A stretch of 56,781 bases of DNA from NCBI GenBank assembly GCA_030834095.1, contig JAURGA010000006.1, positions 1 to 56,781 on the forward strand, read 5' to 3'. This document shows, piece by piece, positions 1 through 56,781 of the stretch. The position numbers and the translations under genes were made by a program. Under the pieces are notes generated by a model, which was not told the origin of the DNA, searched no databases, and was given only the letters and a program-made list of their open reading frames with translations. The DNA comes from Candidatus Nanopelagicales bacterium (GTDB lineage: Bacteria; Actinomycetota; Actinomycetes; Nanopelagicales; Nanopelagicaceae). How positions within the stretch are numbered: position 1 is the stretch's first letter; every line of letters starts with the position of its first letter.

Positions 1-168
1 GGTTACAACTTGAGCTTTCTCCGGATCATCCCAAAGATTTGGTTCGCTGGCTTCTGCTTCTAGTGTTTTAAAGTCAGCTTCCAATTTCGGCAGATTCAAA
101 ACTTGTTCGATGGCGGAAAGAGTTACGCGTAAAGCGCGAACTTCTTCCAGATATTCACGGGCTGCCAT
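1..168 (-). CDS. prfB: Peptide chain release factor 2, N-terminal part (runs off left edge)
   Basis: The reverse strand encodes the first 56 residues of RF2, which terminates translation at UGA and UAA. The segment EPNLWDDPEKAQVV matches the conserved N-terminal helical region of PrfB (usual form DPDLWDDPEKAQ). The catalytic GGQ and the stop-recognition SPF motifs lie outside the window. The start ATG GCA GCC at 168 gives the normal actinobacterial N-terminus. No programmed +1 frameshift site (CUU UGA C) is present in the visible part, so this prfB appears not to use that autoregulation. Confidence 0.85.
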   Translation of the reverse strand, partial: MAAREYLEEVRALRVTLSAIEQVLNLPKLEADFKTLEAEASEPNLWDDPEKAQVVT

Positions 169-243
169 GGGTTAAGCGTAATGGCACATTAAATTTGTAT
201 TGCCATGCAATAGAGTTTTCCTAGGGATTGTAAAGGAGCCAGA

Positions 244-615
244 ATGAAGATTACGGATTCGTTCTATGAGAATTCTAGAAAGGCCGCAGTCTGGCTGTTG
301 CGCTTTGAATCTCTGATTCTGGTTGGAATCGTTATCTACTTGCTTCTGGCATCGGTGTTTTCAACCGCAACTTGGCCATCGGCCCTGATTGGCGAAATCG
401 TATTTGCCCTGTTTGGTGCAACCGGTCTGTTTTTCGCATCGATGGGATTTGCGAAACGCAGATCATATGGAAGAGCGCCTGCGGTGCTGGCAAATGCAAT
501 CGCTGTTGGGGTTTCGTATTACATGATTTCTGGTGGGTTATTAATTGTTGGAATTCCCCTTGCCTTGCTTGGAGTAACAACTTTTGTTGCTGCTCTATAT
601 GGCTATCGCGAATAG
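244..615 (+). CDS. Small four-helix membrane protein, function unknown
   Basis: This 123-residue protein has four hydrophobic segments (about residues 18-40, 45-68, 78-98 and 100-119) with a basic loop (AKRRSYGRAP) between helices 2 and 3. The start is backed by a good ribosome binding site (AAAGGAG, 6 nt before the ATG). It lies between divergent prfB and the convergent SDR gene and looks monocistronic. I do not recognise a family; small unannotated membrane proteins like this are common in Actinobacteria. An enzymatic role is unlikely, since no polar catalytic motif is visible. Confidence 0.6.
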   Translation: MKITDSFYENSRKAAVWLLRFESLILVGIVIYLLLASVFSTATWPSALIGEIVFALFGATGLFFASMGFAKRRSYGRAPAVLANAIAVGVSYYMISGGLLIVGIPLALLGVTTFVAALYGYRE

Positions 616-628
616 CAAATCAAAATAA

Positions 629-1348
629 TTACCAAGGAATAACTTCTTGGTCTTCCCAGAACAGTCCAGTTAAATCTTTGCCTGTTTCGAACTCTCTTGT
701 CGCCAACCAGATTGCAGTTGCTGCGCCTTCTTTTGCTGATCTTGGTGCATCGGGTCCACCCATATCTGTTCGACTGTGATTCGGACAGATTGCATCTACT
801 AAAAATCCACGGCTTCCTTGACCAGTTTCGTGAGCAAGATTTCTAACTAAAGCATTAACACCGGCTTTACTAATTCGATATGGCGCAAGGCCGCCGGTAT
901 TTCCCGGGCCAGACATTCGACCTAAACATGCGGTGAAAATAATTACACGACCGTTACGAGCTTCAGCCATTGTTGGTGCAAGAGTATTTATTGCGATGAA
1001 ATTGGAATCTAGATTTATTGCCATTACCCGACGCCACTCTTGTGTTGTGGTGCGCAGCGTTTTTGACATTTTCTCACTCATTACGCCGTGCGCTAAAACA
1101 AGAATATTCGGAGTTCCATATTTACTCAGAACCTCATCAAATTTAGATTTAGTTGAATCAAGATTTTCAAAATCCACCGTTTCGAATTCGCAACCAATCT
1201 CTTCTGCACTTTTCGCTGCTCGCACTGGATCTTTGCTAATAATTAGTACCCTATTTCCCGCAGCCTTGAGCGCCTTCGCAACGACATAACCCAAGCCGCG
1301 AGATCCGCCAGTGACTACTGCAAGAGGTTGATTTGATTTGGAATTCAT
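629..1348 (-). CDS. Short-chain dehydrogenase/reductase (SDR) family protein
   Basis: Rossmann-fold oxidoreductase, about 239 residues from the ATG at 1348. The nucleotide-binding glycine motif TGGSRGLG sits near residue 13, an NAG-like region is LVLAHGVM, and the active-site YRISK (YxxxK) is present. The stretch before the Tyr (FTACLGRMSG) resembles the C-factor/carbonyl-reductase subgroup that normally reads VSSGLGS, so the usual catalytic Ser appears replaced by Ala, with Thr next to it. The frame stays open up to a GTG at 1465, but MNSKSNQPLAVVTGG is the natural N-terminus. No strong ribosome binding site is seen. The substrate cannot be inferred. Confidence 0.75.
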   Translation of the reverse strand: MNSKSNQPLAVVTGGSRGLGYVVAKALKAAGNRVLIISKDPVRAAKSAEEIGCEFETVDFENLDSTKSKFDEVLSKYGTPNILVLAHGVMSEKMSKTLRTTTQEWRRVMAINLDSNFIAINTLAPTMAEARNGRVIIFTACLGRMSGPGNTGGLAPYRISKAGVNALVRNLAHETGQGSRGFLVDAICPNHSRTDMGGPDAPRSAKEGAATAIWLATREFETGKDLTGLFWEDQEVIPW

Positions 1349-1643
1349 GGTGGTAACTGTGCCGAAGTTTCTGAGAGATTTCCTCCTGAATGTCGGAGGC
1401 CTTGATTCCGGAGACCTTGGTTCCGCTAGAAAGGTGGTTGGCGGGACTTCAAAAGGACTTGGCACGGATATAGCGCGGACGACAAAGGCGTATCGGAGGG
1501 ACCTGGATTCAAAATTGCTCTAAATCGGAATGTGATTAATGTAATTCTTGGCATTTCCAGAGATATCGCCACAGGCGTATAGACCGGACCGATACCTCTA
1601 TTAGACTTAAGCGAGACTTAAATAAAATTTAGGAGCATCAAAA
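1349..1643. other. Intergenic stretch between the SDR gene and kgd
   Basis: A gap of 295 bases. Near 1380-1420 there are imperfect complementary stretches (TTTCCTCC, GTCGGAGGCC, GATTCCGGAGACC) that could form weak hairpins. The last 30 bases hold the kgd ribosome binding site (TTTAGGAGCATC before GTG). I see no convincing gene or terminator here. Confidence 0.4.
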
Positions 1644-4600
1644 GTGTCGGCAACTGGATCTAATACACCTGCTAATCATTACGGTGGATCTTTTGGGCCA
1701 AATGAATGGCTTGTCGATGAGATGTATGAAAAGTATTTAGCGGATCCAAATTCAGTAGATACAGCTTGGGTGGCATTTTTTGCTGACTACAAACCAAATG
1801 CAAATGGGACTGTTGCGCAAAATAATGGCAAAGTGATTCCAACTTTAGATAACGCACCACTGGGTGGAACTCCACCGCTGCCAAAGAAGGTAGTAGATCC
1901 AAGTGCGCTACAAATACCAGTGGCTGCAACACAGGTTTCAGCAACGCCAGTTGCGCAAGCAATGCCAGTTGCGCAAGCAACACCAGTTGCGCAAGCAACA
2001 CCAGTTGCGCAAGCAACACCAGTTGTTCCAGTTAAAGTCGCAACTCCTGCGGATCCGATAAACAAACCGATTCCAACTTTAGTAAGTCCAGGTGCATCTA
2101 CTCTCGAACCAATTCGTGGCGTGAGCGCTCGCGTTGTGCAGAGCATGGAAGCTTCATTGACAGTTCCAACTGCAACAAGTGTTCGCGCAATCCCAGCAAA
2201 ATTGATGATTGATAATCGCACAGTTATAAATAATCATTTAAAACGTAGCCGTGGTGGAAAAGTTTCATTCACTCACATAATTGGTTACGCAATGATCAGC
2301 GCAATTCGACAGATGCCAGAGATGAATGCCTTCTTCGGCGAATTGGATGGCAAGCCTGCTATTGGAAAGCCAGAACATATAAACCTTGGTATCGCAATCG
2401 ATTTAGCAAAACCAGATGGTTCACGCCAATTATTAGTGCCATCAATAAAGGGCTGTGAAGAACTTGATTTTGCTCAGTTCTGGGCTTCATACGAAGAGAC
2501 CGTTCGCAAAGCTCGCGGTGGTTCTCTGACCGTCGAAGACTTTGCTGGAACAACAGTTTCACTTACAAACCCAGGAACAATCGGCACAGTTCACTCAGTT
2601 CCACGATTGGTCCAAGGACAGGGCTTAATTCTTGGCGTTGGCGCAATGGATTATCCAGCGGAATTTCAAGGCACAAATGAAGATACCTTGGCCGAGCTAG
2701 CAATAAGTAAAGTCATTACTTTAACTAGCACTTATGATCACAGAATTATCCAAGGCGCACAATCTGGTGATTTCTTAAAACGAATTCATGAATTGTTGCT
2801 CGGCGAAAATGGTTTCTACGACGAGATTTTTGCAGCGCTACGTATTCCATACGTTCCAATCCGCTGGGTTGTTGATATGCGCTTTAGCAAGGAAGATCAA
2901 GTTGGCAAGACTGCTCGCGTTCAAGAGCTAATCAACGCGTATCGCACATCAGGCCACTTAATGGCAGATATTGATCCACTTAAATATATCCAGCGCTCAC
3001 ATCCAGATTTGGATGTTGTTACTCATGGACTTTCACTCTGGGATCTAGATCGCGAATTCGCAACTGGTGGCTTTGGTGGCAAACCGGTCATGAAATTACG
3101 CAGAATTCTTGGAACGCTCCGAGATTCATATTGCCGCACCATCGGCGTTGAATATATGTATATCGAGAACCCGCTAGAGCGTGCCTGGATTCAAGAGTAT
3201 GTGGAAGTTGGATACCCAAGAACTCCACGCGAAGAACAACTTCGAATCTTGCGAAAACTAAATAGTGCTGAGGCATTTGAAGCTTTCTTGCAGACAAAAT
3301 ATGTTGGACAGAAGCGCTTCTCACTTGAAGGTGGCGAATCTTTAATTCCATTACTGGATGCCATTATTTCAGCGGCTGCAGATCGCGGATTAGATGAAGT
3401 GTGCGTCGGAATGCCACACCGTGGCCGCCTAAACGTTCTTGCAAATATTGGTGGAAAGTCCTACGGCCAAATTTTCCAAGAGTTTGAGGGACATTACGCT
3501 GAGAATCAAGTCCATGGTTCTGGCGATGTTAAGTATCACCTCGGAACTGCAGGAACTTTCACTGCAGAATCAGGCGCAACCACCAAGATTTATCTCGCAG
3601 CAAACCCTTCTCACCTCGAGGCCGTAAACCCAGTATTAGAAGGCATTGCTCGCGCGAAGCAAGATAAGTTAAATGTGAAAGATATCTTCAGCGTTCTTCC
3701 AATCTTGATGCACGGAGATGCCGCATTTGCTGGCCAAGGTGTTGTTTCTGAAACGCTAAACCTCTCACAGTTAAAGGGTTATCGTGTTGGTGGAACAATT
3801 CACGTTGTCGTAAACAACCAAGTTGGCTTCACAACATCGCCACATGCAGCTAGATCTTCAACTTATTCGACAGACATTGCAAAGATGATTCAGGCGCCAG
3901 TCTTCCATGTAAATGCTGATGATCCAGAGAGTGTTGTTCGAGTTTCACGTATCGCATTCGAATATCGCCAAGCATTTAAGAAAGATGTTGTTATCGACAT
4001 GATTTGCTACCGTCGTCGTGGACATAATGAAGGCGACGAACCAAGTTTCACCCAACCAATGATGTATAAATTGATTGAGGCAAAGCGTTCAACTCGTAAG
4101 CTCTACACCGAAGCGCTAATTGGTCGCGGCGATATCACGGTTGAAGAAGCTGAAGAAGTATTACAAGATTATCAAGCACAACTTGATGCGGTTTATAACG
4201 CGGTTCATAATATTGAGCCAGAACATAATTCAAATATTGTTGTTCCAGTAGCGCCAGCACCAGAGACTGTAAACACATCAGTAGATGAGGCAACACTTAG
4301 AAAGATTGTTGCAACCCAGAGCGCGATTCCAGAAGGTTTCATTCCGCATGTAAAACTTGTACCACAACTTGCCAAGCGAGTCGAGATGCTTGATGAAGGA
4401 ACCGTTGACTGGTCAACTGGTGAATTACTTGCAATGGGATCACTTCTTTTGGAGGGCCACCCAATTCGACTTGCTGGTCAGGATGTTAAGCGCGGAACAT
4501 TCAGTAATCGTCACGCTGTAGTTGTTGATCAGAACAATGGGTCTGACTGGACACCGCTTCGCTCACTTATTTCAGATGAGAATCAATTCTTCGTATTTGA

Positions 4601-5417
4601 TTCCCTCTTGTCGGAATATGCCGCAATGGGCTTTGAATATGGCTATTCAGTAGAACGCGAAGATGCCCTCGTAATGTGGGAAGCGCAATTTGGTGACTTT
4701 GCCAATGGTGCACAAACCATCATTGATGAATTCATTTCATCCGCGCTGCAAAAATGGGGCGAGCGTTCATCACTAGTCCTTCTACTTCCACACGGATATG
4801 AAGGCCAAGGACCGGATCACTCATCTGGTCGCATCGAGCGCTACCTTGCACTCTGCGCAGAATTAAATATGACTGTTGCTCAACCATCTTCACCAGCTTC
4901 TTACTTCCACTTACTACGTTGGCACATGAAGAATCCAGCGCGTCGTCCGCTTATTGTCTTCGAACCAAAATCTATGTTGCGTTTGAAAGCGGCTGCATCT
5001 GGGTTACAAGATTTCACAACCGGAACATTCAAACCTTTGATTGAGGATCCAAATGTTGTTAACGCAAGCCGAGTTATTTTCTGTTCTGGAAAGGTTTATC
5101 ACGATCTAGTTGCAGAGCGTGAGAAGTTGGGCGAGAGCTCGACCACAATTATTCGACTAGAACAACTTTATCCATTCCCTGCCGAACAATTCTTAGCAGC
5201 TGCAGCTAAACACCCAAATGCGAATTTACTCTGGGTTCAAGATGAACCAGCAAATCAAGGACCTTGGCCATTTGTTGCTCTTACAACATCTGAAATACTC
5301 GAGGGTCGAACGCTTCGTCGGGTATCTCGTCGCGCAACTGCGAGCCCCGCAACTGGTTCACATCATTTGCATGAAGAAGAGCAGAAGGCGCTATTGATGG
5401 AAGCCTTCTCACGCTAG
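1644..5417 (+). CDS. kgd: Multifunctional 2-oxoglutarate decarboxylase/dehydrogenase (Kgd/OdhA type)
   Basis: TCA-cycle enzyme of 1257 residues, the fusion typical of Actinobacteria. A short N-terminal helix (FGPNEWLVDEMYEKYLADP) is the E1o signature. A Pro/Ala-rich linker holds hexapeptide repeats (about residues 90-135). An E2 succinyltransferase catalytic domain without lipoyl domain follows (about 145-400; TYDHRIIQGAQSGDF carries the catalytic His). The thiamine-diphosphate E1 domain comes next (MPHRGRLNVLANIG near 590, GDAAFAGQGVVSET near 691, NNQVGFTTSP). It decarboxylates 2-oxoglutarate and works with a separate E3 and a lipoylated E2. The GTG start follows AGGAG at normal spacing. The 3' end lies in a tandem repeat shared with sodX. 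Confidence 0.96.
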   Translation: MSATGSNTPANHYGGSFGPNEWLVDEMYEKYLADPNSVDTAWVAFFADYKPNANGTVAQNNGKVIPTLDNAPLGGTPPLPKKVVDPSALQIPVAATQVSATPVAQAMPVAQATPVAQATPVAQATPVVPVKVATPADPINKPIPTLVSPGASTLEPIRGVSARVVQSMEASLTVPTATSVRAIPAKLMIDNRTVINNHLKRSRGGKVSFTHIIGYAMISAIRQMPEMNAFFGELDGKPAIGKPEHINLGIAIDLAKPDGSRQLLVPSIKGCEELDFAQFWASYEETVRKARGGSLTVEDFAGTTVSLTNPGTIGTVHSVPRLVQGQGLILGVGAMDYPAEFQGTNEDTLAELAISKVITLTSTYDHRIIQGAQSGDFLKRIHELLLGENGFYDEIFAALRIPYVPIRWVVDMRFSKEDQVGKTARVQELINAYRTSGHLMADIDPLKYIQRSHPDLDVVTHGLSLWDLDREFATGGFGGKPVMKLRRILGTLRDSYCRTIGVEYMYIENPLERAWIQEYVEVGYPRTPREEQLRILRKLNSAEAFEAFLQTKYVGQKRFSLEGGESLIPLLDAIISAAADRGLDEVCVGMPHRGRLNVLANIGGKSYGQIFQEFEGHYAENQVHGSGDVKYHLGTAGTFTAESGATTKIYLAANPSHLEAVNPVLEGIARAKQDKLNVKDIFSVLPILMHGDAAFAGQGVVSETLNLSQLKGYRVGGTIHVVVNNQVGFTTSPHAARSSTYSTDIAKMIQAPVFHVNADDPESVVRVSRIAFEYRQAFKKDVVIDMICYRRRGHNEGDEPSFTQPMMYKLIEAKRSTRKLYTEALIGRGDITVEEAEEVLQDYQAQLDAVYNAVHNIEPEHNSNIVVPVAPAPETVNTSVDEATLRKIVATQSAIPEGFIPHVKLVPQLAKRVEMLDEGTVDWSTGELLAMGSLLLEGHPIRLAGQDVKRGTFSNRHAVVVDQNNGSDWTPLRSLISDENQFFVFDSLLSEYAAMGFEYGYSVEREDALVMWEAQFGDFANGAQTIIDEFISSALQKWGERSSLVLLLPHGYEGQGPDHSSGRIERYLALCAELNMTVAQPSSPASYFHLLRWHMKNPARRPLIVFEPKSMLRLKAAASGLQDFTTGTFKPLIEDPNVVNASRVIFCSGKVYHDLVAEREKLGESSTTIIRLEQLYPFPAEQFLAAAAKHPNANLLWVQDEPANQGPWPFVALTTSEILEGRTLRRVSRRATASPATGSHHLHEEEQKALLMEAFSR
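1950..2021 (+). repeat. Four 18-bp tandem repeats in the kgd linker
   Basis: Four head-to-tail copies of an 18-bp unit (GTTGCGCAAGCAAYRCCA) encode the hexapeptide VAQATP, with VAQAMP in the first copy. The repeat is in frame and lengthens the flexible linker between the N-terminal segment and the E2 domain. Copies 2-4 are identical, which implies recent expansion by slippage or unequal recombination. Confidence 0.9.
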
Positions 5418-5484
5418 TTATTTCTTAGGTGCTAGTTATTTCTTAGGTGCTAGTTATTTCTTAGGTGCTAGTTATTTCTTAGTT
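5413..5484. repeat. 18-bp tandem repeats spanning both stop codons of the kgd/sodX convergent pair
   Basis: Three exact copies of GCTAGTTATTTCTTAGGT (5413-5466) plus a fourth partial copy (5467-5482). On the plus strand every copy carries TAG in the kgd frame (5415, 5433, 5451, 5469). On the minus strand every copy carries TAA in the sodX frame (5472-5474 is the stop in use; further copies at 5454, 5436, 5418). The period is a multiple of three, so each unit is an in-frame backup stop for both converging genes. Confidence 0.95.
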
Positions 5485-5843
5485 GCGCGGCGATAGCGAA
5501 GTATTAGCTTTCCAATTACTTCACTTGAATCAACTGCGCCCCAATTTCTGGAGTCAGTTGATTCACCTTTGTTATCGCCTTCGACCCAAATCTCTGTTTT
5601 ATTACTTCTATCGGAAACTTGGGTAACTCGCTTAACTTGGAAGAAGTCTGTGCCAAATTCTGATTGGCGCTGGATTAGAACGACTTTGCCAATCAGTTCA
5701 TTTGCCTTGGATTTTGCTGGGAGCACACGGAATAGCAGCCAATCGCCATCGTTGTAGTTGGGCGACATTGATTCCCCACGAACCTCAACAGCCTTGAAGA
5801 AGGCCTTAAATAATTTCGCAACACTTAAATGCACACGACTCAT
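5472..5843 (-). CDS. sodX: Nickel superoxide dismutase maturation protease (SodX, S26-like)
   Basis: Small signal-peptidase-like protein of about 123 residues. GESMSPNYNDGDWLLF carries the catalytic Ser and FQVKRV the general-base Lys, and the C-terminal box is GDNKGESTDSRNWGAV. Next to sodN, this family (Ni-type SOD maturation protease) removes the SodN propeptide so that the N-terminal His and Cys can bind nickel. It is divergent from sodN and convergent with kgd. The frame allows a start at 5882, but that leaves 14 bp between the two divergent starts, so MSRVHLSV at 5843 is preferred. No membrane anchor is obvious, in keeping with a cytoplasmic protease. Confidence 0.88.
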   Translation of the reverse strand: MSRVHLSVAKLFKAFFKAVEVRGESMSPNYNDGDWLLFRVLPAKSKANELIGKVVLIQRQSEFGTDFFQVKRVTQVSDRSNKTEIWVEGDNKGESTDSRNWGAVDSSEVIGKLILRYRRATKK

Positions 5844-5896
5844 AGGCGTAGTAGTCTCGCACCATAAATTCGGTAAATCCAAATGAAAGGCAAGTT

Positions 5897-6298
5897 ATGA
5901 ACTTCAAGAACCTCTTTAAGCCAGAAGCAATTGCTCACGCACATTGCGATCTACCTTGTGGTGTTTATGACCCAGCACAGGCGAAGATTGAAGCTCTTTC
6001 AATCAAGGCAACCATGGAGAAATATGCAGCTTCAAGTGATGCAGATTTCAAATCCCGCGCTGTGGCTATCAAGGAAGAACGCTCTGAATTAGTTAAGCAT
6101 CATCTCTGGGTTCTCTGGACTGATTACTTCAAGCCAAACCACTTTGAAGCTTACCCACAACTACATGTTCTATTTAACGAAGCAACAAAGCTTGCTGGCG
6201 CTGGTGGAACTAAGGGTTCAAATGATGTTGCAGTTGCTGAAAAACTCATTACAAAGATTGATGAGATTGCCGAGATTTTCTGGGCAACTAAGAAGTAG
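5897..6298 (+). CDS. sodN: Nickel superoxide dismutase precursor
   Basis: 133 residues. After a 15-residue leader (MNFKNLFKPEAIAHA) comes the nickel hook HCDLPCGVYDPAQ. Mature His1, Cys2 and Cys6 correspond to precursor His16, Cys17 and Cys21. The rest is the four-helix bundle (KHHLWVLWTDYFKPNHFE is typical). The enzyme disproportionates superoxide without iron or manganese and needs the SodX protease encoded divergently beside it. The ATG at 5897 follows AAAGG. A 15-bp triplication and a strong terminator lie downstream. Confidence 0.97.
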   Translation: MNFKNLFKPEAIAHAHCDLPCGVYDPAQAKIEALSIKATMEKYAASSDADFKSRAVAIKEERSELVKHHLWVLWTDYFKPNHFEAYPQLHVLFNEATKLAGAGGTKGSNDVAVAEKLITKIDEIAEIFWATKK

Positions 6299-6303
6299 TC
6301 AAA

Positions 6304-6348
6304 ACTAGTTCTGAAGTAACTAGTTCTGAAGTAACTAGTTCTGAAGTA
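6304..6348. repeat. 15-bp tandem triplication after sodN
   Basis: Three identical copies of ACTAGTTCTGAAGTA lie immediately downstream of the sodN stop and before its terminator. Each holds a CTAG tetramer, as in the kgd/sodX repeat. Confidence 0.95.
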
Positions 6349-6349
6349 A

Positions 6350-6380
6350 TGGGCTCGCCTTAGGGCGGGCTCATTTTTTT
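6350..6380 (+). terminator. Rho-independent terminator of sodN
   Basis: A 10-bp stem (TGGGCTCGCC / GGCGGGCTCA, with two G-U pairs) with a TTAG loop is followed by seven T residues. It lies between sodN and the convergent thioesterase gene. Confidence 0.92.
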
Positions 6381-6389
6381 ATCTCAAAT

Positions 6390-6800
6390 TTAGATTGCTT
6401 CTCTTGAAATCGACTCCGCTGCAATTCGAGCTGCAAAGGAGACTCGATCTACTATTTTTCTTTCGATCGCTCCAGATGCAATTAATCTGGTGCCCTGATG
6501 AACTTCAATATTGAATTTGCAGATTGAACCTTCGATTTCAATACAAGTTGCATTTGCTCTGATTTCTATTCCTACTCCTACTGATGCATGTGTAGTTACA
6601 GCAAAATTTGAAGTTATTGATGTTTCGCCAGAATCTAAATGCTCAGAAAGTGCAGCAGTGCAGGCACCCTCAAAAATATTGATCAGAGTTGGTGTAGCCA
6701 ATATCGGTAAATCATTTAGCGCTTGGGCTACCGATGTATCGGCGGGACGCACAGTTAGAGATGCCATTCCGATGGCTCCCAATACTGTCTCTGAATTCAT
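6390..6800 (-). CDS. Thioesterase of the FlK-like hotdog family
   Basis: 136 residues with the single-hotdog pattern of fluoroacetyl-CoA-thioesterase-like proteins: an early strand (MASLTVRPADT), the helix segment ATPTLINIFEGACTAAL whose Glu is a candidate catalytic residue, a strand with VTTHASVGVG (His-Ala), and a final strand FNIEVHQGTRLIASG. It probably hydrolyses a small acyl-CoA or scavenges a toxic thioester; the substrate is unknown. It starts 5 bp after the rsrA-like stop, so it is likely the third cistron of the sigH operon, which hints at a thiol-stress role (inference). Met12 is an alternative start. Confidence 0.72.
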   Translation of the reverse strand: MNSETVLGAIGMASLTVRPADTSVAQALNDLPILATPTLINIFEGACTAALSEHLDSGETSITSNFAVTTHASVGVGIEIRANATCIEIEGSICKFNIEVHQGTRLIASGAIERKIVDRVSFAARIAAESISREAI

Positions 6801-6805
6801 AACCG

Positions 6806-7168
6806 CTAACTTAGCGGGAAATCACGCCTAATCTCGTGAGTAGTTTCAATTTCAATGTGTGTCTCGCCGTTAATGGTTGTCTCGGTTCGGCGGTATTCGG
6901 TTATGACTTGGGTCGGGCTAAACATTTGTGATGCAAGAAGTGCGGTCTGCTGGGCGATGCGGTTCTGCAAATCCTCTGGGGCCTCTTCGCAACATGCATC
7001 TGACAATAAAGATTTCATCCGAGTCAGAACTTGGCGCTCGTGCTCCATCTCGGTCAGACATTGTGGGCACTCTTCAAAATGGCTCTGAAAAGTTTGAACC
7101 TGAATTGCATCTTCTATCTCATTATCAATAAAGAGAATCAAGGCATGCATAACTTCATTACATTCCAT
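6806..7168 (-). CDS. rsrA: Zinc-binding anti-sigma factor (RsrA/RshA family)
   Basis: About 120 residues. The hallmark HFEECPQC (H-x3-C-x2-C) is the redox-sensitive zinc site of anti-sigma-R/H factors. Disulfide formation in this motif releases the sigma factor under oxidative or thiol stress. The start ATG at 7168 follows a strong GGAGG and overlaps the last 11 bp of sigH, so the two are translationally coupled and probably made in near-equal amounts. Additional Cys residues (DACCEE) follow in the middle of the protein. The frame is open up to 7234 but that extension lacks a ribosome binding site. Confidence 0.9.
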
Positions 7169-7778
7169 CAGATCCTCCAAACCCGCGATCTTTGGCGTAA
7201 TCCAAGAGAAGAATGCGAAGCAATTTACGGCCACGATGGAGGCGAGACATAACAGTGCCAGCAGGAATTCCTAAAATATCCGCAATCTCTTTATATGAAT
7301 AGCCTTCAACATCTGCGTAGAAAACAGCTAAACGAAACTCCTCTGGGATCTCATGAAGTGCACGCTTTACATCGCCATCAGGCAGATTCTCTAAAACTTC
7401 ATCTTCCGCAGATTTACCTTGGTCACTTGTGTGACTTGCTGATGCCGCCAATTGCCAATCTTCAACTTCACCATCAGAGATAAGTGGACGTCGTTGATCT
7501 TTGCGATAAGTGTTAATAAATGTTGTTGTAAGAATTCGATAGAGCCAGGCTTTTAAATTTGTTCCAGGTTCGAATTGATGAAACGCAGTAAATGCTTTTG
7601 CATAAGTATCTTGAACTAAATCTTGGGCATCATGTGGATCTTTTGTGTAGCGCATGGCCGCCGCATACAACTGATTTGTATATTGCATTGCATCGCGTTC
7701 AAACCGGGATGTGCGCTCGAGAACGGACTCCGTGGCCAGAAGTTGGGCCGGAGTTCTAATCTCTATTTCGGAGTTCAT
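7158..7778 (-). CDS. sigH: ECF RNA polymerase sigma factor, SigH/SigR type
   Basis: About 206 residues from the ATG at 7778. Region 2 is visible ([20 protein letters not shown], then [19 protein letters not shown]), as is region 4 ([20 protein letters not shown], then [20 protein letters not shown]). It belongs to the group controlled by RsrA/RshA in mycothiol-using Actinobacteria and directs thioredoxin, mycothiol and protein-repair genes. The partner anti-sigma gene overlaps its 3' end. A perfect SigR-type promoter lies about 75 bp upstream, which predicts positive autoregulation. The longer frame to 7901 would run through that promoter and is unlikely to be translated. Confidence 0.93.
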
Positions 7779-7850
7779 CGGGAATAAGGTTACCGCCAAG
7801 GAATCACTCAACTTTCGTATCACTAAAGATAATTGGCCCTTTGGCACTAA

Positions 7851-7876
7851 AACAAAGAGCCATCTCACTTTATTCC
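7851..7876 (-). promoter_or_regulatory. SigH/SigR-type promoter of the sigH operon
   Basis: On the minus strand GGAAT (7876-7872), exactly 18 nt and GTT (7853-7851) match the published SigR/SigH consensus GGAAT-N18/19-GTT. The sigH ATG is about 73 nt downstream. This implies an autoregulatory loop through RsrA. Confidence 0.8.
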
Positions 7877-7923
7877 CGGCCACTAAATCTGGCGAACCCA
7901 AGTTTGGCGCCTGCCCAGAAAAG

Positions 7924-7963
7924 GGGTTTTAGAGAAGGGTATTGGGTTTTAGAAAAGAGTATT
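7924..7963. repeat. Imperfect 20-bp duplication at the 3' end of the SRAP/HMCES gene
   Basis: Two 20-bp units (GGGTTTTAGAGAAGGGTATT and GGGTTTTAGAAAAGAGTATT, 18 of 20 identical). The second contains the TAA stop of the SRAP gene (7951-7949), and the first repeats that TAA 20 bp downstream in another frame. Confidence 0.85.
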
Positions 7964-8707
7964 GGGCTCGCTCACATCGATCTCAGAAATCAGGTCCGCA
8001 CCATTATTTCGAGTGGCATTTACTCGAGTAGAAACCGGGTGTGCTCGCAGCCCTTTCGCTAGTTCTGAAAGCTCCATAAGTTTTTGAATCTCTTCCACAG
8101 AATTTAACTTTGGATCTAGCCAAGCATCCCAGCGATTGACGGGAAGAAAGGTTGGCATTCGATTATGAATTTTTGCAAGAAAATCTACGGCAGGCCTTGT
8201 GATGATTGATGCACTTTCAAAAATTTCACCGCTCGGATCAACCCAGCGATCATAAATTCCGGCGAATGCAAGGGTTTTTCCTTCTGTTTCAGATTGAATA
8301 TAGAAGGGCTGTTTGCTCTCATATTTTCCAAGTTCAGTTGCCCATTCATAATATCCAGATGCGGGAATTAAACAGCGTCGAGATTTAAATGCACTTCGAA
8401 AAGTTGGTTTCTCATGAACGCTTTCACTTCGGGCATTAATTGCCTGCGATTGTGACCGAACTGCTTCACTTCGATTCTTGCTCCAAGGTGCAATCATTCC
8501 CCAGGAAAGAGTTGCTAATTCACGACGATTATCACTTACATCCTCCCTAACATCCCTAAGGTTCCTAAGGTTCCTAATCACATATATCTCGCGGGTTGGT
8601 GCAATATTCCAATCTGCAGGAAGCGCCGCTGGAATCCTGTTTGTTGTAATTTCAAATTCTTCAATCAATTCGCCAGCTGATTTAACTAGGGCATATCTTC
8701 CGCACAT
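7949..8707 (-). CDS. SOS response-associated peptidase (SRAP/HMCES/YedK family)
   Basis: 252 residues. The N-terminus MCGRYA exposes Cys2, which cross-links covalently to abasic sites in single-stranded DNA and so shields them from strand breakage. Other family motifs are present: INARSES, PASGYYEW with the catalytic Glu, and HNRMPTFLP with the active-site His. The start is unambiguous because Met1-Cys2 is required for function. TATTCT lies 7 nt upstream of the ATG, so the mRNA is probably leaderless. The gene is divergent from aroA, and a homologue sits near sigH and aroA in mycobacteria as I recall. Confidence 0.92.
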   Translation of the reverse strand: MCGRYALVKSAGELIEEFEITTNRIPAALPADWNIAPTREIYVIRNLRNLRDVREDVSDNRRELATLSWGMIAPWSKNRSEAVRSQSQAINARSESVHEKPTFRSAFKSRRCLIPASGYYEWATELGKYESKQPFYIQSETEGKTLAFAGIYDRWVDPSGEIFESASIITRPAVDFLAKIHNRMPTFLPVNRWDAWLDPKLNSVEEIQKLMELSELAKGLRAHPVSTRVNATRNNGADLISEIDVSEPNTLF

Positions 8708-8714
8708 AACGGCA

Positions 8715-8736
8715 AGAATACCCGCTGAGGTAGGCT
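8715..8736. promoter_or_regulatory. Divergent leaderless -10 elements for the SRAP gene and aroA
   Basis: On the minus strand TATTCT (8720-8715) sits 7 nt before the SRAP ATG. On the plus strand TAGGCT (8731-8736) sits 6 nt before the aroA GTG. Both place the transcription start at or next to the start codon, and neither gene has a Shine-Dalgarno sequence. Confidence 0.6.
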
Positions 8737-8742
8737 TGCGCA

Positions 8743-10059
8743 GTGAGCAAAAAAATTGGATCTAGAGCTGAAGATTTATGGCGCGCACCCTTTCGAGGAA
8801 ATAATCCAATCAACACCGCAATAACAATTCCAGGTTCAAAATCTGCTACAAATCGCGCACTTATTCTGGCAGCGCTTGCGAAAACACCATCGACTTTAAG
8901 AAAGCCATTACATTCTCGTGACAGCGCGCTAATGATTTCTGGACTTAAGGCAATTGGTTGCGCAATTACGGAAGAGCCAAATGGTGATTTGCAAATAACT
9001 CCCGGAAAATTCTTTGGCCCAGCAAGTGTTGATGTTGGAAATGCTGGAACTGTGATGCGCTTCTTGCCGCCTGTTGCAGCACTTGCCAATGGCTTGATTA
9101 ACTTTGATGGCGATGCCAGATCGTACGAGCGACCTGTTGGGCCAGTAGTTCGCGCACTTGAAGAGTTGGGCGTAACCATCGAGCATGGAGGCAAATACTC
9201 TCTTCCTTTAACTATTAATGGAAGCGGTGCAATCAAAGGTGGCACGCTCGAAATCGATGCCTCGGCTTCTAGTCAATTTATCTCTGCCTTACTGCTGATT
9301 GGTCCCGTGACTCAAACTGGAGTTACGATAAAAGATATTGGAGAGTCTCTGCCATCTCTACCTCATATCGAAATGACAATTGCGATGTTGAAAACATTTG
9401 GTGCAAAAATTGAGAGCAAGGTTAATGAAAATGGCTGGCGCGAATGGCGAGTCGAGCCCGGTGAATTAGCTGGCCAAGATTTAGTAATTGAACCAGATCT
9501 CTCAAATGCTGCTCCCTTTATGGCAGCTGCGATTATTTGTGGTGGCGAAGTTGTGATTTCAGATTGGCCTAAGAAGACAGCCCAACCAGGTGATCAACTT
9601 AGAAATATCTTTACCCAAATGGGTGCCAAAATAGAATTTGCCGGAAATGATTTAAAGATTTCTGGTACTGGAAAAATTCATGGGATTGATATTGATCTGC
9701 ATGATGTCGGTGAACTAACTCCTTCAATTGCAGCAGTAGCGGCGCTTGCTGATTCACCATCTTCGCTCCGTGGAATTGGCCACCTTCGATTGCATGAAAC
9801 TGACCGATTGGCGGCACTTGCTGCGGAATTAAATGCTCTTGGTGGCGATGTGGATGAGGAAGAGAGCGCATTGCATATTTCTCCAGCCCTATTGCACAGT
9901 GGAACTTTCCATACCTACGATGATCATCGGCTTGCAACTGCAGGTGCAATTATCGGCCTGGCGATTGATGGGATTGATGTAGAGAATATTGCTACTACAC
10001 AGAAAACGCTTCCGGACTTCCCGGGCGCCTGGCAGCAAATGTTAGGTTCCAATGGTTGA
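8743..10059 (+). CDS. aroA: 3-phosphoshikimate 1-carboxyvinyltransferase (EPSP synthase)
   Basis: 438 residues. It catalyses the sixth step of the shikimate pathway, joining phosphoenolpyruvate to shikimate-3-phosphate. The first substrate loop is PGSKSATNRALILAA, the PEP-binding motif is VGNAGTVMRFLPP (usual GNAGTAMR), and the C-terminal YDDHRLATAGAI and DFPGAW are diagnostic. Length is normal for the family. The GTG start fits the -10 element placed 6 nt upstream. The last 8 bp overlap rsgA, so aroA and rsgA are co-transcribed; the same order occurs in other Actinobacteria. Confidence 0.96.
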   Translation: MSKKIGSRAEDLWRAPFRGNNPINTAITIPGSKSATNRALILAALAKTPSTLRKPLHSRDSALMISGLKAIGCAITEEPNGDLQITPGKFFGPASVDVGNAGTVMRFLPPVAALANGLINFDGDARSYERPVGPVVRALEELGVTIEHGGKYSLPLTINGSGAIKGGTLEIDASASSQFISALLLIGPVTQTGVTIKDIGESLPSLPHIEMTIAMLKTFGAKIESKVNENGWREWRVEPGELAGQDLVIEPDLSNAAPFMAAAIICGGEVVISDWPKKTAQPGDQLRNIFTQMGAKIEFAGNDLKISGTGKIHGIDIDLHDVGELTPSIAAVAALADSPSSLRGIGHLRLHETDRLAALAAELNALGGDVDEEESALHISPALLHSGTFHTYDDHRLATAGAIIGLAIDGIDVENIATTQKTLPDFPGAWQQMLGSNG

Positions 10060-11050
10060 GCCACGTAACTTCAGCGAATTCGATGAAGATGATGTTCGAT
10101 CTAGACCAGCCCGCAGCACAAGACCGCGAACAAAAGACCGACCAGATTATTCGAAAGCAGCAACAGCTTTTGTGGTTGCGGTTGATCGCGGACGCGTAAC
10201 TTGCTTGCTTGAAACAGTAACAAGTTTGCAACCGGATAATCTGATAACTGCGATGAAATCCCGTGAAATCGGGAAGAGTTCGGTAGTGGTTGGTGACACA
10301 GTTGGATTAGTTGGTGACATCTCCGGTGAAGTCGGAACTCTGGCTCGGATAGTTACAGTGGCAGAACGCAAAAATGCACTAACCCGCACTGTCGATGACG
10401 ACGCTGAAATTGAGCGGATGATTGTTGCAAATGTTGATCAGATGGCAATTGTAATTGCATCCGAAAATCCAGAACCTCGGCACGGTTTTGTTGATCGCGC
10501 ACTAGTTGTTGCTTATGACCAGGCAATCACGCCAATAATAATTATGACAAAATGTGATTTATCTGATGGCAAGGAGTTCTTAGAAGCATACAAAGACTTA
10601 AATATTAAAATAATTAAGACCCAGATTAAGAGACAAAAGGGTCGTGAACTAGATGAAATACGTGAATTATTTGATGGCAAGTGCACGGTTTTACTCGGTC
10701 ACTCTGGAGTTGGAAAATCCACGCTAGTAAATGCTTTAGTAGAGAGCGCTGATCGTGCAACGGGTTCGGTAAATGATGCGACTGGACGTGGTCGTCATAC
10801 TTCTTCATCTGCAATTGCACTCGCACTAAATCCGGGTTGGATTATTGATACTCCAGGAGTTAGATCCTTCGGCGTCGCTCATGTTGATAGTAAGCGCGTA
10901 ATTTCTGCCTTCGGTGAATTTAGGGAAGCGATAGAACACTGCCCGAAGAATTGCTCACATAACGAAGAGAGTTGCGCATTAAATTCTTGGAATCTTGATG
11001 ATGTAAGCAAGTCAAGGCTTGAGAGCTTGCGTCGCCTGCTTAAGGCCTGA
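10052..11050 (+). CDS. rsgA: Ribosome small subunit-dependent GTPase A
   Basis: 332 residues. Circularly permuted GTPase involved in late 30S assembly. G-motifs appear in permuted order: TKCD (G4) near residue 167, GHSGVGKSTLVNAL (G1), then DTPGVRSF (G3). An N-terminal OB-fold region precedes them, and a C-terminal zinc module follows (HCPKNCSHNEESC). The N-terminus is basic and charged as in actinobacterial members. It overlaps aroA by 8 bp, which indicates translational coupling. Confidence 0.95.
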   Translation: MVEPRNFSEFDEDDVRSRPARSTRPRTKDRPDYSKAATAFVVAVDRGRVTCLLETVTSLQPDNLITAMKSREIGKSSVVVGDTVGLVGDISGEVGTLARIVTVAERKNALTRTVDDDAEIERMIVANVDQMAIVIASENPEPRHGFVDRALVVAYDQAITPIIIMTKCDLSDGKEFLEAYKDLNIKIIKTQIKRQKGRELDEIRELFDGKCTVLLGHSGVGKSTLVNALVESADRATGSVNDATGRGRHTSSSAIALALNPGWIIDTPGVRSFGVAHVDSKRVISAFGEFREAIEHCPKNCSHNEESCALNSWNLDDVSKSRLESLRRLLKA

Positions 11051-11089
11051 TACTTAAGCCTTTAACATAATTTGGCATAAGTGGTGCAG

Positions 11090-11095
11090 TAGGAT
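11090..11095 (+). promoter_or_regulatory. -10 element of leaderless hisN
   Basis: TAGGAT lies 6 nt upstream of the hisN ATG. No Shine-Dalgarno is present, so hisN probably has its own leaderless promoter although it follows rsgA by only 51 bp. Confidence 0.5.
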
Positions 11096-11101
11096 TCCCG
11101 C

Positions 11102-11920
11102 ATGTCATCGCGCGTCCAAGATTTAAAATCAGATTTAGAGCTCGCAATACGTCTTGCAGATGTTGCCGACGAGATTTCACTAAAGCGCTATCAAGCACTT
11201 GATTTAGTAATTGAAACCAAACCTGATTCATCCCCCGTGACTGATGCAGATAAAGCGGTTGAAAGTGCAATTAGAAACGAAATTTCGAAGGTTCGGAGTG
11301 ATGATTTAGTTGTTGGCGAAGAGTTCGGTAGCCCCGATTCGCTGGCCGGTAAGTATTACTGGGTAATTGATCCAATTGATGGAACCAAAAATTATTTACG
11401 TGGAGTGCCGACCTGGGCCACGCTAATTGGGTTAATTGATCCTGCGGGCGAAGTTGTAGTCGGAGTTGTAAGCGCACCAGCACTCGCAAGACGTTGGTGG
11501 GCTGCGAAGGGATTGGGCGCAAAGACCCAGTTTGATTCTGGAGTTAATTCTGGAGCTGGCGCTAGTGAAATTTCTGAACTAAGGGTTTCAAAGGTTTCAA
11601 AACTTGGTGACGCATCGATTTCATATTCAGACCTGATTGGTTGGGGCGAGCGAAAAGATAAATTTGTCGCACTGCAAGAGCGAGTGTGGCGGACCCGAGG
11701 CCATGGAGATTTCTGGTCACACATGTTGGTTGCAGAAGGTGCAGTTGATATCGCTGTTGAACCTTCACTCTCCCTCTGGGATATGGCGGCGCTCGATGTA
11801 ATTATTCGTGAAGCTGGCGGAAAATTCACAGACCTTAATGGCAAAGATGGACCACATGGTGGGAGTGCGATTTCAAGTAATGGGCTACTTCATAGAGATT
11901 TCATTAAGGAAATAAATTAA
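11102..11920 (+). CDS. hisN: Histidinol-phosphatase, inositol-monophosphatase fold
   Basis: 272 residues of the IMPase superfamily, with the metal-binding motifs GEEFG (Glu), WVIDPIDGTKNYLRGVP (DPIDGT) and the C-terminal SLWDMAALDVIIREAGG. In Actinobacteria this branch (HisN) dephosphorylates histidinol phosphate in histidine synthesis. Next to aroA and rsgA this is the best call, though myo-inositol-1-phosphatase cannot be excluded from sequence alone. The start is supported by the leaderless -10 element. Confidence 0.85.
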   Translation: MSSRVQDLKSDLELAIRLADVADEISLKRYQALDLVIETKPDSSPVTDADKAVESAIRNEISKVRSDDLVVGEEFGSPDSLAGKYYWVIDPIDGTKNYLRGVPTWATLIGLIDPAGEVVVGVVSAPALARRWWAAKGLGAKTQFDSGVNSGAGASEISELRVSKVSKLGDASISYSDLIGWGERKDKFVALQERVWRTRGHGDFWSHMLVAEGAVDIAVEPSLSLWDMAALDVIIREAGGKFTDLNGKDGPHGGSAISSNGLLHRDFIKEIN

Positions 11921-12646
11921 ATGGGAAATTTCCGAATGGCTAGCGTTGAGATCGCTGGCGTTGAAATTAGTGACATTGAGATTGCTGGGCTCGAATTAAG
12001 CGCTTCCCAAGTTCAACAAATCCTTCTCGTTCTCTCTGGTTTTATCGCCTTTGTCCTCATCATCTTGATAATTAATTACCTTACAAAAAGCCATGGTTCA
12101 AGTTCAGGCGAGAAGCCAAGTAATAAGTCGGGCAAAAAGCCAGGTAAAAAAGAGCCACAGTACGAAGAGATTTTCGAAGTTGAGAATGAGATTATTGAAA
12201 CTAATCCATATAAGAACGATCCAGATACTTACTTCGAACAATCAGTTCTGCAAACTGTAACTCTGACTTTGATTCTTGGACTGCAGGAGCACTTAACTAA
12301 AATGGCTGAGAATCCGTCAGATCAACATAAAGCAATGAAAGCGGTCAGAAAATATCTAGAAGATAGAAGTATTGCCCCGATTGCTTTCACTCAATGGAAT
12401 CAATCTGCAATTCAAGGTATCGCTGCTCGAGTTATTCTGAATGGAAAATCTAGAACTGCACTATTTGGTCCAAGCGTTGCGATGGTGAAAGCCACTGCTA
12501 AATTCCCAAGTGAGATATCTGCCCAGGTTGAGAGCGCACATGCAGCCGGTCAGAGTGTTTTTGTTTTAGCTATTGATGGTCTGGCCTACGGTGTGTTCTC
12601 CGTAAGCCATCGACTGGTCTTAATTGGTAGCGGGGACAGGATTTGA
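11921..12646 (+). CDS. Membrane-anchored orphan protein resembling the nucleotide-binding domain of P1B-type ATPases
   Basis: 241 residues. Residues 1-30 carry a loose repeat (ASVEIAGVEISDIEIAGLEL), followed by one transmembrane helix (LLVLSGFIAFVLIILIINYL) and a Lys/Ser/Gly-rich linker. Residues 120-232 resemble the N-domain of heavy-metal P-type ATPases: DQHKAMKAV in place of SEHPLAKAI, then FTQWNQSAIQGIAARVILNG in place of the GxGV-VDG stretch, then AAGQSVFVLAIDGLAYGVFS matching EGKTVVLVAVDGRLAGV. The phosphorylation domain (DKTGT) and transport helices are absent. The gene starts one base after the hisN stop. Its last 22 bp, which encode IGSGDRI, lie antisense in the initiator tRNA gene. 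Function unknown. Confidence 0.6.
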   Translation: MGNFRMASVEIAGVEISDIEIAGLELSASQVQQILLVLSGFIAFVLIILIINYLTKSHGSSSGEKPSNKSGKKPGKKEPQYEEIFEVENEIIETNPYKNDPDTYFEQSVLQTVTLTLILGLQEHLTKMAENPSDQHKAMKAVRKYLEDRSIAPIAFTQWNQSAIQGIAARVILNGKSRTALFGPSVAMVKATAKFPSEISAQVESAHAAGQSVFVLAIDGLAYGVFSVSHRLVLIGSGDRI

Positions 12647-12701
12647 ACCTATGACCTCTGGGTTATGAGCCCAGCGAGCTACCGAGCTGCTCCACCCCGC
12701 G
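12625..12701 (-). tRNA. Initiator tRNA-fMet (CAT), CCA encoded
   Basis: 77-nt tRNA on the minus strand. The anticodon arm CTGGGCTCATAACCCAG gives anticodon CAU with the three consecutive G-C pairs specific to initiators. The acceptor stem begins CGCGGGG and ends CCCCGCT-A-CCA, leaving a C-U mismatch at position 1-72, another initiator hallmark. The T-arm is GGTTCAAATCC-like, and CCA is encoded. Confidence 0.96.
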
Positions 12702-12756
12702 TCGGTTCGGCAATCTTATGCCGAAAGGTTTAATTACCCAAATTACTTTTAGGAAA

Positions 12757-15633
12757 TTACCTTTGTGCGGCGATTGCAGCAGCAATCGCCGCTTCTAAAC
12801 GATCCTGAGCCTTGCCATATTCAGTGAAGTCGCCTCTTCTAAGTGCAGCTTGTGCATCTGCTAACGCTGCTTTTGCGTTGTCAAGTGCAGATTTCAAAGT
12901 ATTGCTAATCGTTGGAGTTGAACCACCAGAGTTTGATTGTGAGATGTTATTTAAACTAGTTCCGGAGTTTCCACCAAATACTTGATCCAGTGCGCCCTTA
13001 AGTGTGTCATCAAATCCGATTACATCACCGAAAGAAACTAGAACTTTTTGCAGCAATGGATACGCAGCATTGTTGGCAGTCGCACGAACATAAACTGGCT
13101 GGACATAAAGTAATCCGCCACCAACTGGAAGTGTCAGCAAGTTTCCAAGAACAACATCAGATCCGCCTTGACGCAACAAGGAGAGCGCTTGGGCTACTTC
13201 GGGCTTCGCTTCGAAGTTCGATGCAACTTGTGACGGACCAGGAATATTGGTCGAGCGTGGAAGTTGTAGCACAGAGATCTTTCCGTAATCCGGACCAAAG
13301 TCTGAATTTACCGAGGCGAATGCCGTTAAGTTCTGCCGATTTCCTCGCGGCACAAATGAAGTTGTGAGTGAGAATGCAGCCTTCTCTTGGTCAGGTAATT
13401 GAAGTGTCATGTAGTAAGGAGGCTGGATTCCGGCATTTGCACCCAATGAGGATGGGTCAGTTGGAACTCGCCAGAAATCTTGTCCGCCATAAAAGGCATC
13501 CGCAGTTTTGACGTGGTAGGAGCTTAAGACATCGCGTTGAACGCCGAAGAGATCTTCAGGGTAGCGAATGTGATCAAGCAGTGACTTCGACATTGCACTC
13601 TTTGGAGTCACAGTTCCTGGGAATGCCTTACTCCAGGTTGCAAGTATTGGATCTTTGGTATCCCATTGGTAAAGCGTCACAGTTCCGTCATAAGCATCAA
13701 CAGTTGCCTTTACGGAATTTCGCATATAGCTGATATCCCTGCTTGCAAGTGATGCAACCGCTGCAGCGTTTGTTGTGATGGTGTTTGTTGTAGCCCCAGC
13801 GAGGTTTGTCTTCTTTGAGTAAGGGTAACCGTTGCTAGTTGTGTAACCATCGAGTATCCACAAAATGCGACCATCAACTACTGCTGGATAAATATTTCCA
13901 TCAAGTGTCAACCAAGGAGCAACTTTTGCAACGCGCTCATTTGGATTACGGTTGAAGAGAATCTTTGAATCTGAATTAATCAAGTTCGAGAGAACAATGC
14001 GCTGTTCTTGATACTTGATTGCGAAGAGTAAGCGGGTGAATAGGGATCCCATTGGGACGCCACCCTTACCGGTGTAGGTGTAGTTCCTCTGACCATTTTC
14101 AGAATTATCATCTGGATAGTCGAGCTCTACTGGATCGCCGCCTTTAGCGCCACCGATAATTGAATAATCTGGCACATTCTCGCCGAAGTAAATTCGAGGT
14201 TCGAATTCTCCTAGACCCTTTGTTGGTGGGATATCGCCAACGCTAAAAGTTGGTTTTCCATCTGGGTCAATTGTGTTTCCAAATGCAGATACGAAACCAA
14301 AACCGTGGGTATAAACCAAGTGATCATTAATCCAATTTCGAACCGGATTGCCTTCGATGCTCAATTCACGAAGGGCGACAACTGAATCACGCTTGACGCC
14401 ATCAATTGTGTAGCGATCAACATCAAGAGAATCTGCGAAGCTGTAGAAGGGCTTAATCTGTTGCAACTGGCGGAATGTAGCTGGAACAACGGTTGGATCT
14501 AGTAGTCGAATATTTGAAATAGTTGCTTCGTCATTCTTCAACTGCCCAGCAGATGTTTCGATTGTGGCTCGATAATCTCTAACATCGACATCACTTAATC
14601 CATATGCGGCACGAGTTGCATCGATATTGCGTTGGATAAACGGCGCTTCTTTTGAAGATTCGCTTGGCTTAACTTGGAACTGTTGAATAGCCGCTGGATA
14701 AACGCCAGCAATCAGAACTGAAGAAATAACTAGAAGGCTTACTCCGGCTGCAGGTAGAACCCATGAACGGCGAATGATATTTGCAAAGAAGAGAAGCGCA
14801 CAGATTATGGAGATTCCAGCCAGGATTGCTTTAGCTGGCAATAGCGCATTCACATCAGTGTAAGAAAGACCAGTAATCAGGCGTCCCTCTTTTAGTGCAA
14901 GTGCGTAGCGGTCAAACCAGTATGCAATTGCCTTAATCAGCACGAAAATACCGAGCAAGACTGAGAGTTGGACCCGAGCTGCAACAGTCGTTTTATCTTC
15001 AGGAACTTGTAATCTGATTCCGCTATATAAGTAATGAACAGCGGCGCTGGCGATGATCGTCAGAATTAGAGTAGAGATTGCCCAAGCTAATAAGGCTTCG
15101 TAAAACGGTAACTTAAAAACAAAGAAAGAAATATCTAAACCAAATTGAGAATCCTTGACGCCAAATGGAGTTGCATTGCTAAATTGCATCCATCGTTCCC
15201 AGAGAGCGACTCCTGAAGTTCCAGAGAAGTAGAAGAAACCTAGCGCTATTGCAAGCAATACCCAGCGGCGAATTGGTTCTAGTTGTCCGCGGTATCTCTC
15301 TAAATTATCCGCTTCAACTGAAACTGGTGCATAAAGCGGTCTACTTCTGTAAGCCAGATAAATGTTTGTTGTTATGAAAAGCGAGGTTATGAGTCCAAAG
15401 AAAATAAAGAGAGCTGCTTTAGTAATAAGAACTGTGCTCCAGACAGTTTGAAATTCAACAGAGCGAAACCAGAGAAAGTCAGCATAAAAACCGCTAAGGC
15501 CTACGAGCAGCGATCCAAGAATGACCAGAGCGATCGCGGTAAGCGCGAACGGTCCTGGGCGTTTAGGGCGCATTGGATTTTGAGGATTTGATGAACCAGA
15601 GAAGGGATTACCAGGAAATTGAAATGAACTCAT
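12757..15633 (-). CDS. UPF0182 family large membrane protein
   Basis: About 958 residues. The N-terminal third has about seven transmembrane helices (for example ALTAIALVILGSLLVGLSGF and ALFIFFGLITSLFITTNIYL). A long extracytoplasmic region (about 320-870) follows with family motifs such as YTHGFGFVSAFGN and IYFGE, and then a charged Ala-rich C-terminal helix. The family is widespread in Actinobacteria and of unknown function. The frame starts at 15639, but TAGAGT lies exactly 6 nt before the second in-frame ATG (15633), which makes MSSFQFPGNPF the likelier leaderless start. It is downstream of ylbL on the same strand, as in mycobacteria. Confidence 0.93.
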   Translation of the reverse strand: MSSFQFPGNPFSGSSNPQNPMRPKRPGPFALTAIALVILGSLLVGLSGFYADFLWFRSVEFQTVWSTVLITKAALFIFFGLITSLFITTNIYLAYRSRPLYAPVSVEADNLERYRGQLEPIRRWVLLAIALGFFYFSGTSGVALWERWMQFSNATPFGVKDSQFGLDISFFVFKLPFYEALLAWAISTLILTIIASAAVHYLYSGIRLQVPEDKTTVAARVQLSVLLGIFVLIKAIAYWFDRYALALKEGRLITGLSYTDVNALLPAKAILAGISIICALLFFANIIRRSWVLPAAGVSLLVISSVLIAGVYPAAIQQFQVKPSESSKEAPFIQRNIDATRAAYGLSDVDVRDYRATIETSAGQLKNDEATISNIRLLDPTVVPATFRQLQQIKPFYSFADSLDVDRYTIDGVKRDSVVALRELSIEGNPVRNWINDHLVYTHGFGFVSAFGNTIDPDGKPTFSVGDIPPTKGLGEFEPRIYFGENVPDYSIIGGAKGGDPVELDYPDDNSENGQRNYTYTGKGGVPMGSLFTRLLFAIKYQEQRIVLSNLINSDSKILFNRNPNERVAKVAPWLTLDGNIYPAVVDGRILWILDGYTTSNGYPYSKKTNLAGATTNTITTNAAAVASLASRDISYMRNSVKATVDAYDGTVTLYQWDTKDPILATWSKAFPGTVTPKSAMSKSLLDHIRYPEDLFGVQRDVLSSYHVKTADAFYGGQDFWRVPTDPSSLGANAGIQPPYYMTLQLPDQEKAAFSLTTSFVPRGNRQNLTAFASVNSDFGPDYGKISVLQLPRSTNIPGPSQVASNFEAKPEVAQALSLLRQGGSDVVLGNLLTLPVGGGLLYVQPVYVRATANNAAYPLLQKVLVSFGDVIGFDDTLKGALDQVFGGNSGTSLNNISQSNSGGSTPTISNTLKSALDNAKAALADAQAALRRGDFTEYGKAQDRLEAAIAAAIAAQR

Positions 15634-15639
15634 GTCCAT

Positions 15640-15645
15640 ACTCTA
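15640..15645 (-). promoter_or_regulatory. -10 element of leaderless UPF0182 gene
   Basis: TAGAGT on the minus strand is 6 nt upstream of the ATG at 15633, the same geometry as other leaderless genes in this window. Confidence 0.45.
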
Positions 15646-15693
15646 CATAGTTGGAAAACCAAGAAAACCCACAATTCCAAAATGTTTCGAAAA

Positions 15694-16488
15694 TTAGGCA
15701 GGACACCTGAAATTTTGGCCAATCTTGGGGTCGATTAAACCGTGAAATGCTTCACTAAGGTTGTTTACGGCCATCACTTGCAAACCGCTCTCAGCAAACG
15801 TTATATCTCGGCAATTTGCTTTGGGGACAACCGCGATTGTTGCACCAGCATCCAGCGCCGCATGCAATTTCTGATCCATACCCCCAACGCTTCCTACTAG
15901 TCCATTTTCGTTAATGGTTCCAGTTACCGCAATTTTTCTTCCAGCAATTAATTCTGGATTCGAAAGCTTTGAAATAAGTGCGAGTGAAAAAGCAAGACCT
16001 GCACTTGGGCCACCGACGCGCTTCATTACAAATTTTATATCCGAGGCTCTCCAATTTAGAGGTTTATCTGGCTGTGCATTCTTTAAGAAATTAGCTGTGG
16101 CAATTGCGGCGGCAACTTCGGACTTGAGCATTTCTTTCGCGCCTTGAGCCTTAGCAGATTTGGTTGTTTCGCCCTCTTTGTAAACAACCTCACTTGGCAA
16201 TACAACTGAGTCACCCTTTAACCATGCTTCTAAAACCATAGCGCCGGGTGGCCTGGTATCCGGATTTGATACGTAGACCGAGAGCGAGAAAAGCTTTCCT
16301 TTGGGATCAGAAACTTGGTCGCTATTTACGCCTTCACTGATTTTGATGCCTTTATCCAGCAGGTCCGTGACTGGCCCTGGCGAAATAATCGCAAAGGGCA
16401 TTGGAACCATGAGGGAGAAGAGAAATACCAAAATTAAAAAATAGAGAGCTGGCTTTGAAAGATATTTAGGTATTGGGTGCGGAGTCAT
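15694..16488 (-). CDS. YlbL-like membrane-anchored Lon-type (S16) protease lacking PDZ
   Basis: 264 residues. One N-terminal membrane helix (ALYFLILVFLFSLMVPMPFA) is followed by the conserved ISPGPVTDLL segment. The C-terminus is an S16 domain with GGPSAGLAFSLALIS (catalytic Ser) and GSVGGMDQKLHAALDAGA (catalytic Lys). Typical YlbL proteins are about 340 residues with a PDZ domain between these parts. Here only about 25 residues separate the helical spacer (VAAAIATANFLKN) from the protease domain, so PDZ is missing. The C-terminus is CPA. It overlaps the end of the upstream small membrane gene by 23 bp. Confidence 0.88.
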   Translation of the reverse strand: MTPHPIPKYLSKPALYFLILVFLFSLMVPMPFAIISPGPVTDLLDKGIKISEGVNSDQVSDPKGKLFSLSVYVSNPDTRPPGAMVLEAWLKGDSVVLPSEVVYKEGETTKSAKAQGAKEMLKSEVAAAIATANFLKNAQPDKPLNWRASDIKFVMKRVGGPSAGLAFSLALISKLSNPELIAGRKIAVTGTINENGLVGSVGGMDQKLHAALDAGATIAVVPKANCRDITFAESGLQVMAVNNLSEAFHGLIDPKIGQNFRCPA

Positions 16489-16681
16489 CGCGAAAACTAT
16501 CTTGGAAACTTTGGAATTTAGTTACCGAACGATTCGTCTCATTTGCATACTTGTCTTTGAACTTTGCAACCCAGGTGACATAAATGATTGCGCCAAGGAC
16601 TGCGAAGAAGGGAATCAACCACCAGATAAGTGCGGCAAAGACCGAGCTGCTAGATGCTGCTACGGCTTGAAACCCCTGCAC
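16466..16681 (-). CDS. Small single-pass membrane protein upstream of YlbL
   Basis: 71 residues: one transmembrane helix (ALIWWLIPFFAVLGAIIYVTW), then a basic, polar cytoplasmic tail rich in Ser, Asp and Lys. The GTG start at 16681 is preceded by a G-rich stretch (GGGGGTAGGG). Its 3' end overlaps the ylbL start by 23 bp, which suggests coupled expression. I do not recognise a named family. The helix plus coupled protease gene suggests a membrane partner or an accessory, but that is inference. Confidence 0.6.
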   Translation of the reverse strand: MQGFQAVAASSSSVFAALIWWLIPFFAVLGAIIYVTWVAKFKDKYANETNRSVTKFQSFQDSFRDDSAPNT

Positions 16682-16920
16682 TTGCCCTACCCCCGGTTTC
16701 GCTTGCCAGGATTTTCAAGAGAACTCCTGCAATCAATAGGTCACTTTAACAACTCGAGCCGACAATTTCGCCTTCTGGCCCTGAAGCCGAGCTTGAACTT
16801 ATCAGGGAAAGCTAAGAGAAATTTCACACCTTTTCACAATATTTTGACATATTCTGAAATATCTTAGGGATTGGGGAAGAAACTTTAACTAGCCTTGGTT
16901 ACCTTAGATATGTCAAAGGT

Positions 16921-17010
16921 TCTAGATATCTTGAGCACTGTAGATTTCTTGAGCACTGTAGATTTCTTGAGCGTTGTAGATATCTTGAGCACTGTAGATT
17001 TCTTGAACAT
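16921..17010. repeat. Five 18-bp direct repeats upstream of the DUF2342 gene
   Basis: Five head-to-tail 18-bp units with consensus TGTAGATWTCTTGAGCAC (16921-16938, 16939-16956, 16957-16974, 16975-16992, 16993-17010). They lie 78 bp before the GTG at 17088, inside a roughly 405-bp gene-free gap (16682-17087). Each unit has the AGATWTCT core, which is a perfect palindrome (AGATATCT) in units 1 and 4. The rest of the gap is AT-rich and shows no gene; a TTGACA occurs at 16844-16849 without a clear matching -10. Confidence 0.92.
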
Positions 17011-17087
17011 ACTGAATTCGGTAAATGCGAATTAAATTTTAGTTTTCAGTTTTAGTATTTGAGGTATTGGGAAGGGAGGGTAAATCA

Positions 17088-18392
17088 GTGAATAACAACT
17101 TCGGCTTTGGTCCCAGTAATCCTGGTGATCCTGAAGATCCTGATGACTCAAATTCAAATGAGAACAAACTTCCGGATTTCAATGAACTCTTGGCCCAGCT
17201 TTCAAACTTTGGATTAAATCCGCAGACTCTCTTTGCTGCTGCCAATAGCGCAGGTTCGGTTGGTCCACTTATTTCACCTGATGTCTTGCGAGATGTGGCG
17301 CGCAAATTTATTTCCAGCCAGGGCGAGCGCCCTATCGGTTCGCAGGATGTTGCGGATTCACAAGTCACATTGGATATTGCAAATACTTGGCTAGATGAAG
17401 CGACGACTTTCCCTGCGCTTTCAAGATCAAATCTTCCGGCATGGAGCCGACGAGATTGGTTAGATTCATCGGTTACCAATTGGGCGAAGATGATTGAGCC
17501 GCTCGCGGATGGAATGGCGAGCGCTTTAACAAATGTTTTGAAGCAGACCCCGCTCGAAGCAGAAATGGAACAAGGAATGGCGGCTGTTGCTCCAATTATG
17601 CGGGCCTTTATGGGTTCGCTGATTGCAAATCAGCTTGGAACTTCGATTGGGCAATTAGCGGTCTCAATAACTGGCGCGAACGATGTTGCAATCCCGCTAT
17701 TTGGGGCGAGCGAGGCCAGGTTGATTCCAGAGAATGTTGCGAAATGGGCTGACGGTTTAGATATCCCAGTTGATGAAGTCCGTATCTTCCTTGCGGTCCG
17801 GGAAGCAGCAGCATCACGGTTATTTTCACACTCACCGTGGTTATCAGGATATATCCAGGATGCGATTACAGCTTATGGCGCGGGCATAAAGATTGATATC
17901 GATTCAATTCAAGAACAAGCAGAGCGGGCATTAGAAACTGGTGAATTAGATATAAATAATCCAGAATCAATTTCAGTAGCAATTTCTGCAGGATTGTTTA
18001 AACCAGAACAGAGCCCTTCTCAAGATGCCGCTCTTGAAAAATTAGAGATAATCTTGGCGCTCATCGAAGGCTGGATTGATTATGTTTCAACAAAGGCAGT
18101 TGGCGATCGACTTCCTTCTTATCCTGCGCTTAGCGAAACTTTGCGTAGAGCGCGAGCGACGAAATCTCCAACCCAACAATTATTTGCAACACTTCTTGGC
18201 CTAGAAGTTTCACCAAGAAAAATGCGCGAATGTTCGCTCTTCTGGTTTGAAGTTGAAAGTGAGATTGGGCTGGCTCAACGCGATCAACGCTGGGAAGACC
18301 CTGCGCTTCTTCCAAGATCTAAAGATCTTGCAGATGTAAACAAGTTCTTGAATAGCACCATCGTTCCCGATGACCTCTCTGGGCTGCATTAA
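17088..18392 (+). CDS. DUF2342 / zincin-like family protein
   Basis: About 434 residues, in the family annotated as zinc-dependent metalloprotease or putative hydrolase (Zincin_2), found beside YlbL and UPF0182 in Actinobacteria. The N-terminus is Pro/Asp/Asn-rich and disordered. The core shows NQLGTSIGQLAVSITGANDVAIP-type segments, and EVRIFLAVREAAASRLFSHS stands where the family has an HExxH-like or REAAH motif. Both zinc-site His positions are replaced here (Arg and Ala), so peptidase activity is doubtful. The GTG at 17088 is fixed by GGGAGGG 7 nt upstream. Five 18-bp repeats precede the gene. Confidence 0.8.
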   Translation: MNNNFGFGPSNPGDPEDPDDSNSNENKLPDFNELLAQLSNFGLNPQTLFAAANSAGSVGPLISPDVLRDVARKFISSQGERPIGSQDVADSQVTLDIANTWLDEATTFPALSRSNLPAWSRRDWLDSSVTNWAKMIEPLADGMASALTNVLKQTPLEAEMEQGMAAVAPIMRAFMGSLIANQLGTSIGQLAVSITGANDVAIPLFGASEARLIPENVAKWADGLDIPVDEVRIFLAVREAAASRLFSHSPWLSGYIQDAITAYGAGIKIDIDSIQEQAERALETGELDINNPESISVAISAGLFKPEQSPSQDAALEKLEIILALIEGWIDYVSTKAVGDRLPSYPALSETLRRARATKSPTQQLFATLLGLEVSPRKMRECSLFWFEVESEIGLAQRDQRWEDPALLPRSKDLADVNKFLNSTIVPDDLSGLH

Positions 18393-18410
18393 AAGCATCA
18401 GATAAAAAAG

Positions 18411-18482
18411 CGAAGTCCCCGGGCGCACAATTCTTTGTTTGCCTTCCCCTTGCAAACAACGAACGGTTATCCGAGAACTTCG
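18411..18482 (+). other. Possible structured RNA element after DUF2342
   Basis: CGAAGT (18411-18416) pairs perfectly with ACTTCG (18477-18482) and encloses an 8-bp hairpin, TTGTTTGC / GCAAACAA with a 9-nt loop (18435-18459). No T-tract follows, so it is not a standard terminator. It lies in the 405-bp gap 18393-18797, where I see no convincing gene. Confidence 0.35.
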
Positions 18483-18727
18483 TGGTCGAAACCTAAGGTA
18501 ATCAGAAGCCATAATCAACTTAGTTGGGCAGATTAATTTCAAGTAATTCCAATAATTTCAAGTGTTAGTTGAGGGTTTCGCCTGTTTAATAGCTAAATAA
18601 ATTCCAATTTCGAATTCTGGGCTGCAATTCACCGTAATCACCCGAAAACAATCCATGAAATCAATAAATTAATGGACTGCAAGATTTTTTGAGAAAGCTA
18701 AGGCAATGCAAGCCATTCTGTAGGGGC

Positions 18728-18780
18728 TGTTGATAAACTTGTGTATAAGCAGTTGATAACTCTTTGAGCTCTGGGGATAA
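18728..18780 (+). other. Cluster of four degenerate DnaA-box-like 9-mers
   Basis: TGTTGATAA (18728), TGTGTATAA (18740), AGTTGATAA (18751) and TGGGGATAA (18772) are all in the same orientation and one or two mismatches from TGTGGATAA. The spacings of 12, 11 and 21 bp are close to whole helical turns. The cluster ends 17 bp before the YgjP-like gene start. Confidence 0.4.
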
Positions 18781-18797
18781 CGGAGGCGTGCTAAATC

Positions 18798-19517
18798 ATG
18801 TTCCCGCAGATTCCAAACAATCCAGAAATCAATATTCCTGCCGGAGATAGAAACACTGAAAGTAATAATTTCGCGGGGTCGGTGGAGAACTTTATTCAAG
18901 GTGAAATCTTTGCCGATATCTTCCCCGACATGCCTGAACTCAAGCCTAAAAAATCTCTCAAGAAAGAGCATGAAGAGCTTCTCTCCAGACTTCCCGAATT
19001 TCGGGTGATTAGAAGTTCAAGACGTAAGCGAACACTTCATGCCTATCGCCAAAATGGTGTGATCGAAATACATATTCCTGACCGACTGAGCAGGCGCCAA
19101 GAGTTTGAAGTTATTCCGGAGATGATCGACCTAGTTTTGAAGCGAGAGAATCGCCTGCGAAAGAGCGATGACGCCCTGCTGGACTTAAGCGACTTACTTC
19201 TCGCCGAATATCTGCCCGAATTTAATGAACGTCCGATCTCGGTAACGTGGCGCGTAATGCGCGAGCGCTGGGGATCTTGCACGACAGTTGATAAAACAAT
19301 TCGAATTTCAGAACGACTAAATACTGCGCCCAACTATGCGCTTCGGTATATCTTGTTTCATGAGTTGATTCATCTGCGCATTGCCGGGCATGGAGATGAC
19401 TTTCATGAGCTTCTTGCCCGATATCCGGAAAAGGATCGGGCTGAGGCCTTTTTAGAGGGTTATGAGGCCGGATCTGCCGGTTCGCCTGAAGAAATACTGG
19501 AGTTACCCCCAATTTAG
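18798..19517 (+). CDS. YgjP-like (DUF45) metallopeptidase
   Basis: 239 residues. The zinc site HELIHLRIAGHGDDFHELL (HExxH with downstream H-x3-H) and the preceding RERWGSCTTVDKTIRI are diagnostic for the YgjP/M48-related DUF45 family. The N-terminal 60 residues are variable and acidic. Homologues are sometimes linked to SprT-like or restriction functions, but the cellular substrate is unknown. GGAGG 12 nt before the ATG supports the start. A patch of DnaA-box-like motifs lies directly upstream. Confidence 0.88.
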   Translation: MFPQIPNNPEINIPAGDRNTESNNFAGSVENFIQGEIFADIFPDMPELKPKKSLKKEHEELLSRLPEFRVIRSSRRKRTLHAYRQNGVIEIHIPDRLSRRQEFEVIPEMIDLVLKRENRLRKSDDALLDLSDLLLAEYLPEFNERPISVTWRVMRERWGSCTTVDKTIRISERLNTAPNYALRYILFHELIHLRIAGHGDDFHELLARYPEKDRAEAFLEGYEAGSAGSPEEILELPPI

Positions 19518-19625
19518 GCTTGAAATCCCCGCTTGTCAGCGTGTTCGGGGGTATGGTGAGTCCATACGCACGCAAGGTTTGGGATGTCCCCGAGCTTTTG
19601 AGAGTGCGGAGACTGGAGGGTCATA

Positions 19626-19784
19626 ATGGCTGAAGAATATAAAGGTGAGGCCTACTGCGTTAAGTGCAAAGAGAAGCGTGCTTTTGAAGGCCACGTAAAA
19701 GTCTCTGAGTCTGGTCGCCGTATGGCACAAGGCATCTGCCCAGTATGCGGAACAAAAGTTAACCGTATTCTCGGTAAGGCTTAA
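19626..19784 (+). CDS. Small zinc-ribbon protein (DUF5679)
   Basis: 52-residue protein with two CxxC pairs: YCVKCKEKRAFEG at the N-terminus and GICPVCGTKVNRILGKA at the C-terminus, the full pattern of the DUF5679 family common in Actinobacteria. The two knuckles likely bind one zinc. GGAGG 5 nt upstream of the ATG gives a strong start. A terminator lies directly downstream, so it is a single-gene or last-gene transcript. Role unknown; nucleic acid or protein binding is plausible. Confidence 0.9.
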   Translation: MAEEYKGEAYCVKCKEKRAFEGHVKVSESGRRMAQGICPVCGTKVNRILGKA

Positions 19785-19816
19785 TCAACACCAGATCATC
19801 ACTAGAAAATTTAAGG

Positions 19817-19846
19817 CGCCCCTTCACGAAAGTGCGGGGGCGTTTT
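19817..19846 (+). terminator. Rho-independent terminator after the DUF5679 gene
   Basis: Hairpin CGCCCCTTCAC-GAAA-GTGCGGGGGCG, an 11-position stem with one mismatch and a GAAA tetraloop, followed by TTTT. Confidence 0.9.
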
Positions 19847-19952
19847 CTATCTGGTGAGCCAGGAACTACTGGTAGGTGAAATATAGGAGCTATCTCCACA
19901 AGATTTTCGGCGACTAAGCGGCTGCTGTTATAAGTGCTAAATACTCGCTTGC

Positions 19953-21167
19953 ATGAGCCCTCAATCCATAACCAAGTTTGATTTAACCAAGTTTGATTTA
20001 ACCAAGTATCCCGCTTTGAAACCAGGGGTCAATTTCTTCAAGGTCTCGGGCCAAGACCGTAGTGACATCTACATTGGATTTAGTCACCGTGGTATTGAAC
20101 TGAAATTTGAAATTGCTTTTGAGCTTCTCTGCTTATTTGACGGAAGTCGCACCCTGGGAAGCATCATCTCGGCAATAGAAACTGGTGCGAAATCTACAGA
20201 TTTAACCTCTAAAGTTTTGCGGGTATTGAGCAACGAGCGGTTGATTGAATTTCGAACATCACCAGTCCCAAAATTATCACCAAAGAAAGAGTTGTTAGCG
20301 GCTAACTTCATTAACTCTGCTAATCGAATGCGTGCTGAAGAGAATTTATATAGCTGGCATCCAGATATTGGGATCAAGAAAGATACCGAAGCGCTAATTG
20401 GCCTACGTCGTAATTTCTCGATAATCATTTATGGCCGAAATCGATTAGCACTTTCGCTCTTTGCAGTTTTACAGGCCAGTGGTTTTGCTTTAATCAAATT
20501 AACTGATCGCGTCGGTTCGGCTGGCCACGATTCGGCAGTTCATATTGAGCCATCCGAAGTCTGCGGACTTGCGATCCGCGGGAGTGACGTTGGGCTTCGG
20601 AAAGCCCTGGTTCTTGCCGACTTGGCGCGGAATTCGCAATTGTTTCCAGCCGAAAAGCTGGAGTTTCCACTAAAGCCAGACTTCATTATCTCTACCGAAT
20701 CGATCCCCCAAGAAACTATGCAGCTATGGCTAAGTGAAGCAATTGCGCACTTGCCGATTTCAAATCTAATTGAAAACACAATTGTTCTAGGCCCAATTGT
20801 TATTCCTGGAAAAACACCTTGCCTAAACTGCTTGAGCCTCTGGCGCTCTGAGCAATTTCCACATCACAATTCTTTTGAGATGTTAGCTGCGCTAGATAAT
20901 GGTGAAGGAAAGGGTCTTGAACTTCCATCGGCTCAGGTTGCACTTTTAACCGGATTGATTGCGACGCATGTAATTCAATTTTGCACTTCAGAAAATAGCA
21001 CTTCACAAAATCTTGATGCCAAACTTATCGGCGCCACGTTGGCCATTAATTTATTCGATCCGATTGATTCGGGTTCTTCAGCTAACCAAAGTTCTTTAGC
21101 TGACAGGGGAATCGGTTATAGATACTGGCAACCACATCCTGCCTGCGGTTGCCAGCGTCTTATCTGA
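19953..21167 (+). CDS. ThiF/TOMM leader-peptide-binding-like protein, orphan
   Basis: 404 residues. The N-terminal ~95 residues look like a winged-helix leader-peptide recognition domain (FEIAFELLCLFDGSRTLG, then KVLRVLSNERLIEF). The middle is a degenerate E1-like Rossmann fold (FSIIIYGRNRLALSLFAVLQ) without an obvious ATP-binding GxGxxG. The C-terminal half matches TOMM cyclodehydratase partner proteins: VLGPIVIPGKTPCLNCLSLW with CxxC, and HPACGCQ, a likely zinc site. No YcaO enzyme or precursor peptide gene is nearby. Residues 7-18 come from a 15-bp tandem duplication (TKFDLTKFDLTKY). Its stop abuts the whiB7 stop with no gap. Confidence 0.7.
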   Translation: MSPQSITKFDLTKFDLTKYPALKPGVNFFKVSGQDRSDIYIGFSHRGIELKFEIAFELLCLFDGSRTLGSIISAIETGAKSTDLTSKVLRVLSNERLIEFRTSPVPKLSPKKELLAANFINSANRMRAEENLYSWHPDIGIKKDTEALIGLRRNFSIIIYGRNRLALSLFAVLQASGFALIKLTDRVGSAGHDSAVHIEPSEVCGLAIRGSDVGLRKALVLADLARNSQLFPAEKLEFPLKPDFIISTESIPQETMQLWLSEAIAHLPISNLIENTIVLGPIVIPGKTPCLNCLSLWRSEQFPHHNSFEMLAALDNGEGKGLELPSAQVALLTGLIATHVIQFCTSENSTSQNLDAKLIGATLAINLFDPIDSGSSANQSSLADRGIGYRYWQPHPACGCQRLI

Positions 21168-21494
21168 TTAGCTAGCTAGTTGAATAAGTCGTGGTCGGCC
21201 GGCGCTTCGCTTTGCTTGAATTACCTTGCCATCTTCAAACAACTCACCGCCCCAAATCCCACATGGTTCAGCACGAGATAGCGCGCCTTCTAGGCACCTA
21301 GCTCGCATTGGACATTCACCACAGAGCGCCTTGGCATACGAAATTTCGGCTTGGCTTTCTGCGAAGAAGGTCTCTGGATCTGCCTGATGGCAGGGAAGCT
21401 TCGTTGCGCTATCTGCAAAAGCAGTAACACCAATCTTTGCATCTGGGCCTTCGGCCCATCCCGGTACTAATAGTTCGCTGAAGAGAACAGTCAC
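21168..21494 (-). CDS. whiB7: WhiB7-type iron-sulfur transcriptional regulator
   Basis: About 108 residues. Four iron-sulfur Cys are in the WhiB pattern: LPCHQAD, then ALCGECPMRARCLEG (C-x2-C-x5-C). GIWGGE is the sigma-contacting turn, and the C-terminal AGRPRLIQ is an AT-hook-like tail, the mark of the WhiB7/WblC branch that binds SigA and activates intrinsic antibiotic resistance. The second GTG (21494) is chosen because GGAGG sits 8 nt before it; the upstream GTG at 21503 overlaps that site. A long leader with an upstream ORF and attenuator precedes the gene. Gene order next to uvrD2 agrees with mycobacteria. Confidence 0.9.
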   Translation of the reverse strand: MTVLFSELLVPGWAEGPDAKIGVTAFADSATKLPCHQADPETFFAESQAEISYAKALCGECPMRARCLEGALSRAEPCGIWGGELFEDGKVIQAKRSAGRPRLIQLAS

Positions 21495-21612
21495 TGTTCT
21501 CACCTCCGTCTTTTCTCGTTTAGTCGAGTTTGGCTTTCTCTTGGTTGGTTAGGTTGGTTAGGTTGGTCTCGTTATCCGGTTGGATAATTTCTTGGGTTCT
21601 CGCGGCTGATAG

Positions 21613-21656
21613 AAAAGCAAAAGGGCCGCGAATCCTTTGAAAGGATTTGCGGCCCT
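21613..21656 (-). terminator. Attenuator terminator upstream of whiB7
   Basis: 16-bp stem (AGGGCCGCAAATCCTT with its complement, one G-U pair) and a 3-nt loop, followed on the minus strand by TTTTGCTTTT. It sits between the uORF and whiB7, so it can stop transcription before the coding region. Confidence 0.9.
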
Positions 21657-21674
21657 GGGGCTTTTGACTATCGG

Positions 21675-21866
21675 TTAGCCGATAGAGCTCCAGGATCCGC
21701 GCTTTGCATAGGCTGCATAGGTAGCAGCGAAGGCAAAATGCTTATGTGTTGATGGCTTGTTTTTAGCTGATGCCACAACAAGAGTTGTTGATCGCGAATT
21801 AAATGCAGAATTAGACGCAGCAGAAATACCGCTTGCGCCTGCAATTAATGAGCGTTGTAATGACAT
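21675..21866 (-). CDS. Leader ORF (63 aa) controlling whiB7
   Basis: MSLQRSLIAGASGISAAS begins at the ATG at 21866, which coincides with the predicted transcription start (TACCCT is 7 nt upstream), so it is probably leaderless. The sequence is rich in Ala, Ser and Thr and ends with RGSWSSIG. Its stop lies in the loop of a hairpin just before the terminator. In Mycobacterium and Streptomyces a leader ORF at this position controls whiB7/wblC by attenuation. The frame extends to 21890, but that would lie upstream of the promoter start. The peptide itself may have no function. Confidence 0.7.
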   Translation of the reverse strand: MSLQRSLIAGASGISAASNSAFNSRSTTLVVASAKNKPSTHKHFAFAATYAAYAKRGSWSSIG

Positions 21867-21873
21867 GTAGAGA

Positions 21874-21915
21874 AGGGTAACCCACGCCACATCGATGGCG
21901 CAAGTTAATTAATTT
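21874..21915 (-). promoter_or_regulatory. whiB7 promoter with AT-rich WhiB7 element
   Basis: On the minus strand an AT tract (AAATTAATTAA, 21915-21905) is directly followed by -35 TTGCGC (21903-21898), an 18-bp spacer and -10 TACCCT (21879-21874). An AT-rich tract just upstream of -35 is the known signature of WhiB7/SigA-dependent promoters, so autoregulation is expected. Confidence 0.7.
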
Positions 21916-21949
21916 GGGCTGGTTAAGTTGTAATTGCGGTTAAAAGGAA

Positions 21950-23611
21950 TTAAAGGATGCCGCTCAGAAATGGGCTTGGGGCCCCGGAATATGAGAGGTG
22001 TAATTCGCTCTTCGCCCGAGTAAGGCCGACATAGAAGAGTCTGCGCTCCTCTTCAATATCGTTGCCCATCGGCAAGATTCCATCGCTGACTCCAGCCAAG
22101 AAAACATGGTCCCATTCCAAACCTTTAGCAGCGTGCAATGTTGAAAGAACAACCCCAGGCAAGGTTGGCGGATTGTTCTGTTCGGCCCGATCTTCGAGCT
22201 CGCGCAGATAGGTGCGCAAAGTGATTGTGCTTCCTGCGGTCATTGCATCTTCTTGCATCGATTTCGCGAGCGCTAGAAATGCATGAACATAATCAGTGCC
22301 ACCAAATGGGCGCAGCACTGCAATCAAGTCGTCATACCAATTTCCGCCTTCAGTAGGTAGAACGGATGCACTTCGAATAACTCGCATTGCATCCTTTACG
22401 TCGACTCGCTCGAAGAACTTTTCTGAGGTTTTTATCTGGGATTCAATTCCGGCGCTGCGAAGTTCGCGCTCGAAGATATCCAATTGGGCATTTGTTCGGG
22501 TCAAGATTGCAACTTCAACATGTTCGCCAGCTTTGGTGCGAAGTTCTGAAATTTTCTTGGCGATGTAATTTGCTTCACCAGCGCTTGAATCGAACTTGGC
22601 GATTTCTGGTTTAGCACCATGTTCATTCATCGAAGCTAGTTCGTGGCCATGCTCGCCGATCATTCCGCCTTGGCGCAAAATCGCGTTGGCGGTTCCTATG
22701 ATTTCTGGGGTCGAGCGATAGCCGCGAGAAAGTCGAATTACCTGGGCACTTGGAAAACGCTTTGTAAAGCCGAGCAGGAAGGATGAACTTGCGCCAGCAA
22801 ATGAGTAAATGGTCTGAGCCGCATCTCCAACGACACAGATGTCGTCACGATTACCAAGCCACAAATTTAATAAACGTTGTTGCAATGGTGAAACATCCTG
22901 GTATTCATCGACAGTGAAGTAGCGATATTGGTCGCGAACTCGCTCACGAACATCGCGATCCTCTTCCAACATTCCGACTGTCAATAAGAGCACATCTTCA
23001 AAATCAATTGCGCGCTCTTGTTGTTTTAAAGTTTCATAGGCTTGGTAAACCTTTGAGATATCTTCGAAATTTGCTTTGTCGGGTTTATTATTTGGAATCC
23101 GAAGTGTTCGCCCCGCCCCAAGTGCTGATTCAACATATTCATCTGGCGAAATCTCTAAAACTTTTGCCCACTCAATCTCACTTGCTATCTCTCGCAGAGT
23201 TGAGGTCTGTGGAGTTAGTGAAGAATCAGTTCGGTTCAGGGCTTCAGCAATTGCTCCTGATTTCATGGTGAGCAGTGACGGGAACGAACCACCAAAGGCG
23301 TAGGGCCAGAAATACATTAATTGTTTAATTGCAGCTGAGTGAAATGTTCGAGCACTTGCATTTGGAATACCCAGGCCGCGCAATCTAGCGCGCATTTCAC
23401 CAGCTGCGCGTGCCGTGAATGTCAGCGCCAGCGTTTTACTTGAATCTGTGACACCGATTGCAATTGCATAGGCAATCCGATGGGTAATAACACGAGTCTT
23501 TCCAGTTCCGGCGCCAGCAATTACGCAGACCGGGCCACGGACCGCTGTTACAACTTCTCGCTGCTCTGGATCTAAAGCTTCAAGTATCAGATCAACACTG
23601 GCTGCCGGCAT
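21950..23611 (-). CDS. uvrD2: UvrD2-like SF1 DNA helicase, C-terminally short
   Basis: 553 residues. Superfamily 1A motifs: I IAGAGTGKTRVITHRIA, Ia TFTARAAGEMRARL, II FTVDEYQDVSP, III VVGDAAQTIYSFAGA, IV RLSRGYRST, V STLHAAKGLEWDHVFLAG, VI GLTRAKSELHLSY. Mycobacterial UvrD2 (about 700 residues) continues with a tetracysteine module and an HRDC domain. Here the protein stops right after the helicase core (PSPFLSGIL). It follows nudC without a gap, so the pair is coupled. It probably acts in DNA repair and recombination. Confidence 0.9.
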   Translation of the reverse strand: MPAASVDLILEALDPEQREVVTAVRGPVCVIAGAGTGKTRVITHRIAYAIAIGVTDSSKTLALTFTARAAGEMRARLRGLGIPNASARTFHSAAIKQLMYFWPYAFGGSFPSLLTMKSGAIAEALNRTDSSLTPQTSTLREIASEIEWAKVLEISPDEYVESALGAGRTLRIPNNKPDKANFEDISKVYQAYETLKQQERAIDFEDVLLLTVGMLEEDRDVRERVRDQYRYFTVDEYQDVSPLQQRLLNLWLGNRDDICVVGDAAQTIYSFAGASSSFLLGFTKRFPSAQVIRLSRGYRSTPEIIGTANAILRQGGMIGEHGHELASMNEHGAKPEIAKFDSSAGEANYIAKKISELRTKAGEHVEVAILTRTNAQLDIFERELRSAGIESQIKTSEKFFERVDVKDAMRVIRSASVLPTEGGNWYDDLIAVLRPFGGTDYVHAFLALAKSMQEDAMTAGSTITLRTYLRELEDRAEQNNPPTLPGVVLSTLHAAKGLEWDHVFLAGVSDGILPMGNDIEEERRLFYVGLTRAKSELHLSYSGAPSPFLSGIL

Positions 23612-24547
23612 TTACTTACCAATCAAATCTCGAACATCTGCTCCATCTTTTTCATACCAAAATTCAATCATCTTACGAGCAACGCTCATGCCTGGTGGCA
23701 AGGTAAGTGATTGATCTGAAATTGCAGCTCGCATTTGCTCCCTTGTAAACCAGCGGATCTCTTCAATCTCTTCGCCATCAGCTTTCGCAGATTCTGGATT
23801 AGTCGCAATAGCTGAAAATGAAATCATTATCGAGGCTGGGAAGGGCCATGGTTGTGATCCAAGATAAGTAATTGAATCAAGGCGAATAGCAGACTCTTCA
23901 AAGACTTCACGTAAAACTGTCTGCTCAAAAGTCTCGCCAGGTTCAACAAAACCAGCAAAGCAAGAGAATCTCCGTTCTGGCCAAATTTTTTGACGACCAA
24001 GCAATACTCGGTCTTGACTATCTTTAACTAGAACAATTACGGCGCCATCAGTTCTTGGATAATGTTCTGATCCATCCGAGGAACATTTACGTAGCGAACC
24101 GCCATTTGCGCTTAAGGTTGGTTCTCCACACCTCGCACAGAATTGATGGGTGTGATGCCAATTAGCAATTGCTTGCGAATGAATTGCCAGGCCCATCTCT
24201 AGTTGTGATAAATGATCTCCTACTGTTCTTAAGGTTTGGTAATTTTCAAGGGTCTCAAAACTTTCAAAATCAGATGCATCACTGCACCAAGCGAAGTATG
24301 AGATGCCATTATCAATTCCTAGAAATAACTCTTCGCCGTCAGCGAAACTAGAATCTTTGCGTAGTTGGGCAATCTGATCAGCACTCTGAAAATCTAATTC
24401 GTAACTCTCTTTTACTCTGAATTTTCCCGAAGCGAAGTGAAGTATTCGAGCGCTCTTCCAGAGCCTTGCTAATTCATCGGGTTTTAGCCGAAGCTCTCCA
24501 GAGCGATCTACCGCCTCGCTGGCCAATGGGAGCTTCAAAACATTCAC
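23612..24547 (-). CDS. nudC: NAD(+) diphosphatase / NADH pyrophosphatase NudC
   Basis: 311 residues. Zinc ribbon CARCGEPTLSANGGSLRKC (second pair partly altered: KCSSDGSEHYPRTD), Nudix box GFVEPGETFEQTVLREVFEE, and the family-specific SQPWPFPASIMISF. It hydrolyses NAD(H) to NMN(H) and AMP and can remove NAD caps from RNA. The GTG start has TAAGGT 6 nt upstream (leaderless). It is directly upstream of uvrD2 and divergent from the endonuclease/phosphatase-family gene. Confidence 0.93.
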   Translation of the reverse strand: MNVLKLPLASEAVDRSGELRLKPDELARLWKSARILHFASGKFRVKESYELDFQSADQIAQLRKDSSFADGEELFLGIDNGISYFAWCSDASDFESFETLENYQTLRTVGDHLSQLEMGLAIHSQAIANWHHTHQFCARCGEPTLSANGGSLRKCSSDGSEHYPRTDGAVIVLVKDSQDRVLLGRQKIWPERRFSCFAGFVEPGETFEQTVLREVFEESAIRLDSITYLGSQPWPFPASIMISFSAIATNPESAKADGEEIEEIRWFTREQMRAAISDQSLTLPPGMSVARKMIEFWYEKDGADVRDLIGK

Positions 24548-24553
24548 CCGCCG

Positions 24554-24599
24554 ACCTTACTAGGGCAGGCAAATCGAAGCGAAAAATCCCTTATAAAGT
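24554..24599. promoter_or_regulatory. Divergent leaderless -10 elements for nudC and the EEP-family gene
   Basis: TAAGGT on the minus strand (24559-24554) is 6 nt before the nudC GTG. TAAAGT on the plus strand (24594-24599) is 6 nt before the GTG at 24606. Confidence 0.55.
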
Positions 24600-24605
24600 G
24601 CGCTA

Positions 24606-25424
24606 GTGCGAATAACTACATGGAACTTGCTGCATGGCCAAGGTGCGGAAAATTTACGGGCTATTGCAAATGCGTTAGATGTAGGTAATTCTGATTTCGC
24701 AATAGGTGTTCAAGAAGTCGATGCCTATCAAGATCGTTCTGCCCAAGTCTTTCAAGTTTCAGATTTGGCTAGTGAATTAAGCGCAAAATATTATGGCTTT
24801 GTTCGCTGCGTTATTGGGACTCCGGGATTCAAATGGCGCAAAGTCCGAAGCAATGAAGCCATTTTGATTACCAACACCAGATCCCCGAATGATGACAATC
24901 CACCTTCGTATGGAATCGGATTAATTACAAATATCCCCGTAAAAAAGTGGGAAGTTCTGGCGCTCGGTAAATCTGTAGTTGGTTTACCCCTGGCATTCCC
25001 AGATCCATCCGGTGGGCCTGATGTGCGGCCTAAAATTAGATTAATTTATGTAAAAGATGAACCAAGGTATGCAGTCGCTGCGCAATTAGAGAATGGCTTT
25101 ACCGTGGTGAATATGCATCTGTCATTTGTTCCATTTGTAAATCTCTTTCAATTGTGGCGAGTCAAGCGTTGGCTAGCAAAAATGCCAGGCAAGCACATTC
25201 TGCTTGGGGATTTGAATCTACCCTTCGATTTGCCAGTTAAATTCTCTAAGTGGAAATCCCTAGTTTCAATGGCAAGCTATCCGGCCTGGCAGCCGAAGAT
25301 TCAATTTGATTACATTCTTAGCGATAACTTTGCAGTGGATAAATCAAGCAAAGTTTTGATTGAGCCGATATTTTTGAAGAGCGATATCAGCGATCACTTG
25401 CCAGTTACGATTGAAATTAACTGA
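24606..25424 (+). CDS. Endonuclease/exonuclease/phosphatase (EEP) family protein
   Basis: 272 residues with the DNase-I-like fold pattern: MRITTWNLLHG (Asn), QEVDAYQDRS (metal-binding Glu), MHLSFV, LLGDLNLP (GDLN), and the C-terminal FDYILS and SDHLPVT (catalytic His). It cleaves a phosphodiester or phosphomonoester; the substrate is unknown (DNA, RNA or phospholipid). The GTG start fits a leaderless promoter. Its last 31 bp overlap the end of adnB on the opposite strand. Confidence 0.88.
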   Translation: MRITTWNLLHGQGAENLRAIANALDVGNSDFAIGVQEVDAYQDRSAQVFQVSDLASELSAKYYGFVRCVIGTPGFKWRKVRSNEAILITNTRSPNDDNPPSYGIGLITNIPVKKWEVLALGKSVVGLPLAFPDPSGGPDVRPKIRLIYVKDEPRYAVAAQLENGFTVVNMHLSFVPFVNLFQLWRVKRWLAKMPGKHILLGDLNLPFDLPVKFSKWKSLVSMASYPAWQPKIQFDYILSDNFAVDKSSKVLIEPIFLKSDISDHLPVTIEIN

Positions 25425-28400
25425 TCTTCATCTAATAAATCTGCAGGGCGCACAGTTTCGTTTGAACCAACGTAGTGAAATGCTGCGCTGATATTTTCTA
25501 TTTTGATTCCGAATAATTTTGAGTAAGCCAGGCGATACATCGCTAATTGAATTGCTGCTGCTGCTAAGTCATCTCCGCTCTTAGTTTTGCCAGTCTTCCA
25601 ATCAACAACTTCGTATTGCCCATCCTTCTCATAAACAGCATCTATTCGCCCACGCAGCAGGATGCCTCCGAGGACAGTTTCGAATGGAACTTCAATTCCA
25701 CCAGGAGCAGGATCTCGCTTAGCCCAATCACTTGCGAGCCAAGCCGTTTTCAACTCTTCTAGCGGCAGATCATCTGAATTCCTCTGAGCACTTTCAACTT
25801 CATATAAATCATCTTCATCTAAGACTTGAGGATCTTTGTATTGCGCTTCAATCCATAGATGAAATGCGGTTCCGCGGCGGGCAAATTTATCGATGTGATT
25901 TGGCATCGGGCGACGAATATTCAAAGCAAGTGCATCTGGGTCTTCTGCCAGATTTACTAAAGTCGAAACTGACATTCGTGTTGGCAGCTTTACTTGTAAA
26001 CCAGCGCCCCGCTCGCCCACCTCGGCAATCAATGCAATTGCATCATTGGCTAGCCCGATTTCCTCTGGTGTTTTAGCAGCGTCGAGTAATTCTTGGGGGC
26101 TGGCAAATGGTGAAGTTTTAGAAATATATTCAATTGACTTTGCAATCTCTTCAGAGCGAGAAGATTTAGTTGGCCAGATCCCGGTACGCGGCGTGGTTCG
26201 GGTTGGATTTCCTGAAGTTGGCTTATCCATTTCAAAGAGCTTATTCTTTGAATCAACTGAATCAACAACTGTTTCAACTAAGTTATAAAGCGCGCTGGCA
26301 TCTACTGGATCCATGCCATTGCCAAACCAAGATGCGGTCGCAAGCAGATTAATTTTTGCGCGAGTAAATGCAACATAAGCCAGGCGCCACTCTTCCTCCT
26401 CGCGTCGCTTCTTCCACGAGTCTTTAACAACATCAAGCGCTTTTCGCACTTCGACATGCTTTGGTGAATTAGATGGGAAGACAAAATCATCAAATTGGCT
26501 GGCATCCCCGCGAAGTGAAATTGGAAGTGCCGCTGAATTAGAGGTCCATAGATCTAAGCTCTTACCAGAATTTGGGAAGTTCTCGGTAACTAAACCAGGC
26601 ACTGCAACAAAGTCCCACTCTGATCCCTTAGCTGCGTGGATTGTGAGAATTTGGACTGCATGCTTATTCGCAGCAACTGATACTGGTTTTAGACCGCCCT
26701 CTTCGGTGTCCGCAATCTTTAACCATTCGAGGAAGGTAGAAATGGTGCCACCATTTCGCGAAAACTTTGCAGCTTCATCCAAGAATGCATCTAGATGTTT
26801 TCTACCATGCGCAAATCCTTCTCGAACCATTACTTCGGTATCTAAGAATAGGAAGCGCTCGGCCTCCATGATTGCATCAGTAATTGAACCAGTTAGGTAT
26901 CTGCGTAATTCGCGAAGCTCTTTAGAGAACTTAAGTAATCTCTCATAACCAACTTCTGAGAACTTCTCTCTTGGCGCTTTCTCAAAGACTTCAAGAGCTT
27001 CTATTGCGCTTCCAACTGCAAATTCTTCGGCATCCATCACATCCGCATTAGGTGTCTCCATGATCTTTCCAACTGTTTTGCTTAGCGATTGATCAAAGTT
27101 TTCAGTCAGAGATCTAGAGAATTTCCCTAGAGCTGCCAAATCTTTTGCTCCGATTGCAAGTCTTGGCCCGGTCAATAGGCGCATCAGCGAACTACCATTA
27201 TCTGGAAAAGTTAATACCCGAAGGAGCGCCAAGATATCGGCAACTTCTGGAACATGGATAAGGCCACCAAGTCCCACAACTTCTACTGGGATATTCTTAT
27301 CGCGTAGTGCTTGTTCGATCTCACTAATATATTTGCGAGAACGAACCAGGACCGCAAAAGTTTGAGGCGAATCTGCATCGGACAAACGGTCTGGCGCAAA
27401 CCAATGTTTTTCAAAGTGTTCAGCGATACCAACAGCTTCCATGGCAAGAGTTTCATATTGCCCACATAACAAGTTTCCGCGGCCAGCACCTTCTCTAAGC
27501 TTTAACCGTTTTACACTTGCAGCTTTGCCGCCTCTTGCAACGATGAGTTCACCAATTTTATCGACGGTCTGATTTGCAATTTCTAAGATGTTTTCATCAT
27601 TGCGCCAGGTAGTAAGCAAATTATGTTCGATACATTCACTCAAAGATTTTCCGACAAAGTGAGCGCCGAAAGTATCAAGGGTCTGCGCGCTGGCGCTGCG
27701 CCACCCGTAAATCGCTTGGTTTGGGTCTCCAACGGCTGTAACTGCGTGTCCATTTCCGTATAAAGCGGATAAGAATTTAACTTGGCTTACAGAAGTATCT
27801 TGGTATTCATCAAGCAGAACAATCTTGTATTTTGCGCGCTCGGCATCGATTATCTCTTGGCCAAATTCGCCATTAACCAGTTTTGCCACAAGTGACATCT
27901 GATCATTAAAGGTAAGGAGCCCGCGTTCAAATCTATATCTTTCATATTCATCAACCATCGGCAGAATTGCTAGGCGCTCTTTGAGCGATGACTGCAAGTC
28001 ACGAACTGGGTCATTTGATTGACTATCTGAAATTGTTGAAAACTTATCTAGAATCGATTCGCAGAATTCGCGAACTTCGGCTGTGCTCTTTCCATGTTCG
28101 CCAAGAGCGGCAGATAAGCCCATGACTTTATCTACGATGGTCTTTGCAGAGTGCGAGATGTCGCTGCTATTTGTGGCTTCGCTTGCAAAATTGTTAACGA
28201 TGTTATTTGCAATCTGCCAAGCCGCTGCTTCGCCGATTGGATCAGAAGTCGCATCGACGCCAATTCGAATCGCATGCTCGGATAAAACTCGACCTGCATA
28301 AGAGTGATAAGTCGAAACCGTAACTGCAATATCAATCTCGCTCTTGCTGACATTATCTAAAGGAAGTAGCCCAATTGCGCGAAGTTGGCGCAACCGTTTT

Positions 28401-28681
28401 CGGATTCGTGAGGCAAGTTCGCCAGCTGCTTTTCGGGTGAAAGTTAGGCCAAGAATTTCCTCTGGTTTAACAATTCCATTTGCGACTAACCAGAGAACCC
28501 GAGCACTCATAGTTTCGGTCTTGCCAGAGCCAGCGCCTGCGATCACAACTGTTGGTCCAAGGTGAAGTGATTCGATAATTGGGATTTGCTCATCGCTTGG
28601 ACCTTTAAATTTTGGATCTATTGTGCGAAGTGCGTTGCCGATATCTTTAGCCGAATACTTAATTTTCTCGTTATCTATCAT
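25394..28681 (-). CDS. adnB: AdnB: helicase-nuclease subunit for DNA end resection
   Basis: 1095 residues. N-terminal UvrD-like motor: VVIAGAGSGKTETMSARVLW (motif I), VLLDEYQDTSVSQ (II), AVGDPNQAIYGWRSAS (III), ILTIHAAKGSEWDFVAVPG (V), VAFTRAKINLLA (VI). C-terminal RecB-family nuclease: LRGRIDAVYEKDGQYEVVDW followed by KTG, with QLAMYRLAY. No iron-sulfur cysteines are seen. With AdnA it forms the actinobacterial heterodimer that resects double-strand breaks; AdnB is the lead motor in mycobacteria. It overlaps adnA by ATGA (4 bp). Confidence 0.93.
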   Translation of the reverse strand: MIDNEKIKYSAKDIGNALRTIDPKFKGPSDEQIPIIESLHLGPTVVIAGAGSGKTETMSARVLWLVANGIVKPEEILGLTFTRKAAGELASRIRKRLRQLRAIGLLPLDNVSKSEIDIAVTVSTYHSYAGRVLSEHAIRIGVDATSDPIGEAAAWQIANNIVNNFASEATNSSDISHSAKTIVDKVMGLSAALGEHGKSTAEVREFCESILDKFSTISDSQSNDPVRDLQSSLKERLAILPMVDEYERYRFERGLLTFNDQMSLVAKLVNGEFGQEIIDAERAKYKIVLLDEYQDTSVSQVKFLSALYGNGHAVTAVGDPNQAIYGWRSASAQTLDTFGAHFVGKSLSECIEHNLLTTWRNDENILEIANQTVDKIGELIVARGGKAASVKRLKLREGAGRGNLLCGQYETLAMEAVGIAEHFEKHWFAPDRLSDADSPQTFAVLVRSRKYISEIEQALRDKNIPVEVVGLGGLIHVPEVADILALLRVLTFPDNGSSLMRLLTGPRLAIGAKDLAALGKFSRSLTENFDQSLSKTVGKIMETPNADVMDAEEFAVGSAIEALEVFEKAPREKFSEVGYERLLKFSKELRELRRYLTGSITDAIMEAERFLFLDTEVMVREGFAHGRKHLDAFLDEAAKFSRNGGTISTFLEWLKIADTEEGGLKPVSVAANKHAVQILTIHAAKGSEWDFVAVPGLVTENFPNSGKSLDLWTSNSAALPISLRGDASQFDDFVFPSNSPKHVEVRKALDVVKDSWKKRREEEEWRLAYVAFTRAKINLLATASWFGNGMDPVDASALYNLVETVVDSVDSKNKLFEMDKPTSGNPTRTTPRTGIWPTKSSRSEEIAKSIEYISKTSPFASPQELLDAAKTPEEIGLANDAIALIAEVGERGAGLQVKLPTRMSVSTLVNLAEDPDALALNIRRPMPNHIDKFARRGTAFHLWIEAQYKDPQVLDEDDLYEVESAQRNSDDLPLEELKTAWLASDWAKRDPAPGGIEVPFETVLGGILLRGRIDAVYEKDGQYEVVDWKTGKTKSGDDLAAAAIQLAMYRLAYSKLFGIKIENISAAFHYVGSNETVRPADLLDEDQLISIVTGK

Positions 28682-31600
28682 TTATCAATCACCGTCCGCC
28701 CTTGGGGCTGGATGGGGCAAATCCCTTTAACCGCGCACACTCGACAGCGATCATTCACAGTTGCAATGAATTCATTTGCCGACATCCCATCAGCGGCTGC
28801 AATGACTTCGGCTTTGATTGTTTCGTGATCTTTAACTGGTTGTGGTTTCGCAGAAGCGGAATTGCCACCTGTGCCCAAGAATAAAAGTTCTGCGCCTGCG
28901 CTCTCGGTGCCAGGAGATTCGCCAGTAAATGCCTCTTCATAAACTGCAAGTTGATATCCAGCTAACTGTTTATGATCTTCAGCTTTCTTCTTTGAAATAT
29001 CCGGGGCGCCAGTCTTCAGATCGATGATATAGACGCGACCTTCGCTATCAACTTCTACGCGGTCAACGCTTCCATTAAATAGTGCGCGGCCAATTACCTT
29101 TTTAAAATCAGCTTCGACGGCAAATAGGCTTCTATTTGATTTATTTGTTGAATGCCACTTATAGAATTTCTCTAGTTTTTCTAGCGCTAATTTAAATTGA
29201 TAATCTCGCACCCAACCTTTATTTCCATCAATCAGCTGCCAGCCATTTTCGAGTCGAGTAGCAAGTTCATCAAAAGTTAATCCAGGTTCGCCCTTTAACA
29301 TTGCAGCTAGTGAGTGAATTGCGATACCGAGCAATTGCGCTGTGGAATCGCCATCACGACCACCACTCTTTTCAATAAACCACTTAAGTCCGCATTCCGA
29401 GAAGGATTGAAGATTGCTTGGTGAAACTGAAACTTCGGCATCAGGCGGAAGTATCGGTTCAGTCGTGCTCAGACTTAATCCACCTAACCAATTTTCAACT
29501 TTTGCGCTCTGAATTTCTCTAGCAGCCAAAGTTTGCAGAAGTTTGGCGGAGAACTCATCAAAATCTTCAAGATTTCTACGCAAAGTTGAAACTAAAGCTT
29601 GTGGTGTCAACGATCTTGGAAGGTCGAGAACTTCGGCTTCAATCGAAGAGATTCCATGAACCGCTTCATAAATCTCTTCGAAATATTGTGAAGGTTCGGA
29701 ATCATCTTCCTTTGAATATGCCGTAACAACCAAGGCCTGCTTCGCCCTGGAAATAGCCACTTTTAAGAGCCTTCGCTCATCTTCCACTAACGCACTAGCA
29801 GCACTAGCTTCAATCTCGCGGCGCGCAGTTGCTTGAGTCCGTTCTGATTCAACAAGCCTTTCGCTGCCAAGCAAAGAGCCTCGAGCTTTTAGATTTGGCC
29901 AGACTCCTTCTTGCAGACCAGTTATGGCAACTAGATCCCATTCCAAACCCTTTGCGCTGTGGACTGTCATAACATTGACAACTTCACCACGTTGGCCGTG
30001 GGCCGCAATTGCATCGCTTTGAATTGATTCGCTAAGAATTTGGTCCAAGAATAATTGTGGATCTGAATCTGGCATACGTTCAGCAAAGCGCCGTGCAGAT
30101 TCAAAGAGCGTAATCACTGCATCTAAATCTCGATCTGCAGCTGCCCCACGCATTCCACCTTTAAGCGCTCGATTTCGCCAGGTGGTTGCAAGTGAATCAC
30201 CTTCATAATTCTTAGCCGTGCTCCAGATGGCCCAGATTAAATCTGCGATATCAACCTTCTTTGAACCCTTGGAATTCATGCGGACAACTTTGCGAGCTTC
30301 AGCAATAACATCAGCGATTCGCTTTAATGAAAGCAGTTGCTCCCATGGCAGTGGGGCATCATTGTTGTCGATGGTTTCTAGAATTATTTGCGTCGAAGGC
30401 TTTGCCTCATCACCGGGTTCACGTAATTTTCCAAGATCGATACGCATCTGACGAAGTGAAAGTGCATCCGCCCCACCAAATTCGGAGAAGAGAATCTCTT
30501 CGATTAAATCCCAGTTGCTAGGAACCAACTTGATTGTGCCGAGTGCGATTTGAGCAATCGTTAAAATTGGTTTAATCGCTGGATTCTCGCCAAGTGCCTG
30601 CGCATCTGAATCGATTCGAACTGGAATGTTGTTTAGGGAAAATGCTCTAGAGATTGCTGATACTCCAGCGCCAGGTGAGCGCAGAATTACCGCCATCTGC
30701 GACCAAGCAACTCCATCTCGCAAGTGGGCAGTTCTAAATGCATGAGCAATATAATTCGCGCAATCTGATTGGCTGGCCAGCTTTGCTACATCTATTTTTC
30801 CCGCATTGATTCTAGAAGTAGCGTCTTTCGCGCCTTTTGCTTCATCGTTCTCTTTACTAACCTCAATTGTTTTGCCGGGGTTTCTAAATTTTGTTGACAC
30901 CGTATTGCAAAGTTCGGTAATTGAATTCGGCATCCGAAGTGCAGTGGTTAGTTCTAGTGCTTCAAAGTTGTTGTTAGCGGCATAGGACCGAACACCTTCT
31001 GGATCTGCACCTCTAAATTGGCCGATTGCAGATTGCGGGTCAGCAAATAAAATTACTCGATCACTTGCCAGTAAATCTAGAAGATCGCGCTGTGAATTAT
31101 CGCTCTCTTGAAATTCGTCAATGACGATTACTTTAAATTTATTCTGGAAAGATTCGCGAATCTTCGTTCTCTTCTTTAAGTCAAAGATCGCCTGCGAAAT
31201 AATCGAACTCGAGTCAATTCGCTTTGCAGCACCCGAAACAAAGCCATATCGAATACCAAGGATTTGGTCATAAATCTTCCAGAAGTTTGCAGCTGGCTCC
31301 CACCATGGTTCATTTAGTAGGTGACCTCTTTCGATTAACTCTTTATAGGTGAAATTTCTCTCACTAGCGCGAAGAATCAAATCTCTAAGTTCTCGTGCAA
31401 ATCCCTTAGTTGAAAGCGCAGGCTCTAATACTTTTGGCCACTTGACTTGTGGCGAATGTTCAGGATTGGCTAAGAGTTCGCGAATAAAAGAATCTTGTTC
31501 GGCACCCGAAATCAGAACATACTTTGGATCATCCGCTTCTAACTGGGTATTGATAATAGAGAATGCGAGTGAATGAAATGTTCGAACAATTGGCTCGAAT

Positions 31601-31929
31601 GCATTTGCACCAGATTGAATAACTATTTTGTCGCGAAGCTCTGAAGCCCGTTCGCGACCATAAGTTAAAACCAGAATTGAATTCGGATCTATGCCAGAAT
31701 TGCCAGGTTTAACACCATCGGATTTAATTAGTGAGACGACAGTTTCAACCAGCGTAGAAGTTTTGCCGGTGCCGGGACCACCAAAAACTATTAGCCGCGG
31801 TGATTTGGAATCGATGACCAATTTCTGTTCATCGGTTGGTGCAAAATCCGAAGGCGCTACGACAGGGCGAATCAGCTCTATCTTGTGTGCTGTTCGCGCA
31901 TTTCGCGCTTTTTCCTCAAACCGGGCCAT
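28678..31929 (-). CDS. adnA: AdnA: helicase-nuclease subunit with iron-sulfur nuclease domain
   Basis: 1083 residues. Motor motifs IVFGGPGTGKTSTLVETVV (I), VIVIDEFQESDNSQRDLL (II), VMTVHSAKGLEWDLVAITG (V) and VAISRAKQALVVTAY (VI). C-terminal nuclease: FNGSVDRVEVDSEGRVYIID followed by LKTG, and QLAGYQLAVYEEAF. Four cysteines, SECGLKW plus CRVCAVKGIC (C-x2-C-x5-C), match the iron-sulfur cage of AddB/AdnA nucleases. First gene of the adnAB pair; the translation overlap implies equal synthesis. About 45 bp separate it from typA upstream. Confidence 0.93.
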   Translation of the reverse strand: MARFEEKARNARTAHKIELIRPVVAPSDFAPTDEQKLVIDSKSPRLIVFGGPGTGKTSTLVETVVSLIKSDGVKPGNSGIDPNSILVLTYGRERASELRDKIVIQSGANAFEPIVRTFHSLAFSIINTQLEADDPKYVLISGAEQDSFIRELLANPEHSPQVKWPKVLEPALSTKGFARELRDLILRASERNFTYKELIERGHLLNEPWWEPAANFWKIYDQILGIRYGFVSGAAKRIDSSSIISQAIFDLKKRTKIRESFQNKFKVIVIDEFQESDNSQRDLLDLLASDRVILFADPQSAIGQFRGADPEGVRSYAANNNFEALELTTALRMPNSITELCNTVSTKFRNPGKTIEVSKENDEAKGAKDATSRINAGKIDVAKLASQSDCANYIAHAFRTAHLRDGVAWSQMAVILRSPGAGVSAISRAFSLNNIPVRIDSDAQALGENPAIKPILTIAQIALGTIKLVPSNWDLIEEILFSEFGGADALSLRQMRIDLGKLREPGDEAKPSTQIILETIDNNDAPLPWEQLLSLKRIADVIAEARKVVRMNSKGSKKVDIADLIWAIWSTAKNYEGDSLATTWRNRALKGGMRGAAADRDLDAVITLFESARRFAERMPDSDPQLFLDQILSESIQSDAIAAHGQRGEVVNVMTVHSAKGLEWDLVAITGLQEGVWPNLKARGSLLGSERLVESERTQATARREIEASAASALVEDERRLLKVAISRAKQALVVTAYSKEDDSEPSQYFEEIYEAVHGISSIEAEVLDLPRSLTPQALVSTLRRNLEDFDEFSAKLLQTLAAREIQSAKVENWLGGLSLSTTEPILPPDAEVSVSPSNLQSFSECGLKWFIEKSGGRDGDSTAQLLGIAIHSLAAMLKGEPGLTFDELATRLENGWQLIDGNKGWVRDYQFKLALEKLEKFYKWHSTNKSNRSLFAVEADFKKVIGRALFNGSVDRVEVDSEGRVYIIDLKTGAPDISKKKAEDHKQLAGYQLAVYEEAFTGESPGTESAGAELLFLGTGGNSASAKPQPVKDHETIKAEVIAAADGMSANEFIATVNDRCRVCAVKGICPIQPQGRTVIDK

Positions 31930-31974
31930 GGGCCTATCTAACCCAAGGGCGCCAACAAAATCCCCAAAGCAGCG

Positions 31975-33885
31975 CTATTCGGCGTTCTGGTTAACCTTTT
32001 TAGCGCGACCGACGTTACGAGCTCGCTCATTTTGATCAAGAATTGTCTTGCGGACGCGGACGTGTTTTGGGGTTACCTCAACACATTCATCTTCGCGACA
32101 GAATTCAAGAGCTTGTTCCAGATTAAGCAATCTTGGCGGAATAATTCGGTTCGCATCATCGGCACCAGATGAACGCATATTTGTAAGCTTCTTCTCGCGA
32201 ACAATATTTACATCCATATCTTCGGTTCGAGAATTCTCGCCGACAATCATTCCTTCATAAACTTCAGTTCCAACTTCAAGGAAGATGACTCCGCGCTCTT
32301 GCACACCATCAACTGCATAAGCAGTAACAATGCCACGACGGTCAGCGACAAGTGAACCGCTAAGTCGTGTGCGAATCTCACCATTCCAGTTTTCATAACC
32401 ATCAAATACATGGTGCAGCAAACCGGTTCCGCGAGTTTCAGTTAAGAATTCGGTACGGAATCCAATAAGACCTCGTGATGGAACTTTGTAATCCATGCGG
32501 ATCCAACCGGTTCCGTGATTTACCATTTGCTCCATACGGCCTTTGCGAAGCGCCATAAGTTGGGTAACAACTCCAAGATAATCATCTGGAATATCAATGC
32601 TCAAACGTTCCATCGGCTCTTGTAGTTTTCCATCAACAGTTTTTACAACCACTTGTGGTTTACCAACAGTTAATTCGAAACCTTCACGGCGCATGATCTC
32701 AACGAGCACTGCAAGTTGTAATTCACCACGGCCTTGAACTTCCCAAGTATCTGGACGTTCAGTATTGATTACACGAAGTGAGACGTTACCGATTAGTTCA
32801 GCATCGAGACGGTTCTTAACTTGGCGGGCAGTTAGAAGCTTTCCTTCTTGTCCTGCGATTGGCGAAGTATTGATACCAATTGTCATCGAGATAGATGGTT
32901 CATCAACGATGATTAGAGGCAGCGCATGTGGCTTTTCAAGGTCAGCAAGAGTTTCGCCCAAGGTAATGGTTTCAATTCCTGCAATAGCAACGATGTCGCC
33001 AGGACCAGCTTCTAGCGCCGGAACCCGCTCTAAACCATCTGTAATAAGCAGTTCAGAAATCTTTACGCGTTCGCTAGTTCCATCGGTCTTCATCCACATG
33101 ACGTTCTCGCCTTTTTTAATTACACCTTCGCGAATTCGGCAAAGTGCAAGACGACCAAGGTAAGGGGATGAGTCCAAGTTTGTAACGTGCGCTTGTAGCG
33201 GTGCACCTTCGTGATAAACCGGAGCTGGAATCGTATTGAAAATAACTTCAAATAACGCATCCAAGTTTTCACGATCTGGCATCGCGCCATTCTCTGGACG
33301 ATTCATTGATGCGCGACCAGCTTTAGCTGATGCATAAACAACTGGGAATTCAATTTGATCATCATTCGCATCAAGATCCATGAACAGGCCATAAGCCTCG
33401 TCAACAACTTCTGGAATACGTGAATCGGGACGGTCTACTTTATTGATTACCAAAATTACTGGAAGGTTTTTCTCAAGTGCTTTACGGAGCACGAATCGGG
33501 TTTGTGGAAGTGGTCCTTCAGATGCATCGACGAGAAGAATTACTCCGTCAACCATTTCAAGTCCACGTTCTACTTCACCACCGAAGTCTGCGTGACCTGG
33601 AGTGTCAATAATGTTTACAGTCTGGGCGCCACGACGGATTGATGTGTTCTTCGCGAGAATTGTGATTCCCTTTTCGCGTTCAAGATCCATCGAGTCCATA
33701 ACCCGGTCACGGTTCTCGCCCTCTTTCTGGTGCTCGGAGAACGCACCGGATTGAGTCAACATCGCATCGACCAGCGTGGTCTTGCCATGGTCTACGTGAG
33801 CAATGATTGCAACGTTACGAAGTTCATCGCGCTTCTTGAGTTCGCCAGTTATATATGGGCTTTTCTCGTATCTTATTCTTGTCAT
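31975..33885 (-). CDS. typA: Ribosome-associated translational GTPase TypA/BipA
   Basis: 636 residues. G1 [15 protein letters not shown], switch [15 protein letters not shown]3 [17 protein letters not shown]4 NKVDRPDSR, then the BipA-specific C-terminal domain ([35 protein letters not shown]). It helps 50S assembly and stress adaptation. The ATG at 33885 overlaps the ychF TAA as TAATG, so translation is coupled. The C-terminus is basic ([15 protein letters not shown]). Confidence 0.95.
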
Positions 33886-34970
33886 TAGTTATTAAACCTA
33901 AATTCCACTACATCGCCATCGGACATTTCATATTCCTTGCCTTCCATCCGGACCTTACCGCGGGCCTTGGCTTCCGCCATGGAACCTGCATCTACTAAAT
34001 CGTTAAATGCAACGATTTCGGCCTTAATGAAACCTTTTTGGAAATCGGTGTGAATTACACCGGCTGCTACTGGCGCAGTATCTCCCTTATGAATAGTCCA
34101 AGCACGTGTTTCTTTTGGACCTGCAGTTAAATAAGTTTGCAAACCTAAAGTATTAAATCCGACTCGTGCCAGTGTTGAAAGTCCTGGCTCTTCTAATCCG
34201 ATTGCAGATAACAGCTCCATTGCATCAGCATCATCGAGTTCAGCAAGTTCAGATTCGGTTTTTGCATCTAAGAAAATTGCTTCAGATGGTGCAACAAGTG
34301 CGGCTAATTTTTTGCGGAGTTCGGCATCACCAAGTTCGGCTGCATCAACATTAAAAACGTATAAGAATGGTTTAGCAGTCATAAGATGTAAATCTGCAAT
34401 TAAAGTTAAATCAACCTTCGATCCGTAAAGTAATTTGCCGGCATTCAAAACTTCTTGGGCTTGCTTTACCGCTTCAAGAATGGGCGCAACTTCTTTCTTG
34501 ATGCGCACTTCTTTCTCGAGACGTGGCAGCGCCTTTTCAATTGTCTGTAAATCTGCAAGTCCAAGTTCAGTGTTAATAACTTCGATATCTGATGCTGGAT
34601 CAACGAATGCCGCGGCACGTTCACCTTCGCGCATTACATTCTCGTCATTGAAAACTCGGATTACCTGACAGATTGCATCGGTCTCGCGGATATTTGCTAA
34701 GAATTTATTTCCAAGTCCAGCACCTTCAGATGCACCTTTAACGATTCCGGCGATATCCACGAATGAAACAACGGCTGGCAAAATTTTTTCAGAGGAGAAG
34801 ATTTCAGCAAGCTTCGGAAGTCTGGCATCTGGGACGCCGACCATGCCAACATTGGGTTCAATTGTGGCGAAGGGGTAATTTGCGGCCAGAACGTTGTTCT
34901 TGGTCAGCGCGTTAAAAAGGGTCGATTTGCCCACATTTGGCAGTCCGACGATTCCAATAGAGAGGCTCAC
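33885..34970 (-). CDS. ychF: Redox-regulated ATPase/GTPase YchF (OLA1)
   Basis: 361 residues. G1 [15 protein letters not shown], conserved [19 protein letters not shown]3 [20 protein letters not shown]4-like FNVDAAEL (NxxE type, which favours ATP), and a C-terminal TGS domain ([20 protein letters not shown], with [12 protein letters not shown]). Universally conserved and ribosome-associated. Start GTG at 34970. It is translationally coupled to typA. Confidence 0.95.
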
Positions 34971-35021
34971 AAGGAGTAGAGCCTACGCGGGTTTGTCAGT
35001 GCTTCCTGCCACGATACGGGC

Positions 35022-36176
35022 ATGGATGTAATTTTGGGCGTAATAATCGGGCTGGCTCTTGGAATTCTTATTGGATTTCTCGTAAAAAGTGGCAGATCAA
35101 ATTCTGATTCTGCCGATAATCCGCTAATCAAAGATCTCAAAGAGCAGTTAGAGCGCGAGAAGAATTCGACAGCGGCCGCAACGAAATTGACTGATGAATT
35201 AGAAACAATGAAGAAGACGGTTGAGAAATTAACTGACGCTGCAGGGGCGGCAGATTTACGTCGAGTCCGTGCAGAAACCGAAATCACTGAACAAGTTAAA
35301 TCAATGGCATCCCACAATGAGAATTTAGTGAAGCAGACTCGTGCGATTGCTGGTGCGCTCGCAAGTTCGCAGACTCGTGGAAAATTTGGTGAGGCTCATC
35401 TTGAAAAATTATTAGAGAGCGCTGGCTTAATCGAGAATGAACATTTCACTAGACAAGCTGCCTCAGAAAAAATTGGTGACTCCGGAGCGATTCCCGATGT
35501 CACAATAAATATGCCTGGTGGCAGCGTTATCTATATCGATTCTAAATTTCCATTCCAAAGATTTTACGAAGCCTTTGAAACTGAAGACGATGCACTTCGC
35601 AAACAATTATTGGTAGAGCATTCAAAGGATTTGCTGGCACATATCCAAGCTCTCTCTAAGCGGAATTATGCGGATCGTGGGCCATCTCCAGATTTTGTAA
35701 TTCTCTATGCACCGATTGATGCCATCTTTATTGAGGCTGTTAAAGCAATCCCAGATTTCCTTGAAACTTCATTCCGTCTTGGCGTAACCATTGCAACACC
35801 TACTTCAATGATGGCGCTACTGCGCACCGTGGGCTATCTATTTAGCCGAAACCGCGTTGCAGCAAATGCCGAAGAGATTCAAAGCCTGGCTGTGAAATTC
35901 TTGCGAGATGTCTCATCGCTTCATGACAAAATCGTTACTGTCGGAGATCGTTTGAAGAGCACCCTTAAGGCTTACAACGACATGATTCCAACCGCTGAGA
36001 CCACAGTTCTAAGTGCAGCGAAGAAGATGAAGTCGTTGGATGTTTCCGGTAAACCGTTAAAGGCGCTTCCAGAAGTCTCGGAAAATTTGCGAATTCTTGA
36101 GAGTAAATTAGCCTTGGATGCTCCAGAAGATTTTATTGAAGTTGAAGAGATTCCGGATGAAGATGATGAGAAATGA
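35022..36176 (+). CDS. rmuC: DNA recombination protein RmuC homologue
   Basis: 384 residues. N-terminal membrane helix (VILGVIIGLALGILIGFLV), a charged coiled coil (about 35-95), then the RmuC nuclease-like core (RGKFGEAHLEKLLESAGL, with IYIDSKFPFQRFYEAF, SPDFVILYAPIDAIFIEA and ATPTSMMALLRTVGYLFSR). RmuC limits inversions and recombination at short repeats, which is of note in a window rich in short tandem repeats. The C-terminal tail is acidic. It is divergent from ychF, and CACGAT 6 nt before the ATG may be a leaderless -10. Confidence 0.9.
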   Translation: MDVILGVIIGLALGILIGFLVKSGRSNSDSADNPLIKDLKEQLEREKNSTAAATKLTDELETMKKTVEKLTDAAGAADLRRVRAETEITEQVKSMASHNENLVKQTRAIAGALASSQTRGKFGEAHLEKLLESAGLIENEHFTRQAASEKIGDSGAIPDVTINMPGGSVIYIDSKFPFQRFYEAFETEDDALRKQLLVEHSKDLLAHIQALSKRNYADRGPSPDFVILYAPIDAIFIEAVKAIPDFLETSFRLGVTIATPTSMMALLRTVGYLFSRNRVAANAEEIQSLAVKFLRDVSSLHDKIVTVGDRLKSTLKAYNDMIPTAETTVLSAAKKMKSLDVSGKPLKALPEVSENLRILESKLALDAPEDFIEVEEIPDEDDEK

Positions 36177-36186
36177 GTGGTGCTAG

Positions 36187-36597
36187 ATGAGTAATGCAAT
36201 GGATGCAGTTAGATCAAAGGCGGTAAAGGGTCCTGGCTTAAAGGTGCCTGGCATTATTCTTCTACAATTTCTACTTATCTTTATCTTTGAAGCTCTCGAA
36301 TATACATTTACCGAAGTTGGCTTCTTCACCGGCCTAGCAATTTTGGTCTCATTCCTTGGTGGTCTATACCTCGGACGTCCTGGAACCTCATTTACAAATG
36401 CAGTTAATCCCCCGATCGTATTTTTAATTTCAACGCTTTTAATCATGGCCACAATTGGTGGCGCTGGATTTTCTCCTGGAGAGGTCGGACTCGAATTAAT
36501 TACTACGCTCTCATCAGTTGCACCATGGTTGATAACTGGAGCCGTCATTGCTTGGGCCGCGCATTTTGCACTCATGCGCAAATATTCACGCAAATAA
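36187..36597 (+). CDS. DUF6542-like four-helix membrane protein
   Basis: 136 residues with four hydrophobic segments (GIILLQFLLIFIFEALEYTF, FFTGLAILVSFLGGLYLG, IVFLISTLLIMATIGGAGF and WLITGAVIAWAAHFALM). It follows rmuC by 10 bp, in the ychF/ispH/xseA neighbourhood where DUF6542 proteins are found in Actinobacteria. It is convergent with ispH, with 10 bp between them. No function is known. Confidence 0.6.
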   Translation: MSNAMDAVRSKAVKGPGLKVPGIILLQFLLIFIFEALEYTFTEVGFFTGLAILVSFLGGLYLGRPGTSFTNAVNPPIVFLISTLLIMATIGGAGFSPGEVGLELITTLSSVAPWLITGAVIAWAAHFALMRKYSRK

Positions 36598-36607
36598 AAA
36601 GCAGGCT

Positions 36608-37573
36608 TTAAAGCTTTCCAGCTGCCTTTAAATCTTTACGAAGCTCTGGTGGAACTGAGAAGAGTAAATGTTCTTCCATTGCAGTCACCGTCTCGACATC
36701 ACCATAGCCGCGTCTAGCTAAATCTTTAATCAAATCTGTTACCAATATTTCAGGAACTGATGCGCCGCTTGATATACCGATAACTTCTACGCCTTCAAAC
36801 CATTCATCTTGGGCTTCAGCAGCAAAATCAATTAGGTAGGCCGCCTTAGCGCCATATTCCAGAGCAACTTCAACCAGACGAACTGAGTTTGAAGAGTTCT
36901 TCGATCCAACAACTAGGACTAAATCTGCCTTCGGTGCAATCTCTTTTATTGCTACCTGGCGATTCTGAGTTGCATAACAGATGTCATCACTTGGTGGGTC
37001 TATTAAATTTGGGAATCGCTTCTTCAGTGCCGCAACAGTTGTGAGAGTCTCATCAACGCTTAATGTGGTTTGAGATAACCAGGCAACTTTATTTTCATCC
37101 GGGACCTTGATATCTGCAATACCTTCAATGCCATCGACCAAAATAATGTGATCTGGTGCTTCGCCGGCAGTGCCTTCAACTTCTTCATGGCCTTCGTGAC
37201 CAATTAACAAAATGGTTAAATCCTCGGCTGCAAAGCGCTTAACTTCGTGGTGCACCTTTGTCACAAGCGGACAGGTTGCATCAATTGTCTTTAAGTTACG
37301 AGATGCGGCACTTGCATGAACTGCTGGTGAGACCCCATGTGCTGAAAAAATAACGGTCTGACCTTCTGGCACTTCATCATTCTCGGCTACAAATATTGCA
37401 CCGCGAGCTTCAAGTGTGGCGACCACGTGTTTATTGTGGACAATCTCTTTGCGAACATAAACCGGTGCACCGTATAGGTCGAGAGCTTTTTCAACGGTAA
37501 CAACTGCGCGATCAACCCCTGCGCAATATCCGCGAGGGGCGGCTAACAAAACCCGTTTCGTCCCTAAAGTCAT
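36608..37573 (-). CDS. ispH: 4-hydroxy-3-methylbut-2-enyl diphosphate reductase
   Basis: 321 residues. Last enzyme of the MEP pathway, producing IPP and DMAPP with a [4Fe-4S] cluster held by three Cys: [23 protein letters not shown] and [12 protein letters not shown]. Other motifs are [20 protein letters not shown] and [11 protein letters not shown]. Length is standard. The ATG at 37573 has TAGACT 6 nt upstream, so it is likely leaderless. It is divergent from xseA. Confidence 0.97.
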
Positions 37574-37579
37574 TTGCCA

Positions 37580-37605
37580 AGTCTAATTGGTATCCCGATT
37601 ACTAT
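37580..37605. promoter_or_regulatory. Divergent leaderless -10 elements for ispH and xseA
   Basis: TAGACT on the minus strand (37585-37580) is 6 nt before the ispH ATG. TACTAT on the plus strand (37600-37605) is 6 nt before the xseA GTG. The whole divergent intergenic region is 38 bp. Confidence 0.6.
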
Positions 37606-37611
37606 CGACCT

Positions 37612-38817
37612 GTGCCAGACCAATCCGAGCAGCCAGAGAAACCATTTACCGTTCGCGCTATCTCTGAACGTATTGGCGCAATCGTTGATGGTCTAAGTGA
37701 AGTCTGGATTGAGGGTGAGCTATCTGAGATAAATGTAAGGCCTGGTTCGCCGACAATATTCATGCGGCTGCGTGACACCAGCGCAGATATGAGTATCTCA
37801 GTCCGCTGCTTTAAGAATGTTTTCGATTCAGTTGCACCGCTAGAAACAAATGCTCGCGTTGTGATTCGTTCTAAGCCAACTTGGTGGACCAAGAACGGTT
37901 CGCTCTCATTTAATATCTCCGAGATTCGCCAAGTTGGTGTTGGTGAATTAATGGCTCGCCTGGAAGCTTTGAAGAATCTGTTGGCGAGCGAAGGGCTCTT
38001 TGATTTAGATCGGAAGAGAGCGCTGCCGTTCTTACCAAATGTTGTTGGATTAATTTGTGGGCGAAATAGCGATGCTGGCAACGATGTTGTTGAAAATGCT
38101 AAACGGCGCTGGCCAAGTGTGAAATTTGAAATTCGCGAAGTGGCAGTTGCAAACGCTGCGGCGGTTTCTGAAGTTAGCGAAGCGTTGAGTGAGTTAGAGG
38201 CTAACCCAGATGTAGATGTAATTATTATTACGAGAGGCGGAGGCTCTTTTGAAGATCTTCTCCCATTCTCAGATGAATCATTGCTGCGATTAGTTGCTAA
38301 TTGTAAAACTCCAATAATTAGTGCAATTGGTCATGAGAAAGATTCTCCACTTCTTGATTTAGTAGCAGATTGGCGAGCCTCAACTCCAACTGATGCCGGA
38401 AAGCGAGTGGTGCCAGATATGGAAGAAGAGCTAGCCAATATTTCAAATCTGCAGGATCGAGCAAATCGTTTTCTTCAAAATCTGATGACTTTTGAAGCCT
38501 CAAAAATAAAGGGTTTTATGGAGCGCCAAATAATGCGCGAGCCCCAAACAATCGTCACCACCCGAGTCGAAATTATCACGGGGCTGATTGCAAGATCACA
38601 TAGAAGCATGACTAGCCGGATTGCAATCGCGGCCGAAGAAATAAGTGGACTACGGACACAGGTGCGCACCCTCTCGCCACAAGCTACATTGGATCGCGGC
38701 TATTCGGTAGTGCAGAAATCAGATGGGTCAGTTCTTCGCAAAGCTAGCGAGGTTAAGCCCGGCGAGAAACTTCGACTGCGATTGGCGCAAGGCGAAGTTG
38801 GCGCAATTACGGAGTAG
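37612..38817 (+). CDS. xseA: Exodeoxyribonuclease VII large subunit
   Basis: 401 residues. N-terminal OB fold (VWIEGELSEINVRPGSPTIF), catalytic core GLICGRNSDAGNDVVENAKR, then VIIITRGGGSFEDLLPFSDE, ISAIGHEKDSPLLDLVADW and RASTPTDA, a long coiled coil, and the C-terminal LDRGYSVVQ and VKPGEKLRLRLAQG. It degrades single-stranded DNA together with XseB. In many family members the core reads GVVTSPTGAA; here it is GLICGRNSDAG. The GTG start is leaderless. xseB follows 9 bp downstream. Confidence 0.95.
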   Translation: MPDQSEQPEKPFTVRAISERIGAIVDGLSEVWIEGELSEINVRPGSPTIFMRLRDTSADMSISVRCFKNVFDSVAPLETNARVVIRSKPTWWTKNGSLSFNISEIRQVGVGELMARLEALKNLLASEGLFDLDRKRALPFLPNVVGLICGRNSDAGNDVVENAKRRWPSVKFEIREVAVANAAAVSEVSEALSELEANPDVDVIIITRGGGSFEDLLPFSDESLLRLVANCKTPIISAIGHEKDSPLLDLVADWRASTPTDAGKRVVPDMEEELANISNLQDRANRFLQNLMTFEASKIKGFMERQIMREPQTIVTTRVEIITGLIARSHRSMTSRIAIAAEEISGLRTQVRTLSPQATLDRGYSVVQKSDGSVLRKASEVKPGEKLRLRLAQGEVGAITE

Positions 38818-38826
38818 ATTACGAAT

Positions 38827-39051
38827 ATGGCCGCCGCAAAAGACTCTGTTAAAGACCCAGTAAAATTAAGTTACGAAGAAGCCCGCGATGAATTGGCCAA
38901 GGTTGTTACAACTCTGGAATCTGGGCAAGCAACACTCGAGCAATCTCTGGCGCTCTGGGAACGTGGCGAAGAGCTTGCAAAGATTTGTCAGCAATGGCTT
39001 GATGGCGCAAAAGCAAAATTAGCAGCAGCAAAACCAGAATCGGATAAGTAA
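38827..39051 (+). CDS. xseB: Exodeoxyribonuclease VII small subunit
   Basis: 74 residues with the XseB signature SYEEARDELAKVVTTLESGQ, then TLEQSLALWERGEELAKIC. Small helical hairpin that binds the XseA coiled coil. Its TAA is directly followed by the fumarase ATG (TAAATG), so the three genes form an operon. Confidence 0.95.
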   Translation: MAAAKDSVKDPVKLSYEEARDELAKVVTTLESGQATLEQSLALWERGEELAKICQQWLDGAKAKLAAAKPESDK

Positions 39052-40701
39052 ATGCCAGATTTTAATTACAGCGATCTGCTTCCAATCGGTCCAGATAAAA
39101 CAAAGTATCGCCTTGTTACAACTGAAGGTGTTTCAACTTTTAGCGCCGAAGGAATGGAATTTCTCAAAGTCACTCCTGAAGCTTTGGAGAAGTTAACTTC
39201 GGAAGCGATCCACGACATCAATCATTATTTGCGTGAAGAGCATCTAACCCAGCTCGCTTCAATCTTGAAAGATCCAGAGGCTTCACCAAACGATCGTTTC
39301 GTCGCTTTAGATTTGTTGAAGAATGCAAATATTTCTGCTGGTGGAGTTTTGCCGATGTGTCAGGACACCGGAACTGCCCTGATTATGGGAAAGAAGGGGC
39401 AGCGCGTTCTGACTTCAAAGAGCGATGCCGAATCAATTTCAAAGGGTGTTTATGGCGCATATACCTCTTTGAATCTTCGCTATTCGCAGCTTGCTCCAGT
39501 TACTACTTGGGAAGAGAAGAACACTGGCAATAATTTGCCTGCACAGGTTGAGATTTATTCAGATACCGAGCATGCCGATGAATACAACTTCCTGTTCATT
39601 GCAAAAGGCGGCGGCAGTGCAAATAAATCATTCCTTTATCAAGAGACCAAAGCGGTATTAAATCCAACTTCATTCATGAACTGGCTCGATGAAAAATTGC
39701 GTTCACTTGGGACTGCAGCTTGCCCGCCATATCACTTGGCAATTGTTATTGGTGGAACCAGCGCCGAGCACACAGTTAAAACCGCAAAGCTTGCAAGCAC
39801 GCATTATCTAGATGAATTACCAAGAAGCGGCGATGCTAAAACTGGACATGGTTTCCGCGATGTTGATCTCGAGGCAAAGGTCCTAGAACTAACTAGAACA
39901 CTTGGTATCGGAGCTCAATTCGGTGGCAAGTATTTCTGTCACGATGTCCGAGTTGTTCGCCTGCCACGCCACGGCGCATCTCTTCCAATCGCAATTGCGG
40001 TCTCTTGCTCTGCTGATCGTCAAGCCAAAGCAAAGATCACTAAAGAGGGAATCTTCCTCGAAGTTTTAGAGCGGGACCCAGCCCATTTCTTGCCAGAAAC
40101 AACTGATGAACATTTAGACGATAACGTCGTCAAGATTGATTTAAATCAACCGATGGCAGAAGTATTAAAGACACTTTCAAAGCATCCGATCAAAACCCGA
40201 CTCTCGCTAAACGGAACACTGATTGTTGCGCGCGACTTAGCCCATGCAAAAATAAAAGAGTTAATTGATTCCGGTAAAGAATTACCGCAATACTTTAAAG
40301 ATCATGCGGTTTATTACGCTGGGCCGGCCAAGACGCCTGAGGGATACGCATCTGGATCATTTGGTCCAACAACTGCCGGTCGGATGGATTCGTATGTGGA
40401 TCAATTCCAAAAAGCTGGTGGTTCAATGGTCATGTTGGCAAAGGGAAATCGTTCTAAAGCAGTAACTGATGCCTGCAAAAATAATGGCGGTTTCTACCTA
40501 GGTTCGATTGGTGGACCAGCGGCGCGGCTTGCCCAAGATTGCATTCTCAGCGTTGAAACTTTGGATTATGCCGAATTAGGAATGGAAGCTATTTGGAAGA
40601 TTGAAGTCAAGGACTTTCCAGCATTTATTGTTGTCGATGATAAGGGAAATGATTTCTTCGCCGAGACCTCTAAGCCAATTACTATTGGGAAGAGACCTTA
40701 G
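39052..40701 (+). CDS. fum: Class I (iron-sulfur) fumarate hydratase
   Basis: 549 residues with class I motifs: [20 protein letters not shown] (first cluster Cys), [59 protein letters not shown] and [14 protein letters not shown]. It hydrates fumarate to malate through an oxygen-labile [4Fe-4S] cluster, complementing kgd in the TCA cycle. It forms an operon with xseAB. Its TAG overlaps the stop of the convergent transglycosylase gene (TTAG). Confidence 0.95.
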
Positions 40702-41279
40702 TACCAGTTAGAGCGCTTCTTCTTTGAAAGTGCGTTACAAGGGGTGTCATATCTGGCCTTGATATATAAAAGCCCCCACTTAATCTGGGTTACGGGATTG
40801 GTCCGCCAATCGGTTGAGATAACCTCCATTTTTATTGCTGGTAAAGCTTGTGGAATTCCATGGGCACCACTTCGGTAATTGTGGGCCTGATAATTCCAAT
40901 GGCTCTCGCCATTCCAAAGACTAGTAAGGCATTGGATTTGTCGCTTCTTATCCCACTTCCGATACTTCGTTGCAATTATCTGTTTTGCCACAATCTGGGC
41001 GCCCTTTGGTTTCTTCGCCATTTCAACTTGGCGAGCGGCCATTGAAACTAAGGCAATTGCATTGGCATCAACTGAAGTGACTCCACTTAGATCTAAGGTA
41101 ATTCCATCATCGCCCTCAATCGGGTTCTCGGGAGCAACTGTTAAGGCAGGCAAGTTATTAGGAACTGAAACGAACTGGTCAAAATTTCCCTGGGCATAGG
41201 TCGTATCGACACTGCCGACAAAGACAATAAAGAAAGCGGCGCTCAGAACTAGCTTCGTCGATCTATAAATCTTGTTCAT
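40698..41279 (-). CDS. Secreted lytic-transglycosylase-like (aggregation-promoting-factor C-terminal-like) protein
   Basis: About 193 residues from the ATG at 41279, which follows GGAAGGGTGAG. Signal peptide [20 protein letters not shown] with the cleavage region TTYAQG. The C-terminal domain ([19 protein letters not shown] with [12 protein letters not shown], and [20 protein letters not shown]) is the SLT-like fold of actinobacterial peptidoglycan-active proteins, with catalytic Glu in GESHW. The frame is open for 58 further codons to 41453, but those lie in the structured leader. It probably remodels the cell wall. Confidence 0.82.
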
Positions 41280-41280
41280 C

Positions 41281-41420
41281 TCACCCTTCCTTTCTAACCT
41301 CTCTAACCTTTTCCCGGAATTCCGGACCTTCTCTAGGCAAGCGACATCTGCCCGAAATGGGCTAGCGGCTTGGGGGAAGGGCAAAACCATCGCATCCGAG
41401 GGGGCCATGGGCAAATTTAA
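41281..41420 (-). other. Candidate structured 5' leader of the transglycosylase gene
   Basis: In the minus-strand RNA, CAAGC pairs with GCUUG around an inner GCCC-AUUUC-GGGC hairpin (about 41371-41337). A perfect CCGGAATTCCGG palindrome (41325-41314) follows. Near the ribosome binding site is a duplicated GGTTAGARA. Cell-wall hydrolase genes of Actinobacteria often have riboswitches, but I do not find the c-di-AMP (ydaO) core motifs here. Confidence 0.35.
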
Positions 41421-41517
41421 ATGCGTGTGAGTCGGAAAAAAGATATTAATCACAGGAAAGTGGGCAACTAAAAGTGCAGGTCAGATACCGTGATGTCTGA
41501 TTTATCCGATTTGACCG

Positions 41518-42813
41518 TTATTGGGTAAAGTTGACAGGCTCTTCCAACATTTCAGTTACCAGCGCCGCAATTGGCGAGCGCTCTGATCTGGTCAAGGTGA
41601 TGTGGGCGAAGAGCGGATGGCCTTTCAGTGATTCAACAACTGCGACAACACCGTCATGGCGCCCGACTCGCAAGTTATCTCGCTGGGCAACGTCGTGAGT
41701 CAGGATGACTCTCGAGTTCTGGCCGATTCTAGATAGCACGGTCAACAGAACCCCACGCTCCAATGATTGAGCCTCATCAACAATGACATACGAATCGTGG
41801 AGCGAGCGCCCGCGTATGTGAGTCAAGGGCAGGACTTCGATAAGCCCACGGTCGATAACCTCATCAATGACCTGTTGGCTAACTAGCGCACCCAAAGTAT
41901 CGAAGACCGCCTGCGCCCAAGGTGACATCTTTTCGTTCTCGCTGCCAGGCAGGTAACCAAGCTCTTGGCCGCCGACAGCATAAAGCGGGCGGAAGATTAC
42001 GACTTTCTTATGATGGCGCTTTTCTAGGACCGCTTCCAATCCGGCGCTAAGTGCGAGCGCACTCTTACCGGTTCCAGCCCGTCCCCCAAGGGAGACGATT
42101 CCGATTTCATTATCCAAAAGTAGATCGAGTGCTACCCGTTGTTCGGCGCTTCGGCCATGCAAACCAAATGCCGAGCGATCGCCACGGACCAATTGCAGTT
42201 GTTTATCTGGAGTGACTCGGGCTAGCGCGCTGCCCTTATCCGAATGCAGAACGATTCCGGTATGGCATGGGTGCTCCTTGCCTAAATCATGAGCGACCTT
42301 GCCGCCTTCATATAAGGCATCGATCAAATTTCCACCAACTGTTGCCTCGACCATTCCGGTCCAACCACTTGTCAACGCAAGTTCAGCACGATATTCCTCG
42401 GATTTAACTCCGACTGACGAGGCCTTAACCCGAAGTGGCAGATCTTTTGTAACAAGGACTACATCTCTAGATTCAGCCATCATATTTCTGGCAATCGAAA
42501 GAATCCGAGAATCATTTGAACCATCGCGCAAGAATCCTGATGGCAGCGATGAGGAATCTGAGTGGTTTAGCTCGACTCGAAGCGTGCCGCCTACATTATT
42601 TAGCTTTATATCTTCATCAAGTCGGCCATGTTCAATTCGCAGGTCATCAAGGGTGCGAAGTGCGGCTCGGGCAAAATAACCAAGTTCGGGATGATCGCGC
42701 TTGGTCTCCAATTCACCAATTACCGTGATTGGGATTATTACTTCATGTTCAGCAAATCTTGTAAGCGCCGCAGGATCGGCCAGTAGAACGCTGGTATCTA
42801 GAACATAAGTCAT
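41518..42813 (-). CDS. phoH2: PhoH2: PIN-domain RNase fused to PhoH ATPase
   Basis: About 431 residues. N-terminal PIN domain with acidic residues ([50 protein letters not shown]). The PhoH ATPase follows: Walker [39 protein letters not shown], Walker [13 protein letters not shown] and [11 protein letters not shown]. In mycobacteria this fusion unwinds and cleaves RNA. ATG at 42813 is chosen; an in-frame TTG at 42825 is the alternative. The next 170 bases upstream (to 42984) are AT-rich and show no gene. Confidence 0.92.
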
Positions 42814-42984
42814 TCTCTTGGCCAATTGGCGCTCGCATTCTTTTTTTAGTTTTATCCTGGCGGTTAACTTCTAATGATTAACCTGGTGGCTAAAAGGTAA
42901 AACCAGAGTGCGGGCTAGGCCCTGCGACACGCTTATTTCAAATGTAAATTTCTAACTAATTTTTAAAGTAATTCTCTCCGACTC

Positions 42985-43779
42985 TTACTTCCCGAAGCGA
43001 CGGTTGCGTTGTGAATATGCTCTAAGCGCACGAAGGAAATCGACTCGTCTAAAGTCCGGCCAATAGGCTTCACAGAAATAGAACTCGGAATGTGCGCTCT
43101 GCCAGAGTAAGAATCCGCCAAGGCGTTGCTCCCCCGATGTTCGGATTACTAGGTCCGGATCAGGCAGGCCTGCGGTATATAAGTGGCGGCCAATTTCTTC
43201 CACACTTATTGCACTTGCAATTTCAGCCGGACTTTTCCCCACATTTTCCAGAGATTTAATTATTGATTTAACTGCATCTGCAATCTCGCTACGGCCGCCA
43301 TAGCCAATTGCGACATTGATTAATACGCCCTTTATCCCCTTGGTTTTGCTCGCTACATCATTTAACTGCTCAACTAAGTTTGCTGGAAGCAACTCCATAG
43401 ATCCAACAGGTCGAATTTCCCAACGTCTGCGGCTTGCTAGATCATTTACAGTCTCGGCAATAATTTCAAGAAGTGGCTCGAGTTCGGCAGGTGGCCTAGC
43501 TAAATTCTGATTTGAAAGCAGCCAGATTGTTAAGACTTCGACCTTAGATTCTTCGCACCAATCCAGTAATTCAATTATCTTCTCAGCGCCAGCTTTATGG
43601 CCGCGAGATGTTGAGGTGTCGCCATCAGCGGCTGGATTTGCCTTTGACCATCTGCGATTTCCATCAAGGATTACTCCGACATGGTGTGGGGTCTGCGTGA
43701 AATCTAGATTTGCAAATAACCGACGCTCGTAGAGCGGATAGAGAACCGATTTAATTGCGGGCTTTAAGAAGGCCTTCAT
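42985..43779 (-). CDS. uppS: cis-Prenyltransferase (isoprenyl/undecaprenyl diphosphate synthase family)
   Basis: 264 residues. Family regions are HVGVILDGNRRW (catalytic Asp), RGHKAGAEKII, LTIWLLSNQNLARP, LINVAIGYGGRSEIADAV, LPDPDLVIRTSGEQRLGGFL, and LWQSAHSEFYFCEAYWPDF. It condenses IPP units in Z configuration to make the lipid carrier of wall synthesis. The neighbourhood (phoH2, DUF3817, greA) resembles mycobacterial Rv1086, a short-chain Z-farnesyl synthase, so product length is uncertain. Its ATG overlaps the DUF3817 stop (TAATG). Confidence 0.9.
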   Translation of the reverse strand: MKAFLKPAIKSVLYPLYERRLFANLDFTQTPHHVGVILDGNRRWSKANPAADGDTSTSRGHKAGAEKIIELLDWCEESKVEVLTIWLLSNQNLARPPAELEPLLEIIAETVNDLASRRRWEIRPVGSMELLPANLVEQLNDVASKTKGIKGVLINVAIGYGGRSEIADAVKSIIKSLENVGKSPAEIASAISVEEIGRHLYTAGLPDPDLVIRTSGEQRLGGFLLWQSAHSEFYFCEAYWPDFRRVDFLRALRAYSQRNRRFGK

Positions 43780-44114
43780 TACCTTAGTGCGTTAAATTCT
43801 TGAAGGGCACGACGTTCGGCTACAAATGATGCGACTGGCAGTGTCCCGGCAAGGATAAGCAGGATTGTGCTCTTGAATGATTTGCCAGCTTTCAAGCAGT
43901 AATGGAATGCCGCAAAGACGTATATCGGATAGGTGAAGCCATGAAGGAGAGAGATCCAAGTTAAGTATTCATGTAGATCTTTAAAGATAAAATAATGGGT
44001 TGGGATACTTACGAACCAGAGCAATAACGACATAACGCCCGCATAAATAGCCATAATTCGAAAGCGGATCATCGCCCCGTTAAGAGCGGCTTGGCGTGGA
44101 TTGAGTTCGGTCAT
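43779..44114 (-). CDS. DUF3817 integral membrane protein
   Basis: 111 residues with three hydrophobic segments (FRIMAIYAGVMSLLLWFVSI, with WISLLHGFTYPIYVFAAFHY and STILLILAGTLPVASFVAER). LLHGFTYPIY and PVASFVAERR are typical of DUF3817 (YdzA-like). It sits between SURF1 and uppS in one operon, 1 bp after the SURF1 stop. Function unknown; proximity to SURF1 hints at respiratory-chain biogenesis. Confidence 0.85.
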   Translation of the reverse strand: MTELNPRQAALNGAMIRFRIMAIYAGVMSLLLWFVSIPTHYFIFKDLHEYLTWISLLHGFTYPIYVFAAFHYCLKAGKSFKSTILLILAGTLPVASFVAERRALQEFNALR

Positions 44115-44115
44115 G

Positions 44116-44841
44116 CTACAACTTTACCTCCGTTTCACGGACAACTTGGCGCTCTTTCATCGAATTATAGAAAGGCGCAAATAGCACAAGCAGGGCCATA
44201 AGCCACCATACGAATACGTAAGAGATATGTTGCCAAAAATTGCCAGGGACTTTTGATTTAAGTTGTGGCGCCGGAATTCTGGTTGTCTCTATATCTTCAC
44301 CTAGCGATGTCATCTCGGCTGTTGCTACTACATAGCCATCAAATAGCGAAAGGTCAGTCTGCCCAACAATAAGCGCTGGATCGATTCGTGAAATCTCATT
44401 TTCCAAAGCTTTAGCCGAATCTGATGTCTGCCTTGGGTATAGCCGACCAGAGATTTTTACCTCTCCAGTTAGCTCTTGATTTTCTCTGCTTTGAACTCCG
44501 CGGACAACTAAAATTCCGCGCTTGCCTGATAGTTCTAGCAATCTAACTTCTAAATTTGCAAATGACTTTTCGCCTTCTGTTAACAATTCCTGATTTGGCG
44601 CAACAAATATCTGGCGATAATTTCCGCTCAATTTTACAAGGCGATTTATTGCACTTGGGTCTAAATTTGAAGTCACCGAAGCGATGCCCTCTAAATCAAC
44701 GCGTGGGCTATCTGGCACAAATTCCCTGGCAGCTTTTACATCTTGCGATCGATCTAATTGCCAATTACCCAGACCGATAAAAATAATTGAGAGTGCGATT
44801 GCCGCAATCAGTTGGGCGATAAATCCCTTACTTCTCATCAT
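44116..44841 (-). CDS. SURF1 family cytochrome oxidase assembly protein
   Basis: 241 residues with the two-helix SURF1 topology: an N-terminal helix (FIAQLIAAIALSIIFIGLGN) followed by WQLDRSQ, a periplasmic domain (YRQIFVAPNQELLTEGE, GKRGILVVRGV, SGRLYPRQTSDSAKALENEI), and the C-terminal helix with HISYVFVWWLMALLVLFAPF. It helps insert heme a into terminal oxidase. The first ATG pair (44841/44838) overlaps the stop of the small gene upstream. Confidence 0.9.
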   Translation of the reverse strand: MMRSKGFIAQLIAAIALSIIFIGLGNWQLDRSQDVKAAREFVPDSPRVDLEGIASVTSNLDPSAINRLVKLSGNYRQIFVAPNQELLTEGEKSFANLEVRLLELSGKRGILVVRGVQSRENQELTGEVKISGRLYPRQTSDSAKALENEISRIDPALIVGQTDLSLFDGYVVATAEMTSLGEDIETTRIPAPQLKSKVPGNFWQHISYVFVWWLMALLVLFAPFYNSMKERQVVRETEVKL

Positions 44842-44965
44842 TACGGTCTGATAATTTTTTATATCGGCGATAAAAACTCCACATAAGAAGTGAGATTGAA
44901 GAAACCAAAAAAATCATTGTTAATGAGCCTGCGATACCGACATCAATCGTAGTTCTACCGTTCAT
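44828..44965 (-). CDS. 45-residue single-pass membrane protein ahead of SURF1
   Basis: Small ORF MNGRTTIDVGIAGSLTMIFL followed by VSSISLLMWSF and a basic/acidic tail (YRRYKKLSDRNDEK). It is one transmembrane helix with a positive-inside tail. TACAAT lies exactly 6 nt before the ATG (leaderless), and the TAA overlaps the SURF1 start, so it is the first cistron of the SURF1-DUF3817-uppS operon. A small oxidase-assembly accessory is conceivable (inference). Position and coupling argue that it is real. Confidence 0.7.
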   Translation of the reverse strand: MNGRTTIDVGIAGSLTMIFLVSSISLLMWSFYRRYKKLSDRNDEK

Positions 44966-44971
44966 GTGCAG

Positions 44972-44994
44972 ATTGTAATGAGATTACGTAGACT
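44972..44994. promoter_or_regulatory. Divergent leaderless -10 elements for the small SURF1-operon gene and DUF4307
   Basis: TACAAT (minus, 44977-44972) is 6 nt before the ATG at 44965. TAGACT (plus, 44989-44994) is 7 nt before the ATG at 45002. These two fix both start codons. Confidence 0.6.
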
Positions 44995-45001
44995 TAGGCC
45001 C

Positions 45002-45403
45002 ATGACCGAGCCGATTAAAAGCGACCCATATCTCAGCGAGCGCTATGGGATTTCAAAAGCTCGTTTTCCTAAGTGGCTAATAACCGCAATCCTAGTTTCA
45101 GTAATTGGTGGCGGCTGGCTGCTCTGGACGGCAAACCACTACACATATCCAGATATCAAATCAACGCTGATTTCATTTAAAGAGATTGATTCCAAGAGTA
45201 TTGAAATTCGTTATACGGTAGAAATCAAAGACCCAGGATCACAAGTAATCTGTCGCTTGGCAGCACGCGATTATGAATTAAACATTGTTGGCCAGATAGA
45301 TGACAAAATCCCACTTGGGACTTCAAGTGAAACCAGAATTATCCAAATTCCTACCCGATTAGCAGCGGTCAACGCTCAGATCGAATCTTGCTCGACTCTT
45401 TAG
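45002..45403 (+). CDS. DUF4307 membrane-anchored protein
   Basis: 133 residues from the ATG at 45002; the upstream in-frame Met at 44966 lies before the promoter. N-terminal YLSERYGISKARFPKW, one transmembrane helix (WLITAILVSVIGGGWLLWTA), then an extracytoplasmic beta-rich domain with two Cys (VICRLAARDYELN and QIESCSTL) that may form a disulfide. DUF4307 proteins typically precede greA in Actinobacteria, as here. Function unknown. Confidence 0.85.
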   Translation: MTEPIKSDPYLSERYGISKARFPKWLITAILVSVIGGGWLLWTANHYTYPDIKSTLISFKEIDSKSIEIRYTVEIKDPGSQVICRLAARDYELNIVGQIDDKIPLGTSSETRIIQIPTRLAAVNAQIESCSTL

Positions 45404-45432
45404 AGTTGATTTGGCTGTAAACTTCTCGCCTT

Positions 45433-45918
45433 ATGGCTATCGAACCTACCCAAACTTGGCTGACCCAAGAAGCTGCTGACCGTCTCGCTGCCGAATTGGC
45501 AGAACTTGAAGGTCCACGTCGCGCAGACATTGTTAAAAAGATTGAAGCTGCGCGCGCTGAAGGTGATTTAAAAGAGAACGGTGGCTATCACGCAGCGAAG
45601 GATGAACAGGGCAAAACTGAAGCGCGAATTCGCCAACTAAAGCACATGCTCGAAAATGCGCACATCGGAAATCCACCTGCTGGTGAATCTGGATTTGTTG
45701 GACTTGGAATGCTGGTCACCGTTGATATTGCTGGTGATGAAATGAAGTTTCTTCTGGGATCACGCGAAATCGCAAGTGGCGATGTCGATGTCTACAGCGA
45801 AAAATCCCCACTAGGTGCAGCAGTTCTCGGTGCAAAAATTGGTGACACAGTTACATACACTGCGCCAAATGGCCGCGAAATAAGCGTTGCAGTTTTAGAA
45901 GCTAAGAACTTCTTCTAA
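45433..45918 (+). CDS. greA: Transcription elongation factor GreA
   Basis: 161 residues: N-terminal coiled coil (WLTQEAADRLAAELAELEG, with RAEGDLKENGGYHAAKDEQG carrying the acidic tip residues) and the C-terminal FKBP-like domain (VDVYSEKSPLGAAVLGAKIG, then YTAPNGREISVAVLEAKNF). It rescues backtracked RNA polymerase by stimulating transcript cleavage. The N-terminal TQEAADRLAAEL form is the actinobacterial type. TAAACT 10 nt before the ATG suggests a very short leader. Confidence 0.95.
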   Translation: MAIEPTQTWLTQEAADRLAAELAELEGPRRADIVKKIEAARAEGDLKENGGYHAAKDEQGKTEARIRQLKHMLENAHIGNPPAGESGFVGLGMLVTVDIAGDEMKFLLGSREIASGDVDVYSEKSPLGAAVLGAKIGDTVTYTAPNGREISVAVLEAKNFF

Positions 45919-45936
45919 ACATTTCTGCTTTCTAGA

Positions 45937-46740
45937 TTACTTACTTACCCTTACATACTTGCGCACACTTATAGGCGCAAAAATTGCAACTAGTAGGACC
46001 ATATAAATCAGCGACATCAGAATTGGATTCTGACTTGGCCAAGAATTAGCAGTAGCACCAAATATATTTTCGGTTCCAAAGAGCTCGCGACAGGCAGCAA
46101 CCATCGTCGAGACCGGATTCCATTCCGCAAAATACTGCAACGCCTTTGGCATTCCGGTTGTTGGTGCAAATGCATTTGATAAGAAGGTTAGCGGAAATAC
46201 CGTCATGAAAACTAAGTTCTGGGCTACTCGCTCTTCCCGAACTGATAATCCAATTAGGACGCCAATCCATGACATTGAATATCCAAAAGCTAATAAGAAT
46301 AGGAAGCCGAGAAAAATCTTTACCGGTCCACTGCTTGGTCGCCAACCAACAAGAAATCCAACTAGTCCCATAACAATGAGAGTCACAACGTTCTGCAAAG
46401 TGTCACCAACAGTGCGGCCAATTACTACTGCAGATCTTGAAATCGGTAGCGATCTAAAGCGATCGATCAAGCCCTTTTGCATATCAGCAGCTAAACCAAC
46501 GGCGGTCGCGGCAAGGGTAAATGCAACGGTTTGCACGAAGATTCCCGGCATCAATAATTGAACATATCCACCCTCGACACCTGAATCAATTGCACCACCA
46601 AAAACGTAGCGGAAGAGAAGAACGAACATCGCTGGCTGAATCGTTGCAAAGATCAATACTTCAGGTATTCGAATCAACTGAAGTAGTTGACGCTTAGTTA
46701 TGACAAGGAAATCACCTACGCTTTGCAGCATGTTTTCCAC
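45937..46740 (-). CDS. ABC-2 type permease, DrrB-like
   Basis: 267 residues with about six transmembrane segments and the ABC-2 signature region (MPGIFVQTVAFTLAATAVGL, with DRFRSLPISRSAVVIGRTVG, and LTFLSNAFAPTTGMPKALQY). It pairs with the ATPase encoded immediately upstream; the genes overlap by 29 bp. The family exports drugs (daunorubicin type) or lipids. No biosynthetic genes are nearby, so the substrate is unknown. Confidence 0.9.
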   Translation of the reverse strand: MENMLQSVGDFLVITKRQLLQLIRIPEVLIFATIQPAMFVLLFRYVFGGAIDSGVEGGYVQLLMPGIFVQTVAFTLAATAVGLAADMQKGLIDRFRSLPISRSAVVIGRTVGDTLQNVVTLIVMGLVGFLVGWRPSSGPVKIFLGFLFLLAFGYSMSWIGVLIGLSVREERVAQNLVFMTVFPLTFLSNAFAPTTGMPKALQYFAEWNPVSTMVAACRELFGTENIFGATANSWPSQNPILMSLIYMVLLVAIFAPISVRKYVRVSK

Positions 46741-47701
46741 CTACTTCCTCATCTGAAACTACTTCTGCAACATGGCCAGTCAAAGATATGAATACATCGT
46801 CTAGCGAAGGTCGCTTCAAGCCAATATCGAGTGGATGAATTTTGGCATCATCCAATAAGCGAAGAACCTGGATTAACGAGGCACTTCCATTGCTGACAGG
46901 TGCAGATATTTTGCGGATTCCAGAATCTACAGTTGGCGTTGTTCCAGAAACTTGTTCAACCAGTTTACTTGCAGTCGCAATCTGATCAACCTCAACAGTT
47001 ATCTCTAAACGTTCGCCACCCACTTGATTCTTTAATTCATCAGCTGTACCACGGGCAATAACTTTTCCGGTATCAATTACCGCGATTGAATCTGCAAGAT
47101 GATCTGCCTCTTCCAAATACTGTGTAGTCAAAAGCAGCGTTACGCCACCCTTAACAAGTTCGTCGATTACTTCCCACATCTCCATACGACCTCGTGGATC
47201 TAGCCCAGTCGTTGGTTCGTCTAGAAATAAAACTTTTGGCTTAACAATTAAAGAAGCTGCTAAATCCAGACGCCTGCGCATACCGCCAGAGTAAGTTCTA
47301 ATTGGACGCTTTGCGGCATCGATTAATGAAAACTTCTCGAGCAACTCTTCGGCCCGTTTCTTTGATGCTGCAGAATTCAAATGGTACAAACGACCGAACA
47401 TGGTTAAGTTATCCCAGCCAGTAAGCGTTTCATCAAGTGCTGCATATTGACCAGATAGCCCAATTATTTTCCGAACTTCATCTGGATGTTTTAAAACATC
47501 GATTCCTGCGACAGTTGCACTTCCACTATCTGGCGTCAATAACGTTGCAAGAACTCGAACTGTTGTTGTTTTTCCGGCGCCATTAGGGCCAAGCAAGCCA
47601 AGCACTGTTCCCTCTTCAACTTCAAGACTCAACCCATCAAGGGCTTTAACAGCACCCTTGTCGTAGGTTTTGACCAATTCTTGCGCGATGATGGACTTCA
47701 T
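46712..47701 (-). CDS. ABC transporter ATP-binding protein, DrrA-like
   Basis: 329 residues. Walker A GLLGPNGAGKTTTVRVLATL, signature YSGGMRRRLDLAASL, Walker B KVLFLDEPTTGLDP, H-loop TTQYLEEADHLAD, and the DrrA-type C-terminal extension (RPSLDDVFISLTGHVAEVVS). The C-terminus is basic (GKHAAKRR). It energises the DrrB-like permease downstream. The gene is divergent from the DHA2 exporter, so this segment is rich in efflux functions. Confidence 0.92.
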   Translation of the reverse strand: MKSIIAQELVKTYDKGAVKALDGLSLEVEEGTVLGLLGPNGAGKTTTVRVLATLLTPDSGSATVAGIDVLKHPDEVRKIIGLSGQYAALDETLTGWDNLTMFGRLYHLNSAASKKRAEELLEKFSLIDAAKRPIRTYSGGMRRRLDLAASLIVKPKVLFLDEPTTGLDPRGRMEMWEVIDELVKGGVTLLLTTQYLEEADHLADSIAVIDTGKVIARGTADELKNQVGGERLEITVEVDQIATASKLVEQVSGTTPTVDSGIRKISAPVSNGSASLIQVLRLLDDAKIHPLDIGLKRPSLDDVFISLTGHVAEVVSDEEVGGKHAAKRR

Positions 47702-47738
47702 AACCTCACCCTATTACTCGATTGCTATTGCCGCATAG

Positions 47739-47744
47739 TAAACT
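47739..47744 (+). promoter_or_regulatory. -10 element of leaderless DHA2 exporter gene
   Basis: TAAACT lies 7 nt before the GTG at 47752, which supports that GTG over the in-frame TTG at 47722. Confidence 0.5.
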
Positions 47745-47751
47745 CACAAAG

Positions 47752-49371
47752 GTGTCTAGTAAAAATTCAAATAAGAACGATGTAGCCCCGAAAAGTCTCA
47801 CACACAAAGAAATTATGTTCGTATTAAGCGGACTCATGGTTGGTCTGCTACTTGCAGCCCTAGATCAAACAATTGTTTCAACTGCTCTTAAAAGTATCGT
47901 TGAAGATTTTGATGGCCTTGCTCATTACACCTGGGTTGTGACTGCGTATCTTCTAACATCAACCGCATCAACACCGCTCTACGGAAAAATTTCTGATCTA
48001 TATGGCAGACGACCAGTTTTCCAATTCGCAATTATTACTTTCTTGATTGGCTCTTTCGCAGCCGGTGCTGCAACAAGTATGGAACAGCTCATTGCTTTTC
48101 GTGCGGTTCAAGGACTTGGTGCTGGTGGCTTAATGTCACTTACCTTCGTGATAATCGGTGACATTATTTCTCCGCGCGAACGCGGAAAGTATCAGGGCTA
48201 CTTCGGTGGCGTCTGGGGACTCTCGTCGGTTGCTGGTCCACTTCTAGGTGGTTATTTCTCAGACCATGCTCAGATTCTTGGAGTTAGTGGCTGGCGCTGG
48301 ATTTTTTACATAAATCTCCCATTTGGAATCGCAGCCTTGATTCTCACTTCAATCTTTCTGCATATTCCAAAGGTTAAGCGCGAACATAGTATTGATTATC
48401 TCGGAGCCTTACTTTTAGTTTCTGGAGTCTCGTCGTTACTACTAGGACTCTCGGTTTACGGACCGCAAGATGGCTGGCAAAATTCAAAAACCCTACTAAC
48501 CATTGCTGCAGCAATTGTTTTGATGCTGCTCTTTATTTTTCAAGAAAGTCGAGCTAAAGAACCAATCATTCCGCTTACACTCTTTAAGAATCACACATTC
48601 TCGGTTACCTCTGTTATGGCTTTTATTATTGGTGCCGGAATGTTTGGCGCAATAATTATGCTGCCGCTCTATCTACAAATAGTTAAGGGCGATTCTGCAA
48701 CTTCAGCAGGACTTAAGTTAATTCCATTCATGATCGGCATTGTTTCGATGTCGATAGTGAGCGGAAAACTAATTACTAAGCACGGCCACTACAAGCATTT
48801 TCCAATTATGGGACTCTCACTTATGACTGTCGGACTTTTCATGCTTTCAACGTTGACACAGACCACACCATTTTGGCAGCTAGCAAGCTATGGAATTTTC
48901 GTTGGTGCTGGCCTTGGACTATCGATGCAGACCATAGTGATTGCTTTACAGAATTCAGTTGAATTCAGAGATCTAGGAGTCGCAACAAGTGCAAATACTT
49001 TCTTCAGATCAATCGGAGCAACGATGGGTGTTGCACTATTCGGAACTGTTTATGCAAGTCGATTAGCACATAATTTACCAATCGAGATTGAAAAACTGAG
49101 GGCAAGTAATCCAGCTGCTTTGGTTGGTGCAACGCCTGAAAAATTTGAAGCCCTGAAAGAGAACACTGCGGTTCTTCAAACTTTCACTCCAGAACTGCAA
49201 GCTGGGATTATTAACGCATTTGTAAATTCATTCCATGTTGTTTTCTTAACTTCGGTTCCAATAACCATTATTGGATTCTTCATTGCACTTATACTCCGCG
49301 AAACCCCACTCCGCACTGGTGTTGGACATCAGGCGGCTAAGGAAGAAGCGGCGGGCGAGGCACTTGGCTAA
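47752..49371 (+). CDS. MFS drug exporter, DHA2 (14-helix, EmrB/QacA) family
   Basis: About 539 residues with 14 predicted helices. Motifs: LDQTIVSTALKSI (helix 1), the loop GKISDLYGRRPVFQ (motif A), RAVQGLGAGGLMSL (motif B), and VWGLSSVAGPLLGG followed by WRWIFYINLPFG (motif C and the DHA2-specific segment). Proton-driven efflux of toxic compounds is expected. The GTG start at 47752 is chosen from the -10 element. The last 8 bp overlap a second MFS gene. Confidence 0.92.
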   Translation: MSSKNSNKNDVAPKSLTHKEIMFVLSGLMVGLLLAALDQTIVSTALKSIVEDFDGLAHYTWVVTAYLLTSTASTPLYGKISDLYGRRPVFQFAIITFLIGSFAAGAATSMEQLIAFRAVQGLGAGGLMSLTFVIIGDIISPRERGKYQGYFGGVWGLSSVAGPLLGGYFSDHAQILGVSGWRWIFYINLPFGIAALILTSIFLHIPKVKREHSIDYLGALLLVSGVSSLLLGLSVYGPQDGWQNSKTLLTIAAAIVLMLLFIFQESRAKEPIIPLTLFKNHTFSVTSVMAFIIGAGMFGAIIMLPLYLQIVKGDSATSAGLKLIPFMIGIVSMSIVSGKLITKHGHYKHFPIMGLSLMTVGLFMLSTLTQTTPFWQLASYGIFVGAGLGLSMQTIVIALQNSVEFRDLGVATSANTFFRSIGATMGVALFGTVYASRLAHNLPIEIEKLRASNPAALVGATPEKFEALKENTAVLQTFTPELQAGIINAFVNSFHVVFLTSVPITIIGFFIALILRETPLRTGVGHQAAKEEAAGEALG

Positions 49372-50563
49372 AAAAATTAAGGAGAATCTATTACCAAGAG
49401 AGGTTTATGTCCTCTCTTCCGTAGCTTTCTTCGTCGCTCTTGGGTATGGAATGGTTATTCCAGCAATTCCACTTTTCGCAAAATCGTTTCAGGTAAACAA
49501 TGCACAAATCGGTGCAATTATTTCGGCTTTTGCTCTCGCCAGATTTGCTATGGGACTTCCGGCCGGAAAGTTAATTGATATTTTCGGGGAACGTCGAATT
49601 CAAACAACTGGCCTGATGCTAGTTGCGGTTTCATCTTTTGCATCTGGTCTAGCAACAACGTATTGGCAACTACTTATTTTTCGCGCCCTTGGTGGCATCG
49701 GTTCAGTTATGTTCTCGGTCTCAGCAAGCTCACTTTTAATGAGATCCGTTGATGACAGCATCAGAGGGCGCGCGCAATCAACCTATAACGGGGGCTTCCT
49801 AATCGGCGCAGTTGCTGGCCCAGCATTTGGTGGAATTCTCTCAGTTATCTCGCTTCGAGTTCCATTCTTTGTTTATGCATTTACCCTGGTCGCCGGAGCT
49901 TTCATTACTTCATTCTTCTTATCTGAAAAACGTCTAGGTAGGTCAATAAAAAATATTCAAGATCCAGAAGATCGAATTTTGCTTAGGGAAGCGCTAAAAA
50001 GTTATCCATTTTTAGCAGCAATGGCTATTTCATTCTTAGCAAACTGGGTTCTCTTTGGAATGCGAAATACTATTTTGCCACTTTTTGCTGAAGAGAAACT
50101 TGGTGCTTCAAATACAGTAATTGGGCTTGGCTTTACAGTTGCCGCAATCGTTCAAGGAATCGCACTGGTATATGTTGGAAAAATTTCAGATTTTCATGGG
50201 CGCAAATTTGCCCTAATGCTTGGTTCATTTGTAATGCTGACCGGTATTGCAACCATAATTGTTTCTCAACACTGGTGGTATTACATCTTGGCGATGGCTT
50301 TATTTGGAATCGGTGGTGCCTTTGAAGGAGTCGGAGCATCTGCACTTATTGGCGATCTCTTTGGTGGAAAAGGTGGCCGAGTTATCGCGCTATTCCAGAT
50401 GGCCGGAGACTTAGGAAATATCATCAGCCCGGTTTTGCTTGGCTGGTTAGTGGATGCATACTCTTATCGCCCCGCATTTATAGCAACAGCAGCAGTGTTT
50501 TCATTAACACTGCTGCTGTCAGCAAAGATGCCAGAAACTAGAAAGCTAAATCAGCAAAACTAG
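49364..50563 (+). CDS. MFS transporter, DHA1-like 12-helix exporter
   Basis: About 399 residues with 12 helices. Motifs: YGMVIPAIPLFAKSF, GKLIDIFGERRIQTTGL (motif A), RALGGIGSVMFSVSASSLLM, and GGFLIGAVAGPAFGGIL (motif C). The start is inferred as TTG at 49364, overlapping the upstream stop by 8 bp with GCGAGG before it; the frame has no stop back to 49271. It is coupled to the DHA2 gene, so the two exporters are co-expressed. The stop lies in a 10-bp duplication shared with the next convergent gene. Confidence 0.88.
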   Translation: MAKKIKENLLPREVYVLSSVAFFVALGYGMVIPAIPLFAKSFQVNNAQIGAIISAFALARFAMGLPAGKLIDIFGERRIQTTGLMLVAVSSFASGLATTYWQLLIFRALGGIGSVMFSVSASSLLMRSVDDSIRGRAQSTYNGGFLIGAVAGPAFGGILSVISLRVPFFVYAFTLVAGAFITSFFLSEKRLGRSIKNIQDPEDRILLREALKSYPFLAAMAISFLANWVLFGMRNTILPLFAEEKLGASNTVIGLGFTVAAIVQGIALVYVGKISDFHGRKFALMLGSFVMLTGIATIIVSQHWWYYILAMALFGIGGAFEGVGASALIGDLFGGKGGRVIALFQMAGDLGNIISPVLLGWLVDAYSYRPAFIATAAVFSLTLLLSAKMPETRKLNQQN

Positions 50564-50578
50564 TCACGACTAGTCACG
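50559..50578. repeat. 10-bp duplication carrying both stop codons of the MFS/Bax-inhibitor convergent pair
   Basis: Two copies of ACTAGTCACG in tandem. The first contains the plus-strand TAG of the MFS gene (50561-50563). The second contains the minus-strand TAG of the Bax-inhibitor gene (50572-50570). CTAG is its own reverse complement, so each copy offers TAG on both strands. Confidence 0.92.
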
Positions 50579-51358
50579 TCGAAGTATTGAGATTAACCGC
50601 AATACTTCAAGGTAAAGCCAGACGATTGTGACCATAAGCCCAAAGCCTGCACGCCATGATTGTTCTTGTGGCGCGCCACTAGCAATCATCTTTTCAATCT
50701 GATCAAAATCTAGAACCAAGAAGAATGTTGCAAGTGCTACACCAGCAACTGCAAGTAGGGGTCCGAGACCAGATAGTCCGTATAGACCCATTCCATTTCC
50801 AAGCCCAAAGAATGAACCAATCAAAGATCCAACTGCAAGAATCAAGTATCCGAATAGTGCACCAATCAAAACCCGAGTGAACTTTGGAGTTACGCGAATT
50901 CGCTTGCTCTTATATGCCCAAAGAACACCGGCAATTGCAGCGATTGTTGCAACAAGTGCTTGTCCAACAATTCCGTCATATGCAGTTTCATACATCTGGC
51001 TCAGTGTTCCGAGTGCCAAACCTTGAAGCGCTGCATAAGTAATTGTTAGGCCCGGCTTAATTTTCTGTGAAAATGAAAGATATAAACCAAGTCCCATTGC
51101 GCCAAGGAAACCAATTAGAAGTGCGCCGCCACCAAGTTGAAGTGTCCATGCAAGGGCACCAACACCAACTAATACTGCAAATAGAAGTGCAGTGCGAGCA
51201 ACAACATCATCAATTGTCATACGTCCTGTGCGAATTGAAGATGCAGCAGGCGCGTTATAAAGATCATTTAATTCTTCTGTTGATGGTGCGACAGCTGTTC
51301 CGCCACGATTTTCGAGAGCGGCATATCCGCGTTTGAAAACTGGGTTCGAACTTTGCAT
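50570..51358 (-). CDS. Bax inhibitor-1/YccA family membrane protein
   Basis: 262 residues: a hydrophilic N-terminus with RGGTAVAPSTEELNDLYNAP, then seven hydrophobic helices ending FFLVLDFDQIEKMIASGAPQ, followed by GFGLMVTIVWLYLEVLRLIS. The LDFDQIE box and the seven-helix layout define the actinobacterial Bax-inhibitor-1-like family, thought to act as proton or calcium leak channels. AGGAGAAATA precedes the ATG. A consensus SigH promoter and an 11-position hairpin lie in the leader, which suggests thiol-oxidative stress control. Confidence 0.9.
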   Translation of the reverse strand: MQSSNPVFKRGYAALENRGGTAVAPSTEELNDLYNAPAASSIRTGRMTIDDVVARTALLFAVLVGVGALAWTLQLGGGALLIGFLGAMGLGLYLSFSQKIKPGLTITYAALQGLALGTLSQMYETAYDGIVGQALVATIAAIAGVLWAYKSKRIRVTPKFTRVLIGALFGYLILAVGSLIGSFFGLGNGMGLYGLSGLGPLLAVAGVALATFFLVLDFDQIEKMIASGAPQEQSWRAGFGLMVTIVWLYLEVLRLISILRRD

Positions 51359-51393
51359 TATTTCTCCTGTTTGCTAGTGGGGTAATTTGGTAT

Positions 51394-51421
51394 TGCAGGC
51401 ATTTTTCTCAAAATTCCTGCA
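51394..51421 (-). other. Hairpin at the predicted 5' end of the Bax-inhibitor mRNA
   Basis: TGCAGG and ATTTT pair with AAAAT and CCTGCA across one mismatch, with a 4-nt loop. The hairpin begins within a few nt of the transcription start expected from the upstream SigH-type promoter, so the mRNA would begin with a stem-loop. Confidence 0.6.
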
Positions 51422-51430
51422 ATAACTATA

Positions 51431-51456
51431 AACATAATTTGGGCCTTTGGTATTCC
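51431..51456 (-). promoter_or_regulatory. SigH/SigR-type promoter upstream of the Bax-inhibitor gene
   Basis: GGAAT (51456-51452), exactly 18 nt, then GTT (51433-51431) on the minus strand. The coding start is about 73 nt downstream, the same layout as at sigH. Confidence 0.55.
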
Positions 51457-51540
51457 GCCAAGCCTAATCGTTGCGAAAATCCGCGCTCAAAACCTTAAAA
51501 ATCACTTAGAAACACTGAAGGAGCCTGATCGGTGAACTAC

Positions 51541-51777
51541 CTACCCAGCCCTTGCCCCGCTTCTTCTATTTACGAAGTAGGTATCTGAGGTTCTCTCTGT
51601 TCCGATGTATGAGGGATCAGTTGGATTGAGCGTCACAGATATGGTCACAAAACCTCTAGTAGATGGGCGGTAGGAGCAGGTAGCAATAATGTTTGGTGCG
51701 CTAGTGATCGTGGCGCTAACGCTGGTGGTTGAGATATTGATAGTTGTATCTGCTGACTGCGCTGCAAGGTAATTCAC
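51541..51777 (-). pseudogene. Chimeric 3' remnant of an Ig-like surface protein gene
   Basis: The 78-codon frame is a fusion. NYLAAQSADTTINISTTSVS matches the protein encoded at the right edge of the window, and SAPNIIATCSYRPSTRGFVT onward matches the C-terminus of the 587-residue protein at 53605-55368. About 40 residues normally between these parts (PGALTYRQAK through VIPxCKKK) are missing. There is no signal peptide, and the only start is a GTG inside a domain. It lies 28 bp beyond the stop of the next glycine-rich gene. A translated product is unlikely to be exported. Confidence 0.8.
51635..51702. repeat. 68-bp direct repeat, copy 1
   Basis: Identical over 68 bp to 53699-53766, with good similarity continuing to the gene ends on the left side. 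It is part of the C-terminal domain coding sequence. The two copies flank the 496-residue glycine-rich gene and the tRNA fragment. Confidence 0.9.
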
Positions 51778-51805
51778 TCATTGCAACGAGGCCTGCTGTT
51801 TAATA

Positions 51806-53296
51806 TTAGGTTTGCGACCTTGGAGCAGTCCGCCTTTGAACAAAGAATGTTTCTGCTACGGAGAATGACCCGACATCATTTGCTTCGGTTGGAACCAAAG
51901 TGGCTACTACAGAAATGCTTCCACGCTTTGATGGTTTAAACCTGCAGTTTGCAGTGTATTCATTAGTTGAATTCACCCTCTTATTTTTACAGCCAGGAAT
52001 GACTTTTCCCTTCACCCTAAATGTAACTTTTCCAGCTACAGAGGCAATTAAACTCAAATTTGAGGCTGTTCGATAGGCTAAATTTCCGAAGACTTGTGGC
52101 GTAGATGCTGAAGCGAACTCCAAATTTGAAGGAGTTAAGTATCGAAAGATTGCGATTCCAGAGCCTCCATCGCCTGAATTCTTCACATTACTTCTCACAT
52201 AACCGCCGCCACCACCACCGCCACTGCCCGCAACTCCATTCGTAGCGGATGCCGAGACTGTGTTCAGACCACCGGTTCCTCCACCACCTTTCCCACCCGC
52301 GGCTGGAGTCCTGGAAGTGGATGGGAAATAATAATCAGCACTAGCGTTACCACCACCTCCACCTCCAGCAAAAAAATAATTTCCGCTGCTAATTAAGTTG
52401 CTTGAAATACCTAAGGAATTGCCGATAGTTTGCGTCAATTCGGATTTCCAAAATCTCCCATCACCACCTACGCCAGCTGGAAAATTACCCCGTGTGTTGT
52501 TGTAGGTGGGAGACGAGCCACCGACACTTCCCGCGCCACCACCGCCACCAGCTACGTATACGTATTGTCTGGATCCATCCGTCAGAAAACCATTGGTTCC
52601 TTTACCTCCATTGTTTCCTTGACCCGCAATCCCTCGACCAACGGAATTATTACCAAAAACTCCTCCGCCCGATCCTCTCTGTACATTGTAACTATCACCC
52701 CCGCCCCCACCAGTTGCAGTAACTGTATTTGGATCGCTTACATCAGGACTCGCTCCAAAAGTCGTGTTACCACCGTGCTTACCAGCTGCAGTTCCAGTAG
52801 AACCCTTAGTTCCTTCCCCACCAAGACCTATAGATATATACAAATTTTCTAGCGCTGAAACATCAAAAGCATCCCCTGATAAAAAACCTCCAGCTCCACC
52901 ACCACCGGCATGCGGATAACCCCCACCGCCACCACCTGCAACCAGAAGATAATCAACAGATTGCAGCCCTGCTGGAATGCTCCAAATGCAAGGATCCGTA
53001 CTTTCAGAATCGCCCATAGTTTCAGAAAAAGTTTTAAAAGCGATAAATGTGTATGACCCTGAAGTTACAGAAGTCGACACACATCCAACATTAGCTTGTG
53101 TGGTTTGAAGTGAGGTATGTGTAAATAAAAATGATGATATTAAAGACAAAGATATAAATTTTAGAGATTGATTTCTTTTAATATTCGTTGACACTTCAGA
53201 GACTGATGACCTATGGGGTAGAAATAACTCCGTAATTTTACAAAACAGTGAGGTTTTCATCCATTCTTTCAATGGCTGACTATTACATTGTTTCAT
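51806..53296 (-). CDS. Secreted glycine-rich protein with C-terminal Ig-like/basic domain
   Basis: 496 residues (Met13 at 53260 is another possible start). A hydrophobic segment (LKFISLSLISSFLFTHTSLQ, then TTQA) looks like a signal peptide after a basic 45-residue extension. A first strand-rich part is followed by glycine-rich blocks (VDYLLVAGGGGGG, FFAGGGGGGN, GGGGGGGYV) of the type found in phage-tail and adhesin glycine-rich domains. The C-terminal ~75 residues (GKVTFRVKGKVIPGCKNKR, then CRFKPSKRGS) are a diverged copy of the domain shared with neighbours. Probably a surface or secreted adhesin (inference). Confidence 0.75.
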   Translation of the reverse strand: MKQCNSQPLKEWMKTSLFCKITELFLPHRSSVSEVSTNIKRNQSLKFISLSLISSFLFTHTSLQTTQANVGCVSTSVTSGSYTFIAFKTFSETMGDSESTDPCIWSIPAGLQSVDYLLVAGGGGGGYPHAGGGGAGGFLSGDAFDVSALENLYISIGLGGEGTKGSTGTAAGKHGGNTTFGASPDVSDPNTVTATGGGGGDSYNVQRGSGGGVFGNNSVGRGIAGQGNNGGKGTNGFLTDGSRQYVYVAGGGGGAGSVGGSSPTYNNTRGNFPAGVGGDGRFWKSELTQTIGNSLGISSNLISSGNYFFAGGGGGGNASADYYFPSTSRTPAAGGKGGGGTGGLNTVSASATNGVAGSGGGGGGGYVRSNVKNSGDGGSGIAIFRYLTPSNLEFASASTPQVFGNLAYRTASNLSLIASVAGKVTFRVKGKVIPGCKNKRVNSTNEYTANCRFKPSKRGSISVVATLVPTEANDVGSFSVAETFFVQRRTAPRSQT

Positions 53297-53604
53297 TCTA
53301 GGAGTGTAAGGCGTAATAAATCAGATCACACTATTGAGTGAGTAAGAACTAACGCCAAATAAATATTTGAGCGTGAACTAGTGAATATGGCTCCTAAGCG
53401 ATAGTTGCTTTGCTCGAGTGCAGGTGCGCTGGGCTGAAATGGATCGAGAATCAGGGCATCGCCTTCAAATCCCTCACGGTAGATGTGTATGCATTTATGT
53501 ATGCACTGCAAAATAAATGCTGATTTATTTTTACTATGTGCGAGACACGTTACGCACAACTGGTGCCCCCGGTCGGACTTGAACCGACGCTGGAAGGATT
53601 TTAC
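53297..53604. other. Gap between the two glycine-rich genes
   Basis: 308 bases. It contains the tRNA 3' fragment at 53561-53590 and an inverted-repeat-like stretch, GTATGCATTTATGTATGCAC (53489-53508). A 77-codon open frame on the minus strand (53326-53559) has no recognisable similarity or ribosome binding site, and I do not call it a gene. Confidence 0.5.
53561..53590 (-). pseudogene. tRNA 3' fragment (T-arm, acceptor 3' strand and CCA)
   Basis: On the minus strand, GTCGG-TTCAAGT-CCGAC is a perfect T-arm, followed by CGGGGGC, A and CCA. Nothing upstream resembles the D-arm or anticodon arm; coding sequence of the 587-residue protein begins instead (within about 15 bp). Such a 3' fragment is typical of an attachment-site copy left by integration into a tRNA gene. 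The matching 5' acceptor strand would be GCCCCCG, as in some tRNA-Arg. Confidence 0.7.
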
Positions 53605-55368
53605 CTACCCAGCCCTTCGCCCGCTTCGCTTGTTTGCGAAGTAGGTATCTGAGGTTCTCACCGTTCCGATATATGAGGGATCAGTTGGATTGAGTGTGAC
53701 AGATATGGTCACAAAACCTCTAGTAGATGGGCGGTAGGAGCAGGTAGCAATAATGTTTGGTGCGCTTCCAGTTGTTGATTTTTTCTTGCACCCAGGCAGT
53801 ATTTTGTTATTGACTCTAAAAGTTACCTTGCCGACTACGGATGCTGATGCGCTAATTAGCTTTGCCTGGCGAAAAACAAGTGAGCCATCGGCAATCGTGA
53901 TTGTGGCGGTGGTGGATCCTGCTGTGAAGGTAATAGTTGTTTGACTAGATGAGATTGCGCTGTAGTTATCATCAGGCGCCTTAGTTGCAGTAACCAGACA
54001 AGTGCCAGTGGCTGCGGCAGTTAGAACTCCTGAAGAGAGCGTGCAAGTTGTTGTTCCCTCTGCGTAGATATATGAAACTAAGCCGCCCCCGCTGCCACCA
54101 TTGGTAGCGAGAGTGATTGGAGTGCCAAATGATCCTGAAGTCGATGAAATGGATAGCGCGGATTGGCTAGCTTTACTAAAGGTAAAAGTTAGGGCGCTAC
54201 TAGTGGCCGCGTTGTAGTAATCATCTGCAGCAATGGTGGCTGCAACTAAACAGGTGCCAGATGTTGATGCTGAGATAGTTGCTGTTGCAGATGAGTTAGA
54301 GAGCGCGCAACTACTTGCGCTGCCCCCAGCCGCAATTGCATAGGTAATAGCACCGCTTCCAGTTGATCCAGAGGTGCTCATTGAAAGTGCTTGCGAATAT
54401 GGATAAGACTTAGAAGAAGTTCCAAGAGAGCTTAAGGTAATGGTTTGATTGTAATTTGGAATTGAATACATTATTTGGACTACGCCAGATCCACCCCATC
54501 TTGCAGCACCTCCGCCGCCACCGGTATTCGCAACACCATCAGCTCCGGTTGCCCTATCTGCTCCAGCGCTTTCATAGTTAGCGATTGCTATAGGTCTTCC
54601 TCCGCCACCAGTGCCACCGGTAGCACCATTGCTCCAACCTCCCCCACCTCCGCCATAAGTTCCAGTAAAAGTCCCACCTGAAAGTGAAATTCCGTTTGCA
54701 CCATTAACTCCTGTTGCAGCTGCACCGGCGCCACCGCCACCACCGGAACCACCCGGACCTCCAGCGTTTGCAAATCTTTCCCAGCCAGTCGTTGGATCAA
54801 TTAGGCCATCACCAGCGGCTCTAGCAGTGCCTAGATGACAAGCTCCTCCCGCAGATCCGCTAAATGATGAAGCGAGTTGATAATTAGTAGCACCACATCC
54901 ACCACCACCACCACCAGCTTTAATTATCAAACTATCTGATTGATTAGTTATAAACGAAGGTGAACCATTTTCGCCAAGGGTCCAATCATTTGTAGCTTTC
55001 CATCCATCAAGGCCACCAGCGCCTACCGTTACTTTGAGTTGAGTAATGCCCGAAAGTGATAACGAAGTTTTTCGATACTTAACTTCACCACCACCGCCAC
55101 CACCACCGAGCGAATTGAAACCACCGCCACCACCGCCTCCTACGACTAGTGCTTCTTCAATAGATGTAACACCAACTGGAATCGTAAAAGTTTGTCCGGT
55201 CTTAAAAGTGATTATGCATTTTCCCGTGACTGAAATATCGATTGTTACTGCACTTGAATTTGTATTAGCTAATCCAGAAGTGCAAGCAAGCCATTTCACC
55301 GAAGCTTGGGCCGGCAAGGTTTGGAATATAAAGAAAAAGCTCAAGAGAGCAATCAGGGGCTTTTTCAT
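53605..55368 (-). CDS. Secreted glycine-rich protein with Ig-like repeats and shared C-terminal domain
   Basis: 587 residues. Clear signal peptide (MKKPLIALLSFFFIFQTLPA then QASV). Glycine-rich region at about residues 75-300 (VVGGGGGGGFNSLGGGGGG). Two Ig-like/MBG-type repeats follow (FSKASQSALSISSTSGSFG; GTCLVAATIAADDYYNAATS and GTCLVTATKAPDDNYSAISS), each about 85 residues. The C-terminal domain is FRQAKLISASASVVGKVTF, then PGCKKKS, CSYRPSTRGF, and the basic tail RSGRRAG. Likely a cell-surface or released protein; the basic tail may be a sorting or anchoring signal (inference). Confidence 0.8.
   Translation of the reverse strand: MKKPLIALLSFFFIFQTLPAQASVKWLACTSGLANTNSSAVTIDISVTGKCIITFKTGQTFTIPVGVTSIEEALVVGGGGGGGFNSLGGGGGGGEVKYRKTSLSLSGITQLKVTVGAGGLDGWKATNDWTLGENGSPSFITNQSDSLIIKAGGGGGGCGATNYQLASSFSGSAGGACHLGTARAAGDGLIDPTTGWERFANAGGPGGSGGGGGAGAAATGVNGANGISLSGGTFTGTYGGGGGGWSNGATGGTGGGGRPIAIANYESAGADRATGADGVANTGGGGGAARWGGSGVVQIMYSIPNYNQTITLSSLGTSSKSYPYSQALSMSTSGSTGSGAITYAIAAGGSASSCALSNSSATATISASTSGTCLVAATIAADDYYNAATSSALTFTFSKASQSALSISSTSGSFGTPITLATNGGSGGGLVSYIYAEGTTTCTLSSGVLTAAATGTCLVTATKAPDDNYSAISSSQTTITFTAGSTTATITIADGSLVFRQAKLISASASVVGKVTFRVNNKILPGCKKKSTTGSAPNIIATCSYRPSTRGFVTISVTLNPTDPSYIGTVRTSDTYFANKRSGRRAG
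53699..53766. repeat. 68-bp direct repeat, copy 2
   Basis: Exact copy of 51635-51702, same orientation, about 2.06 kb away. Recombination between them would delete the 496-residue gene and the tRNA fragment. Confidence 0.9.
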
Positions 55369-55432
55369 AGCGCTAGTTTAGTTGCAGACCAAAATCTGCC
55401 AACCAGAGGGCACCCAGACGGGATCGACCCCT

Positions 55433-55948
55433 TTAATTCCTAGTTAAGTAGCCCCAAGCCAAGGTGGCGGCAACAGCCACCCAAATTTGATACGGAACAA
55501 GTAGAAGTCCCATTATCAGCGAAGCTTTGAACGTTAGGTAAAGAACAGGAATTGTAAGAAGAGTTGCCAATACCAATGCAATCGTGGCCAGAGCGAAGTT
55601 GTGTGGGACATAGAACTGATAAGCCCAAGTAAGTGCTGCGGCAATACTTAGCCCGAAGAAAACCAGCCAGGAGATATTCTGCAATCGAGTTAAAGACTTT
55701 GATACTTGATATGAAGCAACACCTAAAACTATAAAGTTGTAAGGCCAGATAATTCCAATAAAGGCACTGGGTGGCTGCCACGGCGGTCTATTAAGAGTTG
55801 AATACCAACCTGGTGAAGAAGAAACCCAAATTCCTGAACCGAAGGCATAGATAAAAACAAAAAGAATTCCTAACGCCGCCATAACCATTCTTAAGTCCAC
55901 AACTGGACTGTAGCGAAGTTTGCTAGGGGTAGGGCCAACACCTGCCAA
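55433..55948 (-). CDS. tspO: TspO/MBR family protein
   Basis: 171 residues with five transmembrane helices. Diagnostic TspO motifs: SPGWYSTLNRPPWQPPSAFI (WYxxLxxPPWxPP), IIWPYNFIVLGVASYQ, LTWAYQFYV, and PYQIWVAVAATLAWGYL. It binds porphyrins and sterol-like ligands and acts in stress response or tetrapyrrole handling. The N-terminal 20 residues (MAGVGPTPSKLRYSP) may be dispensable; Met21 is an alternative start. It starts 5 bp downstream of the surface-protein stop, so it may be co-transcribed with it. Confidence 0.92.
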   Translation of the reverse strand: MAGVGPTPSKLRYSPVVDLRMVMAALGILFVFIYAFGSGIWVSSSPGWYSTLNRPPWQPPSAFIGIIWPYNFIVLGVASYQVSKSLTRLQNISWLVFFGLSIAAALTWAYQFYVPHNFALATIALVLATLLTIPVLYLTFKASLIMGLLLVPYQIWVAVAATLAWGYLTRN

Positions 55949-55952
55949 CTAA

Positions 55953-56781
55953 CTACCCGCCTCTTGCCCCACTCCTATTACCCACGAAGTAGCGGCTAGT
56001 TGTTGTAGTAGTTCCGATATATGAAGGATCTGTGGGATTTAGCGTTGCAGTTATAACCACATAGCCTCTAGTAGAAGGTCGGTAGGAGCAGATAACAGTT
56101 GCGCTTGCTGCAACTACCTTCTTCTTGCATCTTGGTATTACCTTGCCATTGACCTTAAAGGTGACCTTGCCAGCAACAGATGAGCTTGCGCTAACGCTCT
56201 TTGCTTGGCGGTAGGTAAGTGCGCCTGGCTCTAGAGTGATTGTGGCGCTAACGCTGGTGGTTGAGATATTGATAGTTGTATCTGCTGACTGCGCTGCTAG
56301 GTAATTGTCATTCTCTGCAAGGCTAGACCTAATGACACAGCTACCAGCTGCAGTGGGAGTAAGAGTGGAGCCGACGACGGTGCAATCACCTGAAACCTTT
56401 GTGTAGGTAAAGGTGCCACCCGTTGAGCCACCAGTTGAGGTAAGTGAAAGATCACTGCCAAAGCTAACGGAGGTACTAGATGTAATGGTGATGTTTGTTT
56501 GGGTTGCCTTCACCGTTGAATTATTAGTAACGCTCTGTGAAGTTAGAGATGCGGCATCATTACCAACTAGATCCTGGATAGCATTTGCATCATCGCCAGC
56601 TGTTGGATCACTATAGGAAACTGTTACTACTCTGCCGATATTGATCGTTGATCCAAGTGCGAGGGTAACGGCGGAACCAGATGCGGTAGCTGATGAGACG
56701 GCGACTGCACTTCCAGCGTCCAAGACTGTAAAGGCTGAGGTTGGAGCGGTAGTCGCAGAGAGCGCCTCGTTATAGGTCAGA
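55953..56781 (-). CDS. Large surface protein with SwmB-type and Ig-like repeats, C-terminal part (runs off right edge)
   Basis: At least 275 residues; the frame stays open to the window edge, so the start lies outside. The first visible part (LTYNEALSATTAPTSAFTVL, with VVTVSYSDPTAGDDANAIQD and LVGNDAASLTSQ) is a SwmB-type repeat of bacterial adhesins. An Ig-like repeat (GSCVIRSSLAENDNYLAAQS) follows, then the shared C-terminal domain (YRQAKSVSASSSVAGKVTF, PRCKKK, CSYRPSTRGY) and a tail ending RSGARGG. Probably a large cell-surface adhesin. Confidence 0.85.
   Translation of the reverse strand, partial: LTYNEALSATTAPTSAFTVLDAGSAVAVSSATASGSAVTLALGSTINIGRVVTVSYSDPTAGDDANAIQDLVGNDAASLTSQSVTNNSTVKATQTNITITSSTSVSFGSDLSLTSTGGSTGGTFTYTKVSGDCTVVGSTLTPTAAGSCVIRSSLAENDNYLAAQSADTTINISTTSVSATITLEPGALTYRQAKSVSASSSVAGKVTFKVNGKVIPRCKKKVVAASATVICSYRPSTRGYVVITATLNPTDPSYIGTTTTTSRYFVGNRSGARGG

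Follow-up and report, generated by a model that had tools for sequence, protein, structure and literature searches.

The end of a contig from a Candidatus Nanopelagicales bacterium carries neighboring genes whose predicted proteins begin differently and finish alike. What is their shared C-terminal module, and what might it do at the cell surface? The window, i.e., the whole stretch of DNA analyzed, comprises 56,781 nucleotides, and the cluster lies on the minus strand at the contig end:

50570–51358, minus strand: conserved neighbor that marks the locus, 262 aa
51541–51777, minus strand: remnant of 78 codons with a partial module (51544–51711), the module middle missing
51806–53194, minus strand: module gene 1, 462 aa, with Gly_rich_2, C-terminal module (51815–52108) and tail RRTAPRSQT
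53561–53603, minus strand: partial copy (43 bp) of a tRNA-Leu(taa) 3′ end, adjoining the stop codon of module gene 2
53605–55368, minus strand: module gene 2, 587 aa, with signal-peptide-like start, Gly_rich_2, C-terminal module (53608–53907) and tail KRSGRRAG
55433–55948, minus strand: small gene of the empty site described below, judged by eye to encode a membrane protein and here flanked by module genes 2 and 3
55953–56780, minus strand: module gene 3, truncated at its 5′ end where the contig stops, with SWM_repeat, a middle part, C-terminal module (55956–56246) and tail NRSGARGG

An earlier note on this DNA described three intact proteins and one remnant that share the module. The sharing was confirmed, but the count of intact genes was one too many because module gene 3 (55953–56780) runs off the contig end, which leaves two complete genes and a truncated third. 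The differing N-terminal parts were borne out by Pfam matches, with Gly_rich_2 in genes 1 and 2 vs. SWM_repeat in gene 3. For module gene 1, the GTG at 53194 yields a signal-peptide-like start, and an alternative ATG is found at 53296.

By sequence comparison and structure prediction, the module is a divergent bacterial Ig-like domain whose nearest Pfam family is Big_3_5 (bacterial Ig-like, group 3). Six of 26 members matched Big_3_5 at E ≤ 10, the best at 1.7e-6, and the other 20 gave no match to it at that threshold. The structure model (pLDDT 86.7) contains seven strands, and the Foldseek and VIA-align comparisons returned mostly Ig/FN3-like domains, with Z up to 10.6 and many ties. The module thus shares the Ig-like fold with Big_3_5 but differs from it in being tailed, Cys-paired, and C-terminal. 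Accordingly, the earlier description of the module as apparently undescribed does not hold for the fold. Cyanovirin-N, the sole sequence match among solved structures, was ignored (E 0.6). Model confidence is lower in the tail than elsewhere, and the tail is therefore probably mobile.

Eight module matches were found in the window’s own genome and up to at least 17 in related genomes (G005 and G016), the highest per-genome counts being lower bounds both for the module (at least 17) and for the secreted family B introduced below (at least 14). Across the family, 108 of 296 genomes gave a profile match at E ≤ 0.001. Lone weak matches can represent a ~320–350-aa protein with a related internal domain, as seen in 14 loci examined. 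With a tail-blind profile, the module was located at the C-terminus in 154 of 155 proteins from the fetched loci, which are the same loci originally collected with tail-including profiles; signal-peptide-like starts, judged by a home-made hydrophobicity rule, were present in 121 of the 130 proteins that retain a 5′ end. These counts uphold the view of the module as a C-terminal domain common to exported proteins. That it is always C-terminal was restricted to the tailed version because related domains were also found internally, in five internal matches and also in ~320–350-aa proteins and giant ORFs. The proteins’ N-parts are highly varied: 21 Pfam families were detected among 117 of them, and their types (glycine-rich, LamG, fn3, LRR, PA14) are otherwise unrelated.

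Within the module, a few positions are nearly or fully invariant. Exactly two cysteines are present in 147 of 147 modules, in agreement with the cysteine pair claimed from the window, and the first arginine of the tail is likewise kept in all 147. The tail pattern R-[ST]-x-x-R ends 143 of the 154 C-terminal modules, whereas an RxxxR end occurs in only 7 of 543 neighboring ORFs, some of which are cut at stretch ends, and in none of 69 family-B proteins. A chance origin of the module and its tail pattern is excluded.

A C-terminal position and a basic end would also suit a sortase or exosortase signal (LPXTG- or PEP-CTERM-like). This reading is hardly credible, since LPXTG and a pre-tail hydrophobic segment are absent from the consensus of the 147 modules, the level at which this comparison applies; sortase was detected in only 3 of 26 genomes, two of them among the 13 module-rich genomes, with no match in the window’s genome, and exosortase in none of the 26. 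The module is thus not supported as a substrate of either system, neither of which explains its tail.

Alternatively, the module could be a folding or protease-resistant cap without a sorting role, the likeness among copies being maintained by recombination between paralogous 3′ ends. Traces of such recombination exist: two paralogs are combined in the chimeric remnant, whose upstream part resembles gene 3 (72 bases, 97% identical) and whose module end resembles gene 2 (162 bases, 93% identical), and contigs C10 and C28 start inside near-identical module ends. However, although 23 of the 25 remaining modules in A2 share no more than 24–45% identity with the first, none of 147 modules has lost either cysteine or the first arginine. 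Low identity combined with invariant cysteines and arginine points to selection on the protein, which makes the cap quite improbable.

Module genes are associated with a conserved operon, not visible to the earlier note, that comprises the genes c5-c0-B-c2-c1-c6-c3-c4. It encodes a signal peptidase of SipW/archaeal type, secreted EFGQG subunits in tandem (family B), a large membrane protein (c1), and a collagen-like protein. A Wzy_C-type ligase also belongs to the operon in one lineage, the main RxxxR lineage; its gene adjoins c0 in 6 of 6 RxxxR operons for which sequence is available at that position, vs. 0 of 12 others. In 14 cases, no more than 110 bp separate a family-B gene from a module gene. 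Two copies of the signal peptidase scored 63.5 and 64.8 bits against TIGR02228 (cut-off 51.85), and a third remained below it at 48.7. Among the family-B proteins scanned against Pfam and NCBIfam, no TasA/CalY match was found, and sequence searches returned no solved relatives; the family-B structure model (pLDDT 49.9) is too poor to judge a TasA-like fold. One family-B protein weakly matched midcut_by_XrtH (E 0.038); this was set aside because it falls far below that model’s cut-off and no exosortase is present.

The module and the operon largely occur together. All 13 genomes with at least six module matches have a c1 match (one weak) and a B match, with profiles whose source loci lay close to modules or belonged to module-rich genomes. 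Overall, c1 was matched in 41 of 296 genomes. It is present in 24 of 28 genomes with a strong module match (E ≤ 1e-18, a threshold of our choosing, just below which G161 and G275 carry C-terminal modules) vs. 17 of 268 others. The same contrast is 8 of 9 vs. 4 of 99 in genomes at least 90% complete, and 9 of 11 vs. 0 of 16 in the window’s genus. The exceptions comprise four genomes with a strong module match and no c1 (G009, which is 99% complete, G017, G274, and G296), the 17 with c1 and no strong module match, and 16 with family B and no c1. Within the genus, four independent pairs differ in c1 and the module goes the same way each time, a comparison that is underpowered (p = 0.125). Because the module is found mostly in genomes with the operon, it is probably the tag by which this fiber-like secretion machinery displays proteins on the cell. 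Alternatively, co-transfer or an adhesive way of life common to these bacteria could account for the co-occurrence.

In the c1 tree of 41 genomes, 16 of the 17 RxxxR genomes fall in one clade that spans three host genera, and the distribution of RxxxR needs two changes, a number that none of 500 shuffles matched. Outside this clade lies G012, which has ten modules with RxxxR ends and a very divergent c1 on a long branch. In a tree of 32 genomes, built without nine of the c1 sequences, all 13 RxxxR genomes form one clade. As judged from these sequences, tail type tracks c1 lineage for the most part, and does so across host genera.

These results bear on another explanation, in which the basic tail alone lets the module bind directly to the membrane surface or to an acidic polymer of the wall, the operon being a separate adhesion trait of the same species. 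C-terminal domains that bind the wall non-covalently are common, which favors this explanation, and the tail is both basic and modeled with the lowest confidence. We nevertheless regard direct binding as unlikely: what is kept is two arginines at a fixed spacing rather than general charge, the tail type largely tracks the c1 lineage, and a c1 match is present in 13 of 13 module-rich genomes.

We therefore lean, with confidence little better than even, toward the module serving as a C-terminal docking or sorting domain, carried by a family of surface proteins (probably adhesins) that some freshwater actinobacteria possess. This agrees with the earlier note’s suggestion of a common signal, which stands as the best inference from the data. 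Module proteins would cross the membrane via Sec, and the domain would fold with a disulfide. One of the operon’s products at the surface, be it family B, the collagen-like protein, the Wzy_C enzyme, or c1 through its outer domain, would recognize the exposed tail and hold the protein on the cell or fiber. The variable N-parts would then bind particles, glycans, or neighbors.

The closest functional analogy may be the C-terminal domain of the type IX secretion system (T9SS) of Bacteroidota, with no relatedness claimed. That domain is seven-stranded and Ig-like, occurs on many surface proteins, and has its signal in the last residues (PMC4804311), and T9SS cargo is attached to a glycan carrier. 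The module is likewise C-terminal and Ig-like with conserved terminal residues. It differs in phylum, in its strict cysteine pair and RxxxR end, and in its SipW-like partner operon. None of the three window proteins matched an NCBIfam T9SS sorting-domain model at E ≤ 1, and no T9SS domain stood out among the 50 structure-comparison matches listed, where Ig/FN3-like domains tie and nothing is excluded. The operon resembles SipW-dependent fibers (TasA/CalY) in that a TIGR02228-type signal peptidase adjoins tandem small secreted subunits, but family B lacks a TasA/CalY match and the operon adds c1, collagen-like, and Wzy_C genes.

Module genes also appear to move. At the 3′ ends of tRNAs they form cassettes of one gene each, a type of mobility already known, with direct repeats of the tRNA 3′ end of 52 bp at locus L117 and 53 bp at locus L272, and with the 43-bp copy in the window. 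The tRNA-Leu(taa) copy beside gene 2 probably records an integration at a tRNA. The relatives G014 and G020 show the empty site, in which the 262-aa gene and the gene at 55433 are direct neighbors, with no module genes. Tblastn found no match for the module in phage or plasmid records and none for the gene-2 N-part in phage records, and viral contigs yielded no confirmed relative; a phage or plasmid origin is thus unsupported by these searches. According to PMC7771536 and PMC10872708, the additive flexible islands of Actinomarinales and Methylopumilus are small cassettes or islands recognizable by directly repeated tRNA segments. The module cassettes are flanked by similar repeats but, unlike those islands, each consists of a single gene; all belong to one surface-protein system, and several tRNAs serve as sites.

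A bolder interpretation, possible but doubtful, is a new sorting system in one-membrane bacteria. Here, the Ig-like domain and RxxxR end would be an address label read by a dedicated operon, and c1 with a Wzy_C-type ligase would fix the cargo to a glycan or SipW-type fiber, as a one-membrane counterpart of type IX secretion. The cargo genes would circulate as single-gene cassettes via tRNA sites, so that cells would swap surface proteins and keep the label.

No prior description of the module or the operon was found among the open-access full texts searched. With the label defined, an operon proposed as partner, and tail type largely tracking the operon lineage, surface display becomes directly testable, and with it encounters with phages and grazers. 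Few surface proteins are expected in small-genome lake bacteria, and module-rich members of the window’s genus have genomes of 1.3–1.5 Mb. Despite this expectation, G005 and G016 each have at least 17 matches to a single class of tagged surface proteins.

The genome of the window (G000) is assembled into 53 contigs totaling 1.36 Mb, and the window is its contig C42. The module genes of the window, all on the minus strand, are:

51541–51777, minus strand: remnant of 78 codons, ending in part of the module
51806–53194 (alternative start 53296), minus strand: gene 1, complete, ending in the module
53605–55368, minus strand: gene 2, complete, ending in the module
55953–56780, minus strand: gene 3, cut by the contig end, ending in the module

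The module spans ~95 residues and forms the common 3′ end of genes 1–3; it is partly kept in the remnant. The earlier note had counted three intact proteins and one remnant with this ending; the ending is indeed shared, but only two of the genes are complete. The N-terminal parts contain Gly_rich_2 (genes 1 and 2) and SWM_repeat (gene 3) according to Pfam, and the three modules searched alone gave no meaningful Pfam match. Four further module matches are located on contigs C28 (two), C10 and C23 (one each), of which the C10 match and one C28 match start at contig ends.

Profile A2, which was built from 26 modules and includes the tail, matched 108 of the 296 genomes of the family panel (E ≤ 0.001). 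Matches number 8 in G000, at least 17 each in G005 and G016, 13 each in G183 and G238, 6–11 in eight further genomes, and 0 in 188. The 120 stretches fetched around matches encode 157 distinct proteins, 155 of them with their 3′ end. The A2 match stops within three residues of the stop codon in 150 of the 155, 4–10 residues away in four, and far away in one (L180); the tail-blind profile A4 likewise placed the domain at the C-terminus in 154 of 155. RxxxR occurs within the last nine residues of 143 of these 154 modules, compared with 7 of 543 neighboring ORFs and none of 69 family-B proteins (EFGQG secreted subunits), and the 119 proteins finishing exactly with RxxxR prefer the ending [VI]-x-x-R-[TS]-[GTN]-x-R. 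In every one of the 147 full-length modules there are exactly two cysteines, each at a constant alignment position, and the first tail arginine; the last arginine is in position in 90%. A 5′ end is available for 130 proteins, and 121 of them have a signal-peptide-like start by our own rule. The passengers are diverse: a domain scan of 117 N-terminal parts found 21 families, including Gly_rich_2 (45), Laminin_G_3 (33), fn3 (11), Flg_new (7), LRR_5 (3), PA14 (2), and Cadherin (2), and a module protein at L018, outside the scanned set, appears subtilase-like by eye.

Six of the 26 modules matched Big_3_5 of Pfam (best, 1.7e-6) and two matched Big_7. An AlphaFold2 model of the gene-2 module from 21 sequences has seven predicted strands and a mean pLDDT of 86.7, with 65 for the final ten-residue block. 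Structure searches (Foldseek, VIA-align) returned mostly Ig and FN3 domains, with a best Z of 10.6 and many ties. Tail-less relatives were found inside proteins, among them giant ORFs and a four-repeat protein from outside the class. The proposal that the module is always C-terminal holds for the tailed form only. The window's family supplied 19 of the 23 matching genomes in a class sample (394 genomes) and one of four in a phylum sample (396 genomes); no RxxxR end was present among the out-of-family matches read, those of genomes other than G347 and G374. In our reading, the tailed module is a derived offshoot of a widespread Ig-like domain and has so far been seen in this family only. A secreted-looking protein of ~320–350 residues with a tail-less relative near its N-terminus is encoded in 14 loci read, L208–L212 and L214–L218 among them. 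At L180:4292–15505 (G309), a 3738-codon ORF holds a single internal module-like domain without the RxxxR end.

Judged by eye, module genes mostly have housekeeping neighbors, but one family, B, recurs: 16 of 121 loci contain its 17 members, and 14 of these sit no farther than 110 bp from a module gene. Family B proteins combine an N-terminal stretch with a hydrophobic segment and an EFGQG-bearing domain that also has two cysteines; the family occurs in 57 of 296 family genomes. A conserved operon, c0–B–B(–B)–c2–c1–c6–c3–c4, is recognizable by its small B genes in tandem; c9 and c8 adjoin it in many genomes. In G000 it is:

L254:2450–11853 (contig C28): partner operon with SipW-type signal peptidase, tandem EFGQG subunits, large membrane protein, collagen-like protein, and Wzy_C ligase

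Gene c2 encodes a TIGR02228 signal peptidase (63.5 bits in G000 and 64.8 in G007 against a cut-off of 51.85; G298, at 48.7, falls below), matches SipW more weakly, and has invariant Ser and His. The c6 product resembles collagen, and c5 has a Wzy_C match (1.2e-10); c0, c1, c3, c4, c8, and c9 gave no convincing family in Pfam, nor did c0, c1, and c9 in NCBIfam. A divergent operon at L345 (G012:C5) comprises c2, a c1-like ORF of 566 codons, and a collagen-like gene; G012 has ten RxxxR modules.

The large membrane protein c1 occurs in 41 of 296 genomes, in one copy each except for two fragments in G256. All 13 genomes with at least six module matches also match c1 and B, the c1 match of G012 being weak (4e-12 over 115 positions) and that of G005 a fragment. 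With a strong module match defined as E ≤ 1e-18, c1 is present in 24 of 28 genomes with such a match (exceptions G009, G017, G274, and G296) versus 17 of 268 others; in 8 of 9 versus 4 of 99 among genomes at least 90% complete; and in 9 of 11 versus 0 of 16 within the window's genus. B accompanies c1 in 41 of 41 genomes, and 16 genomes carry B without c1. On a 24-genome tree of the protein encoded at window 1647–5414, the module is patchy, with six changes; G020, with 98% identity to the window in that protein, has no module match in a genome 83% complete. In each of the 4 independent pairs discordant for c1, the module is discordant in the same direction (p = 0.125, too small a number of pairs for a decision).

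Tail type, labeled genome by genome, largely follows the c1 lineage. RxxxR genomes fall into one clade in the first c1 tree (13 of 13 among 32 genomes; support 100). The full tree has 41 genomes, of which three contribute c1 sequences of less than half length; here 16 of 17 RxxxR genomes share one clade (support 95). This clade spans genera g1, g24, and g27; G012, the exception, sits next to G187 on a long branch. Tail type changes twice on the full tree, and none of 500 shuffles was as low. The RTSR-tailed pair G297 and G298 forms a separate c1 clade, and the genomes with other tails (PRT, PRG, PRA, TER, QRR, TARP, and RRS) group together, along with two genomes that have none; in 6 of 7 genomes with those other tails, the module gene lies at the operon end. 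A tailed module was not recognized in fifteen c1 genomes, many of them incomplete, and in G185 and G195 a large ORF adjoining the operon contains a tail-less domain. Gene c5 adjoins c0 in 6 of 6 RxxxR operons with sequence remaining there versus 0 of 12 others, although its profile was drawn from RxxxR operons and divergent c5 could therefore escape detection.

The reading that fits best is that module proteins would be exported by Sec and their Ig domain held by a disulfide, both as predicted from sequence, and that an operon product may recognize the arginine tail, as co-occurrence and co-variation suggest. Of 26 genomes tested, 3 have a sortase (G000 is not among them; 2 belong to the 13 module-rich genomes), and no exosortase was detected in any of the 26. 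The T9SS C-terminal domain, described in PMC4804311 as an Ig-like domain whose signal lies within its final 22 residues, serves as a working analogy, both being C-terminal and Ig-like with conserved terminal residues. Membership of the module in that group is unsupported: the window proteins had no T9SS match in NCBIfam at E ≤ 1. The open-access literature searched yielded no description of module or operon, and a word search of the main text of a secreted-proteome paper on such bacteria (PMC11039613) found no "Ig-like", "adhesin", "fimbri", "pili", or "C-terminal".

Window 51512–55432 is a tRNA-associated insertion site, and its module genes are missing in relatives G014 and G020. In those two genomes, the counterpart of window 51511–51513 is separated from that of 55433 and 55422 by no more than 75 and 26 bp, respectively; in G014 a tRNA comes next. 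A 43-bp copy of a tRNA-Leu(taa) 3′ end (53561–53603), directly beside the gene 2 stop, marks a junction. Similarly, tRNA-Tyr and a 52-bp copy of the tRNA's 3′ end flank a single module gene in G007 (L117), and tRNA-Leu and a 53-bp copy flank a single B gene in G004 (L272). The 146 stretches contain 12 partial tRNA copies, 9 of which are no more than 250 bp from a module or B gene, compared with 8.9% of the other sequence (p = 6e-8 if the copies are treated as independent). The tRNA-Lys of G016 (L082) is followed by two units in tandem, and the first of these holds another secreted protein. This secreted-looking non-module protein of 525 aa (L082:601–2178), next to the module-gene cassette, indicates that cassettes are not restricted to module genes. 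Similar cassettes are described in Actinomarinales (PMC7771536), and tRNA-Lys repeats in Methylopumilus (PMC10872708). At the locus of G022 matching the window's insertion site, a 386-residue ORF (L318:7615–8772), tyrosine-integrase-like by eye, is followed by unrelated genes.
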